From positions 379,501 to 443,500 of the forward strand of contig NZ_CP094975.1 in NCBI RefSeq assembly GCF_023509015.1: a stretch of 64,000 bases of DNA, given 5' to 3'. The notes below the pieces were generated by a model. The model was not told where the DNA came from. It saw only the letters and a list, made by a program, of their open reading frames with translations, and ran no database searches. The number at the start of each line of letters is the position of its first letter. Within the stretch, counting starts at the first letter, position 1. Both the position numbers and the translations under genes were made by a program. This DNA is from Pseudomonas abieticivorans. Its GTDB lineage: Bacteria > Pseudomonadota > Gammaproteobacteria > Pseudomonadales > Pseudomonadaceae. Shown here in pieces: positions 1 through 64,000 of this stretch.

Positions 1-2103
1 GCACTCGGCGTCCTCGCGTTGGCGACGCTGCTGATACTGCCCGTGCTCACCGGTGGCGCACGTGGGCCTGTCGCTCGCTTGGCCTATACGGCGGCTGCCG
101 TAGTTGCAGTAGGGCTTGCAGCCACCGTCTACTCGACCTTCCAACCCCAGCCGATTGAAACCGCAGAGGGCGCATCGGCGCCTGTGCCGGGCCAGGCAGT
201 AGGAGCAGTAGCGGGCGGCGACTGGCGCGCATTCGGACGCACACCTTCGGGGACACGGCACGCCCTGGCGGACAAGATCACGCCGGACAACGTGGCCGGG
301 TTGAAGGTCGCGTGGACCTATAGGACCGGCGAGGTCCCCAGTGCCAACAAACAAGGGCACGTGGTGACCCCGCTGAACATCAACGGGACCTTGTATGGCT
401 GCACCCAATCGAGCCAGCTGTTCGCATTGGATGCCGATACGGGCAAGGAACTGTGGCACTTCGATTCACACTCGAAAACCAACAATGTCTACCCGCGCTG
501 CCGCGGTGTGGGCTACTACGATGCGACGGACAACGCTGCTGCGCAAACCGCCAACCCGGACGCCGGTGCGCCAGCGGCCGCCTGTACCCGTCGTATCATT
601 GCGACCACCGTCGACGCGCGCTTGATTGCCGTCGACGCAGCCACGGGTAAAGCCTGCAGCGACTTCGGCGACAATGGCAGTGTCAACCTGCACGCGGGCA
701 TGGGCAAAGACAACCAGGACCTCTACTTCCCTACCGCCGCACCCACCGTGGTCCGCGACCTGGTGGTGATGGGTGGCCTGGTGTGGGACAACCAGAAAAC
801 CGGTGAACCTTCAGGCGTGGTCCGTGCCTTCGATGTGCGCACCGGCGCCCTCGCCTGGGCCTGGGACCTGGGCAACCCGGCGACCACCAAACTGCCCCCT
901 GAAGGCGAAAGCTACACGCCTGGCACGCCGAACGTCTGGTCCACCCCTGCGTTCGACGACCAGCTGGGGCTGATCTACCTGCCCACTGGCAACGCCACAC
1001 CGGACTTCTGGGGCGGCCATCGTTCAGAAGCGGACGATAAGTATTCCTCGTCCATCGTCGCCCTGGACATTGCCACGGGCCGCGAGCGCTGGCATTTCCA
1101 GACGGTGCATCATGACCTTTGGGATTACGACGTACCCTCGCAACCGGCGCTGTACGACGTATCCGATGGGCACGGAGGGACGATTCCCGCGCTGATCCAG
1201 ACCACCAAGCGTGGCCAGATATTCATGTTGGACCGCCGCACAGGCATGCCCATCGCCGATGTTCAGGAACGCGCGGTGCCCCAAGGTGGGGTGGCCGACG
1301 ATCGCCATGCACCGACCCAACCGTACTCCGTTGGTATGCCGTCGATCGGTACCGAGCCACTCAGCGAAAAACGGATGTGGGGCCTGACGCCGCTCGATCA
1401 ATTGATCTGCCGGATCGATTTCAAGAAGGCGCGTTACGAGGGTGAGTTCACTCCGCCGAGCGAGCGTTTGACGATCCAGTACCCGAGTTGGCTGGGCGGC
1501 ATGAACTGGGGTTCGGTGTCCATCGCTGAAAACCTGGGCTACATGATCGTCAACGATACCCGCGTACCGATCTGGAATCGGATGATCCCCCGCGCTGCAT
1601 ACGACGCGAAAAAACTAGCGGGTGGCGGCCATGAAGGCAATGCTCCGCAGGACGGCACGCCATGGGGTATCGAGCAAGGGCGCTTCCTCTCCCCTATAGG
1701 TGTGCCCTGCCAGGAGCCACCCTATGGCACCCTGAGCGCAATCGATCTGGCGACACGTAAAGTCGTCTGGTCCACGCCACTGGGCACCACGGAAGAAACC
1801 GGCCCGCTCGGCATTGCCACCCACCTGCCGATCCCGATCGGAATGCCCACGCGTGGCGGACCGGTGACCACCTCCGCCGGGCTGGTGTTCATCGCCGGGA
1901 CGCAGGATTTCAATATCCGAGCCTTCGATGTGCGTACTGGGCGCCAGCTATGGAAAGGTGAACTGCCGGTCGGCGCAGAGGCAACGCCCATGATGTATGT
2001 CTCGCCACGCAGCGGTCGGCAGTTCCTGGTCATCAGTGCTGGCGGCAATTCGGCGACCACGCAGAAGGGTGACTACATCATTGCGTTCGCACTTCCTCAG
2101 TAA
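1..2103 (+). CDS. gcd: Membrane-bound PQQ-dependent glucose dehydrogenase, 3' part
   Basis: The gene enters the window already open; the frame is open from base 1, so the true start lies upstream. About 700 residues are visible, against roughly 800 for the family. The visible N-terminus holds hydrophobic segments, the last of the family's membrane anchor. The rest is a quinoprotein beta-propeller running to a terminal GDYIIAFALPQ. Known role: oxidises D-glucose to gluconolactone in the periplasm with PQQ and passes electrons to ubiquinone. No pqq genes are nearby. A strong terminator follows directly, so the transcript ends here. Confidence 0.93.
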   Translation, partial: ALGVLALATLLILPVLTGGARGPVARLAYTAAAVVAVGLAATVYSTFQPQPIETAEGASAPVPGQAVGAVAGGDWRAFGRTPSGTRHALADKITPDNVAGLKVAWTYRTGEVPSANKQGHVVTPLNINGTLYGCTQSSQLFALDADTGKELWHFDSHSKTNNVYPRCRGVGYYDATDNAAAQTANPDAGAPAAACTRRIIATTVDARLIAVDAATGKACSDFGDNGSVNLHAGMGKDNQDLYFPTAAPTVVRDLVVMGGLVWDNQKTGEPSGVVRAFDVRTGALAWAWDLGNPATTKLPPEGESYTPGTPNVWSTPAFDDQLGLIYLPTGNATPDFWGGHRSEADDKYSSSIVALDIATGRERWHFQTVHHDLWDYDVPSQPALYDVSDGHGGTIPALIQTTKRGQIFMLDRRTGMPIADVQERAVPQGGVADDRHAPTQPYSVGMPSIGTEPLSEKRMWGLTPLDQLICRIDFKKARYEGEFTPPSERLTIQYPSWLGGMNWGSVSIAENLGYMIVNDTRVPIWNRMIPRAAYDAKKLAGGGHEGNAPQDGTPWGIEQGRFLSPIGVPCQEPPYGTLSAIDLATRKVVWSTPLGTTEETGPLGIATHLPIPIGMPTRGGPVTTSAGLVFIAGTQDFNIRAFDVRTGRQLWKGELPVGAEATPMMYVSPRSGRQFLVISAGGNSATTQKGDYIIAFALPQ

Positions 2104-2118
2104 GTGAAAAGAGCGTTG

Positions 2119-2151
2119 TCAGGGGCATCAGCAATGGTGCCCCTGATTTTT
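2119..2151 (+). terminator. Rho-independent terminator of gcd
   Basis: A 9-bp perfect stem, TCAGGGGCA and TGCCCCTGA, encloses a 10-base loop and is followed by five T. It starts 15 bases after the gcd stop codon. Confidence 0.88.
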
Positions 2152-2211
2152 GCGTTGAATGAAGGCATCGCCGCAGGCTCGCAACCCTCTTGGCTTGCGG
2201 CGCCGAAGCCC

Positions 2212-2265
2212 TTGACGTTTCCTATTGCTCAAATTCTAGTGATACCATAAACCAATACCATTAAC
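2212..2265 (+). promoter_or_regulatory. Putative hicAB promoter and direct-repeat operator
   Basis: TTGACG (2212-2217) lies 17 bases from TCTAGT (2235-2240), a plausible sigma-70 promoter with a weak -10. Two near-identical 11-mers follow, ATACCATAAAC (2242-2252) and ATACCATTAAC (2255-2265), 13 bases apart. The second covers the probable hicA start. HicB antitoxins repress their own promoters, so this is a reasonable HicB site, by inference only. Confidence 0.4.
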
Positions 2266-2514
2266 AGCAAACAGACCAGCACCCTTAAGTCTATTTTTGA
2301 GAAGCCCGTCCCCAATACGCTGGAGTGGGCGCGTATCGAATCACTGTTCATGGCCGTCGGGGCCAAGACGACCGAGGGCAACGGCTCGCGGGTTCGCTTC
2401 GAACTGAATGGAGTAGTCGGCACCTTTCACCGACCTCATCCTGACAAGGAAGCCAAGCCGTATCAGGTTCGAGATGCGCGATCCTTTCTAGAGCAAGCAG
2501 GAGTTACGCCTTGA
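2260..2514 (+). CDS. hicA: HicA-family toxin, apparent ATT start
   Basis: An 84-codon frame encodes a HicA-type mRNA interferase. It has the family GSRVRFELNG stretch, the FHRPHP catalytic-histidine region and a C-terminal RDARSFLEQAG. It is absent from routine ORF lists because no ATG, GTG or TTG lies between the in-frame TAA at 2248-2250 and the conserved N-terminus. The codon at the expected start is ATT (2260-2262), one base from ATG, and no Shine-Dalgarno is visible. The next in-frame ATG (2350) would remove a third of the protein. HicA toxins cleave mRNA until bound by HicB. The gene overlaps hicB by 4 bases. It may be poorly translated or silenced. Confidence 0.72.
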   Translation: MNSKQTSTLKSIFEKPVPNTLEWARIESLFMAVGAKTTEGNGSRVRFELNGVVGTFHRPHPDKEAKPYQVRDARSFLEQAGVTP

Positions 2515-2843
2515 GCGCAATGAATTACAAAGGCTATGCAGCCCGAATCGAATACAGCGAAGAAGACGGCCTGTTTGTTGGTCACATCGCAGGCATTCGT
2601 GACGTGGTTGGATTTCACGGCGAATCCGTGCAAGAGCTTCGCACTGCATTTTACGAGGCGGTCGACGATTACTTGAGCGCCTGCGAGAAGTTTGGCCGTG
2701 CCCCACAAAAGCCCTACTCCGGGAAGCTCAGCTTGCGCCTTGAGCCTGAGTTGCACGCCACTGTCGCCCTTAAAGCAGAGCTGTCACATAAGAGCATCAA
2801 CCAGTGGGTTTCCGATGCGCTGAATCAAGCGGTGCACGGCTGA
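2511..2843 (+). CDS. hicB: HicB-family antitoxin
   Basis: The product has the HicB N-terminal fold (YKGYAARIEYSEEDGLFVG, then GFHGESVQELR), which neutralises HicA. A C-terminal ribbon-helix-helix-like segment (KLSLRLEPELHA ... SINQWVSDAL) probably binds the operator. The TTG at 2511 overlaps the hicA stop as TTGA and suits translational coupling; an ATG at 2520 in the same frame is the alternative and gives 107 residues. The complete, normal antitoxin beside a toxin with a defective-looking start is noted under findings. Confidence 0.88.
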   Translation: MSAMNYKGYAARIEYSEEDGLFVGHIAGIRDVVGFHGESVQELRTAFYEAVDDYLSACEKFGRAPQKPYSGKLSLRLEPELHATVALKAELSHKSINQWVSDALNQAVHG

Positions 2844-2856
2844 TAGTCAGATGCAA

Positions 2857-2882
2857 GAAGCCCAGCGCGGTGGCTGGGCTCT
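2857..2882. terminator. Hairpin between convergent genes
   Basis: AGCCCAGC (2859-2866) and GCTGGGCT (2873-2880) form a perfect 8-bp stem with a 6-base loop. It sits between hicB and the convergent small gene. T-richness is modest (TTCTTG on the minus strand), so terminator function is probable but not strong. A similar motif recurs at 3088-3107. Confidence 0.5.
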
Positions 2883-2887
2883 CTCGA

Positions 2888-3019
2888 TCAGGAACAGGTG
2901 CCGCCTTTGTGGTGTGATCCGGTGCCACCTGAAGGATGCGTGCCCTTAGGGCATGCCGATGCGGATACAGATACGATCGACAGCAGCGCGACAAGCCCAG
3001 CAATTGCAATTCTTTTCAT
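2888..3019 (-). CDS. Small exported protein, 43 aa
   Basis: The start at 3019 is chosen because AAGGAGG sits just upstream of it; a longer frame reading from 3151 has no such signal. The N-terminus (MKRIAIAGLVALLSIVSVSA) is a signal peptide with a likely SASA cut. The mature part is about 23 residues, beginning ACPKGTHPSGG and ending SHHKGGTCS, with two Cys that could form one disulfide, plus His and Gly. Comparable tiny Cys/His peptides occur in Pseudomonas, but I know of no assigned function. Metal binding is a guess. Confidence 0.7.
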   Translation of the reverse strand: MKRIAIAGLVALLSIVSVSASACPKGTHPSGGTGSHHKGGTCS

Positions 3020-3080
3020 GACGCCTCCTTGCACTGCGCAATGCAGTGAAAGGCTATCGGCGCGCACGAGCTGGCCTTGA

Positions 3081-3350
3081 ATCAAAAAGCCAGCGCGGGG
3101 CTGGGCTATCGACAGAGCGAAACTTGAAAAAAACGAGCAGAAGGCCATCATTCAGCGCATCAAGCAGCGGTGGAGCCGCCAGCAGTTTGGCGAACGCACG
3201 GCAGACAAGAAGCAGATCAACGTTATGCTGTCGACAACCGTAATCATGCTCCTTGATGAACTGGTCAAAAAGCACGACCTGAAGCGTGGCTCGCTCTTGG
3301 CGCGACTGATTACAATTGAGTCTGAGCGAGGCAGGATAGATCGCGTGTAG
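3081..3350 (+). pseudogene. 5'-truncated remnant of a small basic protein
   Basis: A frame open from the TGA at 3078 to the TAG at 3348 encodes a coherent, highly charged polypeptide (QKAIIQRIKQRW, then KKQINVMLSTTVIMLLDELV, then RGSLLARLI). The pattern resembles a small DNA-binding protein of ribbon-helix-helix type. No credible start codon or ribosome site lies at its beginning, and its first codons are made from a hairpin repeat like that at 2859-2880. I read it as a gene tail whose 5' end was replaced. A small intact gene starting at an internal ATG cannot be excluded. Confidence 0.4.
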
Positions 3351-3513
3351 CGGCGTCAGCGTGAGCGCTCCAGCGGCATTTTGAACTGGCAGATTGAAGC
3401 TACCAGTAAACTTCACCGCCGACGACCATCCCAGGATGCTGTCGATGAGGAGGGGGTAGCAAGTCTCAATTCACTACCAATTCACTACCAAAATGGTAAA
3501 AATCGCAGACATG

Positions 3514-3543
3514 AAAAAGCCCAACCTTTTCAGATTGGGCTAA
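3514..3543 (-). terminator. Original tRNA-Pro terminator, left outside the island
   Basis: On the minus strand AGCCCAA and TTGGGCT form a 7-bp stem followed by TTTTT. It lies just beyond the left att copy, where the terminator of the tRNA-Pro gene would have been before the island separated them. Confidence 0.7.
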
Positions 3544-3553
3544 GTCATTGAGT

Positions 3554-3605
3554 AATATGGTCGGGACGGAGTGATTCGAACACTCGACCCCTAGCACCCC
3601 ATGCT
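3554..3605. repeat. Left att site: displaced 3' half of tRNA-Pro
   Basis: It is identical to 13825-13876 over 52 bases, covering the CCA end, acceptor 3' strand, T arm, variable region and anticodon-loop part of tRNA-Pro. After 3605 the sequence departs from the tRNA, so this copy is not a functional tRNA. Confidence 0.92.
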
Positions 3606-3719
3606 GCGGGCACTACATCCGTAACCATCTGTTATATAAAGGCTTTATACAACCCCCCACCACAAAAATCGGCGTTTTATACGCTTTTGCAAACGGCACT
3701 AAGCGGCCTGTAGCCTGGC

Positions 3720-3731
3720 TTTTGCGCAAGC
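3720..3731 (+). promoter_or_regulatory. Putative integrase arm-type site, left end
   Basis: TTTTGCGCAAGC occurs 115 bases inside the left att copy and again at 13763-13774, inside the right att copy, where two further TTTTGCGC units precede it. Matching short sites near both ends are expected of integrase arm-binding sites. This is inference. Confidence 0.4.
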
Positions 3732-3848
3732 AGACGGCGCGGAACACGGGATTTTAAGCCCCCGTACTAGCTAGCTTTTTTCGTAAGCGTCTGCCGAACA
3801 CATCTTGCACCAGCCCGTTTGAGTGCGGAGTCAGCATACGAACGAAGG

Positions 3849-4766
3849 TTAGTGTGCTGTGAACCAGCTGGGGTGTAGCACAGGAAAATGTTCCTTCAGC
3901 CAATCCACAAATGCGTCGACCTGAGGCGCAAGATGCGTTCTGCTTGGATAAAGCACGGAAACCAGGCGGGGCTTTGGACGAAATGCCCTGAGCACTTCAA
4001 CCAGTTCTCCGCTTGCGAGGAATGTCTCAATGGTAATTCCAGGAGCTTGAACAATGCCGAAGCCTGCAACACCGCATTGAACGTAGGCATTCGACTCATT
4101 CACGGTGATTCCACCATGAGGCGTATGTGGACGATCTTCGCCGTCTACCGAGAAGTGCCAAGGCAGCGGTCTGTTATTTTGACCGGAAAGGAAGCTGACA
4201 CATCGGTGGTCTACTAGATCTTGTAGGGTTATGGGTGCCCCGCAGGCTTGGAGATAACCTGGAGACGCACAGGTGACCATGGTGGCGGTGCCAATTTCTC
4301 TAGCCACCATGCTTGAATCCGGGAGGTCACCAATTCGCAATACACAGTCGATGCCCTCGGCTACGAGATCTACCGTACGGTCGGTCACGCCTAGCGCAAG
4401 CTCGATTTCGGGAAATGCCTCGGTAAATCTCCTAAGGCTTCCCATGAAGCTGTGCTGGGAAAATGCAGTGGGGATGTCAATTCGAAGCCGTCCTCGCAAC
4501 GTCGATCCACTACGGTCGAACATGGAGGTGGTTTCTGCGATGGTTGCCAAAATCTCTTTGACGCGTTCGTAAAACCGCTCGCCCTCAGCAGTCAGTTTTA
4601 CTTTACGCGTAGTGCGTTGGAACAGACGGACACCTAGCAAGGCTTCCAAATCCTGAATGGTGCGTGTGACGTGCGGGCGTCCGGCCTGCATTGCCTCAGC
4701 GACTTTGGTGAAGCTCCCCAACTCCGCTAGCTTGGCGAATACTTGCATCGACTGTAGAAGCTCCAT
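3849..4766 (-). CDS. LysR-family transcriptional regulator
   Basis: The 305-residue product has an N-terminal winged helix (FAKLAELGSFTKVAEAM ... HVTRTIQDLEALLG, residues about 8-60) and a LysR substrate domain with RGRLRIDIPTAF and the typical VTCASPGYL segment. The start at 4766 has a purine-rich GAGAAGAG upstream; an in-frame ATG at 4787 lacks one. It is of the CrgA-like subgroup that often controls oxidoreductases or efflux genes, but no obvious target sits beside it. It lies inside the island with its 3' end toward the left att site. The effector is unknown. Confidence 0.85.
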   Translation of the reverse strand: MELLQSMQVFAKLAELGSFTKVAEAMQAGRPHVTRTIQDLEALLGVRLFQRTTRKVKLTAEGERFYERVKEILATIAETTSMFDRSGSTLRGRLRIDIPTAFSQHSFMGSLRRFTEAFPEIELALGVTDRTVDLVAEGIDCVLRIGDLPDSSMVAREIGTATMVTCASPGYLQACGAPITLQDLVDHRCVSFLSGQNNRPLPWHFSVDGEDRPHTPHGGITVNESNAYVQCGVAGFGIVQAPGITIETFLASGELVEVLRAFRPKPRLVSVLYPSRTHLAPQVDAFVDWLKEHFPVLHPSWFTAH

Positions 4767-4927
4767 AAGTCTCTTCTCGGGAAGCATGTTAGCTGGATGA
4801 TTATTGCTGATCAGGATAACAATCCTGTTGGTTTCTGCACATTTATCTAGAGCCGCGAAACCTCAACAATGTCCTCAGCGTAAACAGGGGAGCTTTCCTC
4901 CCCTGCACATTCAAAATTGTTGGAGTG

Positions 4928-4969
4928 GGCCTTAAAGGACTTGGAATAGGAACGGCGTTCTTGTGGCAT
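4928..4969 (-). pseudogene. IS66-family TnpA N-terminal fragment
   Basis: On the minus strand an ATG at 4969 opens MPQERRSYSKSFKA, the start typical of the small IS66 accessory protein TnpA. After 14 codons the similarity stops abruptly and no transposase follows, so this is a broken insertion-sequence end. Confidence 0.5.
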
Positions 4970-4990
4970 GGGCGTCCGCTTAAAAAGGCT

Positions 4991-5041
4991 AAAAATGGTG
5001 TCCACTTAAATTTAGGTGGACACCATCGCCTTAAGCGATGG
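4991..5041 (-). repeat. Large dyad symmetry with adjacent hairpin
   Basis: 4996-5010 and 5011-5025 are complementary over 15 bases with one mismatch and no spacer (core TGGTGTCCAC ... GTGGACACCA). A second dyad, CCATCGC and GCGATGG around a CTTAA loop (5023-5041), overlaps its edge. On the minus strand the large hairpin is followed by TTTTT, so it could act as a terminator. It lies just upstream of the IS66 TnpA fragment and may belong to that element. Confidence 0.6.
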
Positions 5042-5499
5042 CATCAGAAAGGTGTGTTGCCCGGACGGTTACCTTTTTTCTCTGCCTTGAGCATCTTTTC
5101 TGGGCCGCAATTACTGCATTTTTGCAGTGCTTTGCACCAATGGCTTCAGCTATACCCATATCATTGCGGACCGATTTCTAAAGGGATTCAGGCCCTCTCC
5201 TTACTTCACCAACTCCATCGGGCAATTGGCTGTTATGCCGGCTTTGCATAACATGCCCATATCTAACGGCGTCCTGCCGACCGTAAGCGTCTTGCGAAGT
5301 CATCTCGACGAAGGAAAATCACGCATTTTGTAGTGACGGCCAGAAACCTTACCAACAGATCGACAGCAGCCTTTAGGCTACTGGCGATCTAGGGTGGCAT
5401 GCGCGCACGGTAGTGGTCATTAACGCACCCGCGCTGCGCCGGCACTTGTAGTCAGCAAATTGGAAAGGCCACTACTTCCGTATTGTGGTTCGCCTGTTG
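5042..5499. other. Non-coding stretch in the island
   Basis: No convincing gene. A 33-codon minus-strand tail ending near 5055 has two Cys in a CSNCG context and a basic end, and could be debris of a zinc-binding protein. A short palindrome, ACTGCA around TTTT, lies near 5112-5127. The rest shows no readable feature. Confidence 0.4.
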
Positions 5500-6621
5500 T
5501 TACAGGTGTTTTCCGTAGCAAACTGAATCCATTGTATAGTTCAGTTTTTGCTCCTTAAGCCGATCCTTGTACCACGCCAGCCAATTTTTACTCACCAGAC
5601 ACCCCTTCTCAACATAAACCTCGGTGCAAGACTCATTGGCACTGTCGCAGAAAGAACCATTCGTGGCGACCCCCAAACATTGACCTCTATTTTTTCCAAT
5701 ATTAACGCTGCGTGTCGAGATGATTAGCTCTTCCATGTTCTCTGCTTGCTGAGGACATAAGAAGTCTTGGTGTTTATGTTCGCCAGCCCAGTGAGCTATT
5801 GATTTGTAAAGCGTACCGTCCAGTATTTTGATTGTTTTTTCAGGCTCGTCCGACGTAACTGGCTTCACGGGCGGATTGAACTCAGGAAAGGCGTAGTGGA
5901 ATGGCGATAAGGTGTTTCTGAAATTGATGGTCGCTTGATTGTAGTACTTGTCTGATGCAGCTATTAATTTGTTTGAAACGGGTTTGCGTGTGCAGTCAAG
6001 ACTGATCGATTGCCCGCCGTTGAATTTTATGACTGTTTTTGAATCAACTCGTTGATAGATTTTATCTCCGAAGGCTCCAGAGCAACTGACTGAGTCTTTG
6101 TTTGCGGAATTGATTACCACTCCTTGAAAAATGGCCCTTTCCGTTAGATTTTTCATGGTCACCGCAACGTGCTCCATCGACAGCGACTCGACCGTGATTC
6201 TCAAGTCCTTGTTTTTCGCGGCCATGCAACTGCCCCAAGTTTCCACGGCAGGGGAAAATATCGTTCTTTCTATCCTCGCTGAAAAGGCAGTTCTTGAAGC
6301 ATAACTTCTGTTTTCTTCACACCACTTTGTCACTTGCGATGATTGCTCAGAAGCCCCCCAGTTAATACCGATTGGTATTTCCTCAACAACTGCCTGTACA
6401 CCAAAGCTACTGGATCCTGATTTTCGCGTGTCGGCCTGGTTGCACATCAGGTGATAGGCGAAGCTTTTTTGGTCTTCGATATCATACTTCTGAATGTAGT
6501 TCACAGACGCTTGCTTTAGTACGGCGTCGCACTCATCGGCGACGGCTGACTGAGAAACGATTAAGAGTATTATTACAGTTATGAAAAATTGACTCTTCAT
6601 TGCCAATTTGAATAGCGACAT
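5500..6621 (-). CDS. Unknown exported protein, Cys-rich
   Basis: The start at 6621 follows AGGAGATGCTGAG; longer readings run into the neighbouring gene. The 373-residue product begins with a signal peptide (MSLFKLAMKSQFFITVIILL, cleavage probably after SAVA). The mature part contains many Cys (ADEC, MCNQ, TKWC, GSC, VSCSG, LDC, FLCPQ, GQCLG, SFCD, ESC, GCLV, VCYG), which suggests a disulfide-bonded periplasmic or secreted protein. No family is recognised. Base composition is more AT-rich than the core genes. It is 34 bases downstream of the membrane-protein gene on the same strand and probably co-transcribed. Confidence 0.65.
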   Translation of the reverse strand: MSLFKLAMKSQFFITVIILLIVSQSAVADECDAVLKQASVNYIQKYDIEDQKSFAYHLMCNQADTRKSGSSSFGVQAVVEEIPIGINWGASEQSSQVTKWCEENRSYASRTAFSARIERTIFSPAVETWGSCMAAKNKDLRITVESLSMEHVAVTMKNLTERAIFQGVVINSANKDSVSCSGAFGDKIYQRVDSKTVIKFNGGQSISLDCTRKPVSNKLIAASDKYYNQATINFRNTLSPFHYAFPEFNPPVKPVTSDEPEKTIKILDGTLYKSIAHWAGEHKHQDFLCPQQAENMEELIISTRSVNIGKNRGQCLGVATNGSFCDSANESCTEVYVEKGCLVSKNWLAWYKDRLKEQKLNYTMDSVCYGKHL

Positions 6622-6655
6622 CTCAGCATCTCCTGCATTGGTGGGTACTGGAGTA

Positions 6656-7276
6656 CTAGCTTGCCTCAAGAAAATTGCAAGAAATGACGGACAACTTATT
6701 GGCCAAGTGATTTTTGACTGCATTTAATAGGCCGATACTGAGAATATGTAAGGTGCAATACACCTTTGAGATCGCGCGATGGTTGTTGGCTCTCAACTGG
6801 TACGCGTGGACTTTGATCCAAAGCTCATGTTGGAGATGAAAGATTGGATCGAAGCGAGATTTCAACTCCTTATCCCAAACTGCTTCGCTTTCCAACAGTG
6901 AGGTGCTGATGCGTGCCCGCACCTCGCCAATCGGCGCAAAGCGACTCTGATAGGCGCGCACTGTGCTTCTGTACCTTTTCTGCTGAAAGTTCAGGTCCTG
7001 GTCCTCATCTTCGCCAGTGGCGCCCTCATTTCCTAGCATCACTGGATTGCGAACGTGGCTGATGCCATCTCGTAACCGGTAGAGATCTATGAGCCGCCGC
7101 CTTGAGAGGTCGTGATCTGCCGTTCCTTTGTTCTGCCTGCGCCATGTCGCTAGACCGGAGAAACCTACCCATCCCGCCACTCCTACGCCCACCGAGCTCA
7201 CCACTGTACCAATCACGCTGAACACATCCTTTGTAAGCGCCCAGTCCGCGTCAGTGATCGCAAAACAGATCGACAT
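6656..7276 (-). CDS. Unknown membrane-anchored protein
   Basis: The 206-residue product has one N-terminal membrane segment (about residues 17-42, VFSVIGTVVSSVGVGVAGW) followed by a charged, mainly helical cytoplasmic region. AAGAGGG precedes the ATG at suitable spacing. It forms a likely operon with the downstream exported-protein gene. The last 40 or so residues read oddly for a soluble helix domain, so a frameshift near 6790 is possible, but I cannot show it. Function unknown. Confidence 0.6.
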   Translation of the reverse strand: MSICFAITDADWALTKDVFSVIGTVVSSVGVGVAGWVGFSGLATWRRQNKGTADHDLSRRRLIDLYRLRDGISHVRNPVMLGNEGATGEDEDQDLNFQQKRYRSTVRAYQSRFAPIGEVRARISTSLLESEAVWDKELKSRFDPIFHLQHELWIKVHAYQLRANNHRAISKVYCTLHILSIGLLNAVKNHLANKLSVISCNFLEAS

Positions 7277-7434
7277 CCCTATTCCCTCTTAAATTCGCGC
7301 CTTAATATAACGCCGAGGCGTTCCATGTGAAGTTGGCCGGAGCTCCCAGGGCCCGGGATCAGATGCAGCTCTTCCATATCGACAAATGCGGCTCCGGCTA
7401 CTGTGGTGGCTAGCAGATCAGCTTGACTTCACTC

Positions 7435-7647
7435 TCACACGTGCGACCAATTATAGGAATCTTTCTGTCTGGTCTCGCATATCAGGCAAGTGACATACAA
7501 GCCGGTGTCGACCAATATGCCCTGCGATTCCCATGGGCTCTGAGATACCAGGCCATGCATTGATCGACCTCCGCACTTTCTGGATTTACAAGAGTAATAA
7601 GCCAGCTGCTCAGGTTTGTATTTCGCTGCATATTTCGGCAAAGCCAT
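7435..7647 (-). CDS. Small zinc-ribbon-like protein, 70 aa
   Basis: The ATG at 7647 is preceded by GGAGGTGG at good spacing and is preferred to an ATG at 7662. The product carries YSCKSRKCGG and a later CLICETRQ, two pairs of Cys that could hold zinc. Its family is unknown to me. It is divergent from the methyltransferase gene with 48 bases between their starts, so they may share a control region. Confidence 0.55.
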   Translation of the reverse strand: MALPKYAAKYKPEQLAYYSCKSRKCGGRSMHGLVSQSPWESQGILVDTGLYVTCLICETRQKDSYNWSHV

Positions 7648-7695
7648 AACTACCACCTCCATATTTTCACCGGACTATACCGGCGAGGACTTCTC

Positions 7696-9678
7696 ATGTC
7701 TGCACATCAGAAGAAACATCCGCTCGACTTCAAAACTCAGTACGGCTTGGCCTTCGACCCGCAAGACGATGAGATCGTGGTCGACTTCTTCTGCGGTGGT
7801 GGCGGTGCCGGTACCGGACTGGAGATGGGCCTAGGGCGCGCGGTGGCCGTCGCGAAGAACCACAGCGCCGCGGCGATAAGCATGCACATCGCCAACCACC
7901 CGGCGGCGCGTCACTTCACCACTGACGTGTTCGAGGTGACCCCGACGTGGAATGCGGCGGCCGCGTCGTGGGCTGGTTTCACATGTCGCCCGACTGCACC
8001 CATCACAGCCAGGCCGCCGGCGGCCAACCGCGCAAGCGCGAGATCCGCAACTTGTCGTGGATCGGTCTAAAGTGGGGCGGCAAGAAGAAGCCCCGGGTGA
8101 TCAGCCTAGAAAACGTGAAACAGATACTTCAATGGGGCCCGTTGATCGCCAAGCGCGACAAGGCAACCGGGCGGGTGATGAAGCTGGGCGGCCAGTTCGC
8201 CGCCCCGGGCGAAATCGTGCCAGTCGGCCAGCAGTTCTTGGTGCCGGACCCGAAGCGCCGCAGCACTCCCTGGCGCCGTTTCGTTGCTCTGCTCGAAGGC
8301 ATGGGCTACGCGGTGGAGTGGCGCGTTATCAAGGCCTGTGACTTCGGCGCGCCAACCAGCCGCGAGCGCCTGTTCATGATCGCCCGGTGCGATGGCCAGC
8401 CCATCGTATGGCCCGAAGCGACCCACGCCCGCCAGCCCGCCAAGGGCCAGCAGAAGTGGCGCACTGCAGCTGACTGCATCGACTGGACCGTGCCAAGCAA
8501 AAGCATCTTCGGCCGTAAGAAGGACTTGGCCCCGGCCACCCTTAGGCGCGTAGCCAAGGGCATGAAGAAGTTCGTGATCGACAGCGCCAGCCCCTTCATC
8601 GTGCCTATTGCGAACTGGACTGGGCGAGCTGGCCCAATCGGCGCATGAGCCTCTGCGCACGGTAACGGCCTGGCCACGCGGCGGTTCCTTCGCCATGGCA
8701 AGCCCAGTCATCGCCCCGGCCACACACCAGGGCAGCGACCGGGTGAACGATCCAGGCGAACTATTGCCTACCGTAACCTGCGCCAACTGCGGCGAGCTGA
8801 CGCTGATCAGCCCAGTAATGGTGGGAGCCGGCGGGCCGCAGTACGCCGGCAAGCCTGTAGCTGCCGACCAGCCAGTCGGAACACTTATGACTCAGAGCCA
8901 CCGAGCGCTAGCCGCTGCGCACCTGGTCAAATTTAGGTTCAATGATGCCGGCAAGGCCTTAGATGAGCCGATGTCTACCATCACCAGTGGCGGCAACTAC
9001 CAGCGCCCGGCCGGTGCCGCTCACGCGATGGGTATTTGCACCGCCTACATGGCGCAAATGAACGGTGGCTTCAACACCACCGACGCCAAGCCCATGGACG
9101 ACCCGATAACAACGGTGACCAACACGGGCAGCCAGCAGCAGTTGGTGAGCGCCAGCCTGGCCACGCTGCACAAGAACTGCATCGGGCGCCCCATGGATGA
9201 ACCTGTGCCAACGATGACCGCCGGCGCCGAGCACCACGCCCTGGTCGAGTACACGCTGTCACCCGAGCACGAGGAGGGCGCCCTGCGCGTTGCCGCATTC
9301 CTAGTCAGCTACTACGGCACCGAGAACACCAGCGGCTGTAATCAGCCCGCGCCGACAGTGACCACCAAGGACCGCTTGGCCCTGGTCACCGTGCACATCA
9401 AGGGCACGCCCTACGTCATTGTCGATATCTGCCTACGGATGCTGCAGCCCCATGAGCTCTACAAGGCACAGGGCTTCCCCGCCAGCTACCAGATCGACAA
9501 GGGCGCCGACGGCCGGAAGTTCACGAAGACCGAGCAGGTGCACATGTGCGGTAACAGCGTCAGCCCACCGCCGATGGCTGCGCTGGCCAGGGCCAACGAT
9601 CCATGGCGAACCTTAGTGAATCAGTCGGAAGCTCGGAAGCTGCATAGATCGGAAGTAATAAAAAGTAGATCACGCTGA
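7696..9678 (+). pseudogene. Phage-type C5-cytosine DNA methyltransferase, two frameshifts
   Basis: All key motifs of a DNA (cytosine-5) methyltransferase are present but spread over three frames. Frame A (from 7696) has motif I, VDFFCGGGGAGTGLEMG. Frame B (about 7950-8620) has the catalytic Cys in MSPDCTHH, the ENV motif and SRERLFMIAR. Frame C (to 9678) has RMLQPHELYKAQGF and GNSVSPPPMAAL. The breaks coincide with a missing G at 7949-7950 and an extra G at 8622-8624, and they restore the original frame. Read through, it gives about 660 residues. Either the gene is inactive or both indels are assembly errors in G tracts. Such enzymes protect phage or island DNA from restriction. Confidence 0.85.
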
Positions 9679-9954
9679 ATTGCCAATCTCTAGCCGCCCG
9701 GTAGTGATTAACAACGCATACCGCTTTCCGAAATGCTTAACCCTTTCATCTAAAAAACCGGAACTATTATAACGCAATAAAATTAAACCTATTTCTTTTT
9801 CAACTTTTATCCTTACGAGAAAAAGCTACTATTCATGTGCTTCTTGCAAGTCGGGTTTGGAAAATCAACCCGACCCGCCAACTAGCAGAAGTACGCAATA
9901 CTGAAAACTGGCAAAGCAAACTTCAGACAAAAAACAAATTAAAGGAGAGCAAAT

Positions 9955-10176
9955 ATGAGTACCTCTGCAGAGATTTACGAACAAGACATAGAGCGCGCCG
10001 GCACTATAGCACCTGCTGGCACTGGCACAAATGTTGTCTGCCAAAACAAAGCAAAGATTTTCGCCTTGCTGGATGAGGCAGCCGCCTTAGCACCCGTACC
10101 TGCAAATTTTTTAATTATTGGGGCAAAGCTTGGCTTTAACGTATGGTGCGACAAGCATTGCAAGAATCTAATCTAA
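9955..10176 (+). CDS. Unknown small protein, 73 aa
   Basis: The ATG follows GGAGAGCAAAT. The product starts MSTSAEIYEQDIERAG and ends CDKHCKNLI, with no recognised domain. The surrounding 9679-9954 and 10177-10320 are strikingly AT-rich for this genome and contain no other gene, which points to foreign origin. Confidence 0.5.
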   Translation: MSTSAEIYEQDIERAGTIAPAGTGTNVVCQNKAKIFALLDEAAALAPVPANFLIIGAKLGFNVWCDKHCKNLI

Positions 10177-10355
10177 GCTAAAAGCTAACCCCCCACAAAA
10201 AAAATGGCCATCACCATAAGTGCATAGCTATTTTTTTCGAAACAACTAACCACCATTAAAAAACAACGCGACCGCTACCCTCCTAACTTCATAAAAGCTG
10301 CTCAATCCAGCTATATTTAAGTCATCCGCTGTAGCGGTGTGGCGAGGTATTGCCC

Positions 10356-10676
10356 ATGGAAACGATAAACCTGATCCAGGCCGTCCCGGTCGTTCGCGAT
10401 GAATACGGCATGTTCTGGCACCCAGACCTTCCAGGGTTTGAAGAGGGCGAGGAAGAAGAGCGCAAACAGTGGCTCGCACACCAAGGCCTGGAGGTTAAAA
10501 CAGCCCGCCCCGAATACTCCGAAGACGCGATCGCCGATCGCTACTTTGAGTCGCATGACCCGGATTGCAGCTACTGGGATCCGGCCAAACCGGATGGTGA
10601 TGGTTGGTTCATCCTCTCGATCTGCGATACGGACGATGGCCTTGTGTGCTGGTGGGCCCGGCGGGTGACGCCATGA
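10356..10676 (+). CDS. Phage-type hypothetical protein
   Basis: The ATG at 10356 has GAGG eight bases upstream. The 106-residue acidic product (EEGEEEERKQW) has a C-terminal SICDTDDGLVCWWARR. This pattern is familiar from small early genes of Pseudomonas prophages, but no function is known to me. It overlaps the next gene by 4 bases (ATGA), which implies coupled translation. Confidence 0.65.
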   Translation: METINLIQAVPVVRDEYGMFWHPDLPGFEEGEEEERKQWLAHQGLEVKTARPEYSEDAIADRYFESHDPDCSYWDPAKPDGDGWFILSICDTDDGLVCWWARRVTP

Positions 10677-11059
10677 CCAGCCGAATCCAGCGCCGCCTGC
10701 TTGAAAAAGAGAATGCTCGCCAGCCCAGCGCGCTGGTGAAGGTCCACCGTCACGAATGGCCCGGATTCCAGCCGCCGACCATCATTGAGGTTTGGCGCGC
10801 CCGCAGCTTCCTGGTCCAGATCCATACGGAGACCGAAGGCTACGAGCGCATGAGCGTCAGCCGCACCACGTACAACGGGGATAGCTGGGTCGACCAGTTG
10901 ACCTGGGACGAGCTAATGCAGCTCAAGCGCGAGTGCGGCCGCGGCGACCGGGATGCCTTCGAGGTGTACCCGGCCGACCGCGACATCGTGAATGTCGCGA
11001 ACATGCGCCACCTCTTCTTCCCGCCTGGGCGCCAGACGTTCAAGTGGTGTCGGCCCTAG
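10673..11059 (+). CDS. Phage-type hypothetical protein
   Basis: The start ATG (10673) overlaps the stop of the preceding gene, so the two form one translational unit. The 128-residue product begins MTSRIQRRLLEKENARQP and contains FLVQIHTETEGYERMSVSRT, a region resembling the small DUF7694-type proteins found in prophage early regions. The function is unknown; it probably serves the element, not the host. Confidence 0.65.
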   Translation: MTSRIQRRLLEKENARQPSALVKVHRHEWPGFQPPTIIEVWRARSFLVQIHTETEGYERMSVSRTTYNGDSWVDQLTWDELMQLKRECGRGDRDAFEVYPADRDIVNVANMRHLFFPPGRQTFKWCRP

Positions 11060-11112
11060 AGACCGAGCCTCATATACGAATCAATCTCTACTGCCTGCGG
11101 GGGTTCGGCGTA

Positions 11113-11403
11113 TCACCGACACCACTGCGTTTCGCAAGGAATGCCGTCGTTGTCGCCATCCATTTTCATACCTGGGCAGTTACGAAGAAAAGCTTTAGCT
11201 TCGGCGCATGAAGTCATCTGAGAGCAGTACTGCCGCCCATCACAACTGAACGGAGCGCTGTCAGCAGGAGGGATTGCAGACGACACCGAAATGGATTCTT
11301 GAACAGGTTGAACCGATTGCCTTGCACTCAGCCACTCCTCGACGTGAGGGAAAAACTTCCATGCTACAGCGGCTGCTACAAGCAGCCAGATCACAGTCTT
11401 CAT
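11113..11403 (-). CDS. Excalibur-domain protein with signal anchor
   Basis: The 96-residue product begins with a hydrophobic segment (MKTVIWLLVAAAVAWKFF) and ends with an Excalibur calcium-binding motif (CAEAKAFLRNCPGMKMDGDN, then DGIPCETQWC), with DxDxDG-type ligands and paired Cys. Such domains sit on the cell surface or accompany nucleases; here no nuclease domain is present. It runs against the phage-type genes around it. Confidence 0.75.
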   Translation of the reverse strand: MKTVIWLLVAAAVAWKFFPHVEEWLSARQSVQPVQESISVSSAIPPADSAPFSCDGRQYCSQMTSCAEAKAFLRNCPGMKMDGDNDGIPCETQWCR

Positions 11404-11521
11404 ACCCTTCTTCCTTGATCAATAAATCCTGACCGAGCATTTTCGGCCGTCACGGGCCTCAACGCAACGTTCCGACCAATCATCCATCTAGCCTGCCGGG
11501 GTTCGGCGGGAAGGAATCGTT

Positions 11522-11845
11522 ATGACCAAAGAACAGCTTGCCGCCCTGCCGGCACAGATCAAGACCGCGGCCCAGGCCGGCCTGGATGCGGCGGCTGCCT
11601 GCCCCAATGACGGCGGCAGCGCCAACCTCGACCGGGTCGTCATCCGCATGCGAGATATGCGCGAGTCCGCGGTGATCGGCCTGCCGGGCTACCTGACGAA
11701 AGCCAGTACCAGGCACCCGCGCGGGCTGCACCTCGACACCCCATTCCCCGGCCAAGGCAATCAGCGCGCCGCCGGCGTACGCGCCATGCACAAGTCACTG
11801 CAGGACCAGGGCGTGGACTGCTACGTCTACTACCAAGTCGATTAA
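11522..11845 (+). CDS. Phage-type hypothetical protein, 107 aa
   Basis: GGAAGGAATCGTT precedes the ATG. The product starts MTKEQLAALPAQIKTAAQAG and ends CYVYYQVD. No domain is recognised. Its place just before the excisionase-like gene and integrase is typical of a small prophage early gene. Confidence 0.6.
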   Translation: MTKEQLAALPAQIKTAAQAGLDAAAACPNDGGSANLDRVVIRMRDMRESAVIGLPGYLTKASTRHPRGLHLDTPFPGQGNQRAAGVRAMHKSLQDQGVDCYVYYQVD

Positions 11846-11884
11846 TCCCTTCCGCCGCCATAGGGCGGCCACCCAGAGGTATCC

Positions 11885-12097
11885 ATGAAGCGAGAACTGA
11901 TCAAGATCAGCGAGTTCCGCCGGCGGCGCTGGGGCCCAAATGGCACCCCGCAGTGCTCGCAAGCCATCCGCAACCACATCCGTAACGGCCTGATCCCAGG
12001 CGAACAAATCGGCAAGCTCTGGTACGTTGACTGGGCGGCCTTCACGAAATCTGACGGTAACGACCTGGTCGCGATGGTATTGAAAGGAGCCGCGTAA
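11885..12097 (+). CDS. Excisionase-like DNA-binding protein
   Basis: The 70-residue basic product (ISEFRRRRWGPNG ... QAIRNHIRNGLIPGEQIGKLWYVDWAAF) reads as a short winged-helix of the excisionase type: a helix, a turn and a GKLWYVD beta-wing. Excisionases bend att DNA and direct integrase to excision. Its stop overlaps the integrase ATG by one base (TAATG), and AAAGGAG serves the integrase, so the two are coupled. With the integrase broken it probably has nothing to act with. Confidence 0.75.
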   Translation: MKRELIKISEFRRRRWGPNGTPQCSQAIRNHIRNGLIPGEQIGKLWYVDWAAFTKSDGNDLVAMVLKGAA

Positions 12098-13208
12098 TGG
12101 CGCCGCGCCCACGCAACAAATCAAATCGGGGCCTTCCCCAGAACCTGTACGTCGATGAGCGCCGGGGCACTTACCGGTACCGGCGCCCCACGGATGGCAA
12201 GTGGTTCCAGTTTTGCACTGACCGGCTCAAGGCTATAGATGCCGCGAAGCAGCTGAACCTGGCGTTCCTCAAGGGTGCCGACCTGGTCGGTGCCGTACTG
12301 GGCGAGACTTCCGACCTGTTTACGGCCTTCCTAGACCTTTACGAATCCAAGATCCTACCCGAGCGCGAGCTGGCGAAGGGCACCTTGGGGCTGTACGCCG
12401 TACACTTCCGGCGCTTCCGTAAGGCGTTCGAGGGCAAGGCCGTGGACCAGATCACCATTCGGATGGTCGCGGAGATGCTGGACTCACTGACGCCGCGCAC
12501 GGCAAACCAATGCCGGGCGCTGCTGATCGATATCTTCAATCACGCGGCGTCAAAGGGGTTGTGCCCGGACAACCCTGCGGCGAGCACCATCAACCGCATC
12601 GAGATAAAGACACGAAAGCGCCACACCGTCGAAGGGCTGAAGGCTATCCGCGAGAAGTCGCCGATTTGGCTGCAGAACGCAATCGACTTCGCCCTTATCA
12701 CCGCCCAGCGACGAACCGATATCCTCGCCATGAAATTCGAGGACCAGCGCGACGGTTACCTCTATGTCGTCCAGCAGAAGACGGCAAAAGCCAGCGATGC
12801 CGCCTGGGTCAGATTCAAGGTAACAGACGAACTTCAGCGGGTGATCAGCAGGTGCCGCGACAATGTCGTGTCACCGTTCCTGATTCACCGCCGGCCGGAG
12901 CGGAAAAAGCAGAAGCAGGCCGAAACGAAAGAGCACTGGACCAAGATTGAGGAGCGGTATTTGACCAGAGCATTCAAGGAGGCCAGAGAGGCGGCGGACT
13001 GTTACAAGGCCTGGAAGGAAGAAGAGATGCCGGGCTCGAAGTCAGGGCGCTTTCGCTATTCCTGTATAAGAAAGCCGGAAAAGACGGGCAGAAGATCGCC
13101 GGGCACGCCAGCGAGGAGATGACGAAAAACTATCTGAAGGATCACGCGAATGTAATCTGGTCAGACGCTGTGCCTGATCTAGATATCAGTGAAGGCAGAG
13201 GTTCATAG
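12097..13208 (+). pseudogene. Tyrosine integrase, frameshifted in the catalytic domain
   Basis: The N-terminal arm/core-binding part and box I (ALITAQRRTDIL, catalytic Arg near residue 205) and the beta-hairpin Lys (QQKT) are intact in the first frame. At about 13034-13037 the reading should pass into the neighbouring frame, where VRALSLFLYKKAGKDGQKIA, GHASEEMT and KNYLKDH follow to a TAG at 13206. The HxxR of box II is damaged: MPG-LEVR replaces an expected MPGFHEVR-like stretch, as if four bases including the His codon were lost. The box III His and the Tyr nucleophile are out of frame. The element's recombinase is therefore probably dead. Confidence 0.82.
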
Positions 13209-13706
13209 CTACTTCCTGGGGATATGCCGAAAGTCTTCGCCATTTTTGTGCGTAACACCCACCTGCAGGATGAGGCTAAACGCACCCAAGACGTATGTGA
13301 GGCATCCCGCGAACTCCAAGGAAGAGGTGTTCCCCTCCCCCCGCAGCCTGATGGCTTCAATGATGCTGGCCTTGTGACTTTCTAGTTTGGAGGAGTCCGG
13401 ATCAAGCGCATGGGCCATCATGTTGCGGATTCGATTGATCTTTTCGCAGACTGACCACAGTTCCGCCATGCTTCCGAGCTTTATGTCCGCCGGATACAAG
13501 GCTCGGGATAGGTCCAAAATCTGCGCAAATGTAAAACGCGAGTCTTTCAAAAACTGGGACTGGGGAACCATCTCTGAGCAAAAATCGCGAAGCATCTCTT
13601 CAAGCAATAAGTGGCATTTTAAGATGAGCGTTATGTCATCCATCTGTGACGAAAAGTGCTTTTCGAATCGCTCGTCGTGCTTTTCGCTGAACTCCACGTT
13701 GACCAT
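13209..13706 (-). CDS. HEPN-like helical protein
   Basis: The start at 13706 has GGAGGG upstream. The 165-residue product is all-helical by pattern (LILKCHLLLEEMLRDFC ... LWSVCEKINRIRNMMAHAL). RNMMAH at residues 94-99 fits the R-x4-H signature of HEPN ribonucleases. HEPN proteins act as RNA-cleaving toxins or abortive-infection effectors, and some are only structural. No MNT-type nucleotidyltransferase partner is adjacent. The gene converges on the integrase, with its stop immediately after the integrase stop, and sits at the island edge. Confidence 0.55.
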   Translation of the reverse strand: MVNVEFSEKHDERFEKHFSSQMDDITLILKCHLLLEEMLRDFCSEMVPQSQFLKDSRFTFAQILDLSRALYPADIKLGSMAELWSVCEKINRIRNMMAHALDPDSSKLESHKASIIEAIRLRGEGNTSSLEFAGCLTYVLGAFSLILQVGVTHKNGEDFRHIPRK

Positions 13707-13739
13707 GCAGCCCTCCGGTAGGACGAAGTTTTCCCGTTC

Positions 13740-13774
13740 GTTTTGCGCCAGTTTTGCGCGGGTTTTGCGCAAGC
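13740..13774 (+). repeat. 11-bp iterons beside the right att site
   Basis: Three units of GTTTTGCGC plus two variable bases occur at 13740, 13751 and 13762, spaced exactly 11 bp (about one helical turn). The last extends to TTTTGCGCAAGC, the same 12-mer found near the left att copy. They are candidate integrase arm-binding sites. Confidence 0.55.
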
Positions 13775-13785
13775 CAGAAACGACA

Positions 13786-13819
13786 AAGGGGATCAGCACC
13801 GTAAGTGACTGATCCCCTT
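13786..13819 (-). terminator. Island-supplied hairpin downstream of tRNA-Pro
   Basis: An 11-bp perfect stem (AAGGGGATCAG and CTGATCCCCTT) with a 12-base loop lies 9 bases beyond the tRNA 3' end. On the minus strand it is followed by a short TTTG, so it may replace the terminator displaced to 3514-3543. Confidence 0.5.
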
Positions 13820-13824
13820 ATCAA

Positions 13825-13876
13825 AATATGGTCGGGACGGAGTGATTCGAACACTCGACCCCTAGCACCCCATGCT
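13825..13876. repeat. Right att site within functional tRNA-Pro
   Basis: It is identical to 3554-3605 and supplies the 3' half of the intact tRNA-Pro gene. Confidence 0.92.
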
Positions 13877-13905
13877 AGTGCGCTACCGGACTGCGCTACG
13901 CCCCG
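13829..13905 (-). tRNA. tRNA-Pro (anticodon GGG)
   Basis: The 77-base cloverleaf has acceptor strands CGGGGCG and CGTCCCG (one G-U pair), an anticodon stem CTAGC/GCTAG with loop ATGGGGT giving anticodon GGG, a T loop TTCGAAT and an encoded CCA. It is the integration target of the island and stays complete because the incoming att restores its 3' half. Confidence 0.96.
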
Positions 13906-14012
13906 ACTAGGCGTGTAACTTGCTCCCTAACCTCAGGGAACGCTTAAGAATATACCTTAAGCTTTTGAATTGTGGAAGTATTTTCCCGCAGATTTTTTTG
14001 TGCCTGCGTTGC

Positions 14013-14369
14013 CTACTTCTTGAGCACCACCAGCACATCCTCCAGCTCCGAAATCATCTGGCGGATGAGCTGTTTGTATTGCGTGGTGTCGTCTTTGGCC
14101 TCGTCACCCGACAGGCGCAAGCGTGCGCCGCCGATGGTGAAGCCCTGGTCGTACAGCAGCGCGCGGATCTGGCGGATCATCAGCACGTCTTGGCGCTGAT
14201 AATACCGCCTGTTTCCGCGGCGCTTGACCGGGTTGAGCTGGGGAAATTCCTGTTCCCAGTACCGCAGTACGTGGGGTTTTACAGCGCAAAGTTCACTGAC
14301 CTCACCGATGGTGAAGTAGCGTTTGCCAGGAATCGGCGGAAGCTCGTCGTTATGACTTGGTTCCAGCAT
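14013..14369 (-). CDS. MerR-family regulator
   Basis: The 118-residue product has the MerR winged helix ([20 protein letters not shown], then [15 protein letters not shown]) and a short helical dimerisation tail. It lacks the C-terminal Cys of metal-sensing MerR proteins. The start MLEPSHND (14369) lies inside the 3' end of ihfA, giving a 20-base overlap; a longer start at 14378 is less likely. This regulator after ihfA and before tRNA-Pro is the usual Pseudomonas arrangement. Its target is unknown to me. Confidence 0.88.
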
Positions 14370-14652
14370 ATGCCTCAACTCGGGCCTTCAACTTCTGCCC
14401 TGGACGAAAGGTGACCACACGGCGAGCCGTGATCGGGATTTCTTCTCCCGTTTTTGGATTGCGGCCAGGCCGCTGGCGTTTGTCCCGCAGGTCAAAATTG
14501 CCGAAACCGGACAATTTGACCTGCTCGTTGTCTTCGAGAGCGTGCCTGATTTCCTCGAAAAACAGTTCGACCAATTCCTTGGCCTCCCGTTTATTCAGGC
14601 CCAGCTCTTCATAAAGACGTTCCGCCATTTCAGCTTTCGTCAGAGCCCCCAT
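14350..14652 (-). CDS. ihfA: Integration host factor subunit alpha
   Basis: The 100-residue DNA-bending protein has the conserved body ([20 protein letters not shown]) and the DNA-intercalating arm [11 protein letters not shown]. With IhfB it bends DNA at regulatory and recombination sites. It begins 3 bases after the pheT stop, and in enterobacteria too ihfA is the tail of the pheST operon. Confidence 0.97.
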
Positions 14653-14655
14653 GCG

Positions 14656-17034
14656 CTACTTCCTTAACGTGGCGTTCAACCTTTGTTCGAGCGAGGTGAG
14701 GATAGCTTGCGTTGTGGAATTCACCTCATCGTCATTAAGAGTGCGCGATGGATGCTGCCAGGTCAAGCCAACTGCAAGGCTTTTTCTATGCGGATCAATG
14801 CCTTTACCCTGGTAAACGTCAAATAGGCTGAGGTCTGTGAGCCATTCCCCTGCATTTTCACGGATTACCTGGAGTACGGCGCTCGAAGCCACTTCACGAT
14901 CGGCCACTAAAGCCAGGTCACGGCGCACTTCCGGGAAGCGCGACAGTTCCTGGAATTTAGGCAGTTTGCCCAGGGCGACTTCGGCCAATACCAGCTCGAA
15001 GACGAACACCGGACGGTCCAGGCCCAACTGCTTGACCAGCTCTGGGTGCAAGGCGCCCAGGTAGCCAACTTCGCGACCGTCGCGCTCGATGCGCGCGGTT
15101 TGCCCTGGGTGCAACGCTGGGTGCTTGCCGGGGGCGAAGGTGAACGAACCCAGTGCACCGGCGAAACCCAGTACCGCTTCGACGTCGGCTTTCACGTCGA
15201 AGAAGTCCACGGTATCGCGGCCCTGTGCCCAGCCTTCTGGCAGGCGGCTACCGCACACCACGCCGGCCAGCATCGGCTCTTGCTTCAGGCCTTCCAACTG
15301 GCCGATGAAGCGCAGGCCACTTTCGAACAGGCGCACGCGGTCTTGCTGGCGGTTCAGGTTGTGCTGCAGCGACTTGACCAGGCCCGGCCACAACGAGGCG
15401 CGCATGGCGGCCATGTCGGCAGAGATCGGGTTGGCCAGCAGCAGCGGTTCTACGCCTGGGCTGAACAGCTCGAACATCTTCGGGTCGATGAAGCTATAGG
15501 TGATCGCTTCCTGGTAGCCGCGGGCGACCAGCAGGCGACGCAGCTCCGGCAGGTCACTGCGCGCCTCGGCCTTGGCCTGTGGGGCCAAGCGGGCTTGCGG
15601 GTAGCGGACCGGCAGGCGGTTGTAGCCGTACAGGCGGGCCAGCTCTTCGATCAGGTCGACTTCCAGGCTGATGTCGAAGCGGTGGCTTGGCACTTCGACG
15701 TGCCACTGCCCTGCCCCTTGGGCGGTGATGCCCAGGCCCAGTGCAGACAGCAGGCGCTCGATTTCGACGCTGTCCATGTCCATGCCCAGCATCTGCGAAA
15801 CACGCTCGGCACGCAGGGTGATCGGCGCGATCGACGGCAGGTACTGCTCGCTGACGGTCTCGATGATCGGGCCTGGCTCGCCGCCGGTGATGTCCAGCAG
15901 CAGGCCGGTGGCGCGCTCCATGGCTTCACGGGCCAATTGCCAGTCCACGCCACGCTCGTAACGGTGCGAGGCATCGGTGTGCAGGCCGTAGGAGCGGGCC
16001 TTGCCAGCGACGGCGATCTGGTCGAAGAAGGCGCTTTCCAGAAAAACGTCGCGGGTGTTGGCGGTAACGCCGCTGTGCTCGCCGCCCATGACGCCGGCAA
16101 TGGCCAGTGCACGGGAGTGGTCGGCGATGACCAGGGTGTCGGCACGCAGGGTGACTTCCTGGCCGTCCAGCAGGACCAGTTTCTCGCCCTCCTCGGCCAT
16201 GCGCACGCGGATGCCGCCGTTGATTTCAGCCAGGTCGAAGGCGTGCAGCGGTTGCCCAAGTTCCAGCATCACGTAGTTGGTGATGTCGACGATGGCGTCG
16301 ATGCTGCGCACATCGGCGCGGCGCAGGCGCTCGACCATCCACAGCGGGGTCGGCTTGCTCACGTCGACGTTGCGCACTACGCGGCCCAGGTAACGTGGGC
16401 AAGCGTTGGGGGCCAGTACGTCGACCGGGCGCACTTCGTCGTTCACGGCCGGTACGCTGGCCACGGTTGGGCGGGCGACCGGGGCGTTGTACAGGGCGCC
16501 CACTTCACGGGCAAGGCCGGCCAGGGACAGGCAGTCGCCGCGGTTCGGGGTCAGGTCGACCTCGATGCTGGCATCGTCAAGTTCCAGGTACACACGGAAG
16601 TCTTCGCCCACCGGCGCATCGGCCGGCAGTTCCATCAAGCCGTCGTTGCCTTCGCCCACTTGCAGCTCGGACTGCGAGCAGAGCATGCCGTTGGACTCGA
16701 CGCCGCGCAGCTTGGCCTTCTTGATCTTGAAGTCGCCTGGCAGCTGGGCACCGATCATGGCGAACGGAATTTTCAGGCCCGGGCGCACGTTGGGCGCGCC
16801 GCAGACGACCTGGAAGGTCTCGCTGCCGTTGCTGACCTGGCACACGCGCAGCTTGTCGGCATCGGGGTGTTGCTCGGTGCTGATGACTTCACCGACGACG
16901 ACGCCTGTGAAAACACCGGCCGCGGGGGTGACGCTGTCCACTTCCAAACCGGCCATGGACAGACGAGCCACCAGCTCATCGCGGCTAACCTGCGGGCTTA
17001 CCCAGCCGCGCAGCCATTGTTCACTGAATTTCAT
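14656..17034 (-). CDS. pheT: Phenylalanyl-tRNA synthetase beta subunit
   Basis: The 792-residue product is full length. It opens MKFSEQWLRGWV, then has the tRNA-binding OB domain (VVCGAPNVRPGLKIPFAMIG), B3/B4 editing domain, B5 region and C-terminal anticodon-binding-like domain (ELSRFPEVRRDLALV). It forms an alpha2-beta2 enzyme with PheS that charges tRNA-Phe; beta carries editing. It lies 21 bases downstream of pheS. Confidence 0.98.
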   Translation of the reverse strand: MKFSEQWLRGWVSPQVSRDELVARLSMAGLEVDSVTPAAGVFTGVVVGEVISTEQHPDADKLRVCQVSNGSETFQVVCGAPNVRPGLKIPFAMIGAQLPGDFKIKKAKLRGVESNGMLCSQSELQVGEGNDGLMELPADAPVGEDFRVYLELDDASIEVDLTPNRGDCLSLAGLAREVGALYNAPVARPTVASVPAVNDEVRPVDVLAPNACPRYLGRVVRNVDVSKPTPLWMVERLRRADVRSIDAIVDITNYVMLELGQPLHAFDLAEINGGIRVRMAEEGEKLVLLDGQEVTLRADTLVIADHSRALAIAGVMGGEHSGVTANTRDVFLESAFFDQIAVAGKARSYGLHTDASHRYERGVDWQLAREAMERATGLLLDITGGEPGPIIETVSEQYLPSIAPITLRAERVSQMLGMDMDSVEIERLLSALGLGITAQGAGQWHVEVPSHRFDISLEVDLIEELARLYGYNRLPVRYPQARLAPQAKAEARSDLPELRRLLVARGYQEAITYSFIDPKMFELFSPGVEPLLLANPISADMAAMRASLWPGLVKSLQHNLNRQQDRVRLFESGLRFIGQLEGLKQEPMLAGVVCGSRLPEGWAQGRDTVDFFDVKADVEAVLGFAGALGSFTFAPGKHPALHPGQTARIERDGREVGYLGALHPELVKQLGLDRPVFVFELVLAEVALGKLPKFQELSRFPEVRRDLALVADREVASSAVLQVIRENAGEWLTDLSLFDVYQGKGIDPHRKSLAVGLTWQHPSRTLNDDEVNSTTQAILTSLEQRLNATLRK

Positions 17035-17055
17035 CCTGCTCTCCTAATAATTCGT

Positions 17056-18125
<1,070 letters not shown>

Positions 18126-18181
18126 AAGACGTTTAACACCGAAGGCCGCCGAAACGGCCTTGGGTGATTGTCGGGGGTTAC

Positions 18182-18538
18182 TTAAGCCAAGGTGGCTTTA
18201 GCTTTCTCGACAATCGCAGCAAACGCCGCTTTTTCGTTCACTGCCAGATCAGCCAGAACCTTACGGTCGATCTCGATGGACGCTTTTTTCAGGCCAGCGA
18301 TGAAACGGCTGTAGGACAGACCGTTAATACGTGCACCGGCGTTGATACGAGCGATCCACAGAGCGCGGAACTGACGTTTTTTCTGACGACGGTCACGGTA
18401 GGCGTATTGGCCTGCCTTGATTACCGCTTGCTTGGCAACACGGAACACGCGGCTGCGTGCGCCGTAGTAACCTTTAGCAAGTTTCAGAATTTTTTTGTGA
18501 CGCTTACGGGCAATGACGCCACGCTTTACACGAGCCAT
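18182..18538 (-). CDS. rplT: 50S ribosomal protein L20
   Basis: The 118-residue protein starts [18 protein letters not shown] and is the usual length for L20, an early 23S rRNA assembly protein. In enterobacteria L20 also represses its own operon by binding the rpmI leader. It follows rpmI by 29 bases. Confidence 0.98.
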
Positions 18539-18567
18539 GAGTAAACTCCTCTAGTCTTAACCAAAAA

Positions 18568-18762
18568 TTAACGAAGGCGCAGCATGCGCTCGACTTTTGC
18601 CACGTCAGACGGATGCAGCAAGCTGCTACCGCGCAGTTGACGCTTACGCTTGGTCGACATTTTGGTCAGGATGTGGCTCTTGAAAGCGTGTTTGTGCTTG
18701 ATACCGTTAGCAGTTTTCAGAAACCGCTTAGCAGCACCACTTTTAGTCTTCATCTTTGGCAT
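18568..18762 (-). CDS. rpmI: 50S ribosomal protein L35
   Basis: The 64-residue, very basic protein ([20 protein letters not shown] ... [15 protein letters not shown]) is a complete L35. It lies between infC and rplT, the standard order. Confidence 0.98.
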
Positions 18763-18822
18763 GTTCGGATACTCCGCATTCAGTTGATAAACATAACCGC
18801 AAGGCCTGCCGTGCCCTGGTGG

Positions 18823-19374
18823 TTATTTCTTTTTCTTGGGGGCGATGACCATAATAAGCTGGCGTCCTTCCATCTTAGGATGCTGTTCGACCGAGCCGTA
18901 CTCGAGCAGGTCACCTTCGACCCGCTTGAGAAGCTCCATCCCCAGCTCCTGATGCGCCATCTCACGGCCGCGAAATCTCAACGAGATCTTGGCCCTGTCC
19001 CCATCACTAAGGAAACGTACCAGGTTGCGTAGTTTTACCTGGTAATCCCCTTCCTCCGTCCCTGGACGAAACTTGATTTCTTTGACCTGGATCTGCTTCT
19101 GGTTCTTCTTCGCCGCAGCAACCTGCTTCTTCTTCTCGAAGATCGACTTGCCGTAGTCCATCACGCGACAGACTGGCGGGATTGCGTCGGCGGAAATTTC
19201 CACCAGGTCCAGCTTCGCTTCTTCAGCGATACGAAGCGCTTCATCAATCGAGACGATGCCAACCTGCTCGCCGTCAGCGCCAATTAACCGAACCTCGCGT
19301 GCCGAGATATTCTCGTTGATCGGGGCCTTCGGTGCAGCTCGTTTATCTTGTCTCATTTCACGCTTAATAATAAT
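18823..19374 (-). CDS. infC: Translation initiation factor IF-3, ATT start
   Basis: IF-3 binds the 30S subunit and proofreads start codons. The two-domain protein is complete ([16 protein letters not shown] ... [14 protein letters not shown]). The first ATG (19356) would drop residues IIKRE that precede it in this family. Three consecutive ATT codons lie at 19374-19366, after the GGAG at the very end of thrS. I place the start at the first ATT (183 residues, overlapping the thrS stop by one base), though the third has better spacing from GGAG. A rare AUU start is known in E. coli infC, where it allows IF-3 to limit its own synthesis. Confidence 0.93.
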
Positions 19375-21296
19375 TACTCCGAATCATGGCGACCACGCCG
19401 GGAAACCGCTTGTGCAAGGAACTCGGCGAATTGGGCGACGGGCATGGAGCCCAGGTCAGCGCCTTCACGGGTACGCACAGCGACAGTTTGCGTTTCGACT
19501 TCCCGATCTCCGATGACGAGGAGATAAGGAACCTTGAGCAAAGTATGCTCGCGGATTTTAAAGCCGATCTTTTCATTTCTCAAGTCAGACTTGGCACGAA
19601 ATCCGCTCTGAGCCAGGTTTTTTTCTACTTCGAGGGCAAATTCTGCTTGTTTATCAGTGATATTCATGACCACTGCCTGCGTTGGCGCGAGCCAGGCAGG
19701 GAATGCACCTTCGTAGTGCTCGATCAGGATACCGATAAAACGCTCGAACGAGCCGAGAATTGCGCGGTGAAGCATGACCGGATGTTTACGGCCGTTGTCT
19801 TCGGTGACGTACTCGGCACCCAGACGGATCGGCAGGTTGAAATCGAGTTGCAGCGTACCGCACTGCCAGACGCGACCCAGGCAGTCCTTCAGGGAAAATT
19901 CGATTTTCGGACCGTAGAAGGCGCCTTCGCCCGGCTGCAGGTCATACGCAAGACCTGCATTATCCAAAGCAGCGGCTAGCGCAGCCTCGGCACGATCCCA
20001 CAATTCGTCGGAACCTACACGCTTTTCCGGACGAGTTGACAGTTTAAGTTGAATATCCTTGAAGCCGAAGTCCGAATACACGTCCATGGTCAGCTTGATG
20101 AAATCAGCCGATTCGGATTGCATCTGCTCTTCGGTGCAGAAGATGTGCGCGTCGTCCTGAACGAAGCCACGCACGCGCATGATGCCGTGCAGCGCGCCCG
20201 AAGGCTCGTTGCGATGGCACGCGCCGAACTCGGCCAGGCGCATCGGCAGCTCGCGGTAGCTCTTCAGGCCCTGGTTGAACACCTGTACGTGGCACGGGCA
20301 GTTCATCGGTTTGATGGCGTAGTCGCGGCTTTCCGACTCGGTGGTGAACATGTTCTCGGCGTAGTTGGCCCAGTGCCCGGATTTTTCCCACAGGCTGCGG
20401 TCAACCACTTGCGGCGTCTTTATCTCAAGGTAGCCGTTGTCGCGCTGCAACTTGCGCATGTACTGCTCGAGCACCTGGTAGGTGGTCCAGCCGTTGGGGT
20501 GCCAGAACACCATGCCCGGCGCTTCTTCCTGAAGGTGGAACAGGCCCAGGCGCTTGCCGATCTTGCGATGGTCGCGTTTTTCGGCCTCTTCGATGCGCTT
20601 GACGTAGGCTGCCAGCTGCTTCTTGTCAGCCCAGGCCGTGCCATACACGCGCTGCAATTGCTCGTTCTTGGCATCGCCACGCCAGTAGGCGCCCGACAGC
20701 TTGGTCAGTTTGAACGACTTCAGGAAGCGGGTGTTCGGCACGTGCGGACCGCGGCACATGTCGACGTATTCTTCGTGATAGTACAGGCCCATGGCCTGTT
20801 CATCGGGCATGTCCTCGACCAGGCGCAGCTTGTATTCCTCGCCACGGGCCTTGAACACCTCGATCACTTCGGCACGCGGCGTGACTTTCTTGATCACGTC
20901 GTACTCGGTGTCGATCAGTTGCTGCATGCGCGCTTCGATGGCAGCCATGTCGTCCGGGGTGAACGGGCGCTCGAACGCGATATCGTAATAAAAGCCTTCT
21001 TCGATGACCGGGCCGATCACCATTTTCGCCGTCGGGTACAGCTGCTTGACCGCATGACCCACCAGGTGCGCGCAAGAGTGGCGGATGATTTCCAGCCCTT
21101 CTTCGTCTTTGGGGGTGATGATCTGCAAGGTGGCGTCGCTGGTGATCATGTCGCTGGCGTCGACCAACTGGCCATTGACCTTGCCGGCCACGGTGGCTTT
21201 TGCCAGGCCTGCACCAATGGATGCGGCGACATCGGCTACCGATACCGCATGATCGAACGAACGCTGACTGCCGTCGGGAAGAGTAATAGTTGGCAT
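19374..21296 (-). CDS. thrS: Threonyl-tRNA synthetase
   Basis: The start [10 protein letters not shown] (21296) has GAGAGGAGG upstream. The 640-residue enzyme has the TGS domain, the N2 editing domain with [16 protein letters not shown], and class II catalytic motifs including the zinc ligands (NCPCHVQVF). It charges tRNA-Thr and clears mischarged serine. Its 3' end carries the infC ribosome site. The leader contains two anticodon-like hairpins described separately. Confidence 0.98.
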
Positions 21297-21315
21297 GGCG
21301 CCTCCTCTCCTAGTG

Positions 21316-21521
21316 GTGACCCCTACCAAAGGTCACGTGGGTTGGGATGAGCCAGTACGCGATTCGTACCAGGCCGTTCGCATGCGAACGCCTGCCTTAC
21401 AACGGCAGGAGCCTATTAGGCCAACCGGTAACCGAACCAGAGTGACTGGATAGTAATAAAGAAAACCCGATGTTGCGGTTGCCAAAGCAGCGACCAGACA
21501 CCATCAAGGCCGCACATCCTA
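21316..21521 (-). promoter_or_regulatory. thrS leader with two tRNA-Thr anticodon-arm mimics
   Basis: On the minus strand two hairpins precede the thrS ribosome site. Distal (21391-21409): stem CCTGCC/GGCAGG, 7-base loop GTTGTAA, i.e. U33, anticodon UGU, A37. Proximal (21316-21336): stem GTGACCT/GGGTCAC with one G-U pair, 7-base loop TTGGTAG, i.e. U33, anticodon GGU, A37. Both triplets are threonine anticodons. A palindrome GTTCGCATGCGAAC lies between them. TAGGAT at 21521-21516 is a likely -10, which gives a leader of about 210 bases. E. coli thrS is repressed by ThrRS binding two such mimics; the same control here is inferred. Confidence 0.6.
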
Positions 21522-21650
21522 GCACAGATAAACGCTAAAAAACCTTGCCCGCAGGCGCCGCCGGCGGTAGGAAACGGCTGAGGAACTTGCACTTACATTT
21601 CTGGCTCCTATGTAAAGTAAGTTACTTCTTCCACAAAGGAGCACCTCGCT

Positions 21651-21953
21651 ATGCGTTTCCAGTCTCTCTTCCCCCTCGCCGCCTGCCTGGCCTTCGCCCT
21701 GCCTATCAGCGCCCACGCCGGTGAGTGGCCTGCGGGCGCCAAGGCCTCATTCCTCAGCCAGTGCGAAAGCGCGGCCGGGGAACGCGTGGGTGCGGCGGCC
21801 GCCAAGACCCATTGCGAATGCAGTGAAAAAGCCATCAGCTCGAAAATGAGCTCTGATGAACTTAAGTCTGTAGCCAATTCCGACCAGGGGGTGGACCCTG
21901 CCCTGCAGAAGAAAATGATGGACGCAGCCCAGGGTTGCCGCACCAAGAAATAG
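21651..21953 (+). CDS. Small exported protein, 100 aa
   Basis: AAGGAG precedes the ATG. The signal peptide MRFQSLFPLAACLAFALPIS ends at AHA. The mature 77-residue helical protein has four Cys (SQCES, HCECSE, QGCRTK). Similar small periplasmic proteins occur in Pseudomonas without known function. It is monocistronic, with a GC-rich tail region. Confidence 0.75.
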   Translation: MRFQSLFPLAACLAFALPISAHAGEWPAGAKASFLSQCESAAGERVGAAAAKTHCECSEKAISSKMSSDELKSVANSDQGVDPALQKKMMDAAQGCRTKK

Positions 21954-22243
21954 ACCTTTTGAGGCGCCGAGCGACCCCGCCGGCGCCCCCTCACACTGAA
22001 AAAATGCCATTTCCTACAAATTTTCGAGTTTTTTACGGCTTTTTTTTCACGCCATTTTTTCTGGCAAAACCCAATGAAATAAGGGGTTTAGCGGATTTAT
22101 GACCGGCAGCGGACAAAAATACCCGGACTAATCGCACATCTAAACAGCTACCGGGCCGAACATTTAGACTATGATGTCTCCGTGTGCCCAGTTGGCCTGA
22201 GCAGCACAGCACTACTGAATATTATGTTTCTTGGAGATACACC

Positions 22244-22456
22244 ATGTCTAATCGCCAGACCGGCACCGTAAAATGGTTCAACGATGAGAAAGGCTTCGGC
22301 TTCATCACTCCTCAAGGTGGCGGTGACGACCTGTTCGTACACTTCAAAGCTATCGAATCCGACGGTTTCAAAAGCCTGAAAGAAGGCCAGACCGTTTCGT
22401 TCGTGGCTGAGAAAGGCCAAAAGGGCATGCAAGCTGCTCAAGTTCGCGGCGAGTAA
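22244..22456 (+). CDS. Cold-shock domain protein
   Basis: The start [14 protein letters not shown] (22244) follows TTGGAG. The 70-residue product has RNP1 (KGFGFI) and RNP2 (LFVHF) motifs of CspA-type RNA chaperones. They bind single-stranded RNA and melt structure. A leader of perhaps 80 bases is likely and a strong terminator follows. The paralogue letter cannot be assigned. Confidence 0.95.
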
Positions 22457-22470
22457 TTCTCTGCTGAACT

Positions 22471-22503
22471 AAAAAAAACCCGCCCTGGTGGCGGGTTTTT
22501 TTA
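22471..22503 (+). terminator. Terminator of the cold-shock gene
   Basis: The stem ACCCGCC/GGCGGGT with loop CTGGT is preceded by an A run and followed by seven T, so it could act in both directions. Confidence 0.93.
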
Positions 22504-22529
22504 TGCCTGGCGTTTAGCCAGGGCTTACC

Positions 22530-22862
22530 TCAACCGCAGTTGACGCGATCGACCACGCCCTTGTCATCGGTGTTGAGGTTGACCCGATCGGAACGATATT
22601 CCAGGGTCATCACGTCGGTGGGCTTGAGGATGCGAGCGATTTGCGCGCCAGAGCGCTTGCGGGCGTCTTCCAGCAGGGCTGCTGAAGCCGGTTTGCCTAT
22701 CGCATATTGCGCGCCGTCGGCGTTGCAGCGCCCGTCATTGGCAACGGCCGGAGCCGGTGCAGCCGAAGTACCCGACGCCTTTTCAGGCGACCCCGATGTC
22801 GAACAGCCCGCCAAAACCACTGCAGCCAGCAGGGTTACCCAAGATGCGCGTACGCAAGACAT
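22530..22862 (-). CDS. Lipoprotein with I78-type protease-inhibitor domain
   Basis: AAGGAGG precedes the ATG at 22862. The N-terminus has a lipobox (VVLAGC). After a Ser/Ala/Pro linker, the domain CNADGAQYAIGKPASAALLE ... SGAQIARILKPTDVMTLEY ... DRVNCG matches the peptidase inhibitor I78 family, which blocks serine proteases. It is 110 residues, anchored to a membrane and probably periplasmic. It converges on the cold-shock gene. Confidence 0.8.
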   Translation of the reverse strand: MSCVRASWVTLLAAVVLAGCSTSGSPEKASGTSAAPAPAVANDGRCNADGAQYAIGKPASAALLEDARKRSGAQIARILKPTDVMTLEYRSDRVNLNTDDKGVVDRVNCG

Positions 22863-22995
22863 GTAGCCTCCTTGTTGAAAAAAGTCAGAACCCATGGGAC
22901 CGCGCAGGCCCCCTCGGGTTGCAAAAGATCATCAGTCTGCCCGAGCGCGCCGGCCTTGAGGCAGCGCAATCGTGACTGAATGTTAACGAAGATAC

Positions 22996-23340
22996 TCAGT
23001 AGACGTCGATGTAGTCCGACGACGGTTTGGGCCAATTATCTTTCAACGCATTGAAAATCTGCTGCACCCAGACATCGTCGCAAGCCGGTACCGGCCCAAC
23101 GCAACCGGACCCCGCCGCCCAGGTTTCCAAGCGAAAGGCCAAGCCGTCGACGGCCACGCCCCCCACCGCGCTGGTCGAAAGCCAGGCCTGGCCTGCCTTG
23201 CTGACGCGCAACTGGTTATGCACGGCGTTGTTGCCGGAGGCGATCAGCCCCCGCACCGCGTCCAGAGTCAAGGCTTGCGGGTCATTCAAATCGATCTGCA
23301 CAAGGGTCTCCAGCCGGTCAAAGAGGCCCAAGTTTGGCAT
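22996..23340 (-). CDS. Unknown protein, 114 aa
   Basis: The frame from ATG 23340 (TAAGG upstream) gives MPNLGLFDRLETLVQIDLND ... DNWPKPSSDYIDVY. Amino-acid composition looks natural and two Cys flank GPVPA. The open frame extends further upstream, so the start is uncertain. No family is recognised. Confidence 0.5.
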   Translation of the reverse strand: MPNLGLFDRLETLVQIDLNDPQALTLDAVRGLIASGNNAVHNQLRVSKAGQAWLSTSAVGGVAVDGLAFRLETWAAGSGCVGPVPACDDVWVQQIFNALKDNWPKPSSDYIDVY

Positions 23341-23490
23341 GCCAGCGGCCTTATGCCTAAGTAGCAGTGCCAAATTTCGCCGGTAATGGTTTACTGGTAG
23401 TGCACGGTGAGGCAGACCACCGCGGCCGCGACGACCAGGGAACCGGTACCGCTCGCGCTCTTCCAACGCTCACAGGTAGTACGATATTTC

Positions 23491-23736
23491 ATGGCCAACG
23501 TAACCGTAGACGCTGACATCAAGGCCAAGTGGGACCAGGCGCAGGGCTCCTACAGCCCCGGCAACCCGGAAGAACTGGCTATCATCGCCATCGACCTGCT
23601 GGTCAAGGACATCGGCAACGACGCGGCGCTGTCGTTCATCACCCAGGTATTCGAAAAGTACTCCGCCGACCACGGGCATGCCGCGCACCACGCAAAGGCC
23701 CCCCATGCGGCAGAGCCACCGCCCTTTCCTGCCTGA
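23491..23736 (+). CDS. Unknown small protein, 81 aa
   Basis: The ATG at 23491 gives MANVTVDADIKAKWDQAQGS, a helical middle (ELAIIAIDLLVKDIGNDAAL) and a His/Ala/Pro-rich tail (HGHAAHHAKAPHAAEPPPFP). The ribosome site is weak (AGGTAGT). The His-rich tail could bind metal, but that is only a guess. It converges on the nucleoside hydrolase gene. Confidence 0.6.
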   Translation: MANVTVDADIKAKWDQAQGSYSPGNPEELAIIAIDLLVKDIGNDAALSFITQVFEKYSADHGHAAHHAKAPHAAEPPPFPA

Positions 23737-23742
23737 CGCCGG

Positions 23743-24684
23743 CTATTGCAAGCGTGCCAGTCGCTCGGTCAACAGGTCGAAAAAGCCCTGGGCATCGCCA
23801 TTTTCGACCCAAAACACGTTGCCTGGTTGTTTCAAGGTGCCGTACCAGTCGGTAATGGTCTGGCCCGAGGTGGGACCGTCGCGGCTGTCGACGGCAACGT
23901 GCACGTGGCGGCCGCTGAACAGCCCGGGCTTTAGCAGGTAGGCGATCACGCTGGCATCGTGCACCGGCCCGCCCGGTAGCCCGTAGTGCACCATGTCGAG
24001 TTTGACGTACTCATTGAGAATATCGCTGACCAACTGCCCGGCACGGTTGCCCAAGGCGGCGATCTGCGCCAGGCGCGACTCACTGGTGAGGATCTTGTGG
24101 GTCACGTCCAGCGGGATGTAGGTCAGTTTGACGCCACTGGCCAACACCCTTTGGGCGGCATGGGGGTCGGCATACAGGTTGAACTCGGCCACCGGGGTGA
24201 TGTTGCCGCCATTGAAATGCGCGCCGCCCATCACCACCACTTCCTTGATGCCACGTACGATATCGGGAGCCTGGTCCAGCGCCAGCGCCAGGTTGGTCTG
24301 CGGGCCGAGCATGGCGATGGTCACGCTATCGGCCGGCACTGCGAGCAAGGTGTCGATCAGGTACTGCACCGCGCCGCCTTGGGCCAACGGCGCAACCGGC
24401 TCATGCACCGTGATACCCGGCAAGCCTTCCTGGCCATGCACGTGCTCGGCGTAGATCGGCGCGCGTACCAAAGGGCGCGCGGCACCTGCATACACCGGCA
24501 CCTCTTCACGGCCTGCCCATTCGCGTGCCAGGCGAGCATTGCGCGAGGTCTTGTCGACCGTGACGTTGCCGGCGACGGTGGTGATGGCACGCACGCTCAA
24601 TTGCTCGGGCGAGGCCAGGGCCAGCAACAGCGCCACCACGTCGTCGGCGCCCGGGTCGGTGTCGATGATCAGGTCGATGCTCAT
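23743..24684 (-). CDS. Inosine-uridine-type nucleoside hydrolase
   Basis: The start [20 protein letters not shown] (24684) shows the family signature DTDPGxDD that binds Ca2+ and ribose; HDASVIAYLL carries the C-terminal His/Asp. The 313-residue enzyme splits ribonucleosides to base and ribose. It is the last gene of the ribose operon, its ATG overlapping the rbsD stop by one base (TGATG), so its product feeds free ribose into RbsD/RbsK. Substrate range is not readable from sequence. Confidence 0.93.
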   Translation of the reverse strand: MSIDLIIDTDPGADDVVALLLALASPEQLSVRAITTVAGNVTVDKTSRNARLAREWAGREEVPVYAGAARPLVRAPIYAEHVHGQEGLPGITVHEPVAPLAQGGAVQYLIDTLLAVPADSVTIAMLGPQTNLALALDQAPDIVRGIKEVVVMGGAHFNGGNITPVAEFNLYADPHAAQRVLASGVKLTYIPLDVTHKILTSESRLAQIAALGNRAGQLVSDILNEYVKLDMVHYGLPGGPVHDASVIAYLLKPGLFSGRHVHVAVDSRDGPTSGQTITDWYGTLKQPGNVFWVENGDAQGFFDLLTERLARLQ

Positions 24685-25088
24685 CAGAAGGTCACCCCGG
24701 CCACCAGCGCGATATTGCTGTAGGGCTGGCATTCGCCGGTGCGCACGATCGCCCGCGCCTGGCTGCACAACCGCTTGAAGTCAGCGTGGCTGACCAGGCG
24801 CTCGCGGCCCAGGGCGCCCTCCCCTTGCAGGCGTTGCAGCGCCGCCAGGGCCGGCGGCCGGGCCTGCAGGATTTCTTCGGCGAGCACGTGGCTTTCCACC
24901 TGCAATTCACTGAGCAGCACCTCAAGGGTGGCCACGAAGCCCGGGATACCCTGGGTCAAGGCCAGGTCGATCAACTCGACGCCGGGCGGCACCGGCAACC
25001 CGGCATCGCCGATCACCACGATGTCACCATGCCCAAGGGAGGCGATCAGGCGCGAGAGCGCGATGTTGAGCAGGGGGGTCTTTTTCAT
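24684..25088 (-). CDS. rbsD: D-ribose pyranase
   Basis: The 134-residue protein begins [20 protein letters not shown] with the conserved catalytic His and GDAGLPVPP loop, and ends [12 protein letters not shown]. It converts pyranose to furanose ribose for ribokinase. It overlaps rbsK by four bases (ATGA). Confidence 0.95.
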
Positions 25089-26005
25089 AGCGGTGTGAAG
25101 GCCTGTACTTCTTTCAAGGTAGGAATCGACGGCTGGGCGCCGGCAGCGGTCACCGACAGCGCGGCGGCGACCTGGCCGAAGGCAATGGCCTGGCGCTCAG
25201 TGTCGCCACGGGCCAGGGCGGCGGCAAAGCCACCGACGAAGGTGTCACCGGCTGCGGTGGTGTCCACGGCTTTGACCTGGGGCGCCGGAAAATGCTCGAA
25301 ACCTTGGCCATCGGCAAACAACGAGCCCTGCGCGCCCAGGGTCACGATCACTTTGCCCGCGCCCATGGCCAGCAACTGGCTGGCCGCCTGCTCGGCACTG
25401 GCGCGCGAGTCCACCACCAGGCCGGTCAAGGCCTGCGCCTCGCTCTCATTGGGGATCAGGTAGTCGATGGCCGCGTACCAGTCGCTGGGCAAAGGCCCGC
25501 TGGCAGGCGCCGGGTTGAGAATGACCGTCTTGCCCAGCTCACGGCCGCGCTTGAGGGCAAAGGCCACCGCCTCGTTAGGCACTTCCAACTGGCAGATGAT
25601 GACCTCGGCCTGCACCAACAAGTGGTCGACGGCCTGCACCGAGGCCGGTGACACCCGGCCATTGGCGCCCGCGACGATCACGATGGCATTCTGGCTGCTG
25701 TCGTCGACCACGATCAATGCCACGCCGCTGGCGACATCGGCGATCGGGGTGACGGCCTGGCAATCGATGCCCTCCACCAGCAAACCGGCGAGCAATTGCT
25801 CGCCATAGGCGTCACCGCCCACGCAACCGATCATTGCCACCGGCGCCCCCAACCGAGCGGCGGCCACGGCCTGGTTGGCCCCCTTGCCACCCGGCACCGT
25901 GACGAACGAGTCGCCATGCAGGGTTTCCCCGCCGCGCGGCAGGCGCGGTGCGCGCGTGACCAGATCCATGTTCAGACTGCCTACTACCACAACTTTTGCT
26001 TGCAT
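25085..26005 (-). CDS. rbsK: Ribokinase
   Basis: The start [16 protein letters not shown] (26005) is chosen over an upstream frame without a ribosome site. The 306-residue PfkB-family kinase has [15 protein letters not shown] (sugar site) and [17 protein letters not shown] (anion hole and catalytic Asp). It forms ribose-5-phosphate with ATP. Confidence 0.96.
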
Positions 26006-26021
26006 GTGACGTTGCCTTGTA

Positions 26022-27044
26022 TCAGCGGTATTCGTTGAAGAGATCAGTACGCGGGGCCGTAGACTCACGCAGGATGATCAGCGGTGGCACCACCTGTTTC
26101 ATCGCCTGCCCCTGCCCCTTGCCAGCCACCCGAGTGAGCAAGCGCTCGGCAGCCAACTCGCCCAATTCACGGATGGACTGGCCGACCGTGGTCAGCCCGG
26201 GGTACACGTAGCGACACATTTGGATGTCATCGAAACCGATCACCGACAGCGCCGCCGGTACCGGCACATTGCGTTCGGCAGCGGCGCGCAGCACGCCCAG
26301 GCCGATCATGTCGTTGGCGGCGAAAATAGCGGTGGGCGGGTGGTCGTCGAGCAATTGACCCGCGGCTTCGTAGCCGCCCTGCCCGGTAAAGTCGCTTTCG
26401 ATGACGCGCTCCGGCACCACCTTGAGATCGAATTCGGCCAGGGCCCGGCGATAACCGGCCAGGCGCATCTGCGCGACACTGGTGGCCAAAGGCCCGCTGA
26501 TGCAGGCAATGTCGCGATGGCCCAGCTCCAGCAAGTGCAGGGTCGCCAGGTAACCACCCAGTTCGTGATCAATGCACACCAGGTCCGTGTCCACCCCCTC
26601 CAGCGCGCGGTCGACCACTACCATGGGCGTGCGCACCGCGGCCAGGCTACTCAGCAGGTCGCCATCGGCACCCACCGAGGCAACGATCAGGCCGTCGACG
26701 CGCTTTTCCAGCAACACGCGCAAATAGCTGCGCTGCTTGCCCGGGTCATCGTCGGAGTTGCATAGGATCACGCAGTAGCCATTGCGCTCGCAATGGTCCT
26801 CGATACCCCGGGCCAGTTCGGCAAAATAGGGGTTGGTGCTGTTGGGCACCAGCAAGCCGATGGTCGCCGTGCTCTTGGCCTTGAGCGAGCGCGCCACGGC
26901 ACTGGGCACGTAGTCCAATTGGGCAATGGCGGCCTCTACCTTGAGCCGCACCGGCTCGGAAACCGGGCGGGTCTTGTTCAGTACATGCGATACGGTGGTG
27001 TAGGAAATGCCCGCCAGCGCCGCGACATCTTTGATGGTTGCCAT
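26022..27044 (-). CDS. rbsR: LacI-family ribose operon repressor
   Basis: The 340-residue regulator has an N-terminal HTH (MATIKDVAALAGISYTTVSH) with hinge helix, and a periplasmic-binding-protein-like sensor. It lies inside the operon it probably represses; a perfect 14-bp palindrome at 30681-30694 is its likely operator. Ribose or a derivative should release it. Confidence 0.94.
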   Translation of the reverse strand: MATIKDVAALAGISYTTVSHVLNKTRPVSEPVRLKVEAAIAQLDYVPSAVARSLKAKSTATIGLLVPNSTNPYFAELARGIEDHCERNGYCVILCNSDDDPGKQRSYLRVLLEKRVDGLIVASVGADGDLLSSLAAVRTPMVVVDRALEGVDTDLVCIDHELGGYLATLHLLELGHRDIACISGPLATSVAQMRLAGYRRALAEFDLKVVPERVIESDFTGQGGYEAAGQLLDDHPPTAIFAANDMIGLGVLRAAAERNVPVPAALSVIGFDDIQMCRYVYPGLTTVGQSIRELGELAAERLLTRVAGKGQGQAMKQVVPPLIILRESTAPRTDLFNEYR

Positions 27045-27047
27045 GGT

Positions 27048-28034
27048 TCAGGTCCGTTTGCGAGCGCGTTGGCTGCGATAAGTATCCAGCACCACGGCGA
27101 CCACGATCACCGCGCCCGTGATGATCCGTTTGGTCGGTTCGGAGGCACCGATCTGGGCCAGCCCTGCGGCCAGTACCGAAATGATCAGCACGCCAAAAAA
27201 GGTGCTGATCACCGAGCCGCGCCCGCCCATCAGGCTGGTGCCGCCGATGACCACGGCGGCGATCACCTGCAGTTCAAGGCCGGAACCGGCGTTCGGGTCG
27301 GCAGCCTCCAGGCGAGATATCTGGAACAGGGCAGCCAGGCCCGCCAACAGCCCCATCAGCGAGAACACCAGGATCTTGTAGGGTTTTGGATTGATGCCCG
27401 CCAGGCGCACCGCCTCCTCATTGGTGCCGATGCCGATCAAGTAGCGACCGAATACCGTGCGGGTCAGCACGGCCTGGGCAACGATGATCACCAGCAAGGC
27501 GATGATGAACGAGGGTGAAATGCCCAGGGCGATGGGGTCGGACAACCAGGCGAAGGCGTCGCCGATGTAGGCGGTGCGCGAATCGGTCAACTGGTAGGCC
27601 ACGCCCCGGGCCATCTCCAGCACCCCCAGCGAAACAATAAACGAAGGGATGCGCCAGGCCACGGTGATGGAGCCGGTCAGGGTACCGGCCAATGCGGCGC
27701 AGCCCATGCCCAACACTGCGGCAGGCAATACGCTCCAGCCCCAACTGAGGATGGCCACGCTGACCGCCGAAGCCGCCAGCGCCAGCACCGAACCGACCGA
27801 CAGGTCGATGCCGCCGATGATCAGCACGAACGTCATGCCCACCGCCAGCACCATCAGGTCCGGGATCTGATTGGCCAAGGTGCTGAACGTGCTGTAGGAC
27901 AGGAAGTGACTGCTCAGGAAGGAAAATAGAATAATCATCGCCAGCAAGGCGCCAGCCAGGCCCAGGTAAGTGCCCAGGCCAAAGTAGGTGCCACTGCGCT
28001 TGACCACGGGGGCAGCGTCGGAAGTCGTTTTCAT
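27048..28034 (-). CDS. rbsC: Ribose ABC transporter permease
   Basis: The 328-residue polytopic membrane protein has the sugar-permease motif (IGGIDLSVGSVLALAA) and EEAVRLAGINPKPYKILVF, the EAA-like coupling loop. It works with RbsA and RbsB. The start overlaps the rbsA stop by four bases. Confidence 0.95.
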   Translation of the reverse strand: MKTTSDAAPVVKRSGTYFGLGTYLGLAGALLAMIILFSFLSSHFLSYSTFSTLANQIPDLMVLAVGMTFVLIIGGIDLSVGSVLALAASAVSVAILSWGWSVLPAAVLGMGCAALAGTLTGSITVAWRIPSFIVSLGVLEMARGVAYQLTDSRTAYIGDAFAWLSDPIALGISPSFIIALLVIIVAQAVLTRTVFGRYLIGIGTNEEAVRLAGINPKPYKILVFSLMGLLAGLAALFQISRLEAADPNAGSGLELQVIAAVVIGGTSLMGGRGSVISTFFGVLIISVLAAGLAQIGASEPTKRIITGAVIVVAVVLDTYRSQRARKRT

Positions 28035-29584
28035 GCAAGGTTCCTGGGCGCTGTGTCAGAGACCAGCGCATCGCGTTTTTGATAACCGGCAAAGGCGGCA
28101 GCCAACAGTTCGTCCTGGGACCAGCGATCGCGCTCGAAGGTGTCGATCAAGCGACCGGCCGACAGCACGCCGATCCGATCGCAAATCAACATCAGTTCGC
28201 GCAAATCACTGGACACCACCACCAGCGCCTTGCCCTGGCGAGTCAGCTCGCCCAGCAGTGCGTAGATGTCGAACTTGGCCCCCACGTCGATGCCGCGGGT
28301 CGGCTCGTCGAACAACAGCACGTCGCAGTCGCGCTCCAGCCAGCGGCCAATCACCACTTTTTGCTGGTTGCCACCCGACAGTTGCGACACCAATTGCGCC
28401 GTGCTGGAACTGCGGATGTGCATGGCCTGAACTTGCCGCTGGGCCAGCGCGCGTTCATTGGAGCCACTGACCATGCCGGCGCTGGAGATAGCCGGCATGT
28501 TGCCCAGGGCAATGTTGGCGCTGATCGACTGAGTCAGCAGCAGGCCTTCGCCCTTGCGGTCTTCGGTGATCAAGGCAATGCCTTCGCGCACGGCGTCGGC
28601 TGGCGAGCGAATGGTCACAGGCTTGGGCGGGCTGCCAATGGCAACGCTGCCGCTGTCCGCCGCGTCGGCGCCGAAAATAAGCCGCAACAGTTCGGTGCGC
28701 CCCGCCCCGATCAACCCGGAGATACCGAAAATTTCGCCGCTGCGCACCTCGAACGACACGTCGTGCACCTTGCCGGCCCGGCTGAGGCCCTTGACCGCCA
28801 ACAGCGGCCCACCGATACGCCGCTCACCCAGGTCGATGTGTTCGCCCAGCTCGCGACCGACCATCAAGTTGACCAACTGCTCACTGTTGTAATTGGCCAT
28901 GTCGTCGACACACACCAATTGGCCATCGCGCAGCACGGCGATGCGCTGGGCCACTTGCTGCAACTCTTCAAGGCGATGGGAGATGTACACGATGGCCACG
29001 CCGCGAGCCCGCAGCCGGCCGATCTGCTCGAACAACATGTCGACTTCGCGCGCCGTCAGCATGGCGGTCGGCTCATCCAGGATCAGCACGTTGCAATCGC
29101 CAATCAGGTTGCGGGCAATCTCCACCATCTGCTGGTGACCAATGCCCAGTTCGCCCACCAGGGTGTCAGGGTCGATGGCGTCCAGGCCCACTTGCGCCAT
29201 CGCCTCGCGCGCCGCTTCGCGCAACTTCTTGCGGCTGATCCAGCCGCCGCTGCTGGGCAAATTATCCAGAAACAGGTTTTCGGCCACGGTCAGGGTGGGC
29301 AGCAGGTTGAGTTCCTGCATGACCATGCGAATGCCCTGCGCTTCTGCCGCAGCTCGGCTGCCCGGCAAGTAGGGCCGCCCCTGGTACAGCATCTCGCCGG
29401 TGGTGGGTGCTTCCAGGCCACCGATGATTTTGGAAAGGGTGCTTTTGCCCGCGCCGTTTTCACCGGTCAGGGCCAATACCTCGCCACGCACCAGGGTCAG
29501 GTCGATGCCCGACAACACCGGTTGCGCATAGGTCTTACCAATACCACTGACCGATAACACAACATGGGGGGCAGTAGCCGACAT
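28031..29584 (-). CDS. rbsA: Ribose ABC transporter ATPase
   Basis: The 517-residue protein has two ABC domains. The first has Walker A GENGAGKST and VSELG-like signature region with LDEPTAML; the second has a diverged A site (SGLIGAGRTELLR) and LSGGNQQKVVIGRWL. This arrangement is typical of CUT2 sugar transporters. It powers ribose uptake. Confidence 0.95.
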   Translation of the reverse strand: MSATAPHVVLSVSGIGKTYAQPVLSGIDLTLVRGEVLALTGENGAGKSTLSKIIGGLEAPTTGEMLYQGRPYLPGSRAAAEAQGIRMVMQELNLLPTLTVAENLFLDNLPSSGGWISRKKLREAAREAMAQVGLDAIDPDTLVGELGIGHQQMVEIARNLIGDCNVLILDEPTAMLTAREVDMLFEQIGRLRARGVAIVYISHRLEELQQVAQRIAVLRDGQLVCVDDMANYNSEQLVNLMVGRELGEHIDLGERRIGGPLLAVKGLSRAGKVHDVSFEVRSGEIFGISGLIGAGRTELLRLIFGADAADSGSVAIGSPPKPVTIRSPADAVREGIALITEDRKGEGLLLTQSISANIALGNMPAISSAGMVSGSNERALAQRQVQAMHIRSSSTAQLVSQLSGGNQQKVVIGRWLERDCDVLLFDEPTRGIDVGAKFDIYALLGELTRQGKALVVVSSDLRELMLICDRIGVLSAGRLIDTFERDRWSQDELLAAAFAGYQKRDALVSDTAPRNLA

Positions 29585-29638
29585 GGGAGTTCTCCAGGCG
29601 CCTGCCCTTGCAGGCAGGCGCGATTGCTCAAAGGGCGC

Positions 29639-30613
29639 TTACGGTTTGGCGACGGTGTCTTTGGTGACCAACTCCACCGGCGTTTCGATCACGCCGTTGG
29701 CGGCGCCATCGATAGGCTCGTGCTTGAGCATTTTCAACGCAGCCTGAATACCGAACACCGCTTGCTTGGCGGCGAACTGGTCGGCGGTGGCGAGCACACG
29801 GCCGTCCTTGAGCATCGGCTTGATGGCGTTGATGTTGTCGTAGCCCACCACCTGCACCTTGCCGGCCTTGCCCGCCGCGCGCACTGCCGAAACCGCGCCC
29901 AGGGCCATGCTGTCGTTACCGGCCAGCAGCGCCTTCAGGTTCGGGTATTCGTTGAGCATGGCGGCGGCAATGGCATTGCCCTTGTCGATCTCCCAATTGC
30001 CGGACTGGGTGGACACCACCTTCATCTGCGCGGCGTCCATCGCATCCTTGAAGCCTGCGGTGCGCTGCTGGGCGTTGGTGGTGGTAGACACCCCTTCGAT
30101 GATGCCCACTTCATCGCCGGCCTTCAGGTCCTTGGCCAGGTATTCACCCACCAGGCGCGCGCCCTTGCGGTTGTCGGGGCCCACGAACGGCACGCTGATG
30201 TCTTTGCTCTTGAGCACGCCAGGGTCCAACTGGTTGTCGATGTTGATCACGGTGATGCCCGCGTCCATCGCCTTCTTGATCACCGGCACCAGGGCCTTGG
30301 AGTCAGCCGGGGCGATGACCAGGGCGTTAACCTTGGTGGAGATCATCTGCTCGACGATGCGGATCTGGTTGGCCGTGTCGGACTCGTCCTTGATGCCGTT
30401 GGAGACCAGGTCGAAATCGGCGGCGTGGGCCTTCTGGTAATCCTTGGCGCCGTCTTCCATGGTGCGGAAGAATTCGTTGGCCAGGGATTTCATCACCAGG
30501 GCGACCTTGGGTTTCTCGGGGGTATCGGCCAGGGCCGAAGACAGCGGCGCGGCGGCGCAGAGGGCAGCCAGAACAGACACAGCGATGACGCGTCCAGCGA
30601 ATGGCAACTTCAT
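29639..30613 (-). CDS. rbsB: Ribose-binding periplasmic protein
   Basis: The 324-residue product has a signal peptide (MKLPFAGRVIAVSVLAALCA, ending near SALA) and the type I binding-protein fold (KVALVMKSLANEFFRTMEDG ... GNDSMALGAVSAVRAAG). It is first in the operon, 43 bases beyond the next gene, and delivers ribose to RbsAC. Confidence 0.94.
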   Translation of the reverse strand: MKLPFAGRVIAVSVLAALCAAAPLSSALADTPEKPKVALVMKSLANEFFRTMEDGAKDYQKAHAADFDLVSNGIKDESDTANQIRIVEQMISTKVNALVIAPADSKALVPVIKKAMDAGITVINIDNQLDPGVLKSKDISVPFVGPDNRKGARLVGEYLAKDLKAGDEVGIIEGVSTTTNAQQRTAGFKDAMDAAQMKVVSTQSGNWEIDKGNAIAAAMLNEYPNLKALLAGNDSMALGAVSAVRAAGKAGKVQVVGYDNINAIKPMLKDGRVLATADQFAAKQAVFGIQAALKMLKHEPIDGAANGVIETPVELVTKDTVAKP

Positions 30614-30680
30614 GGGTTGACTCCGATCTTATGATTATTTTAGGGCGAACGCGTGCGCAACCCACGGCGAGACCGTGTAG

Positions 30681-30730
30681 CGCAAACGTTTGCGTGATAG
30701 AACTATGGTAGCGCCACGGGCGCTTGTCAA
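30681..30730 (-). promoter_or_regulatory. rbs operon promoter and RbsR-type operator
   Basis: On the minus strand TTGACA (30730-30725) lies 17 bases from CATAGT (30707-30702). The perfect palindrome CGCAAACGTTTGCG (30681-30694) follows just after the -10, over the expected transcription start. LacI-family proteins bind such central-CG palindromes, so RbsR would block initiation. Confidence 0.8.
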
Positions 30731-30831
30731 CTGGCCGCGTGGCGTGGGGGGATGATTCCAGATACTACGACAAAGGAATGTAGGAAAGGTCGTAATTTAA
30801 CGGGGAAATGTTGCACCAAAGTGCACGAACT

Positions 30832-31056
30832 TCAATCCTCTTCCTTGACCGTCGCCACCTCGTCAGCCCGCACCTTCACGTGCTTCCCGGAAATGTCGAC
30901 GAATTCGTAGAAGCCGTCCTCGGACTTGGTCTTCGGCGCATCCTTGGTCACGTACTGCGTGCCGTTTTGCAGGGTGACCACCGTTTGCGTCGAGCAACCG
31001 GCCAGGCCAACGCCTGCGATCAATACGAAGCCGGCGACCGCTATTTTCATGTTCAT
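30832..31056 (-). CDS. YgdI/YgdR-type small lipoprotein (DUF903)
   Basis: The 74-residue product has a lipobox (GVGLAGCS) and the DUF903 core TVVTLQNGTQYVTKDAPKTK, then DGFYEFVDISGK. These small SH3-like envelope lipoproteins are common in gamma-proteobacteria; function is unclear. AAGGAT lies upstream of the ATG at 31056. Confidence 0.85.
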   Translation of the reverse strand: MNMKIAVAGFVLIAGVGLAGCSTQTVVTLQNGTQYVTKDAPKTKSEDGFYEFVDISGKHVKVRADEVATVKEED

Positions 31057-31206
31057 ACGTTAATCCTTGTCCTTGGGAAGTTACCTACAGGGTTTAGAGA
31101 CTCCAAGTGACAGAAAAATTTCCTTCTCCCCAGTAAAACGTAAAAATCCTCTCGCAAGCGCTTCTTGATCACGATGATCAGTTGCGAAATTGCCTACAGT
31201 AAAATA

Positions 31207-31222
31207 CTGTATGCCCGTACAG
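31207..31222 (+). promoter_or_regulatory. LexA (SOS) box
   Basis: CTGTATGCCCGTACAG matches the CTGT-N8-ACAG consensus exactly and lies 20 bases ahead of the DUF1654 start codon. It should place the next two genes under DNA-damage control. Confidence 0.82.
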
Positions 31223-31241
31223 CAAAAACAAGGAATGCTCC

Positions 31242-31490
31242 GTGGCAACCACCTCCTCCGCAGCAACCCCAGCCGGCAGCTATGAACAGTTGGGCATCCG
31301 CATCTCGAAAATCATCAACGCCCCTACGGCCCAGAAGGCCCGTTCGGCGCTGATTTTCAAGCTTGAACACGAGTCACCCGAAGATTGGGCGCAATTGCTT
31401 GAAGAAATCGCCGAGAACGACAACGTGACGTTGGCTTGGCGCGATGACGGCGGCGTGCAGATATTTTGGGTCGTGCCGAAGGAAGATTGA
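31242..31490 (+). CDS. DUF1654 protein, SOS-regulated
   Basis: The GTG start has AAGGAATG upstream. The 82-residue product (SYEQLGIRISKIINAPTAQK ... DDGGVQIFWVVPKED) is a DUF1654 family member, which is largely restricted to Pseudomonas. Function is unknown. A LexA box precedes it and endA begins 4 bases after its stop, so the two are an operon and probably share a DNA-damage role. Confidence 0.88.
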   Translation: MATTSSAATPAGSYEQLGIRISKIINAPTAQKARSALIFKLEHESPEDWAQLLEEIAENDNVTLAWRDDGGVQIFWVVPKED

Positions 31491-31494
31491 GCGA

Positions 31495-32184
31495 ATGATT
31501 GCCCGCCTATTCGCCGGCTGCTGCCTGCTTTTGAGCCTGACCACCCACGCCGACGCGCCACGCACCTTCAGTGAAGCCAAGAAGGTTGCCTGGCGCTTGT
31601 ATGCCCCGCAATCCACCGAGTTCTACTGCGGCTGCAAGTACTCGGGCAACCGGGTCAACCTGGCGGCCTGCGGCTATGTACCGCGCAAAAACCTCAAGCG
31701 CGCCGAACGTATCGAGTGGGAACACATCGTGCCGGCCTGGGCGATTGGCCATCAACGCCAGTGTTGGCAACGTGGTGGTCGCAAGAATTGCACCGCCCAC
31801 GACAAGACCTACCAGCGCGCCGAAGCCGACCTGCACAACCTGGTCCCGAGCATTGGCGAGGTAAACGGTGACCGCAACAATTTCAGTTTTGGCTGGCTGC
31901 CGGTTCAAAGCGGGCAATATGGCTCGTGCCTGACCCAGGTCGATTTCAAGGCCAAGAAAGTCATGCCGCGGCCGTCGATCCGCGGCATGATCGCCCGCAC
32001 CTACTTCTACATGAGCAGGGAGTACGGGCTGACCCTGTCCCGCCAGGATCGGCAGTTGTATGAAGCCTGGAACAAGACTTACCCGGTGCAGGCGTGGGAG
32101 CGCCAACGCAACCAACGCGTGGCGTGCGTGATGGGGCGCGGCAACGCGTTTGTCGGGCCGGTGGATTTGAAGGCGTGTGGTTAG
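31495..32184 (+). CDS. endA: Endonuclease I, exported
   Basis: The start MIARLFAGCCLLLSLTTHAD (31495) provides a signal peptide. The 229-residue enzyme has the conserved EWEHIVPAW and DLHNLVPSIGEVNGDR and NNFSFGW core of periplasmic EndA/Vvn nucleases (beta-beta-alpha metal site, His in EHIVP). Eight or more Cys suggest disulfides. It degrades DNA outside the cytoplasm. Linkage to a LexA box is unusual for a periplasmic nuclease. Confidence 0.93.
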   Translation: MIARLFAGCCLLLSLTTHADAPRTFSEAKKVAWRLYAPQSTEFYCGCKYSGNRVNLAACGYVPRKNLKRAERIEWEHIVPAWAIGHQRQCWQRGGRKNCTAHDKTYQRAEADLHNLVPSIGEVNGDRNNFSFGWLPVQSGQYGSCLTQVDFKAKKVMPRPSIRGMIARTYFYMSREYGLTLSRQDRQLYEAWNKTYPVQAWERQRNQRVACVMGRGNAFVGPVDLKACG

Positions 32185-32194
32185 GCAGCGACTA

Positions 32195-32272
32195 GGCTCT
32201 GCACGAAATGTGTTCCAGCGAAGGCCTGTTTTCAACGCAGCATGGCTGAGCTGGGATACATTTCGTACAGAG
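32195..32272. mobile_element. MITE-like 78-bp inverted repeat
   Basis: The ends are near-perfect inverted repeats of about 25 bases (GGCTCTGCACGAAATG... and ...CATTTCGTACAGAG) flanked by CTA on both sides (32192-32194 and 32273-32275), a possible 3-bp target duplication. It encodes nothing and lies between convergent genes, where it could also end transcription from both sides. Confidence 0.6.
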
Positions 32273-32788
32273 CTAGGACGCGACAGTTCGCAAGCGCGCC
32301 ATGGTGTAGGCATTGACCCACTGGCCATCGCGCACCGCGTAGTCGCGCAGTTCGCCCTCTATCTCGAAGCCGAACTTGCGATACAGCGCCACGGCCGCTT
32401 GGTTATCGGTGTAAACCGTTAATTCCACCCGGCGCAGGTTCATCCAATTGTCTGCAACATCCAGCACGGCGGCCAGCAACCGGCTGCCTACGCCTTTGCC
32501 CTGCCACTGCGCCGCAACGCCCATGCCAACAGCGCCGCCATGGCTCAGGCGCACGCGCTCATGCTGCTGCAACGAGCACAAACCGATCACCTGACCCTGA
32601 TGCAAGGCCACCAGCCCCACGTTGCGCTCGTTTTCCATGGCCACGATACGTTTGCGCCACAGTTCGGTCGGCTGAAAAGGCAGTTGCAGTACCTGGCGCG
32701 CGACCTGGGGGTCGCTGTAAAGGGCGGCGACCTGGTCGGCATGTTGTTCGCCGCAACGCTCTATTGTTATGACGGCAGGGTCAGTCAT
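32273..32788 (-). CDS. GNAT-family N-acetyltransferase
   Basis: The 171-residue enzyme has the acetyl-CoA loop region (VGMGVAAQWQGKGVGSRLLA) and C-terminal NQAAVALYRKFGFEIEGELR typical of GNATs, nearest in layout to the PhnO/YhhY type acting on amino groups. Substrate unknown. Its TAG stop is formed by the CTA that flanks the MITE-like element. Confidence 0.88.
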   Translation of the reverse strand: MTDPAVITIERCGEQHADQVAALYSDPQVARQVLQLPFQPTELWRKRIVAMENERNVGLVALHQGQVIGLCSLQQHERVRLSHGGAVGMGVAAQWQGKGVGSRLLAAVLDVADNWMNLRRVELTVYTDNQAAVALYRKFGFEIEGELRDYAVRDGQWVNAYTMARLRTVAS

Positions 32789-32846
32789 GGGGCTTCTCTT
32801 CCTTTTGAAGTCGAGGCCCAGTCTATTCCAGCCAAGTGGCTAGCAG

Positions 32847-33413
32847 CTACTGCACCTTGTGCTTGACCACCACCGACTTGATGCCTTCGGACGCCAACAA
32901 CTCGGAGCGCTTCTGCTCAGCGGCTTCGCGGGTGTCGAAAGGCCCAAGATAGACTTGTTGCACGCCATCGCGGGTGGCCACGTTGGAGGCAAAACCGTGC
33001 TCGATCAAGCGGGTGGTCATGTCGCTCAACGCGCCCATGTTGGCACCGTCGACGATCTGAACTTCCCAACCGGTGGCCGAGGTTTGGTCGGTATCGTCGA
33101 CCGCCTGGGTGATTTCCTGACCTTCGCCGCACACCGCGCGCACGTCGGGGTTATTGCCGTCCTTGTCGAGGATGGCGGTAAAGCCATCGGCCGTCTTGAT
33201 GGCCGCGTAGTTCTGGTAGGCGGTGTACTTGCCGGCAGCGTCCTTGGTTCTGACCTGGCCACAAATATCACCCTTCTGGGTGGTGCGCACGTTGGCAAAA
33301 CGGGCCGTTTTCGGATTATCGAGTTGCTGCAGCACTACCTTGGCGGCGCTCTCCACCGCACTGCCGCAACCGGCCAATGCCAGTACCGCTACCACCATCG
33401 TCAATCTGCGCAC
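32847..33413 (-). CDS. SPOR-like lipoprotein, copy 1
   Basis: The GTG at 33413 has GGGAGG upstream; longer readings lack a signal. The 188-residue product has a lipobox (LALAGC), a central domain (AKVVLQQLDNPKTARFANVR ... DICGQVRTKDAAGKYTAYQN) and a C-terminal SPOR-like repeat (WEVQIVDGANMGALSDMTTR ... GVQQVYLGPFDTREAAEQKR). SPOR domains bind denuded septal peptidoglycan. It is clearly paralogous to 33871-34485. Confidence 0.8.
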   Translation of the reverse strand: MRRLTMVVAVLALAGCGSAVESAAKVVLQQLDNPKTARFANVRTTQKGDICGQVRTKDAAGKYTAYQNYAAIKTADGFTAILDKDGNNPDVRAVCGEGQEITQAVDDTDQTSATGWEVQIVDGANMGALSDMTTRLIEHGFASNVATRDGVQQVYLGPFDTREAAEQKRSELLASEGIKSVVVKHKVQ

Positions 33414-33572
33414 GCGCTTGCCTCCCAAAAATAAGGCGACGATTTTATCACCGAACGAGCCCGCGCCACCATTTCGCTCATGTTTCGAGATTTGCCCAAC
33501 GCGAGCGGGTCTGTGGCATGATTGCGCGCGCATTTTGGAAGGCGCCCGCACTCATCGATCAATGAGACGACC

Positions 33573-33869
33573 ATGATCCCTAAAGCAGACCGCAACACCG
33601 CCGCCATTGAACTGTTCAAAAAGGCCAACCCCGAGCTGCTCGACGAAATCAAGGCGCTGAGCGACAAAGAACAGCAACAGCAGATCCAGTGGGCCTTTGA
33701 AGACCAGGCTGAGTCCCAAGGCATCGAGTCATGGGAGCTGGCCCTGCAACTGATTGCGCAAAGCCCTGAAGAGCTCAAGGCCATGCGCCTGGAAGTGCAT
33801 CAGGAAGTGGCCGAGGCCCTGGGCCTGAGCTGGGAGGAATACCGCGACTTCAACGCCATCGAAGATTGA
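33573..33869 (+). CDS. DUF6388-type small protein
   Basis: The 98-residue acidic helical protein (MIPKADRNTAAIELFKKANP ... GLSWEEYRDFNAIED) resembles DUF6388 proteins of Pseudomonas. No function is known to me. It is divergent from copy 1 and convergent with copy 2 of the SPOR-like lipoproteins, its stop 1 base from that of copy 2. Confidence 0.75.
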   Translation: MIPKADRNTAAIELFKKANPELLDEIKALSDKEQQQQIQWAFEDQAESQGIESWELALQLIAQSPEELKAMRLEVHQEVAEALGLSWEEYRDFNAIED

Positions 33870-33870
33870 G

Positions 33871-34485
33871 CTAGCCTGGGGTTTGCGCACTCGGTAGATC
33901 GCCTACACCCCGGTAGCGCACCAGCACACCGCGCAGCTTGTGGGCATGACGCAACTCATCAAGCTTTTGCGTGGCCACCGTGCGCGAATCGTAAGGGCCG
34001 ACGAGCACGCGGCTCACCCCCTCCTCCCGCGCGACGTAGGGCGTGAAGCCGTAACCGGCCAGTTTATTGCTCAGGATGCGTGCGGTTTCCGGGCTACTGG
34101 TCGAGGCCAATTGCACCGACCACTTGACCCCGGCAATTTCGTTGACCGCATGGGTGGCAGCCGGCGCCACCACCGGCACGACGGCCAGCGGGTAGCCGCA
34201 CAGCTTGGCAGCCTGCGGGTTATTGCCTTGCAGGTCGATCAACACATCGAAACCCGTCGGGGCCTTGCGCGCGACGTAATGGTTGTAGCCCGAGTAGGCG
34301 CCATAAGCGTTCTTGCCATTGACCTGGCCGCACACGCTGCCGTCGGCCAAGACTTGGTCTTCACGAAATTTGGCGGATTCGGGGTCCATCAATTGGTAGG
34401 CCACGGCCTTGTGGGCATTCTCGACGGCGCTGTTGCCGCACCCGCCAAGCGCCATGGCAGCCAAAACGATCGTTAACGTTCGCAC
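33871..34485 (-). CDS. SPOR-like lipoprotein, copy 2
   Basis: The GTG at 34485 has GGAGG upstream. The 204-residue product has a lipobox (MALGGC), a central domain matching copy 1 (VAYQLMDPESAKFREDQVLA ... SVCGQVNGKNAYGAYSGYNH, then GNNPQAAKLCG) and a SPOR-like end (WSVQLASTSSPETARILSNK ... VSRVLVGPYDSRTVA). A gene duplication followed by divergence is evident. It is likely a periplasmic envelope protein. Confidence 0.8.
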   Translation of the reverse strand: MRTLTIVLAAMALGGCGNSAVENAHKAVAYQLMDPESAKFREDQVLADGSVCGQVNGKNAYGAYSGYNHYVARKAPTGFDVLIDLQGNNPQAAKLCGYPLAVVPVVAPAATHAVNEIAGVKWSVQLASTSSPETARILSNKLAGYGFTPYVAREEGVSRVLVGPYDSRTVATQKLDELRHAHKLRGVLVRYRGVGDLPSAQTPG

Positions 34486-34666
34486 AGGTGAATCCTCCAC
34501 GCACAGCCCAACAGCGGCGATCAACACTCACCTCCAATATAGGCGTGATCGTCGAGTTCCGACAAGCGGCGTTGCATGAAGAACAAGGGGGCGGGGAGCA
34601 AGAACAGCGGGGGCGAAAAACCAGTGTGCAGAGCCAGCTCCTGCCAGCCCCGCCAAAAAGACTTGC

Positions 34667-34843
34667 CTAGCGACGATAGCCGTCGTCGCCACGTCGATCA
34701 TCACCGTAACCACGGTGGTCGTCATAATAACGGCCATGGTCCCGACCGCCGCCACCGTGACCATGGTCATGCCAATAAGGCCAGCAACCACTCAGCAAAA
34801 GCGAACCTGCCAACAGGGTGATCATTACTACCGTGCGTTTCAT
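34667..34843 (-). CDS. Small Gly/Asp/His-rich lipoprotein
   Basis: The ATG at 34843 follows GAGAAGG. The 58-residue product has a lipobox (LLLSGC) and then an Arg/Asp/Gly/His/Tyr-rich tail (HDHGHGGGGRDHGRYYDDHR) of low complexity. It may bind metals or be unstructured; function unknown. Confidence 0.72.
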   Translation of the reverse strand: MKRTVVMITLLAGSLLLSGCWPYWHDHGHGGGGRDHGRYYDDHRGYGDDRRGDDGYRR

Positions 34844-34975
34844 GTGAACCTTCTCCGAATGCAAGACGAAGATCTCGCTGCCATCGTGGGTTGGATCAAA
34901 AAACGCCGGCGGAGTTCTGGTATGTATCGGAAATATTTCGTTAAGTAATTAAAAAACAATGACAAATACACCGCC

Positions 34976-35296
34976 TCAGGGGAGCAACGATAGCCGCGCC
35001 CTTCTGGCCGGATGCATCACACTGGAGTAGGCGGACATGGCAGAGGCCCAGGTCATGACCAGCGCCCCGATGAGGATACTTGCCTTCTGCCCCCGCAAGA
35101 CGCCCAAGTCTTCAGGCACGGAAAGGTAAGTCAGCGTACCCAGCGAAATGGCCGCCACGACACTGGAGCAGGACATCGCAATGATCACCGCATGGGTCAG
35201 GTCCGGCTTGCACCGATAAAGCATGGAACGCACCAAATAGAGGACGATGAAAAACAGGCTGGAACCTATGGACCAACTGATTTGATCAAAGGGCAT
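34976..35296 (-). CDS. Unknown membrane protein, 106 aa
   Basis: Three likely membrane segments are visible (SLFFIVLYLVRSMLY; AVIIAMSCSSVVAAISLGTL; ASILIGALVMTWASAMSA). No family recognised. It follows a second small membrane-protein gene by 15 bases on the same strand. Confidence 0.65.
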   Translation of the reverse strand: MPFDQISWSIGSSLFFIVLYLVRSMLYRCKPDLTHAVIIAMSCSSVVAAISLGTLTYLSVPEDLGVLRGQKASILIGALVMTWASAMSAYSSVMHPARRARLSLLP

Positions 35297-35311
35297 GCGT
35301 ACGCTCGCCGC

Positions 35312-35500
35312 TCAGGATGGGCGGGAAACGATGAGACCGAACATGGCCCCAAGCACTGCGCCGACCACGGCACTACCCAGGCTGGGGCACAGCATATTGG
35401 CCATCGACGCACAGCCTGCCGTGGTCGCAATCACAGTGATGTCCATGAACCGACGGGGGATGAGATACGACTTGTTACGACGCGGCTCCCTGCTGAACAT
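35312..35500 (-). CDS. Unknown small membrane protein, 62 aa
   Basis: The ATG at 35500 follows GGAGGAG. Basic N-terminus MFSREPRRNKSYLIPRRF is followed by two Gly/Ala-rich hydrophobic stretches (DITVIATTAGCASMANML and GSAVVGAVLGAMFGLIV). Probable two-gene operon with 34976-35296. Confidence 0.65.
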   Translation of the reverse strand: MFSREPRRNKSYLIPRRFMDITVIATTAGCASMANMLCPSLGSAVVGAVLGAMFGLIVSRPS

Positions 35501-35687
35501 GACACTCCTCCTGCACCCTGTTTGCTCGACTTGAATCATCCGTGACCGCACGGCAATAGCCGTCGCTTGCCAGAAAGTATCAGTGGCAACACCGACATAA
35601 ACAACCCAGCGGCAAAAAATCAGAAAAGACCTACAAAACCGGTTTGACCCCACCCCCAATTCGGCCAACACTTTTTTCGCGCGCAAC

Positions 35688-35718
35688 AAAAAAGGCGACC
35701 CTTTCGGATCGCCTTTTT
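35688..35718 (-). terminator. Terminator of tRNA-Val
   Basis: The stem GGCGACC/GGATCGCC region around a CTTTC loop is flanked by A and T runs. On the minus strand it ends in six T, 29 bases after the tRNA. Confidence 0.85.
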
Positions 35719-35746
35719 CACACCGCCCAGCAGAGCGGATTTTGTT

Positions 35747-35822
35747 TGGTAGGCGCGATTGGACTCGAACCAACGACCCCCACCATGTCAAGGTGGTGCT
35801 CTAACCAACTGAGCTACGTGCC
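35747..35822 (-). tRNA. tRNA-Val (anticodon GAC)
   Basis: A complete 76-base cloverleaf: GGCACGT acceptor, anticodon stem CCACC/GGTGG with loop TTGACAT (anticodon GAC), T loop TTCGAGT, encoded CCA. Confidence 0.96.
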
Positions 35823-36006
35823 TGCTGTGAGGCGGCATTCTACGGAATTACGCCATGCTGTCAATCAATTTTTTTAGCTAACCCCCTGAATAAGCGCAAT
35901 TTTTAGTAAAAAGCGCACGACAGATTTTTCATCCGACGCTGGCAGGGCCATTTGATCTCAGGTAGCATCCGCCCATACGTTAAAAATATTAAACAGAGGT
36001 TTCAGG

Positions 36007-37290
36007 ATGGCGAACACTCCCTACCCACAGTCTTATTACGCGGCGTCTGCCAATGCAGCGCCGGTCCGCCCTGCCCTGCAAGGCGAAGTCCAGACTGATG
36101 TGTGCGTGATCGGCGCCGGCTACACGGGCCTTTCCAGTGCCCTATTCCTGTTGGAAAACGGCTTCTCGGTGACCGTGCTCGAAGCCGCCAAGGTCGGTTT
36201 CGGTGCCTCGGGCCGCAACGGCGGCCAGATCGTCAACAGTTACAGCCGCGACATCGACGTGATCGAACGCACCGTTGGCCCCAAGCAAGCGCAATTGCTG
36301 GGCCAGATGGCTTTCGAGGGCGGCCGCATCATCCGCGAGCGCGTGGCCAAGTACAACATCCAGTGCGACCTGAAGGACGGCGGCGTGTTCGCTGCGCTGA
36401 CGGCCAAGCAGATGGGCCACCTGGAATCGCAAAAGCGCCTGTGGGAGCGCTTTGGCCACACCCAGCTGGAACTGCTGGACCAACGCCGCATTCGTGAAGT
36501 GGTGGCGTGCGACCAGTACATCGGCGGCATGCTGGACATGAGCGGCGGCCACATCCACCCGCTGAACCTGGCCTTGGGTGAAGCCGCGGCGGTCGAGTCG
36601 CTGGGTGGCACGATCTACGAGCAGTCCCCGGCCATCCGCATCGAGCGCGGCGCCAACCCCGTGGTGCACACCCCACAGGGCAAGGTACGCGCCAAGTTCA
36701 TCATCGTCGCGGGCAACGCCTACCTGGGCAACCTGGTGCCGGAGCTTGCGGCCAAATCCATGCCGTGCGGCACCCAGGTGATTACCACCGAGCCTTTGAG
36801 CGACGAGTTGGCGCGCACCCTGCTGCCCCAGGACTACTGCGTAGAGGACTGCAACTACCTGCTGGACTACTACCGCCTGACTAGCGACAAACGCCTGATC
36901 TTCGGCGGCGGCGTGGTGTATGGCGCGCGTGACCCGGCCAACATCGAGGCGATCATCCGCCCGAAAATGATCAAAGCCTTCCCCCAACTCAAGGACGTGA
37001 AGATCGACTACGCCTGGACGGGCAATTTCCTGCTCACCCTGTCGCGATTGCCGCAGGTGGGTCGCTTGGGCGACAACATCTACTATTCGCAAGGCTGCAG
37101 CGGCCACGGCGTGACCTATACCCATTTGGCAGGCAAGGTATTGGCCGAAGCCCTGCGCGGCCAGGCCGAGCGCTTCGATGCATTCGCCGGGCTGCCGCAC
37201 TACCCGTTCCCCGGTGGCCGTTTGCTGGGCACGCCACTGACCGCGCTGGGTGCCTGGTACTACAGCCTGCGCGACAAGCTGGGCTTCTAA
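36007..37290 (+). CDS. FAD-dependent gamma-glutamylputrescine oxidase-like protein
   Basis: The 427-residue DAO-family enzyme has the FAD motif (VCVIGAGYTGLSSALFL), SGRNGGQIVNSY and a C-terminal GCSGHGVTYTHLAGKV. The layout matches PuuB/PauB, which oxidise gamma-glutamylated putrescine in polyamine catabolism, releasing aldehyde and H2O2. No glutamyl-ligase gene is adjacent; agmatinase and a polyamine-binding protein are 15 kb away. Exact substrate is inferred. It is monocistronic with a strong terminator. Confidence 0.85.
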   Translation: MANTPYPQSYYAASANAAPVRPALQGEVQTDVCVIGAGYTGLSSALFLLENGFSVTVLEAAKVGFGASGRNGGQIVNSYSRDIDVIERTVGPKQAQLLGQMAFEGGRIIRERVAKYNIQCDLKDGGVFAALTAKQMGHLESQKRLWERFGHTQLELLDQRRIREVVACDQYIGGMLDMSGGHIHPLNLALGEAAAVESLGGTIYEQSPAIRIERGANPVVHTPQGKVRAKFIIVAGNAYLGNLVPELAAKSMPCGTQVITTEPLSDELARTLLPQDYCVEDCNYLLDYYRLTSDKRLIFGGGVVYGARDPANIEAIIRPKMIKAFPQLKDVKIDYAWTGNFLLTLSRLPQVGRLGDNIYYSQGCSGHGVTYTHLAGKVLAEALRGQAERFDAFAGLPHYPFPGGRLLGTPLTALGAWYYSLRDKLGF

Positions 37291-37304
37291 AACGCAACCG
37301 GCAT

Positions 37305-37337
37305 AAAAAACGGCACCTCATGGGGTGCCGTTTTTTT
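37305..37337 (+). terminator. Bidirectional terminator
   Basis: AAAAAACGGCACC and GGGTGCCGTTTTTTT form a long stem with a short loop between convergent genes. It works for the oxidase and, reversed, for the C39-like gene. Confidence 0.93.
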
Positions 37338-38040
37338 AAGGCCCGACGGCTTTCACCGCCCTGGCAGCGGCCTGTTCCTGACCGGCCTGGGCCAGTTCAT
37401 GGGCTGCAGCCAGCCAACGTTGACGATCTACCTGGGCAGGCAGGCGGGTGGGCGGTTGAACCAGCACGGCGTAGCTGCCGCTGCCTTTCCACGCCGACTC
37501 AAAGCTTGAGAACGACATGACCTTGCGCCGCTCGTTACCCGAACGCAGCAGCACGCGTTGCTTGTAGCGGTCATAACCTACCAGCACGGCGTAACGGGGT
37601 TCGGTCCAGACCGTGCCGTCGGCATATCGCACCAGCACCGGATTGCCCGCCGCCACCTGGGCAAACAATGCCGGCAAGCTGGCGTCCAAGGGGTAGACGA
37701 CCAACCCGAATTCACGGGCCGCATTTTGCACCGAGGCCTGTAGCTTTTCACCCTCTTGCGGCAGGCGCATCGATTTTTCGATCAAGCCTGGGGTGATGGG
37801 CACGCCTTGGGCAGTCATCAGCCCTGCCAGGGCCAAGGAGCTACCGCTATTATCTTCACCGCGGAAAAACGGCACGCTGCCCAGCTCAACGCGATCGGCC
37901 AGGCCGGGTATCGGCGGCCCGGGCCTGGAGGTGCCACAACCTGCGAGCAACAGTGCGACGGCCGTCGCGGCCAGCCAGCGCTTGGGGGGTAGGAATGAGG
38001 CGAGTCCCTGCAACATTTCAACGCTCTTGTCAGTGCCCAT
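37336..38040 (-). CDS. C39-like lipoprotein lacking catalytic residues
   Basis: The 234-residue product has a lipobox (ALLLAGC) and the layout of PA2778-type C39 cysteine peptidases: VPFF, a first helix, ITPGLIEKSMRLPQEG, VLVRYADGTVWTEPRYAVLV, GYD. In active members the helix begins QCGPAAL and the second site is a His before AVLVGYD. Here these read NSGSSLAL and PRYAV, so the Cys and His are both gone. It may be a binding or scaffold protein. Start at 38040 or at a second ATG (38016). A terminator is shared at its 3' end. Confidence 0.72.
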   Translation of the reverse strand: MGTDKSVEMLQGLASFLPPKRWLAATAVALLLAGCGTSRPGPPIPGLADRVELGSVPFFRGEDNSGSSLALAGLMTAQGVPITPGLIEKSMRLPQEGEKLQASVQNAAREFGLVVYPLDASLPALFAQVAAGNPVLVRYADGTVWTEPRYAVLVGYDRYKQRVLLRSGNERRKVMSFSSFESAWKGSGSYAVLVQPPTRLPAQVDRQRWLAAAHELAQAGQEQAAARAVKAVGP

Positions 38041-38219
38041 GGGCCTAGCCCTGAATCATAGGCGGCCCCTGGCACGGGGTATAGCGATTATGTGCAGTTT
38101 CATCTATGCGATAGAGCCAAACAGCCCAAGGCTCGCGACCTTTGGTCAATAGCTTGAAACACTGAGGGGACTAGACTGTCAGGTGTAACAAGGCAGTTAT
38201 TGGATTTCGAGGAGGCTAT

Positions 38220-38402
38220 ATGAGCCTGACCCTAACCATTTTCATGTTGATCGGCGCCTGGTTGCTGGTAGCGGCCGCGATGCTGTGGGGCGTGCTGCGC
38301 ATTTCGCGGCGCCATCAGCCAAGGGCTACAACACCCCGCCCTGTAGGAGCGGATTCTTCCGCGAAACGCCCGCCACGGTATATCCGAAAAACCGCGGCGT
38401 GA
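38220..38402 (+). CDS. Small single-pass membrane protein with REP-encoded tail
   Basis: GAGGAGG precedes the ATG. The 60-residue product has one membrane helix (LTIFMLIGAWLLVAAAMLWG) and a basic cytoplasmic tail. Codons for RPVGADSSAKR derive from a REP sequence at 38342-38365, so the original C-terminus was probably replaced. Function unknown. Confidence 0.65.
   Translation: MSLTLTIFMLIGAWLLVAAAMLWGVLRISRRHQPRATTPRPVGADSSAKRPPRYIRKTAA
38342..38365 (+). repeat. REP sequence
   Basis: TGTAGGAGCGG then ATTCTT then CCGCGAA: one arm of the Pseudomonas REP family seen also at 43471, 51601-51893 and 60086. Confidence 0.85.
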
Positions 38403-38414
38403 CGTTGGCGCCGT

Positions 38415-39188
38415 TCAGCAGTGTTTGAAATTCGCCTCGCGCTTGGCGATGAAAGCCGCCATCCCCTCTTTCTGATCCTGCGTGGCAAACGCCGAATGGA
38501 ACACCCGGCGCTCGAAACGCACGCCCTCGCTCAAGCTGACCTCGAAAGCGCGGTTCACGCTTTCCTTGACCATCATCGCCACCGGCAATGACTTGGCAGC
38601 GATCTGCGCGGCGACATTCATCGCATCTTCCAGCAACTGCGCCTGGGGCACGATGCGCGCGACGATACCGGCACGCTCGGCTTCCACCGCGTCCATCAAG
38701 CGCCCGGTGAGGCACAGTTCCATGGCCTTGGCCTTGCCCACCGCGCGGGTCAGGCGCTGGGTGCCGCCCATGCCCGGCAACACGCCCAGCTTGATTTCCG
38801 GCTGGCCGAACTTGGCGTTGTCGGCCGCCAGGATAAAGTCGCACATCAAGGCCAGCTCGCAGCCCCCGCCCAAGGCAAACCCGGATACCGCCGCGATCAA
38901 AGGCTTGCGCCGGTTGGCGATGCGATCGCTTTCGCTGAACAGGTCATCCAGATAGATTTGCGGGTAGGTCAGCTCGGCCATTTCCTTGATGTCGGCACCG
39001 GCGGCGAAGGCCTTAGTGGAGCCGGTGAGCACAATACAGCCAATGCCGTGGTCCGCTTCAAAGCCGTCCAGCGCCTGGTTCAACTCAGCGATCAACTGGG
39101 CGTTGAGGGCGTTCAACGCTTCGGGCCGGTTGAGGGTGATCAGGCCGACGCGGCCCCGGGTTTCCAGCAGCAAGGTGTGATACGGCAT
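38415..39188 (-). CDS. Enoyl-CoA hydratase
   Basis: The 257-residue crotonase has the oxyanion-hole motifs ([13 protein letters not shown] and [13 protein letters not shown]) and catalytic Glu region ([16 protein letters not shown]). It hydrates 2-enoyl-CoA. It is the last gene of a minus-strand cluster with acyl-CoA dehydrogenase, thiolase and SDR, an order like P. putida PP_2214-PP_2217 (fadB2x-fadAx-PP_2216-fadB1x). Confidence 0.92.
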
Positions 39189-39205
39189 CGATTGATTCTC
39201 CTTTC

Positions 39206-40333
39206 TTATAAATTGCGCGCGATGACTAGCCGCTGGATGTCGCTGGTGCCTTCGTAGATCTGGCAGATACGCACGTCGCGGTAAATTCGCTCCAGCGGAA
39301 AGTCATTGAGGTAACCATAACCGCCCAACGTCTGCAACGCGTCCGAGCAGGCCTTCTCGGCCATTTCCGAGGCGAACAGCTTGGCCATCGACGCCTCCAC
39401 CAAGGCCGGTTGGCCGGCGTCGCGCAAGCTGGCGGCGTGGTAGACCATCTGCCGCGCCACGGCGATCTGGGTGGCCATGTCGGCCAAGCGAAACGCCACG
39501 GCCTGATGCTCGATCAGGGGCTTGCCAAAGCTTTGCCGTTCACGGGCGTAATCGCGCGCCACCTCGAACGCCGCCCGGGCCATGCCCACCGCCTGGGCGG
39601 CAATGCCGATGCGCCCGCCTTCAAGGTTGGCCAAGGCGATCTTGTAGCCCTCGCCCTCGGCGCCCAGCAGGTTGGCCGCCGGAATGCGCAGGTTGTCGAA
39701 CACCAACTGGCAGGTATCGGAGGCATGCAAACCGAGCTTGTGTTCCACCCGCACCACTTGGTACCCCGGCGCATCGGTAGGCACCAGGAAAGCACTGATG
39801 CCGCGCTTGCCGGCGGCCGGGTCAGTGACCGCGAACACGATCACCACGCCGGCGTTCTTGCCCGAGGTGATGAACTGCTTGCTGCCATTGATCACCCACT
39901 CGTCGCCGTCGCGGCGCGCGCGGGTTTTCAGGTTGCTGGCATCGGACCCGGCCTGCGCTTCGGTCAAGGCAAAGGCGCCGAGCATGCGGCCGCTGGCCAA
40001 CGGCTCCAGGTACTGGGCTTTTTGCGCCTCGGTGCCGAAGTTGAGGATGGGCACGCAGCCCACCGAGTTGTGCACGCTCATGATGGTGGAGCAGGCGCCG
40101 TCACCGGCCGCAATCTCTTCCAGGGCCATGGCGTAGGCCAGGTAACCGGTGTCGCAACCGCCCCACTGCTCGGGCACCAACATGCCGAAAAAGCCCAGGT
40201 CGGCCATCTGCGCCAACGCCTCGCGGGGGAAGGTATGCTCACGGTCCCAGTCGGCGGCAAACGGGCGCAGGCGCTCTTGGGCAAATTGTCGGGCGGCGTC
40301 GCTGATCTGGCGTTGCTCTTGGTTAGCTAACAT
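39206..40333 (-). CDS. Acyl-CoA dehydrogenase
   Basis: The 375-residue flavoenzyme has the ACAD signatures ([19 protein letters not shown] and [20 protein letters not shown]) and the catalytic Glu in [10 protein letters not shown]. It introduces the alpha-beta double bond. Context with an HSD10-like SDR suggests short or 2-methyl-branched substrates, such as the isoleucine-derived 2-methylbutyryl-CoA; this is inference. Confidence 0.92.
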
Positions 40334-40342
40334 GGGCGCTCC

Positions 40343-41527
40343 TTAATACAGGCATTCGACGGCGATGGCCGTGGCTTCACCGCCGCCGATACAAATGGCG
40401 GCAATACCGCGACGCTTGCCCTGTTGGCGCAAGGCCGACAGCAACGTGACCAGAATTCGTGCCCCGGAGGCACCGATGGGATGGCCCAGGGCACAGGCAC
40501 CGCCGTGAATGTTGACCTTGTGGTGGGGCAGTTCAAGGCGCGCCATGGTCACCAGGGTCACCACCGCGAAGGCCTCGTTGATCTCGAACAGGTCGACCTG
40601 GTCGAGCGTCCAGCCAGTGCGTTTGACCAGCTTTTCGATGGCGCCCACCGGTGCCACCGGAAACAGCCCCGGGGTGTCGGCAAAGGCTGCATGCCCGTGG
40701 ATCACCGCCAGGGGTTTGAGACCCCGCGCCTCTGCGTGGGAGCGGCGCATCAAGACCAGGGCCGCGGCACCGTCGGAGATGGAACTGGAGTTGGCCGCCG
40801 TGACCGTGCCGCCCTGGCGAAACGCCGGCTTAAGCGTGGGGATCTTGTCTAGCTGGGCCTTGGGCGGTTGTTCGTCGTCGCTGATCAGGCATTGGGTTTT
40901 ACCCAACGTCACGCTGACCGGCACGATCTCGGCCGCAAAGGCGCCGCTCGTGATCGCTTGCTGGGCACGGGTCAGGGAAGCAATGGCGAATGCATCCTGT
41001 TGCTCGCGGCTAAAACCGTTGGCCTGGGCGCAGTCTTCGGCATAGGTGCCCATCAATCGGCCTGGCTCGTAGGCATCTTCCAGGCCATCGAGGAACATGT
41101 GGTCGAGCACCCGGCCATGGCCCATGCGGTAGCCACCGCGGGCCTTGTCCAGCAGATAGGGGGCATTGGACATGCTTTCCATGCCGCCGGCCAGCACCAC
41201 CTCGGCGCTGCCGGCCGCCAGCAGGTCGTGGGCCATGATCACCGCCTGCATGCCCGAACCGCACATCTTGTTCAGGGTGGTGCAGGTGGTTGCCTTGTTC
41301 AGCCCGCCACCCAGCGCTGCTTGCCGGGCGGGTGCCTGGCCCAGCCCTGCGGGCAGCACGCAACCGAACAGCACTTGCTCGACGGCATCGGCGCTGATGC
41401 CGGCGCGCTCTACGGCCGCGCGGATCACGTTGGCGCCCAGCTGCGGCGCTGTCAAGCTGCTCAGGTCACCCTGCAGGCCGCCCATGGGCGTGCGCACGGC
41501 GCTGACAATGACAATAGGGTCGTTCAT
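40343..41527 (-). CDS. Acetyl-CoA acyltransferase (thiolase)
   Basis: The 394-residue thiolase has all active-site elements: Cys in LNKMCGSGMQAV, the NEAFA motif (LFEINEAFAV), GGACALGHPIGASGARI and CIGGGEATAI. It cleaves 3-ketoacyl-CoA with CoA. Nine bases separate it from the next gene. Confidence 0.93.
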   Translation of the reverse strand: MNDPIVIVSAVRTPMGGLQGDLSSLTAPQLGANVIRAAVERAGISADAVEQVLFGCVLPAGLGQAPARQAALGGGLNKATTCTTLNKMCGSGMQAVIMAHDLLAAGSAEVVLAGGMESMSNAPYLLDKARGGYRMGHGRVLDHMFLDGLEDAYEPGRLMGTYAEDCAQANGFSREQQDAFAIASLTRAQQAITSGAFAAEIVPVSVTLGKTQCLISDDEQPPKAQLDKIPTLKPAFRQGGTVTAANSSSISDGAAALVLMRRSHAEARGLKPLAVIHGHAAFADTPGLFPVAPVGAIEKLVKRTGWTLDQVDLFEINEAFAVVTLVTMARLELPHHKVNIHGGACALGHPIGASGARILVTLLSALRQQGKRRGIAAICIGGGEATAIAVECLY

Positions 41528-41541
41528 GCGGTGTCCCTCAC

Positions 41542-42306
41542 TTATTTGGCCGCCATGCGCAGGGCGCCGTCCAGGCGGATCACTTCGCCATTGAGCATGC
41601 TGTTCTCGATGATGTGCTGGGCCAGCGCGGCATACTCCAAAGGCTTGCCCAACCGGGGTGGGAACGGCACGCCGGCCGCGAGGCTGGCGCGCACCTCGTC
41701 GGTCATGCCGGCCATCATCGGCGTTTCGAAAATGCCGGGCGCGATGGTCATCACCCGGATGCCAAAGCGCGCCAACTCCCGCGCGGCTGGCAAGGTCAGG
41801 CTGACAATGGCGCCCTTGGACGCCGCATAGGCAGCCTGGCCGATTTGCCCATCGTAGGCGGCCACCGAGGCAGTGTTGATGATCACCCCGCGCTCACCGT
41901 CCTCGTTCGGCGCACTCTGGGCGATGGCCGCGGCGGCCAGGCGCATCAGGTTGAAGCTGCCGATCAGGTTGACGTCGATGATGCGGCTGAAGCTCTCCAG
42001 CGCATGAGGGCCGGTTTTGCCGAGGATTTTTTCGCCGCTGACGATGCCGGCGCAATTGATCAGCCCATTGAGCTGGCCGAATGCCGCAAGGGTTGCGTCC
42101 ACGGCGGCTTGGGCAGCATCGGCCTGGGTGATATCGGCGACCACATGCCGGGCGTTGCCACCCAACGCCTGCGCCTTTTCGGCCACGGCGGCATTGAGGT
42201 CGACCAACATGACCCGGGCACCCGCCGCCACCAACCGTTGTGCAGTCGCCGCACCCAGACCGGATGCGCCGCCACTGACCATGAATACGTTGTTATTGAT
42301 TTGCAT
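41542..42306 (-). CDS. SDR 3-hydroxyacyl-CoA dehydrogenase (HSD10-like)
   Basis: The start [20 protein letters not shown] (42306) has GGAG six bases upstream; an ATG two codons earlier overlaps that GGAG. The 254-residue SDR has the NAD motif GGASGLG, the NCAGI motif and YAASK. It resembles type II 3-hydroxyacyl-CoA dehydrogenases that act on 3-hydroxy-2-methylbutyryl-CoA. First enzyme gene of the cluster. Confidence 0.9.
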
Positions 42307-42377
42307 GGACATCTCCGCGACTCAAGCATTGCCCCAATAGTCGCGCCGCAAGCGGTGGCCCACAATGGCCAAAGCTG

Positions 42378-43412
42378 TCAATCGAACTGACGGATTTGAC
42401 CAGTGCCGTCCAGGATCATGCCGCGATAGTGCCCGGGGCTGGCGCCGGTCCATTTGCGGAAGGCCTTGTAGAACGAGCTGGCATCGGCAAACCCCAAGTG
42501 CTCGGCGATATCACTGAAGGGCCTTTCGCCCTCGGCCAGCCACTGGATCGCCAGCTCCTTGCGCACGCTGTCCTTGAGCCCCTGCCAGGTGTGGCCCTCC
42601 TCGCCCAGCCGGCGCCGCAGGGTGGACGCAGACATGCACAGGTCCTGGGCCAGGCGCGCCGCCTCCGGCCAGGTGTCGGGGGGCAACTGGCGAAGTTGTT
42701 GGCTAATACGCCGGCCCAGGCTGTCCGGGTCGCGGTACTTGACCAGGATATTGCCCGGCGCACGGTTCAGGAAACGCTGCAGCTGCGCCTCGGTGCGGCG
42801 CACGGGTTGCTCAAGGCCCTCGGCGGAAAAAATGATGCGGGTGCGTGGCCGCTCGAAGCGCAGGTTGTGGGAAAACATCACCCGATAATCGTCGGTGAAC
42901 GCCGGTTCCGAGCAGCGCAGTTCCACCGCCAAAATTGGCATGCGCCGCCCGGCCAGCCAGCACAGCACGCCGTGCACGATCATCCAATACGTGAAGTAGG
43001 TGAAGGCCCGGCGCGGCTGCGGGTCGCGCTCGCTCAGCACGATTTCGGCCAGGCCTTGTTGCTGTGAAAATTCTGCGGCCAAGCCCTCAAGCATCAACGA
43101 CAAAAAACCCAGCCCCGATGCAATCGCCCCGGCAACCGTGGGCTGGGCCATGGACGAGCGACACAGGAATGCCAGGCTGCCGCTGCGCAGGCGACGCGGG
43201 TCCATGCCGAAAAATTCGTCATCTTGCAGCAGCGCCAGGCGCCGCCACAGGCGGGCGTAGGCCAGGGCGGGGATGCGGCCCTCTGGCTGCTCCAGCAACG
43301 TGGGGGCGATTCCGACGCTGGCCAACAGGTGCAGGGTCTGGCCATCGGTCAGACCGCTTTGCAACAGGGCCTCGCGCAGCAGTGGGACGGCGATGGTGTC
43401 CTTTTGAAGCAT
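42378..43412 (-). CDS. AraC-family regulator
   Basis: The start MLQKDTIAVPLL (43412) is preferred to an upstream extension rich in atypical residues. The 344-residue protein has an N-terminal arabinose-binding-like domain of the OruR/ArgR type and a C-terminal double HTH (SMSASTLRRRLGEEGHTWQG ... IAEHLGFADASSFYKAFRKW). It sits just upstream of the acyl-CoA genes on the same strand and probably activates them. Confidence 0.9.
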   Translation of the reverse strand: MLQKDTIAVPLLREALLQSGLTDGQTLHLLASVGIAPTLLEQPEGRIPALAYARLWRRLALLQDDEFFGMDPRRLRSGSLAFLCRSSMAQPTVAGAIASGLGFLSLMLEGLAAEFSQQQGLAEIVLSERDPQPRRAFTYFTYWMIVHGVLCWLAGRRMPILAVELRCSEPAFTDDYRVMFSHNLRFERPRTRIIFSAEGLEQPVRRTEAQLQRFLNRAPGNILVKYRDPDSLGRRISQQLRQLPPDTWPEAARLAQDLCMSASTLRRRLGEEGHTWQGLKDSVRKELAIQWLAEGERPFSDIAEHLGFADASSFYKAFRKWTGASPGHYRGMILDGTGQIRQFD

Positions 43413-43470
43413 GGGTGGGCTCTTGGGGTTATTTGAGGTGAGTGTACGGCGATCTATTTGCGGCGTCAGG

Positions 43471-43495
43471 TTCGCGGATGTATCCGCCCCTACAG
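43471..43495 (-). repeat. Single REP sequence
   Basis: TTCGCGGATG then TATCCGCCCCTACAG: a diverged lone REP between divergent genes. Confidence 0.75.
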
Positions 43496-43612
43496 AAAAC
43501 CTGGACAGCGCCCCTGACGAAGGACACCTGACACAAATGTCAGCCACCGATCAGTTGACTGTCAGCCGCCACGGGTTATGGTTGAAGATTACGAACGCCC
43601 GAGACGCCGCCC

Positions 43613-44053
43613 ATGAAATTCGCCCGCCCCGCCCTGCTCGCCAGCCTGCTGATAAGCTCCCTGGCCCAGGCCGCCGACCTGTTGCCGATCGACGTGTACC
43701 GCGACCCCAATTGCGGGTGCTGCACCAACTGGATCAAGCACCTGGAGGCCAACGGCTTCAAGGTGACCGACCATGTGGAGCCGAACATGAGCGCGGTCAA
43801 GCAGCGCCTGGGCGTGGAGCCCAAATTGGCGTCGTGCCACACTGCCGTGATCAACGGCAAGTTCGTCGAAGGCCATGTGCCGGCCGAGCAGATCAAGGCC
43901 CTGGCCCAGCGCAGCGACCTGCGCGGGCTGGCCGTGCCGGGCATGCCGATGGGGTCGCCCGGCATGGAAATGGGTGATCGCAAAGACACTTATCAAGTCA
44001 TCGGCGTGAACCAGCAGGGCGCCGAAGAGGTCATTGCTCAGTACCCGAATTAA
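43613..44053 (+). CDS. DUF411 metal-binding exported protein
   Basis: The 146-residue product has a signal peptide (ARPALLASLLISSLAQA) and the DUF411 core with a thioredoxin-like VYRDPNCGCCTNWIKHLEAN and SCHTAVINGKFVEGHVPAEQ. Such proteins often accompany copper-resistance genes, but none lie here. A Met/Gly-rich tail (VPGMPMGSPGMEMG) could bind Cu(I). Eighteen bases separate it from the hydrolase. Confidence 0.88.
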   Translation: MKFARPALLASLLISSLAQAADLLPIDVYRDPNCGCCTNWIKHLEANGFKVTDHVEPNMSAVKQRLGVEPKLASCHTAVINGKFVEGHVPAEQIKALAQRSDLRGLAVPGMPMGSPGMEMGDRKDTYQVIGVNQQGAEEVIAQYPN

Positions 44054-44071
44054 TCACACAAGGTCGCTCCC

Positions 44072-45076
44072 ATGTTGCGTGCTTCGCTCCTCGCCCTGGG
44101 CCTGTTTGCCGGCTCCGTGTTCGCCGCCACGGCGCCGCCCACCTATGGCCCCGAACTGCAGGGGTTTGACTACCCCTACCCGCTCAAGCATTACTCATTC
44201 GAGTCCCAGGGCACGTCCCTGCAAATGGGCTACATGGACGTGCCGGCCAGTGGCAAGGCCAACGGCCAGACCCTGGTGCTGATGCATGGCAAAAACTTTT
44301 GCGCCGCCACCTGGGAATCATCGATCAAGGCCCTGACCCAAGCCGGCTACCGCGTGGTGGCGCCCGACCAGATTGGCTTTTGCACCTCCAGCAAACCTGA
44401 GCACTACCAGTACAGCTTCCAGCAACTGGCCAGCAACACCCATGAGCTGCTGGCTTCGTTGGGCCTTGAGAACGTCACCGTGCTGGGCCACTCCACCGGC
44501 GGCATGCTCGCCACCCGCTACGCCCTGCAATACCCCACCCAGGTGCAGCGCCTGGCATTGGTCAACCCGATCGGCCTGGAAGACTGGAAAGCCCTGGGCG
44601 TGCCTTACCGCTCGGTGGACCAATGGTTTGCCCGCGAAAGCAAACTCAACGCCGATGGCATTCGCAACTACGAACGCAGCACTTACTACGCCGGGCGCTG
44701 GAAGCCTGAGTTCGAGCGCTGGGTGAGCATGCTGGCGGGCTTGAACCAAGGCCCGGGGCACAACCTGGTGGCGTGGAACTCGGCGCTGATCTACGACATG
44801 ATCTTCACCCAGCCGGTGTACTACGAATTCAAGAACCTGCAAATGCCCACCTTGCTGCTGATCGGTGACGCCGACACCACGGCCATCGGCAGCGACATCG
44901 CGCCGCCCGAGGTCAAGGCGCGCATCGGCCATTACAACGTGCTGGGCAAGCAGGTCAGCCAATTGATCCCCCATGGCACCCTGGTGGAGTTCCCTGGCCT
45001 GGGCCATGCGCCGCAGATGGAAGAACCCGAGCGTTTCCACGCCGCCCTGCTGGGCTGGCTCGCCAAACAACCTTGA
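44072..45076 (+). CDS. Exported alpha/beta hydrolase
   Basis: The 334-residue product begins with a signal peptide (MLRASLLALGLFAGSVFAAT). It has the oxyanion HGKNF motif, the nucleophile elbow GHSTGG and a late catalytic His (GLGHAPQMEEPERF). It probably acts on esters or similar bonds in the periplasm; substrate unknown. It is followed within 15 bases by a dehydrogenase gene, so they may be an operon with the DUF411 gene. Confidence 0.87.
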   Translation: MLRASLLALGLFAGSVFAATAPPTYGPELQGFDYPYPLKHYSFESQGTSLQMGYMDVPASGKANGQTLVLMHGKNFCAATWESSIKALTQAGYRVVAPDQIGFCTSSKPEHYQYSFQQLASNTHELLASLGLENVTVLGHSTGGMLATRYALQYPTQVQRLALVNPIGLEDWKALGVPYRSVDQWFARESKLNADGIRNYERSTYYAGRWKPEFERWVSMLAGLNQGPGHNLVAWNSALIYDMIFTQPVYYEFKNLQMPTLLLIGDADTTAIGSDIAPPEVKARIGHYNVLGKQVSQLIPHGTLVEFPGLGHAPQMEEPERFHAALLGWLAKQP

Positions 45077-45089
45077 AAGGATGAATGCC

Positions 45090-46037
45090 GTGCGCATAGC
45101 CGTGATCGATGACTGGCAGGACGTTGCCAGCGATGTGGTGGACTGGTCGCCGGTAAGCGCGATCGCCCAAGTGGACTTTTTACCGGACTACCCGGCCAGC
45201 ACCGAGCAGATGATCGCGCGCCTGGCGCCCTACCAGGTGATTTGCGTGATGCGCGAACGTACCCCGTTCGATGCGGCGCTGCTGCGCGGCTTGCCCAACC
45301 TCAAGCTGCTGGTGACCGGCGGCATGCGCAACGCCGCCCTGGACATCCAGACCGCGACCACGCTGGGCATCCAAGTGTGCGGCACCGACAGTTACAAACA
45401 GGCGGCGCCGGAGCTGACCTGGGCACTATTGATGGCCATGACCCGCAACCTGGTCGCCGAAACCGCGTCGCTGCGCGACGGTGGCTGGCAGATCGGCCTG
45501 GGCGGCGACTTGCACGGCAAAACCCTGGGGATACTGGGCCTGGGCAGCATCGGCCAAAAGGTCGCCCAGTACGGCCAGGTGTTCGGCATGCGCGTGATCG
45601 CCTGGAGCGAAAACCTCACCCACGAGCGCGCCGCTGCGGCAGGCGTGACCTGGGTCAGCAAGCAGGAACTGTTCGAACAGGCCGACGTGCTCAGCGTGCA
45701 CCTTGTGTTGAGCGAGCGCAGCCGCGGCCTGGTCGACCGCCAGGCACTGGCCTGGATGAAGCCGTCGGCCATGCTGGTGAACACCGCCCGTGGGCCGATC
45801 GTGGACGAAGCCGCGCTGGTCGAAGCGCTGGTGGCCAACCGCCTTGCCGGCGCAGCACTGGACGTTTTCAGCCAGGAGCCGCTGCCCCCCGAACACCCGT
45901 TCCGGCGCCTGCCCAACGTGCTGGCCACGCCCCACGTGGGCTACGTGACCGCCAATAACTACCGGCTGTTTTTCAGCCAGATGATCGAAGACATCCTGGC
46001 CTGGCATGCTGGCCAGCCGATCCGCCTACTGGCCTGA
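45090..46037 (+). CDS. D-2-hydroxyacid dehydrogenase
   Basis: The GTG at 45090 has AAAGGA at good spacing; the ATG at 45081 touches it. The 315-residue NAD enzyme has the nucleotide motif (LGILGLGSIGQKVAQYG), catalytic Arg (NTARGPIVDE), Glu (FSQEPLP) and His (ATPHVGYVT). It reduces a 2-keto acid or oxidises a D-2-hydroxy acid. Its 3' end overlaps the convergent DinB gene by 12 bases. Confidence 0.9.
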   Translation: MRIAVIDDWQDVASDVVDWSPVSAIAQVDFLPDYPASTEQMIARLAPYQVICVMRERTPFDAALLRGLPNLKLLVTGGMRNAALDIQTATTLGIQVCGTDSYKQAAPELTWALLMAMTRNLVAETASLRDGGWQIGLGGDLHGKTLGILGLGSIGQKVAQYGQVFGMRVIAWSENLTHERAAAAGVTWVSKQELFEQADVLSVHLVLSERSRGLVDRQALAWMKPSAMLVNTARGPIVDEAALVEALVANRLAGAALDVFSQEPLPPEHPFRRLPNVLATPHVGYVTANNYRLFFSQMIEDILAWHAGQPIRLLA

Positions 46038-46613
46038 CCACACCTGGGCCTCGGTCCAGCCCAGCTCCGCAAAGTCGAGGGCGCGCAGGTGCGCTTCGCC
46101 TTCGCAAAAGAATTCGTCGAGCTGGGGCGGTTTGATCGGGGTTTCCGCCAACATCGCGTGCACCTGGCCACGGTGGTGGATCTGGTGCTCGAACAGGTGC
46201 GCCAGCAGCCGCAGGCGGGTGTCGCGCTGGGTGCGATCAGGGCGCAGGATGGTCACGTGACGGCTAACGTCGTCGTCCTTCAACAGGCGGCAATAGGCAA
46301 TCAGCCGGTGGTCGGCCTGGGCCTGCTCGCGGTGCAGGGCCAGGCAGTCAGCGTAAGGCTCCTCGGGGTCGAAAAAACGCAGGCTGTCCAGCTCGGGCGC
46401 ATCGCCCGCCTGTTCGCACTCCAGCGCCTGCAAGTAAAACCAGTCCACCGTCAGGATGTGATTGAGGGTTGATTTGATCGACGGAAAAAAACTGCTGCGC
46501 GGCTCGACGAAATCGTCCTGGCTCAGTTGCCGGCAGGCCTTGTACAGCCGATGGTTGGCCCAGCCGTTGTTGTAGGCCATGGTCAACAGGTGATGGGACA
46601 AGGGCTCGACCAC
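46026..46613 (-). CDS. DinB-family protein
   Basis: The 195-residue four-helix protein carries the three His expected of DinB/YfiT metal sites (LNHILTVDWF; LFEHQIHHRGQVHAML). These act in bacillithiol- or mycothiol-type transfer in other phyla; in Pseudomonas the role is unknown. Four bases separate it from zapE on the same strand. Confidence 0.88.
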   Translation of the reverse strand: MVEPLSHHLLTMAYNNGWANHRLYKACRQLSQDDFVEPRSSFFPSIKSTLNHILTVDWFYLQALECEQAGDAPELDSLRFFDPEEPYADCLALHREQAQADHRLIAYCRLLKDDDVSRHVTILRPDRTQRDTRLRLLAHLFEHQIHHRGQVHAMLAETPIKPPQLDEFFCEGEAHLRALDFAELGWTEAQVWSGQ

Positions 46614-46617
46614 GGGA

Positions 46618-47745
46618 CTATCCTCCGCTAAAACGTTGCAATTGCATTTCCTGCAGCCGGCTCAAGGTACGGCGAAAAGGGAACGCCAGGTACCCTTGAG
46701 TGTAGAGCGCCGTCAGCGGCACGGCAGCCTCCAGGTACAAGGGCACGCGGCGGTCATAGCATTCATCGACCAGGGCAATGAAGCGCCGCACGCTGTCGTC
46801 ATGCACCGACAGCGCTGGCAACTCCCGATCGCCGGCCGCCACCCGCGCCGCGCCATCTTCGGTGCCACGGGCAATCTTTGCTTCTCGCTGATGGGCGCCA
46901 AGGTCGGGTATCTCGCTGATCACGATGGCCGTGAAGCGATCACACAGCAGCATGAAGTCCATGGCCGCCCACGGCTGGTCGCACAGGTCGGCGAAGCGGC
47001 ACCATAGAATCGCTTCGCTGTATTGCACCACCGTAAGGCAACGATGGCCAACCGCCAGCTTTTCGCGCTGGATCGGGGCATTTTTGTTCAGCCCCTGAAA
47101 CACTTCGCCAATATGGCTGGCTTCATTACCGGTGCGCACCCAATAGCGTTGCAACCCAGCCCCCGGGTGCAAACGGTGGTCTTGATCGCCGTTCACCGCC
47201 ACCACCTGCATGTGCTGCTCGATGGCGGCGATGGCCGGCACGAAGCGCTCGCGGTTGAAACCCTCGGCGTACAGTTGATCGGGCGGCTGGTTGGAGGTGC
47301 AGACCACCACCACGCCCACCTCGAACAGCACCTGCAGCAAGCGGCCGAGAATGATTGCATCGGCAATGTCACTGACGAAAAACTCGTCGAAACACAACAC
47401 CCGAATCTCATCGGCAAGGCTCTGCGCCAACGCTTTCAACGGGTCGCTGGTACCGTTGAGCTGAAACAGCCGTTGGTGCGCCCACACCATGAAATGGTGA
47501 AAATGCTGTCGCCGTGCGGGCACCTCAAGGCACTGGTAAAACTGGTCCATCAGCCAGGTCTTGCCGCGCCCCACCGGCCCCCACAGGTACACGCCCTGTG
47601 CATCCGCAGCGCCTGCCTGCACCCGTTCAAAGCACTGTTGCAACGCGTGAGCGGCCTGCTGCTGCGCGGCATCGGGGTGGAACCCTTGCTCATTCACGGC
47701 CTGTTGATAGGCCCCGAGCGGGGACGGTTTTTCGAAACTGGACAT
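46618..47745 (-). CDS. zapE: ZapE/AFG1-type ATPase
   Basis: The 375-residue AFG1-like AAA ATPase has Walker A GPVGRGKTW, Walker B LCFDEFFVSDIADA and sensor TSNQPP. ZapE supports the FtsZ ring in E. coli, and mitochondrial AFG1 handles respiratory proteins. It is shorter at some loops than typical ZapE and might be a second copy in this genome. GGAG precedes the ATG. Confidence 0.85.
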   Translation of the reverse strand: MSSFEKPSPLGAYQQAVNEQGFHPDAAQQQAAHALQQCFERVQAGAADAQGVYLWGPVGRGKTWLMDQFYQCLEVPARRQHFHHFMVWAHQRLFQLNGTSDPLKALAQSLADEIRVLCFDEFFVSDIADAIILGRLLQVLFEVGVVVVCTSNQPPDQLYAEGFNRERFVPAIAAIEQHMQVVAVNGDQDHRLHPGAGLQRYWVRTGNEASHIGEVFQGLNKNAPIQREKLAVGHRCLTVVQYSEAILWCRFADLCDQPWAAMDFMLLCDRFTAIVISEIPDLGAHQREAKIARGTEDGAARVAAGDRELPALSVHDDSVRRFIALVDECYDRRVPLYLEAAVPLTALYTQGYLAFPFRRTLSRLQEMQLQRFSGG

Positions 47746-47839
47746 GCGTGTGCTCCACCTTTTGACGCACCAAATCGTTAGCTGGCTTGCTAATTGCTAA
47801 GTGCCATTATCCTTTGAAGTCACGGTTAAGGAATGCACC

Positions 47840-49996
47840 ATGCCCTTGAAAAGCCTCTCGATGCCCCTCTCGTCCGCCGAAAAAAGCTGGCTGCCGCTGT
47901 TCGGCAAAACCGGCAAGCTGGCCATGCGCTGGTCGTGCCGCCTGAACCGCCCGGCCTACCCCATCATCGAGAGCACCTTCGAGGCGATTGCACAAACCCG
48001 TGTCAAATTGCTGCATAACTGGGCTCAGGAACAGTGGCAGCACCTGGGCGAATTGGCCAGTGCCCTCGCCCAGGATTTCGAGCACCTGGACAACCCTTCG
48101 CTGAAGGACAAGCTGCAAAAGGCCGGCGACTTTTCCGAACTGTTCGTGGCCAAGCCCGACGGCCAGGTGCTGGTGTCCACATGGCCGCAGCATTGCCAGG
48201 CCCGCGACCTGAACCCCGCGGCCTTGGCGTGCGGGCTCAAGCAGCCATTCCTGCATGGCCCTTACAGCGACCCGCTGACCCTGACCATAGGCCCTTCAAG
48301 CTCGCGCTTTCACGATGAAGTCACGCTGATGTTCTATCAGCCGCTGCGCCACAACGGTAAAACCCTGGGCGTGCTGTGCGGGCGGGTGCCCAACGATGTG
48401 CTGGGCGACCTGATCCAGCGCGAGGCCGGGCACATCTACCCCGAGTCCGGCGACAACTACCTGTTCATGGTGCAATCGGCTTTCGACACCCGCTTGCAGC
48501 CGGGGATTGCTTTGTCGCGCTCGCGCTTCGAAGACGACGCCTTTACCCACGGTGAAAACCTCAAGAGCGGCGTGCACACCGCCTGGGGCACCGTGCAGAT
48601 CAAACAGCACACCGAACTTGAACTGCGCTTCACCGACCCCGCCACCGGGCAATTGCACCCCGGCGTGCGCGAAACCATCCGCAGCGGCTCCAACCTGTTC
48701 GTCACCTACCCCGGCTATTCGGACTACCGTCACATCCCGGTGATCGGCAAGGGCGTGACCTTCCAACTGCCGGGGTCGCCCGACCGCTGGGGCATGATGT
48801 GCGAGGCGGACCTGGAAGAAGTCTACCGTCGCCGCTCGTTGAGCCACGGCTTGATGAAGCCGTACCTGGCGACCATGGGCGGCCTGTTCACCAGTAATTT
48901 TTTGGTGCAGCACTACAGCGGCCTGGACCAGGCCTTGATCGACGGTTTCCAGGTCGGCAGCATGCTGCTCGCCGCCTGGGTGTTTGGCACCCTGGGCCCG
49001 CGCCGCCTGGCCCAACGCCTGAACGACATGACCGAGGTGATCCGCACCATCGCCGAGGGTGAAGGCAACCTGCGCCAGCGCCTGGACACCGGCAAAATGG
49101 CCAACGACGAAACCGGCGACATGGGCCGTTGGATCAACAGTTTCATCGACAACCTAGACGCCGTGGTGGGCCAGGTGATCGCAGCCTCCCACAGTGTCGG
49201 CCAGACCAACGAGCAGATGCTCGGCCGCAGCCAGGCGGCCAACACCACCTCGGGGGAAGTGGCGGAGGCGATCCACCGGATGATGATCATCGTCGAAGCA
49301 CAACTGGGTGAAATCCAGCAGGCCTCGTTGACCGCAGAACAGATGAAGCAGGCCATGGACGAAGTGGTGCTGCGTGCCCGTGAGCAATTCGAAGCCGTGC
49401 AGGCCGGCACCCATTCCATCCGTGACGTGGTGGCCCGCTCGGCCGCCAGCGTGCAGCAACTGGACAAGCGCATGACCGAGATCAGCGCCTTCACCGGCCT
49501 GATCACCGACATCACCAACCAGACCAACCTGCTGGCCTTGAACGCGGCCATCGAAGCGGCCCGCGCCGGCGAGAATGGCCGAGGTTTCGCGGTGGTGGCC
49601 GACGAGGTGCGCACCCTGGCCACCCGCACCGCCAAGGCCGCCGAACAGATCCGCGAAATGGTCGAGGGCCTGCAAGGCGAAACCCGCCAGGCGGTGGCCT
49701 TCATGGAAGGCGGCGTGGAGAACGTCGACAACAGCCTGCGCCTGGCCGAAGAGGCCTCATCGGAGAACGTGCACCTGCATCAGGCGGTGGACAACCTGTT
49801 CAACATCATCCAGCAGCTCAACGAAAAGAGCCTGGACTGCGGGCAAACCATCAAGCGCGTGGACCAGGCCTCTGGCGACATGCGCCAGACCGTGGGGGTG
49901 CTGCAGAGCAGCGCCGAGCACGTGCGGCTCGACGCCAACAAACTGCGCAAACTGGTGGGCCAGTTTGAGGTGAGCCAGGTCGCGCTGGCCTCATGA
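47840..49996 (+). CDS. Methyl-accepting chemotaxis protein
   Basis: The ATG at 47840 has AAGGAATG upstream. The 718-residue receptor has a large N-terminal sensor of about 360 residues, a membrane helix near residue 375 (VGSMLLAAWVFGTLG), a HAMP-like linker and the hairpin tip (ITNQTNLLALNAAIEAARAG, about residue 560). No N-terminal membrane helix is evident, which is unusual. It relays ligand binding to CheW/CheA. The ligand is unknown. The 3' end overlaps the next gene by 6 bases. Confidence 0.9.
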   Translation: MPLKSLSMPLSSAEKSWLPLFGKTGKLAMRWSCRLNRPAYPIIESTFEAIAQTRVKLLHNWAQEQWQHLGELASALAQDFEHLDNPSLKDKLQKAGDFSELFVAKPDGQVLVSTWPQHCQARDLNPAALACGLKQPFLHGPYSDPLTLTIGPSSSRFHDEVTLMFYQPLRHNGKTLGVLCGRVPNDVLGDLIQREAGHIYPESGDNYLFMVQSAFDTRLQPGIALSRSRFEDDAFTHGENLKSGVHTAWGTVQIKQHTELELRFTDPATGQLHPGVRETIRSGSNLFVTYPGYSDYRHIPVIGKGVTFQLPGSPDRWGMMCEADLEEVYRRRSLSHGLMKPYLATMGGLFTSNFLVQHYSGLDQALIDGFQVGSMLLAAWVFGTLGPRRLAQRLNDMTEVIRTIAEGEGNLRQRLDTGKMANDETGDMGRWINSFIDNLDAVVGQVIAASHSVGQTNEQMLGRSQAANTTSGEVAEAIHRMMIIVEAQLGEIQQASLTAEQMKQAMDEVVLRAREQFEAVQAGTHSIRDVVARSAASVQQLDKRMTEISAFTGLITDITNQTNLLALNAAIEAARAGENGRGFAVVADEVRTLATRTAKAAEQIREMVEGLQGETRQAVAFMEGGVENVDNSLRLAEEASSENVHLHQAVDNLFNIIQQLNEKSLDCGQTIKRVDQASGDMRQTVGVLQSSAEHVRLDANKLRKLVGQFEVSQVALAS

Positions 49997-51149
49997 GCCT
50001 TGCTTGAGGCCCACCTTGAGCAACTGGCCGTCGGCGGCATCGGTTAGCACATAAAGGTAGCCGTCCGGCCCTTGGCGCACATCACGGATGCGGGCCTTCA
50101 GGTCGCCCAACAGGCGCTCCTCATGGCTGACCTTGTCACCGTCGAACTGCAAGCGGATCAGTTCCTGGTCGGCCAGGGCGCCGATGAACAGGTCATGCTG
50201 CCAGGCCTTGAAGCGGTCGCCATCATAGAACGCCATGCCGCTGATGGCCGGGGATTTTTCCCACACGTGATGCGGGCCTACCGTGCCGGGGGCGGTCTTG
50301 CCCTGGGCTTCGGGAATGGGCGTGAGCGAGTAGTTGATGCCATGGGTCGCCATGGGCCAGCCGTAGTTCTTGCCGCGCTCGATCACATTGATTTCGTCGC
50401 CACCGCGAGGGCCATGCTCATGGGTCCAGAGGGTACCGGTCCAGGGGTTCAGCGCAGCGCCTTGTTGATTGCGATGGCCGTAGGACCAGATTTCCGGGCG
50501 CGCACCTTTTTGGCCGACAAAGGGGTTGTCGTCGGGGATCTTGCCATCGGGGAAGATGCGCACCACCTTGCCCTGCAGTTTGTCCAGGTCCTGTGCGGTG
50601 GGCCGCTGGTTGTTTTCGCCCAGGGCAATGAACAGGTAGCCGGCACCATCGAACACCAGTCGCGAACCGAAGTGGTTGCCCGTGGACAGCTTGGGCTCCT
50701 GACGGAAGATCACCTCGAAATTCTCCAAGTGGGTTTGGTCATCCGACAAACGCCCGCGGCCCACGGCGGTGCCTGCCTTGCCGTCTTTCCCGGCTTCGGC
50801 GTAGGACAGGTACACCAGGCGGTCTTGCTTGAACTGCGGCGACAGCACCACGTCGAGCAGGCCACCCTGGCCTTGAGCGTACACCTTCGGCACGCCACTG
50901 ATAGGCGCCGACAACTTGCCCTGGGCGCTGACGATACGCAGGTCACCCGGCCGCTCACTCACCAGAAAACCCTTTTTGTCGGGCAAGAATGCCAGTGCCC
51001 AGGGGTGCTTGAGGCCCTCGGCCACGGTGGCCACTTCCAGCGTACCCGCCTCGCTTGGGTATTCATGCAGGGGAGCTGCCGAGGCGTTCAAGGGCAAATG
51101 GCACAGGGCCGCCGCGCACAAGGTGGCCAACAAGGTTTTACGCAACATG
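49991..51149 (-). CDS. PQQ-dependent soluble aldose sugar dehydrogenase
   Basis: The start MLRKTLLATLCAAALC (51149) has AAGGAACC upstream. The 385-residue product has a signal peptide and the six-blade YliI/sGDH propeller (LKHPWALAFLPDKKGFLVSE; GNHFGSRLVFDGAGYLF; GHRNQQGAALNPWTGTLWTH, with HEHGPRGGDE). It oxidises aldoses in the periplasm with PQQ. Together with gcd it shows PQQ use, but no pqq genes are in view. Confidence 0.92.
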
Positions 51150-51187
51150 GATGGTTCCTTCTGCAAACGTTGGAATGAAGCCTGTGA

Positions 51188-51481
51188 TCACGGGGTTCGG
51201 TCGGTGGGGCGGGCGGGGCGTTGGCTGTCGAAGTCGGGTTTGGACAGGTCGCGGCGCAGGTTGTTGCCGTTGCCGATGCCGCCGTTCTGCAGGGTGGGCG
51301 GGCGTGGGTTGACTTGGCGATTCACACCCTGGCCGGGCGTGACGGGCGTGGTGCCCTGCATGCTGTTGGGGTTTGCCCGGCGGGTGGCGCTGTTGTAGGG
51401 GTTGTTGGGGTCACTGGCGGCCTGCGCGCCAGCGGCCGCGCAAAACATCAACACGGCCATACCGTAAGAGAGCGTTTTCAT
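51188..51481 (-). CDS. Exported Asn/Pro-rich small protein
   Basis: Signal peptide MKTLSYGMAVLMFCAAAGAQ, then a 75-residue low-complexity chain rich in Asn, Pro, Arg and Gln (NNPYNSATRRANPNSMQGTT). It is probably disordered. Function unknown. It lies 38 bases upstream of the PQQ enzyme on the same strand. Confidence 0.65.
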   Translation of the reverse strand: MKTLSYGMAVLMFCAAAGAQAASDPNNPYNSATRRANPNSMQGTTPVTPGQGVNRQVNPRPPTLQNGGIGNGNNLRRDLSKPDFDSQRPARPTDRTP

Positions 51482-51600
51482 TGCTAGCCTCCTCGTCTGT
51501 TGCCTACGTCATCATAGGCTTTGGACGACGCAGCGACCGGCAAGGTTCGATGAAACCTGCGACATATACGAACCCTGCGAAATGTACGAAACAACATGTT

Positions 51601-51893
51601 GTCTAGCAGGCCCTTTACCCGCGAAGGCCGCACCGCGCACGACCAGAGACACCGTAGCGATCTCTTCGCGGATAAATCCGCTCCCACAGGGGCATCGCAA
51701 TCAATCTGTAGGAGCGGATTTATCCGCGAAGGCCACTGCGCAAGACCAGCGACACCGCAGCGATCTTTTCGCGGATAAATCCTACAGGGGCATCGCAATC
51801 AATCTGTAGGAGCGGATTTATCCGCGAAGGCCACCGCGCACGACCAGCGACACCGCAGCGATCTTTTCGCGGATAAATCCGCTCCTACAGGGG
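51601..51893. repeat. Tandem REP array (three BIME-like units)
   Basis: Two closely matching units start at 51707 and 51805, 98 bp apart, and a more diverged one precedes them. Each consists of TGTAGGAGCGG...CCGCGAA, a spacer of about 40 bases including ACCAGCGACACCGCAGCGAT, and the inverted REP arm. The middle unit has lost five bases of its second arm. No gene lies here. Confidence 0.92.
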
Positions 51894-51927
51894 GAACGCA
51901 TTCCTTCTGTAGAAGGCCATATCGGCG

Positions 51928-52881
51928 TTAGATCTTATGCCGCGCGGCGTACAGGCACAGCATCTCCATCGCCAAGGTTGCCGCCGCCAGGGAGGTGATG
52001 TCGGCATGGTCATAGGCCGGCGCGACTTCCACCACGTCCATGCCGATCAGGTTGATACCGCGCAGCCCCCCCAGTATCTCCAGCGCTTGCAGCGTGCTCA
52101 GGCCGCCGCACACCGGGGTGCCGGTGCCGGGCGCATAGGCCGGGTCCAGGCAATCAATGTCGAAGGTCAGGTACACCGGGTGGTCGCCCACCCGCGCGCG
52201 AATGGCCTGGACAATGGCATCCACCCCTTGACGATGCACCTGGCGGGCGTCCAGCACCTCAAAGCCCAAGGTGTCATCGTTGGTGGTGCGCAAACCGATC
52301 TGCACCGAACGGGCCGGGTCGACCAGGCCTTCGCGGGCCGCGTGATAGAACATGGTGCCGTGGTCGACCCGACCGCTGTCATCATCTGGCCAAGTATCGC
52401 TGTGGGCGTCGAAATGGATCAGCGAGATCGGTCCATGGCGGCGGGCATGGGCCTTGAGCAGCGGGTAGGTGATGAAGTGATCGCCGCCCAGGGTCAGCAT
52501 CGCGCAACCGGCCGCGAGGATATGGTCGGCATGGGCCTCGATGCTGTCCGCAATGGTGTGCGGTGCACCGTAATCGAATGCGCAATCGCCGTAGTCAATC
52601 ACCGCCAGGTGGTCGAACGGGTCGAACGTCCACGGCCAATGCCGGGCCCAGGCCGACTGCACCGACGCAGTGCGCACCCCACGCGGGCCAAAGCGCGCAC
52701 CGGGACGGTTGCTGGTGGCGGTGTCGAACGGCACGCCGCTGACCACCACGTCCACCCCATTGAGGTCGCGGCTGTAGCGCCTGCGCGAGAAACTGGTAAT
52801 GCCGGCGTAGGTGCTTTCGGCATGGGTGCCAAACAGGCTTTCGCGGGTCAGGGCCTGGTCGTTTTGCGGGGCAAGATCCAT
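51928..52881 (-). CDS. speB: Agmatinase
   Basis: The 317-residue ureohydrolase has all Mn ligands (LGGDHFITYPLL; IHFDAHSDTW; FDIDCLDPAYAPGTGTP) and GVPFDTATSNRPGARFGP, and reads closest to E. coli SpeB. It splits agmatine to putrescine and urea. A guanidinobutyrase role is the alternative. It is 19 bases from the binding-protein gene, so a polyamine operon is likely. Confidence 0.88.
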   Translation of the reverse strand: MDLAPQNDQALTRESLFGTHAESTYAGITSFSRRRYSRDLNGVDVVVSGVPFDTATSNRPGARFGPRGVRTASVQSAWARHWPWTFDPFDHLAVIDYGDCAFDYGAPHTIADSIEAHADHILAAGCAMLTLGGDHFITYPLLKAHARRHGPISLIHFDAHSDTWPDDDSGRVDHGTMFYHAAREGLVDPARSVQIGLRTTNDDTLGFEVLDARQVHRQGVDAIVQAIRARVGDHPVYLTFDIDCLDPAYAPGTGTPVCGGLSTLQALEILGGLRGINLIGMDVVEVAPAYDHADITSLAAATLAMEMLCLYAARHKI

Positions 52882-52900
52882 GGTCTTATCTCCTTATGGG

Positions 52901-53980
52901 TTATTCACGGGTGCGGAAGGCAGTCCACAGGCGGGTGCGTTGGCGCAGGTCGGGCAAGGCCATGCTCTGGTCGGCAAACAGACGGTTGCGCACTTCGGCT
53001 GGCGGGTAGATATCGGGGTCATTGCGCACCGCTTCATCCACCAGCGGGGTGGCCGCCTGGTTGGCGTTGGCAAAGAACAGCGTGTTGGTCAGCGCCGCCA
53101 CGGAATCGGGGCGCAGCATGAACTGGATAAACGCGCGGGCCGCTTCAGGGTGTGGCGCGTCCTTGGGGATGGCCAGGTTGTCCTGCCAGATCAGCGTGCC
53201 TTCGCGAGGGATGCGATAGGCCACCTCGAACGGCTTGTTGGCCTTTTTCGCCTGGTCGGCGGCCATTGCCGCGTCGCCGTTATAGGTCAGCGCCAGGCAC
53301 ACCGTGCCATTGGCCAGGTCGCTGATCTGCCGGCCGTTGGCCACGTAGCGCACCGAGGGTTGCAGTTTATGCAGCAGTTCGGCGGCGGCCGCAAGGTCGG
53401 CCTTGTCCGAGGTGTAGGGGTCTTTGCCCAGGTAATGCAGGGCCAGGCCGATGACCTCCTGGGGCGAATCGATCACCGCGATGCCGCAGTCGGCCAGTTT
53501 GCTGGCGTATTCGGGCTTGAACAGCAGGTCAAGGCTGTTCAGCGGCGCATCCGGCAGGCGCTTGCGCACCGCCTCCACGTTCATCCCCAGGCCCAGGGTG
53601 CCCCAGGTGTAAGGCACCGCATATTGGTTGCCGGGGTCGACCACCGCCAGCTTGCCCAGCAGGTCGTGGTCCAGGTTGGCGTAGCCGCTCATGCCCTGTT
53701 GCTGGGTGCGCTGCAGCCCACCGGCCTTCAGCGCCCGGGCCAGCACGCTGGAAGACGGCACCACCACGTCGTAGCCGCTGCCACCGGTGAGTAGCTTGGT
53801 TTCCAGCACTTCCGGGGTGTCGAAGGTGTCATAGCGCACCTTGTAGCCGGTTGCCTGCTCGAAGCGGGCCAGGGTCGCCGGGGCCACGTAATCGGCCCAG
53901 CTGTACAGGTTGACCACCTTGTCTTCAGCCTGCACAGGCAGGGCCAAGGCGATGGAAACAAGCAGAAGCAACGAACGCAT
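52901..53980 (-). CDS. Polyamine-type ABC substrate-binding protein
   Basis: The start MRSLLLLVSIALALPVQAED (53980) supplies a signal peptide and GAGGTG upstream. The 359-residue PotF/PotD-like protein has VNLYSWADYVAPATLARFEQ and YAVPYTWGTLGLGMN. It probably binds putrescine, spermidine or agmatine; no permease or ATPase gene follows. It is upstream of speB in the same direction. Confidence 0.9.
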   Translation of the reverse strand: MRSLLLLVSIALALPVQAEDKVVNLYSWADYVAPATLARFEQATGYKVRYDTFDTPEVLETKLLTGGSGYDVVVPSSSVLARALKAGGLQRTQQQGMSGYANLDHDLLGKLAVVDPGNQYAVPYTWGTLGLGMNVEAVRKRLPDAPLNSLDLLFKPEYASKLADCGIAVIDSPQEVIGLALHYLGKDPYTSDKADLAAAAELLHKLQPSVRYVANGRQISDLANGTVCLALTYNGDAAMAADQAKKANKPFEVAYRIPREGTLIWQDNLAIPKDAPHPEAARAFIQFMLRPDSVAALTNTLFFANANQAATPLVDEAVRNDPDIYPPAEVRNRLFADQSMALPDLRQRTRLWTAFRTRE

Positions 53981-54079
53981 GGCGAGCACCTCATGACAGG
54001 GAGTGCACGGAGCATGCGCGCCGGTTAACATAATAAAAATAGCAACTTTATGAAGCTGGCATGCCCAGGGAGTGATGTG

Positions 54080-54985
54080 ATGCTTGGCCAGGTCCACGAC
54101 ATCGATCTGCAATTGCTGCGCCTGTTCGTCGCCGTGGTCGAGGCCGGCGGCTTTAGCGCAGCCCAGAGCACCCTGGGCCTGAGCCAGCCGAACATCAGCC
54201 AGCAAATGGCCCGCCTGGAAACCCGCCTGGGCTACCGCCTGTGCAGCCGCGGCAAGGCGGGGTTTAAGCTCACGCCCAAGGGTGAGCAACTGCTTGGCGC
54301 TGCTCGCGGGCTGTTCGAGTCCATCGAAGTGTTCCGCCATCAATCCAATGGCGTCGCCGGGCGCTTGCTGGGCGAGGTGCGCGTGGGCTTTTCCGAGGCG
54401 TTGGATCGCTCGGTGACCCAGCGCCTGGGCCAAGCCATCGCGCGCTTTCGCCAGCGCGACGAAGCAGTGCGCATCGAGCTGATCAGTGCCATGCCCGCCG
54501 ACATGGAGCGCTTGCTGCTGCAACAGCGTCTGGACCTGGCCATCGGCTATTTTTCCGGGGCCCAGACGGCGTTCGACTACGACCATCTGTTCAGTGAAAC
54601 CCAGCACCTGTACTGCGCCCCCGGGCACCCGCTGTTTGGTGCCAGCAGCATCAGTGACCAGGCCCTGGCCCAGGTCGACCGGGTGGAGCACCCCTACCCC
54701 TTCCTGGAAACCGATGAGCCCTTGCGCAGCGGCCGATGCTCGGCGCGCTCCGAACAAGTGGAAGGCACCCTGGCGTTCATTCTGTCGGGGCGCCACGTGG
54801 GCTACTTGCCACAGCACTACGCCGCCGGCTGGGTCGAGCAAGGTTTGTTACAACCTTTGCGCATGGGCGAGTTGAGTTTCGAAGTACCCTTTTACCTGGC
54901 CCGCCATCGGGCCCAGGTGCCGGGCGATGCGCAGTTGGCCTTCGAAGAAGATTTACGGGCCGTGTTCAGCGCGCTACCTTCGTGA
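54080..54985 (+). CDS. LysR-family regulator
   Basis: The ATG at 54080 follows GGGAG; an ATG at 54050 has no ribosome site. The 301-residue protein has the winged helix (LRLFVAVVEAGGFSAAQSTL ... PNISQQMARLETRLG) and a LysR effector domain. It is divergent from the binding-protein/speB genes and is their likely regulator. Confidence 0.9.
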   Translation: MLGQVHDIDLQLLRLFVAVVEAGGFSAAQSTLGLSQPNISQQMARLETRLGYRLCSRGKAGFKLTPKGEQLLGAARGLFESIEVFRHQSNGVAGRLLGEVRVGFSEALDRSVTQRLGQAIARFRQRDEAVRIELISAMPADMERLLLQQRLDLAIGYFSGAQTAFDYDHLFSETQHLYCAPGHPLFGASSISDQALAQVDRVEHPYPFLETDEPLRSGRCSARSEQVEGTLAFILSGRHVGYLPQHYAAGWVEQGLLQPLRMGELSFEVPFYLARHRAQVPGDAQLAFEEDLRAVFSALPS

Positions 54986-55010
54986 TGAATGCAATGCCAG
55001 AGAGCCTTTT

Positions 55011-55520
55011 ATGCGCCGTTCCATCCTGCGTCACAGCCTTGCCGCGATGTTGTTGCTGGCCTTGAGTGCCTGCGCCCTGTTCCCGCCCACCGACCCGCTG
55101 AACATCAACGTGGTGGGCATCGACCCGCTGCCCTCCCAAGACCTGGAAATGCGCCTGGCAGTGAAGATTCGCGTGCAAAACCCCAATGACCGCGCCATCA
55201 CCTACAACGGCGTGTCGCTGAACCTGGACGTCAACGGCCGCCCGCTGGCCTCCGGGGTGAGCGATGAAAGTGGTACCCTGCAGCGCTTTTCAGAAGTGGT
55301 GCTGAGCGTGCCCGTCAGCGTCACGGCCTTCTCGGTGCTGCGCCAGACGTTTGTGCTCGGCCAAGGCCAGTCGCTGGACAACGTGCCCTATGAACTGCAC
55401 GGCAAACTGGCCAACGGCCTGCTCGGCACGGTGCTGTTCAGCGACCATGGCAACCTGTCGCTGGCGCCTTTGGCACCCTTGCAAGAGCCTGCCAACCCGT
55501 ACCACAACACCCGCCAATGA
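55011..55520 (+). CDS. LEA14-type (WHy-domain) lipoprotein
   Basis: The 169-residue product has a lipobox (LLALSACA) and an LEA type 2 domain (INVVGIDPLPSQDLEMRLAV ... RVQNPNDRAITYNGVSLNLD). In other organisms these stabilise membranes or proteins under desiccation; in Pseudomonas the role is unknown. It lies 16 bases before the helicase-like gene. Confidence 0.85.
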   Translation: MRRSILRHSLAAMLLLALSACALFPPTDPLNINVVGIDPLPSQDLEMRLAVKIRVQNPNDRAITYNGVSLNLDVNGRPLASGVSDESGTLQRFSEVVLSVPVSVTAFSVLRQTFVLGQGQSLDNVPYELHGKLANGLLGTVLFSDHGNLSLAPLAPLQEPANPYHNTRQ

Positions 55521-55536
55521 ACCCACTGGATAGCCG

Positions 55537-57426
55537 ATGACCCCGCTTTACCTCCCGCTTGCCGAAGACACCGCCACGGCGCTGGCCCAGGGGCTCGACA
55601 CAGATGCGTTTTTCGCCACCGCCACCGTGGCCCCACTGGCCGCCGTGCTGCTGATCCAGAGCCTTGCTGCCCTGGTCAAGAAAAACGCCAGCGTCGACGC
55701 CCTGGAAATACGCCTGGCCGATGTCATTCGCTTGAAAGCCGGCAGCGGGTTTGCCGACCAGGTGCGCCAGCACTTCGATGGGGTCGCGTTTTCCCAGGGG
55801 CTCACGCTGATGGGCAAGGCCCACCTGGCGTTCAGTGGCGAGCACGACTACCTGACCGACGAAGGCCTGTGGGACTTCACCTTCAGGCAGCGCCAGGCCG
55901 AACGCAGCGGCCCACCGCGGCGCGAATTCGTGGCGGCCAATGGCAGCGTGCTGGCCCTCAACGACGGCCAGAATAGAGTGTTCGATGAGTTTCGCAGCAA
56001 CCCCGAAGAGTCGTTCCACGTGCAGGGTTATGCCGGTACCGGCAAGACGTTCTTGATCAACGGGTTCCTGGGGTTCATCAACCCCAAGACCACCCTGTTG
56101 CTGACCCAGACCAAGGTGCAGGCCGACGCACTGGACGCACGCACCGCCGATTCGGGCATGACCACCCTGCTGTTCGCAGGCCTGGCCGACCGCTTGCTCA
56201 ACCGTGACCTCACCTCCCAGGGTTGGCGCATCCAGCAGCGCAACCGCACCAGCAGCAACTGGCAGGTCACCGACGAGCAGATTGCCCTGTGGCTGGGCCT
56301 GCAGGCCGTGGGCTTGTTCCGCCCGCGCGAGGTGGCGCGGCTGTGCCGGCGTACCGTCAGCCGCTATTGCCATGGCGTGGACCGCGAGCTGTCGGCCAAG
56401 CACCTGCCCATCGCCGCCCGAGGCCTGAGCGACCTGGACAGCCGCGTGGCCGTGGAATACAGCCGCCTGCTGTGGCAGGAAATGATCCGCCCTTCAGCTC
56501 CCGAGATCGAACTGCCGGTGCGCGGCTACCACCGCATCAAATACTTGGCGCTGCTGGATGAAGTGATCCCCGAGGCGTTCACCCACGTCATCGTCGACGA
56601 AAGCCACGAACTGACGGCGCCGATGATCCAGATCCTGGACCGCAGCCCCCAAGCGGTGATTACCTTGGGCGATGAGTTCCAGCACCTGCAGGGCATGACC
56701 CGGCCCCACGGCCCGTTCGTGCGCCAGCGTCACGTGACCCGCTCGTTGCGTGCCGGCGCGCCCATGGGCGAGGTGCTCAACCCAATGATTCAGGCGCACC
56801 CCAGCCGGCTCAAGGATGCCTACGAAGGCAGCGCCGAGCACGGCACCGACGTGCAACTGTATGGCACCACCAGCATCCCGCAGACACCCACCACCATTTT
56901 GGTGGATGACGAATGGGGACTGTTTCTCTGGTTCGATCGCCTGACCCGCGCAGGGGCCTCGTTCGTGCTGTTGGACGGCGCCGAGCGGGACTTTCATGCG
57001 TTCGTCAGCGACGTGATTGAACTGTATTTCGCCGGCACGCGCCCGCGACACAAGATGATTTTCCGCTATGGCTCGTGGGACGCCCTGGCCTCGGCCATGG
57101 GCGGCAGCTACGCGTTCAAGGCCGCCAGCGCCCTGCTGGAAAAAGGCTTCGACCACGCGCAGTTTGCCGAGGACAACGCCCGCTACATGAAGCAGGCGAA
57201 AGCCAAGATCAAGCTTGGCCGGGCCAGCGACGCCAAGAACATGGAGTTCGATTCGGTGCTGGTATCGCGCGACCTGATGCGCCCGCCGCGTGCCGGTAAC
57301 GTGGAAGACGTCGCCAGCCGTTGCTCCAAGCTGTATACCGCAAGCTCTCGCGCCCGCCACCAGATCATCGTGCCGGGCAACATGGGCGACTGGCTGCAGG
57401 ACATCGGCAAGACCCTGCGCCGTTAA
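55537..57426 (+). CDS. Orphan SF1 helicase-like ATPase
   Basis: The 629-residue protein has Walker A ([14 protein letters not shown], about 161-174), Walker B ([10 protein letters not shown], about 349-358), a motif-III-like [13 protein letters not shown] and a C-terminal [13 protein letters not shown] resembling motif VI of SF1 UvrD/RecD-like helicases. Residues 1-130 are a distinct N-terminal domain I do not recognise. No recombination, restriction or CRISPR partner is adjacent. Its 3' end overlaps the convergent nitrilase gene by 4 bases. Confidence 0.78.
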
Positions 57427-58343
57427 ATAAAGCGCACCCCGGGCTTGGCGCGCTCATCCACCGTCAACTCGAACACGTCCGGGCGCGCATAGTGCCCCAC
57501 CACATCGAAATCGTAGCGGGCGCGTACCAGGTCATCCGTATCGATTTGGGCCACCAGCAAGCCACGCTCGGCCACCATTGGCCCGGCCAGTACTTCGCCC
57601 AGCGGCCCGACGATCAGGCTACCGCCGTTGATCAGCGGGCGTTCGGCTGGCCAATTGGCCACCGCTCGGCCCAAGTCGGCGGGCGAGTCCTGCACCTGGC
57701 AGGCACTGACCACAAAACAGCGGCCTTCGCTGGCCACGTGGCGCATGGTGACCTGCCACATCTCGCGCTCATCCACCGTGGGCGCACACCAGATCTCCAC
57801 GCCCTTGGCGTACATGGCCATGCGCAACAGCGGCATGTAGTTCTCCCAACACACGGCACCCCCTATGCGCCCGCTGGCGCCTTCGATCACCGGTAGGGTC
57901 GAGCCGTCGCCCTTGCCCCAAATCAGCCGCTCGGTGCCGGTGGGCATCAATTTACGGTGTTTGGCCACCAGGCCCTGTTGCGGGCAGAAATACAGCACCG
58001 TGCAATACAGGGTGTTGCCACCGCGCTCGATCACCCCCAGCACCAGGTTGGCACCGGTGCGAGCGGCAAGGCCGGCCAACGCGTCGGTTTCGGCACCCGG
58101 CACGTCAATGGCGTTGGCAAAATAGCGAGCAAAGGCTTCACGCCCCTCAGGCAGGCGGTAACCCAGTTGCGTGCCAAAGCTTTCACCTTTTGGGTAGCCG
58201 CCCAACAACGCTTCGGGCATCACCACCAGTTGGGCGCCCGCTGCGCGGATTGTGTCTTCATACGACAGGATCTGCTCCAGGGTGTCGGCCTTGCCGCTGG
58301 GCAATGAACCGATCTGCAGGGCCGCGACGATGGACTTGGGCAT
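57423..58343 (-). CDS. Nitrilase
   Basis: The 306-residue C-N hydrolase has the triad Glu ([15 protein letters not shown]), Lys ([15 protein letters not shown]) and Cys ([15 protein letters not shown]). The sequence is of the true nitrilase type, converting a nitrile to acid and ammonia. The physiological substrate is unknown. A divergent LysR gene is likely its regulator. Confidence 0.9.
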
Positions 58344-58425
58344 GGGTGACTCCGGATGGGCTGGGGATTGCCAATTTTGCGCACCTGATCAATCATGAAT
58401 AAAGCCCCAAGCGCTTCTACATGAT

Positions 58426-59325
58426 ATGAGCCAAATGAATATCGCCGAGATGGACCTGAACCTGCTGAAAGTCTTCGAGGCGCTGCACGACGAAGTCAGC
58501 GCCAGCCGTGCCGCGCTGCGCCTGGGGGTCACCCAATCGGCGGTCAGTGCCGCCTTGCGGCGCCTGCGCGAGGCCTATGGCGACCCATTGTTCGTGCGCA
58601 CCGGGCGCGGTTTGGCGCCTACGCTGCGGGCCAACCAGCTCAAGCCGCTGATCAGCGAAGCCCTGAACAAATGCCGGCAAAGCCTGACCCTGCTCGACCC
58701 CGTGGCCCGTGACTACAGCGGCCGGGCAGTGACCTTGGGGCTGTCGGATGATTTTGAAATCGCCTACGGTAGGCGGCTGATCGAAGAAACCCGCGAGCGC
58801 GCGCCGGGCCTGCGCCTGATCTTTCGCCAAACCCACACCCAGATCGTCGCCAACGCCCTGGTGGAACGCAGCTTGGACCTGGCGATCACCGCCGGTGGCT
58901 TTAGCGAGCGCATGCTCAGCCGCCAGGTGCTGGGCGAAGGCGATTACCTGTGCCTGCTGGACGCCCCAGGGCAGACCTCGTTGAACCTGGACGAATTCGT
59001 CGAACGTGAACAGGTGCTGATTTCATCGGGAGGGTTTATTGGCATTATCGATGAGGCCTTGGCCACCTTGGGCCGGGCGCGCAAGGTACGGGCTTCCACC
59101 ACACATTTCGCCGCCTTGCCCTATTTGCTCAAAGGCACGGCGGCGGTGGCCACCCTCCCCGCTCATGCGGCGCAGGCGATCGCCGCCCTCACGGGCCTGG
59201 CCCTGGTGCCCTGCCCGCTGCCCCTGCCGCGCTACCCGATCGAACTGGGTTGGCGCACCAGCGCGCAGATCGACCCGGCCGTGGTACGCGTTCGCGAGGC
59301 CATCGCCGCGTGTTTCAACGCTTGA
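58426..59325 (+). CDS. LysR-family regulator
   Basis: The 299-residue product has the winged helix (LNLLKVFEALHDEVSASRAA ... SAVSAALRRLREAYG) and NodD/SyrM-like C-terminus. It is divergent from the nitrilase with 82 bases between, the usual arrangement for an activator and its target. Confidence 0.9.
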   Translation: MSQMNIAEMDLNLLKVFEALHDEVSASRAALRLGVTQSAVSAALRRLREAYGDPLFVRTGRGLAPTLRANQLKPLISEALNKCRQSLTLLDPVARDYSGRAVTLGLSDDFEIAYGRRLIEETRERAPGLRLIFRQTHTQIVANALVERSLDLAITAGGFSERMLSRQVLGEGDYLCLLDAPGQTSLNLDEFVEREQVLISSGGFIGIIDEALATLGRARKVRASTTHFAALPYLLKGTAAVATLPAHAAQAIAALTGLALVPCPLPLPRYPIELGWRTSAQIDPAVVRVREAIAACFNA

Positions 59326-59580
59326 TTACTTGGCCGCAGCCATAAGCCGGTTGACCTCGGCACGGACCATTTGCGCGAATTCGGGGGGCGACATGCCGTC
59401 CAGTTCCGCGCGCACCCATTCGGCCCATTTGCCCTTGCGCTTGGCCTTGTCAGCAATCAGCCGGGCAGCCTCGGCCTTGGCTTTGCCCAGGTTGGATTGC
59501 CACAGGTCGAACAGACGGGATTTCTCGTCCTCGATCGTCGCCCGCTCGGCGAGGGATCGGTTGGCCAGGTTGAAACTCAT
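59326..59580 (-). CDS. Unknown small basic protein, 84 aa
   Basis: MSFNLANRSLAERATIEDEK ... SNLGKAKAEAARLIADKAKR ... EFAQMVRAEVNRLMAAAK: helical, Lys/Ala-rich, no Cys. No family is recognised. It abuts the LysR stop codon. Confidence 0.65.
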   Translation of the reverse strand: MSFNLANRSLAERATIEDEKSRLFDLWQSNLGKAKAEAARLIADKAKRKGKWAEWVRAELDGMSPPEFAQMVRAEVNRLMAAAK

Positions 59581-59745
59581 TGCATGGTTCCTGCCGCTTA
59601 AAATGGTTTACATCTTACACCCTAGTGAACGAAATCCCCGAACCCATCAGGAAAAGTCCCAAGCCTGCACGGATTAATTTCCTGCAACTTTCCCGCACCA
59701 CCGTACTCCATTGTTCACTGTGTTCAATCATCAGGAGCATCGCAA

Positions 59746-60066
59746 ATGGCCCGCAAAAGCGCCGTGCAAGCAGCAGAAGATCAAATCAAGGACCAAGCGT
59801 TCAGCGAGCTGCAGTCGCTGATAGAAGAATCGGAAAAACTCCTGAAGGACGGTGCCTCGCTGGTGGGTGAAGAAGCCGACACCTTGCGCGAACAGGTCAG
59901 CCTGAAACTCAAGCAAGCGCGCGAATCAGTGACCGGTGTGCGGGATCGCGCCGCGCCGGTGGTAGAGGCCACCCAGGATTACATCGGTGGCCACCCTTGG
60001 CAGACCGTGGCCATTTCGGCAGGTTTTGGGTTGGTAGTGGGGTTGTTGTTGGGGCGTCGTTCGTAG
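59746..60066 (+). CDS. DUF883 (ElaB/YqjD-type) membrane-anchored protein
   Basis: The 106-residue product has a long helix (QSLIEESEKLLKDGASLVGE ... LREQVSLKLKQARESVTGVR) and a C-terminal membrane anchor (PWQTVAISAGFGLVVGLLLG) with terminal GRRS. E. coli homologues bind ribosomes at the inner membrane in stationary phase. It is monocistronic. Confidence 0.9.
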   Translation: MARKSAVQAAEDQIKDQAFSELQSLIEESEKLLKDGASLVGEEADTLREQVSLKLKQARESVTGVRDRAAPVVEATQDYIGGHPWQTVAISAGFGLVVGLLLGRRS

Positions 60067-60085
60067 GGTTTTAAGACCGCGTCGG

Positions 60086-60123
60086 TTTTTTCGCGGATCA
60101 ATCCGCTCCTACGCAGGAGCGGA
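60086..60123. repeat. REP sequence at a convergent gene end
   Basis: TTCGCGGATCAATCCGCTCC followed by a GCTCCT-ACGC-AGGAGC hairpin lies between convergent genes and may end transcription from either side. Confidence 0.75.
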
Positions 60124-60128
60124 ACCGC

Positions 60129-61154
60129 CTAGCCCGCCAGTTGCCGCAACTGCTCAAGTTCCATCCGGCCCAACGCTACACCCGCCTCCAAGGCCTTTGC
60201 CCGTTCGGCATAGCGCCGCTCGCCAGACAATCGCGTGACCCCTACCGTTTTCATTTTCTCGACCAAGGTGCCGCTGCGCTCGGCAAACGTTGCGCCTGCG
60301 CTTTTGCTGGGGTCGATGACGATGATCAACTGCCCGGTCCACGGCGTCTTGGCCCCCGGATGCTGGCTCCAATCGAACTCGAACGAAAAATTGCCCCCCG
60401 TGAGCGCTGCGGCCAACAACTCGACCATCATCGACAGCGCCGAACCCTTGTGCTCGCCAAACGGCAGCAACGCCCCGCCGTCGAGGATCGCCTTGGGGTC
60501 GGTGGTCGGCAGGCCCAGGCGGTCTACCCCAGTGCCCGGTGGCACGGCGTGGCCTTGGCGGGCGGCAATCTGCACATCGCCGTGGGCCATGGCACTGGTG
60601 GCCATGTCGAACACGATGGGCTCGCTGCCGGCGCAGGGGGCGGCGAAGGCGATGGGGTTGGTACCAAACAGCGGCTTTTGCCCGCCGTGGGGCACCACGC
60701 AGGTCATGCTGTTGACCACGCTCAAGGCCACCAACCCTTCCCGGGCAAACGGCTCGACGTCTGGCCACAGGGCGGCAAAGTGATGCGAGTTGCGGATCGC
60801 CAACACCGCGATACCGGCACTGCGCGCCTTGCTCACCAACAATGGGCGGGCCGCATGCAGGGCCGGCTGGGCAAAGCCATTGTGAGCATCAACGCCGACA
60901 AAGCCGCTAGCCAAGTCCTCCACCGTGGGCACCGCCTGCCCATCCACCCAGCCACTGGCCAGTGTCGACAGGTAACCGGGAACACGGAACACGCCATGGC
61001 TGTGGGCACCGTCACGCTGGGCGGTGGCGCAATTTTCGGCAAGGATCGCCGCCACTTGGGCGCAGGTGCCGTGGCGCTCGAAGATGCGTTGTAACAGCTC
61101 GACCAGCTCGGCAAAGCTCAAGTGTTCGGTTTCAGCAGAGGCTACGGCAGACAT
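60129..61154 (-). CDS. Ldh-family NAD(P)H oxidoreductase
   Basis: The 341-residue enzyme is of the malate/L-lactate dehydrogenase superfamily (AHSHGVFRVPGYL; SHHFAALWPDVEPFA; GEHKGSALSMMVELLAAAL). In Pseudomonas related enzymes (DpkA) reduce cyclic imino acids such as piperideine-2-carboxylate. The divergent racemase-fold gene 153 bases away suggests a shared amino-acid pathway. The exact reaction is not readable. Confidence 0.85.
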   Translation of the reverse strand: MSAVASAETEHLSFAELVELLQRIFERHGTCAQVAAILAENCATAQRDGAHSHGVFRVPGYLSTLASGWVDGQAVPTVEDLASGFVGVDAHNGFAQPALHAARPLLVSKARSAGIAVLAIRNSHHFAALWPDVEPFAREGLVALSVVNSMTCVVPHGGQKPLFGTNPIAFAAPCAGSEPIVFDMATSAMAHGDVQIAARQGHAVPPGTGVDRLGLPTTDPKAILDGGALLPFGEHKGSALSMMVELLAAALTGGNFSFEFDWSQHPGAKTPWTGQLIIVIDPSKSAGATFAERSGTLVEKMKTVGVTRLSGERRYAERAKALEAGVALGRMELEQLRQLAG

Positions 61155-61240
61155 CAGACACTCCGTTGCAGGGAAGTAGGCACCACGATTAATGGCACTT
61201 GGGCCAAGGCTGTGTCAAGAACGCAACATGGGCGCCAGGA

Positions 61241-61248
61241 TGTATACA
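61241..61248. promoter_or_regulatory. Possible GntR-type operator
   Basis: TGTATACA is a perfect palindrome in the region between two divergent genes, followed by an AT-rich run that could hold a promoter. GntR/FadR-family sites often have this core. No GntR gene is visible nearby. Confidence 0.3.
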
Positions 61249-61307
61249 AAAAAGGTTATAAAATGCCAATATTGTGCACATTCGATCATTCAAATCAGGT
61301 ATTTCCC

Positions 61308-62027
61308 ATGCGCATCCTGGTCGTCAACGTCAACACCACCGAATCCATCACCCAGGCCATCGCCGAGCAGGCCCGCAGCGTGGCCGCACCCGGTACCGAG
61401 ATCATCGGGCTCACCCCGTATTTTGGCGCCGAGTCGGTGGAGGGCAACTACGAAAGCTACCTGGCCGCCATCGCGGTGATGGACCGCGTGCTCAGCTACG
61501 ACCAGCCGTATGACGCAGTGATCCAGGCCGGCTACGGCGAGCACGGCCGCGAAGGCCTGCAGGAGTTGCTCGACGTGCCGGTGGTGGACATCACCGAAGC
61601 GGCCGCAAGCCTGGCCATGTTGTTGGGCCACAAGTACTCGGTGGTGACTACACTTGACCGTACGGTGCCCTTGATCGAAGACCGCCTGAAGCTGGCCGGG
61701 CTGTTCGAACGCTGCGCATCGGTGCGCGCCAGTGGCCTGGCCGTGCTTGAACTGGAAGAAGACCCGGCGCGGGCGGTGGATGCGATCGTCAGCGAGGCTG
61801 AAATTGCCGTGCGCCAGGACAAGGCCGAAGTGATCTGCCTGGGGTGCGGTGGCATGGCCGGCCTCGACGAGCAGATCCGCCAACGTACCGGCGTGCCGGT
61901 GGTCGATGGCGTCACCGCCGCCGTGACCCTGGCAGAGTCGCTGGTGCGGCTAGGCTTGAGCACCTCCAAGGTGCGCACCTACGCCAAGCCTCGGCCCAAG
62001 GCAATCGTGGGCTGGCCACGGCGCTGA
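61308..62027 (+). CDS. Asp/Glu/hydantoin racemase-fold protein with one catalytic Cys
   Basis: The start MRILVVNVNTTESI (61308) is the family start; the upstream open frame lacks a ribosome site. The 239-residue product matches hydantoin/allantoin racemases in order. The second catalytic Cys is present (Cys180 in ICLGCGGMAG) but the first site reads IQAGYGEHG, with Gly75 where racemases have Cys. Arylmalonate decarboxylases share this one-Cys pattern. True activity is open. Confidence 0.82.
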   Translation: MRILVVNVNTTESITQAIAEQARSVAAPGTEIIGLTPYFGAESVEGNYESYLAAIAVMDRVLSYDQPYDAVIQAGYGEHGREGLQELLDVPVVDITEAAASLAMLLGHKYSVVTTLDRTVPLIEDRLKLAGLFERCASVRASGLAVLELEEDPARAVDAIVSEAEIAVRQDKAEVICLGCGGMAGLDEQIRQRTGVPVVDGVTAAVTLAESLVRLGLSTSKVRTYAKPRPKAIVGWPRR

Positions 62028-62169
62028 GCGTTCGACGATTTGATCAACGAAAGCATGCCTTTGACAAATTTTCGACACCTGGCCCTTCATGATTCTCGCT
62101 CGTCATTCGTCTTAATGAGTAATGGACGAGAAATCGTAATCGCTACAGGCTCTGAAAAGGAGTATTCGC

Positions 62170-62547
62170 ATGCACCACCCCACACTGCACAGCGCCGCAA
62201 AGGAGTTGCGGCAACGAGCCACGGCCAGCCGCGAGCCGGTCGCGCTGCCTACCGATGCCGACCGCTGCGGCAACGGCCAGATCAAATTGCTGCTCAAGAC
62301 CTTCGGCCTGCGCACCAGCTTGATCCGCCTCAAAGTCATCGACACCCTGCTCAATGCCGCCCATGAAAACCGCCCGGTGGGCGTGCGCGGGGTGCACACC
62401 CACCTGGAAGCGCTGGGCATCCCCCTGTCGTTCCTGAGCGTGCGCGAGGTGCTCAAGCGCTTGTGCGTGGAGGGTGTGATCGACCTCAATGAAGACAAAT
62501 CCTACTGCCTGACAGCGCCTGCCTTGGCGATTCTGGAAGGGAGTTAG
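62170..62547 (+). CDS. Fur-like winged-helix protein without metal domain
   Basis: The 125-residue product carries a Fur-type DNA-binding region (KTFGLRTSLIRLKVIDTLLN ... GVRGVHTHLEALGIPLSFLS ... REVLKRLCVEGVIDL) but ends before the HHHD/Cys-containing dimer domain of Fur or Zur. Proteins like it have been labelled Fe2+/Zn2+ uptake regulators, which the sequence does not support as metal sensing. AAGGAG precedes the ATG; an inverted repeat near 62092-62139 could be an operator. Confidence 0.72.
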   Translation: MHHPTLHSAAKELRQRATASREPVALPTDADRCGNGQIKLLLKTFGLRTSLIRLKVIDTLLNAAHENRPVGVRGVHTHLEALGIPLSFLSVREVLKRLCVEGVIDLNEDKSYCLTAPALAILEGS

Positions 62548-62736
62548 TCAGGGCTTGACCTTGCGACGCATGAAGCCGTTGATCACCACCACCACGACCG
62601 CCACACCCATGGCGATGTACTGGAACTGTTTTTCGGTAATGATCCCGGTGTTCTGCAGCCACGACAGCCCCAGCATGATGGCCAGCACGGCCAGGGCAAT
62701 CAGGACGGAGTAAATCAAGCGCTGCTTTTGAGTCAT
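62548..62736 (-). CDS. Small two-helix membrane protein
   Basis: The 62-residue product has two hydrophobic segments (LIYSVLIALAVLAIMLGLSW; YIAMGVAVVVVVINGF) and a basic tail (MRRKVKP). Function unknown. The stop codon abuts that of the Fur-like gene. Confidence 0.72.
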   Translation of the reverse strand: MTQKQRLIYSVLIALAVLAIMLGLSWLQNTGIITEKQFQYIAMGVAVVVVVINGFMRRKVKP

Positions 62737-62890
62737 TGCGGTTTCCTGGTTTCATTTGTATCGGGCGTGTATCGCAGGCCTTGCCAAGTGCGTACGCGAC
62801 TCTGGCAATGGACCTGCATTTGTGCGGTCTCATATTACAGTGCCCAACGACCTTTTGGGACTGGGCACTCTTAACCATGAGGACTTACAC

Positions 62891-63106
62891 ATGCTTCGTC
62901 GAATCACTCTGCTGATTCCGCTTCTTCTGACCGTCAGCCTGAGTGGCTGCTGGATGTTCATGCCACCGGGCGGCGGTGGCGGCCACGGTGGTGGTGGTGG
63001 TGGTGGTGGTGGTGGTGGTGGTGGTGGTGGTGGTGGTGGTGGTGGTGGTGGTGGTCACGGCGGCCCTGGTGGCGGTGGCGGCCCAGGCTTCAGCCAAGGT
63101 CGCTGA
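62891..63106 (+). CDS. Poly-glycine lipoprotein
   Basis: The ATG at 62891 is preferred to a longer frame because it gives a lipobox signal (MLRRITLLIPLLLTVSLSGC). The mature part is WMFMPPGGGGGHG, then an unbroken run of Gly coded by 23 GGT triplets, then HGGPGGGGGPGFSQGR. 71 residues in all. Function unknown; the run is probably an unstructured or polyglycine-helix spacer. A strong terminator follows. Confidence 0.75.
   Translation: MLRRITLLIPLLLTVSLSGCWMFMPPGGGGGHGGGGGGGGGGGGGGGGGGGGGGGHGGPGGGGGPGFSQGR
62987..63055 (+). repeat. (GGT)23 microsatellite in coding sequence
   Basis: Sixty-nine bases of pure GGT lie inside the lipoprotein gene. Copy changes would keep the frame and alter only the Gly number. 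Confidence 0.95.
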
Positions 63107-63113
63107 GCCCTAT

Positions 63114-63139
63114 GACGAGCCCTTCGGGGCTCGTTTTTT
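63114..63139 (+). terminator. Terminator of the poly-glycine gene
   Basis: The stem ACGAGCCC/GGGCTCGT capped by a TTCG tetraloop is followed by a run of T. Confidence 0.95.
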
Positions 63140-63157
63140 ATGCGCGCCGATTAGCCC

Positions 63158-64000
63158 CTACGGCTGATCGCGATGGTGCAACCCCAACCCAGGCCGGGCG
63201 CACAACTCCACCAGCCAGTCGACGAACACCCGCACCCGCCGCGACAAATGGCGGTGCGCCGGGTACATCGCGGTCAGGGGCAAGGTGGGCGGAGGGTTGT
63301 TCGCCAGCACCTCGAGCAACGTGCCCTCGCGCAACTGCCGACGCACGTGGTAATAGGGCATTTGCACCAGCCCATACCCCGCCTCACACGCTGCCAGGTA
63401 GCCATCGGCGCTGTTCACCGCAATGCGCTTGGGCAACTCGATCGCACCACCCTGCGCGAACTCCAAGCCAAAGCGTTTACCGGAAGTGGCCGAGAAGTAC
63501 TCGACCATTTCATGCCCCTGCAACTGGTCCAACCGCACCGGCACGCCGCGCTGCTGCAGGTAACCGGGGCTGGCACAGGTCACTTGCAGCAACTGCACCA
63601 AGGGCCGCGCCACCAGGGTTTCGTCCAGCGGTGCGCCGCCGCGCAACACGCAGTCCACCCCTTCGCGCAACAGGTCCACCGGGCGATCGTTCAGGCCAAC
63701 CTCCAGGTTGATCAAGGGGTAGCGCGCGGTGAATTCGGCCAGGTGGGCAAACACCAGCAGCTTGCCGATACCCGCCGGCATGTCGACCCGCAACAGGCCA
63801 CTGGGGCTGTGGGGTGACTGGGTGAACAGCGCTTCGGTTTCTTCAAGCTCATTGAGCAGGCTCACACATCGCTGGTAGTAGGCAGCGCCATCCAGCGTGG
63901 GGCTGACATGGCGAGTGGTGCGCAGCAGCAGCTGCACGCCCAGGTGCGCCTCCAACTGTTTGACCAGGATGCTCACGGAGGCGCGCGGTAGCCCCAGGCT
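63158..64000 (-). CDS. LysR-family regulator, 5' end outside window
   Basis: The frame remains open to the window edge, where GLPRASVSILVKQLEAHLG is the end of the winged helix. The effector domain is complete (SGLLRVDMPAGIGKLLVF; VTCASPGYL) and of the CrgA-like subgroup. The start lies beyond 64000. Target unknown. Confidence 0.88.
   Translation of the reverse strand, partial: SLGLPRASVSILVKQLEAHLGVQLLLRTTRHVSPTLDGAAYYQRCVSLLNELEETEALFTQSPHSPSGLLRVDMPAGIGKLLVFAHLAEFTARYPLINLEVGLNDRPVDLLREGVDCVLRGGAPLDETLVARPLVQLLQVTCASPGYLQQRGVPVRLDQLQGHEMVEYFSATSGKRFGLEFAQGGAIELPKRIAVNSADGYLAACEAGYGLVQMPYYHVRRQLREGTLLEVLANNPPPTLPLTAMYPAHRHLSRRVRVFVDWLVELCARPGLGLHHRDQP

Follow-up and report, generated by a model that had tools for sequence, protein, structure and literature searches.

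The thrS Leader and Its Two Anticodon-Arm Hairpins

The window, i.e., the whole 64,000-nt stretch of contig NZ_CP094975.1 of Pseudomonas abieticivorans that was analysed, carries thrS on the minus strand (19377..21296; ATG at 21296, stop codon 19374-19376), encoding a threonyl-tRNA synthetase (ThrRS) of 640 amino acids. Two hairpins resembling tRNA anticodon arms precede the gene on the same strand. The proximal mimic (21316..21336), the equivalent of E. coli domain 2, reads GUGACCU-UUGGUAG-GGGUCAC from 21336 to 21316. Its stem pairs GUGACC (21336-21331) with GGUCAC (21321-21316) and is closed by U21330.G21322; only with this closing pair does the loop have 7 nt, and otherwise it has 9 nt. In tRNA numbering the loop UUGGUAG (21329-21323) presents U33, the anticodon GGU and A37, and six of its seven bases are those of the loop of the organism's own tRNA-Thr(GGU), UUGGUAA. 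The distal mimic (21391..21409), CCUGCC-GUUGUAA-GGCAGG, has a stem formed by 21409-21404 and 21396-21391 and a loop, GUUGUAA (21403-21397), that presents U33, UGU and A37 and likewise shares six of seven bases with its tRNA counterpart, the tRNA-Thr(UGU) loop CUUGUAA.

An earlier sequence-only reading of this DNA had described two hairpins with 7-base loops ahead of thrS on the minus strand, in which the threonine anticodons UGU and GGU are flanked by U33 and A37. Both hairpins are indeed present at those places, with the anticodons in register in both window loops. The same reading put the proximal hairpin about 20 bases from the start codon and close to the ribosome site, in agreement with the 19 nt found between the end of the proximal stem and the ATG, and with the Shine-Dalgarno sequence AGGAGG, assigned from sequence, that lies between them (21301..21306, minus strand). 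The proximal stem is followed directly by a CACU flank (21312..21315, minus strand), which is also found in E. coli.

The distal mimic is part of a larger domain, all on the minus strand. An outer helix, P1, joins CCAGU (21445..21449) to ACUGG (21356-21352), and a second helix, P2, joins GGUUCG (21433..21438) to CGAAUC (21366-21361). A small GCC/GGC hairpin (21411..21421) lies within the domain just 5' of the distal mimic, and a lineage-specific extra hairpin, CGUUCGCAUGCGAACG (21375..21390), comes after it; in an alignment read by eye, this extra hairpin is absent from relatives or swapped for other sequence. The distal domain is connected to the proximal arm by a linker equivalent to E. coli domain 3 (21337..21351), which is almost invariant in the genus.

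Folding of the 191-nt window leader alone gave a minimum free energy z-score of -1.69, with 13 of 200 shuffled sequences folding as well. This fold contains the distal arm and lacks the proximal one, whose 5' arm is paired with an upstream GGUUAC instead. When the hairpins were folded singly, the distal one came out as drawn, and the proximal loop was closed further, to three bases. Support for the proximal arm thus comes from comparative evidence, none of it from single-sequence folding. A role of the linker as a clamp on the Shine-Dalgarno sequence was considered and found no support: RNAalifold pairs the two, yet the columns barely vary, and shuffled linkers give about the same access to the Shine-Dalgarno sequence (its predicted probability of being unpaired is 0.32 for the real linker and averages 0.28 over 200 shuffled ones, 127 of which gave values at or below the real one).

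Conservation of the Proximal Arm

Leaders for comparison were taken from 80 named contigs, from loci in seven more genomes of the genus, and from the class (125 leaders, one per family); three divergent leaders of the genus and one paralogue leader were added. The class set derives from 137 genomes, 135 of them with thrS. Besides the window's own genome there were 134 with the gene, from which 125 leaders were used and nine excluded (truncated matches, an internal stop or a contig end). For aligning proximal arms, leaders were selected only by the anchor CAYCACT within 90 nt of the start codon, which shares the last three bases of the 3' side of the stem.

The anchor was found in 107 of 218 leaders, and all 107 have G35-U36 in register. 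They include the 48 leaders that we call the Pseudomonas set (the window, L004-L035, L042, L048, L051, L057, L074, L086-L092 and L218-L220), which takes in Stutzerimonas, Azomonas and one MAG named only Gammaproteobacteria. Among the 51 distinct anchored 25-mers, U33 is kept in 48 and A37 in 42, and position 34 is free (C in 22, G in 18, U in 7 and A in 4). The stem is 93.8% paired over these 51 sequences, with five of seven pairs changed on both sides. Of 500 shuffles, none did as well as the real alignment in pairing percentage, in covariation score or in the count of doubly changed cells, whereas 16 did as well in doubly changed pairs and 95 in the number of pair types. Inside the Pseudomonas set the stem is 100% paired and nearly invariant (five of seven pairs never vary and none is doubly changed), so that the covariation support comes from the wider relatives. 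Aligning relatives to look for stem covariation and a retained NGU loop, a check that the sequence-only reading had proposed, therefore came out in its favour, with five of seven proximal pairs covarying and G35-U36 present in 107 of 107 leaders.

The same signal appears when hairpins are counted by a rule that leaves out the anchor. When hairpins of at least 6 bp and with 7-nt loops are counted in the 60 nt before the start codon, GU at positions 35-36 occurs in 24 of the 125 one-per-family leaders and any other dinucleotide in at most 4, and therefore the GU hairpins are not due to chance. Over 200 nt the counts are 25 for GU and 17 for AC, the latter perhaps from tRNA-Val genes (read by eye) lying upstream. 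All 32 leaders L004-L035 carry a GU hairpin within 60 nt of the start. The anchor is missing from 111 of 218 leaders, including all betaproteobacterial and Xanthomonadales-type named loci that were fetched; 13 of the 80 named leaders are without it, e.g., those of Variovorax, Comamonas, Lysobacter and Luteimonas.

Invariant G35-U36 next to a free position 34 is the pattern expected of a partner that would read G35 and U36 of the anticodon and ignore the wobble base. This bears on the idea that thrS is controlled by transcription attenuation or by a T-box-like tRNA sensor. T-box leaders are RNAs of synthetase genes that relate expression to tRNA supply; they sense tRNA directly and have a specifier loop, an antiterminator and a terminator, and T-box control of thrS is known in Bacillus. 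The conservation found here tracks the bases of the tRNA-Thr anticodon loop and not a codon-specifier loop. Moreover, no family in Rfam 15, T-box included, matches the window leader up to E=1 (nor does any match the E. coli thrS leader), and a scan of 21280-21760 found no terminator-like site or promoter. We regard this type of control as hardly credible for the window leader.

Relationship to the E. coli Operator

The leader of E. coli MG1655 contains GUGAUCU-UUCGUGU-GGGUCAC-CACUG at the place corresponding to the proximal arm, and a stem with the loop AUUUGUUG farther upstream; these are taken to be domains 2 and 4, respectively. By sequence, the E. coli anticodons are CGU in the proximal and UGU in the distal arm. 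One review assigns CGU to both stem loops (PMC7373986), against the UGU of the MG1655 distal loop sequence. The presence of two different anticodons, which the sequence-only reading had considered a neat twist, is thus nothing new, since the E. coli sequence already combines CGU and UGU. A covariance model, R2, was trained without E. coli on the window together with 26 of 28 distinct leaders from other named loci; it matched the E. coli arm at its exact position with 33.4 bits. The proximal arm of the window and domain 2 of the E. coli operator are thus homologous.

The two leaders share the gene, the position, the CACCACU flank, G-U in both arms, and the presence of two arms that differ at position 34. 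They differ in the mimic loop, which has 7 nt in Pseudomonas and 8 in E. coli, and, with the E. coli leader as described in PMC3858243, in the Shine-Dalgarno sequence (AGGAGG vs. a weak UAAGGA) and the linker (CUCAUCCCAACCCA vs. a U-rich one). The distal part is also built differently: in Pseudomonas the mimic is accompanied by an outer helix, by a small hairpin and, depending on the species, by one more hairpin, as compared to one long irregular hairpin in E. coli.

The synthetases are alike as well. Window ThrRS and E. coli ThrRS have 413 of 635 residues identical (65%) in one alignment over residues 1-634, which covers the N-terminal domain and the anticodon-binding domain. Of the E. coli contact residues, N575, R583, E600 and R609 are identical in the window enzyme and R589 is replaced by lysine. 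Window ThrRS matches 1qf6 and the chain sequence of 1evk/1kog; the ThrRS of 1kog, a structure that holds the operator, has the E. coli sequence.

The Distal Domain in Pseudomonas and Near Kin

For the whole-region alignment, the 48 leaders of the Pseudomonas set were reduced to 40 distinct ones, which represent Pseudomonas and near kin. The distal loop has G35-U36 in 40 of 40, with U (32), C (4) or A (4) at position 34. U33 occurs in only 7 of 40 and A37 in 18 of 40. The claim that U33 and A37 are present in both loops therefore holds for this strain and fails for the distal arm of its relatives. The distal stem is 99.2% paired, with two of six pairs changed on both sides. In helix P2, five of the seven counted pairs are doubly changed at least once, the seventh being unformed in the window, and in the small hairpin before the distal mimic this applies to three of three pairs. 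Outer helix P1 is 96.8-100% paired yet almost invariant, and support for its pairing is weak. For the structure as a whole, 97.1% of the cells are paired, as compared to 20-47% when the partners are slid by 1-3 columns, and none of 500 shuffles reaches any of five measures. By these comparative measures the Pseudomonas distal domain is a real structure, built unlike the long E. coli hairpin.

Second arms were counted by a strict rule, which asks for at least six continuous pairs and a 7-nt loop with in-register GU no more than 120 nt upstream of the proximal arm. The distal arm of E. coli escapes this rule, so that the counts of second arms are lower bounds. A second arm was scored in 46 of the 48 leaders of the Pseudomonas set (L032 and L218 fail with a 5-bp stem), but in only 4 of the 71 leaders outside the set that have a proximal arm. 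These four, one from an Oceanospirillaceae MAG (L069) and three from near Rheinheimera (L081-L083), are no more than were found for other dinucleotides. By the same lower-bound count, 67 of 71 have one arm only, among them Halomonas, Marinomonas, Acinetobacter and Psychrobacter; Halopseudomonas (L036), counted among the others, has no strict distal arm. A two-arm grip may therefore not be general. A more tolerant search (7-9 nt loops, one mismatch) was discarded for its high background, with GU in 23 of 59 leaders and AT in 37.

Such single-arm leaders would fit an operator that consists of the proximal arm alone, with ThrRS binding one arm and the distal element being a structural hairpin in which GU is incidental or serves another purpose. 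The same view would account for the 33 of 40 distal loops without U33 and the 22 of 40 without A37. It has difficulty with the distal loops, all 40 of which keep G35-U36 next to a position 34 that varies among U, C and A, and with E. coli, where the distal arm is recognised by ThrRS according to PMC11088916 and where the loop of that arm also contains G-U. We consider a one-arm operator in Pseudomonas unlikely, although it is the most serious competitor to a grip on both arms.

Specificity and Spread of the Leader Family

A second covariance model, R1, was built from the 51 leaders and used for genome scans, in which 150, 150 or 57 first-look candidates per genome were scored. In the window's own 6.7 Mb genome, where 150 of 4405 first-look candidates were scored, the thrS leader reached 39.3 bits and the next match 18.6 bits. 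The scan of the order covered 136 genomes of at least 90% completeness, 130 of them with thrS, and scored 57 first-look candidates per genome; R1 gave at least 100 matches at E≤0.05. Of these 100, 95 are on the thrS strand and no more than 250 nt upstream of the gene, and they come from 94 of the 130 thrS genomes. Four of the five matches away from thrS score 26.4 bits or less. The fifth match, G386:C51 with 39.9 bits, is found where its contig ends; the start directly after it reads MPNIT, so that it too is probably ahead of a thrS. Genome G386 has two thrS-type leaders with strong arms, on C51 and C45 (L312, L313), one of them cut by the contig end, which reflects either a duplicate gene or a mixed assembly. 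Across the class, R2 recognised 47 of 125 one-per-family leaders outside its training set at E≤0.01 (44/100 + 3/25).

The close link to thrS bears on another explanation, namely that the structure is conserved for docking of the ribosome or for stability of the mRNA, e.g., as a standby site, through S1 or by RNase protection, with no binding of ThrRS. The arm does lie beside the Shine-Dalgarno sequence, and in E. coli the same region belongs to a split ribosome-binding site, as stated in PMC3858243. Docking or stability would leave unexplained both this link and the invariant presumed ThrRS identity bases beside a free wobble position, and we give such a role little credence.

No R1 match was found upstream of thrS in 36 of the 130 thrS genomes of the order. 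The leaders of 35 of these were inspected; the G406 leader is truncated where its contig ends. Diverged arms are seen in several (e.g., G344, G350 and family f145), and two, G359 and G408, hold three-arm arrays. In family f151 (L292, L294, L296, L298, L300) the proximal arm is shortened or altered, with loops such as UUGGUAC and without the CACCACU flank. Many relatives (L281, L288, L291, L292, L294 and others) have a tRNA gene, tRNA-Val by eye, directly upstream of thrS, about where the distal domain lies in Pseudomonas.

A ThrRS regulon beyond thrS found no support in three of the weaker R1 matches (in G013, G007 and G020): no same-strand ORF of at least 60 amino acids starts in the 100 nt that follow them. 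Three genomes of the genus (G134, G070, G044) and three of the order (G300, G301, G330) have second ThrRS genes, with 51-63% identity to that of the window. None of the four leaders of such genes that were fetched (L221, L314, L315, L316) holds a mimic arm. Producers of obafluorin carry an inhibitor-resistant ThrRS copy, and by analogy the second genes are perhaps such copies.

Leaders With Tandem Arms

Some leaders carry arms in tandem; those of G291, G293 and G187 lie outside the 71 tested by the strict rule. In G293 (L265, 234-292) two complete arms lie 34 nt apart ahead of thrS, and in G187 (L155) two arms, both with G33, lie 33 nt apart. This two-arm layout is unlike that of E. coli or Pseudomonas. 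In the G291 family, three of four aligned leaders (G291/L276, G359/L287 and G408/L282) have three tandem arms with a spacing of 35-38 nt. Those of G408 read UGU, CGU and GGU, the third arm of G359 has six of seven pairs, and U33 is not kept in every arm of the three-arm leaders. The fourth aligned leader (G331, L285) has decayed arms, and a fifth thrS of the family (G384), whose product is 59% identical to that of the window, has no arms. With any other dinucleotide in place of GU, none of these four aligned leaders had more than one such hairpin. Among the loci compared, the named ThrRS nearest to that of G291 is from Marinobacterium marinum (75%).

These arrangements could mean that the thrS operators form one widespread gammaproteobacterial RNA family that started from a single ancient arm mimic and in which the number of mimics can evolve: many lineages would have one arm, Pseudomonas and E. 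coli two arms with dissimilar distal domains, G293 and G187 a tandem of two, and G291, G359 and G408, of a family near Marinobacterium, three. We give this proposal even chances. If true, a single dimer holding one arm with each subunit is not the general rule, and the number of arms may tune the strength of repression or bring in further dimers. The need for a symmetric two-arm grip can be examined in these relatives, which show one, two or three recognisable arms.

A Putative Translational Operator

In E. coli, ThrRS binds both arms, represses its own mRNA and keeps the 30S subunit away, and tRNA-Thr competes for the synthetase, according to PMC7373986, PMC11088916, PMC3858243 and PMC9976931. 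In the window, the arms, their covariation, the conserved identity bases, the homology to E. coli domain 2, the association with thrS and a full-length, E. coli-like ThrRS are established. We consider it highly probable from these comparisons that the window leader is a thrS translational operator in its Pseudomonas form, with ThrRS gripping both arms and tRNA-Thr relieving the repression. In a free ThrRS dimer, each of the two anticodon-binding domains would hold one of the mimics and read its G35 and U36 as in tRNA-Thr. The bulk of the bound enzyme would keep the ribosome off the Shine-Dalgarno sequence just downstream, and tRNA-Thr, by competing for ThrRS, would lift the repression. For Pseudomonas we infer the binding, the repression, the tRNA competition and the placement of one arm per subunit.

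A related case is the mRNA of yeast AspRS, which PMC9976931 and PMC6542539 describe as autoregulated via an anticodon-like motif. There too a synthetase binds an anticodon mimic in its own mRNA, with the difference that the organism is a eukaryote and the synthetase another one.

The thrS leader would extend textbook RNA mimicry from E. coli to Pseudomonas and part of its class. To our knowledge, mimicry in thrS mRNA is a textbook case known from E. coli only. We found no description of the thrS leader in Pseudomonas in the open-licence literature searched, which does not show its absence from print. The anchored leaders also constitute a record of natural mutagenesis, in which the wobble base of the mimic is free and G35-U36 is unchanged, and they point to an RNA family that Rfam could add. 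For a specialist, the less expected aspects may be that the leader is spread across part of the class, that position 34 is free and that the arms number from one to three.

Neighbouring RNA Features in the Window

On the plus strand of the window, 22183-22504 matches the cspA thermoregulator family RF01766 with 72.6 bits (E 2.7e-17), below the gathering score of 78, and this match overlies a small gene that, read by eye, resembles one for a cold-shock protein. The minus strand also carries genes for tRNA-Pro(GGG) at 13829-13905 and tRNA-Val(GAC) at 35747-35823.
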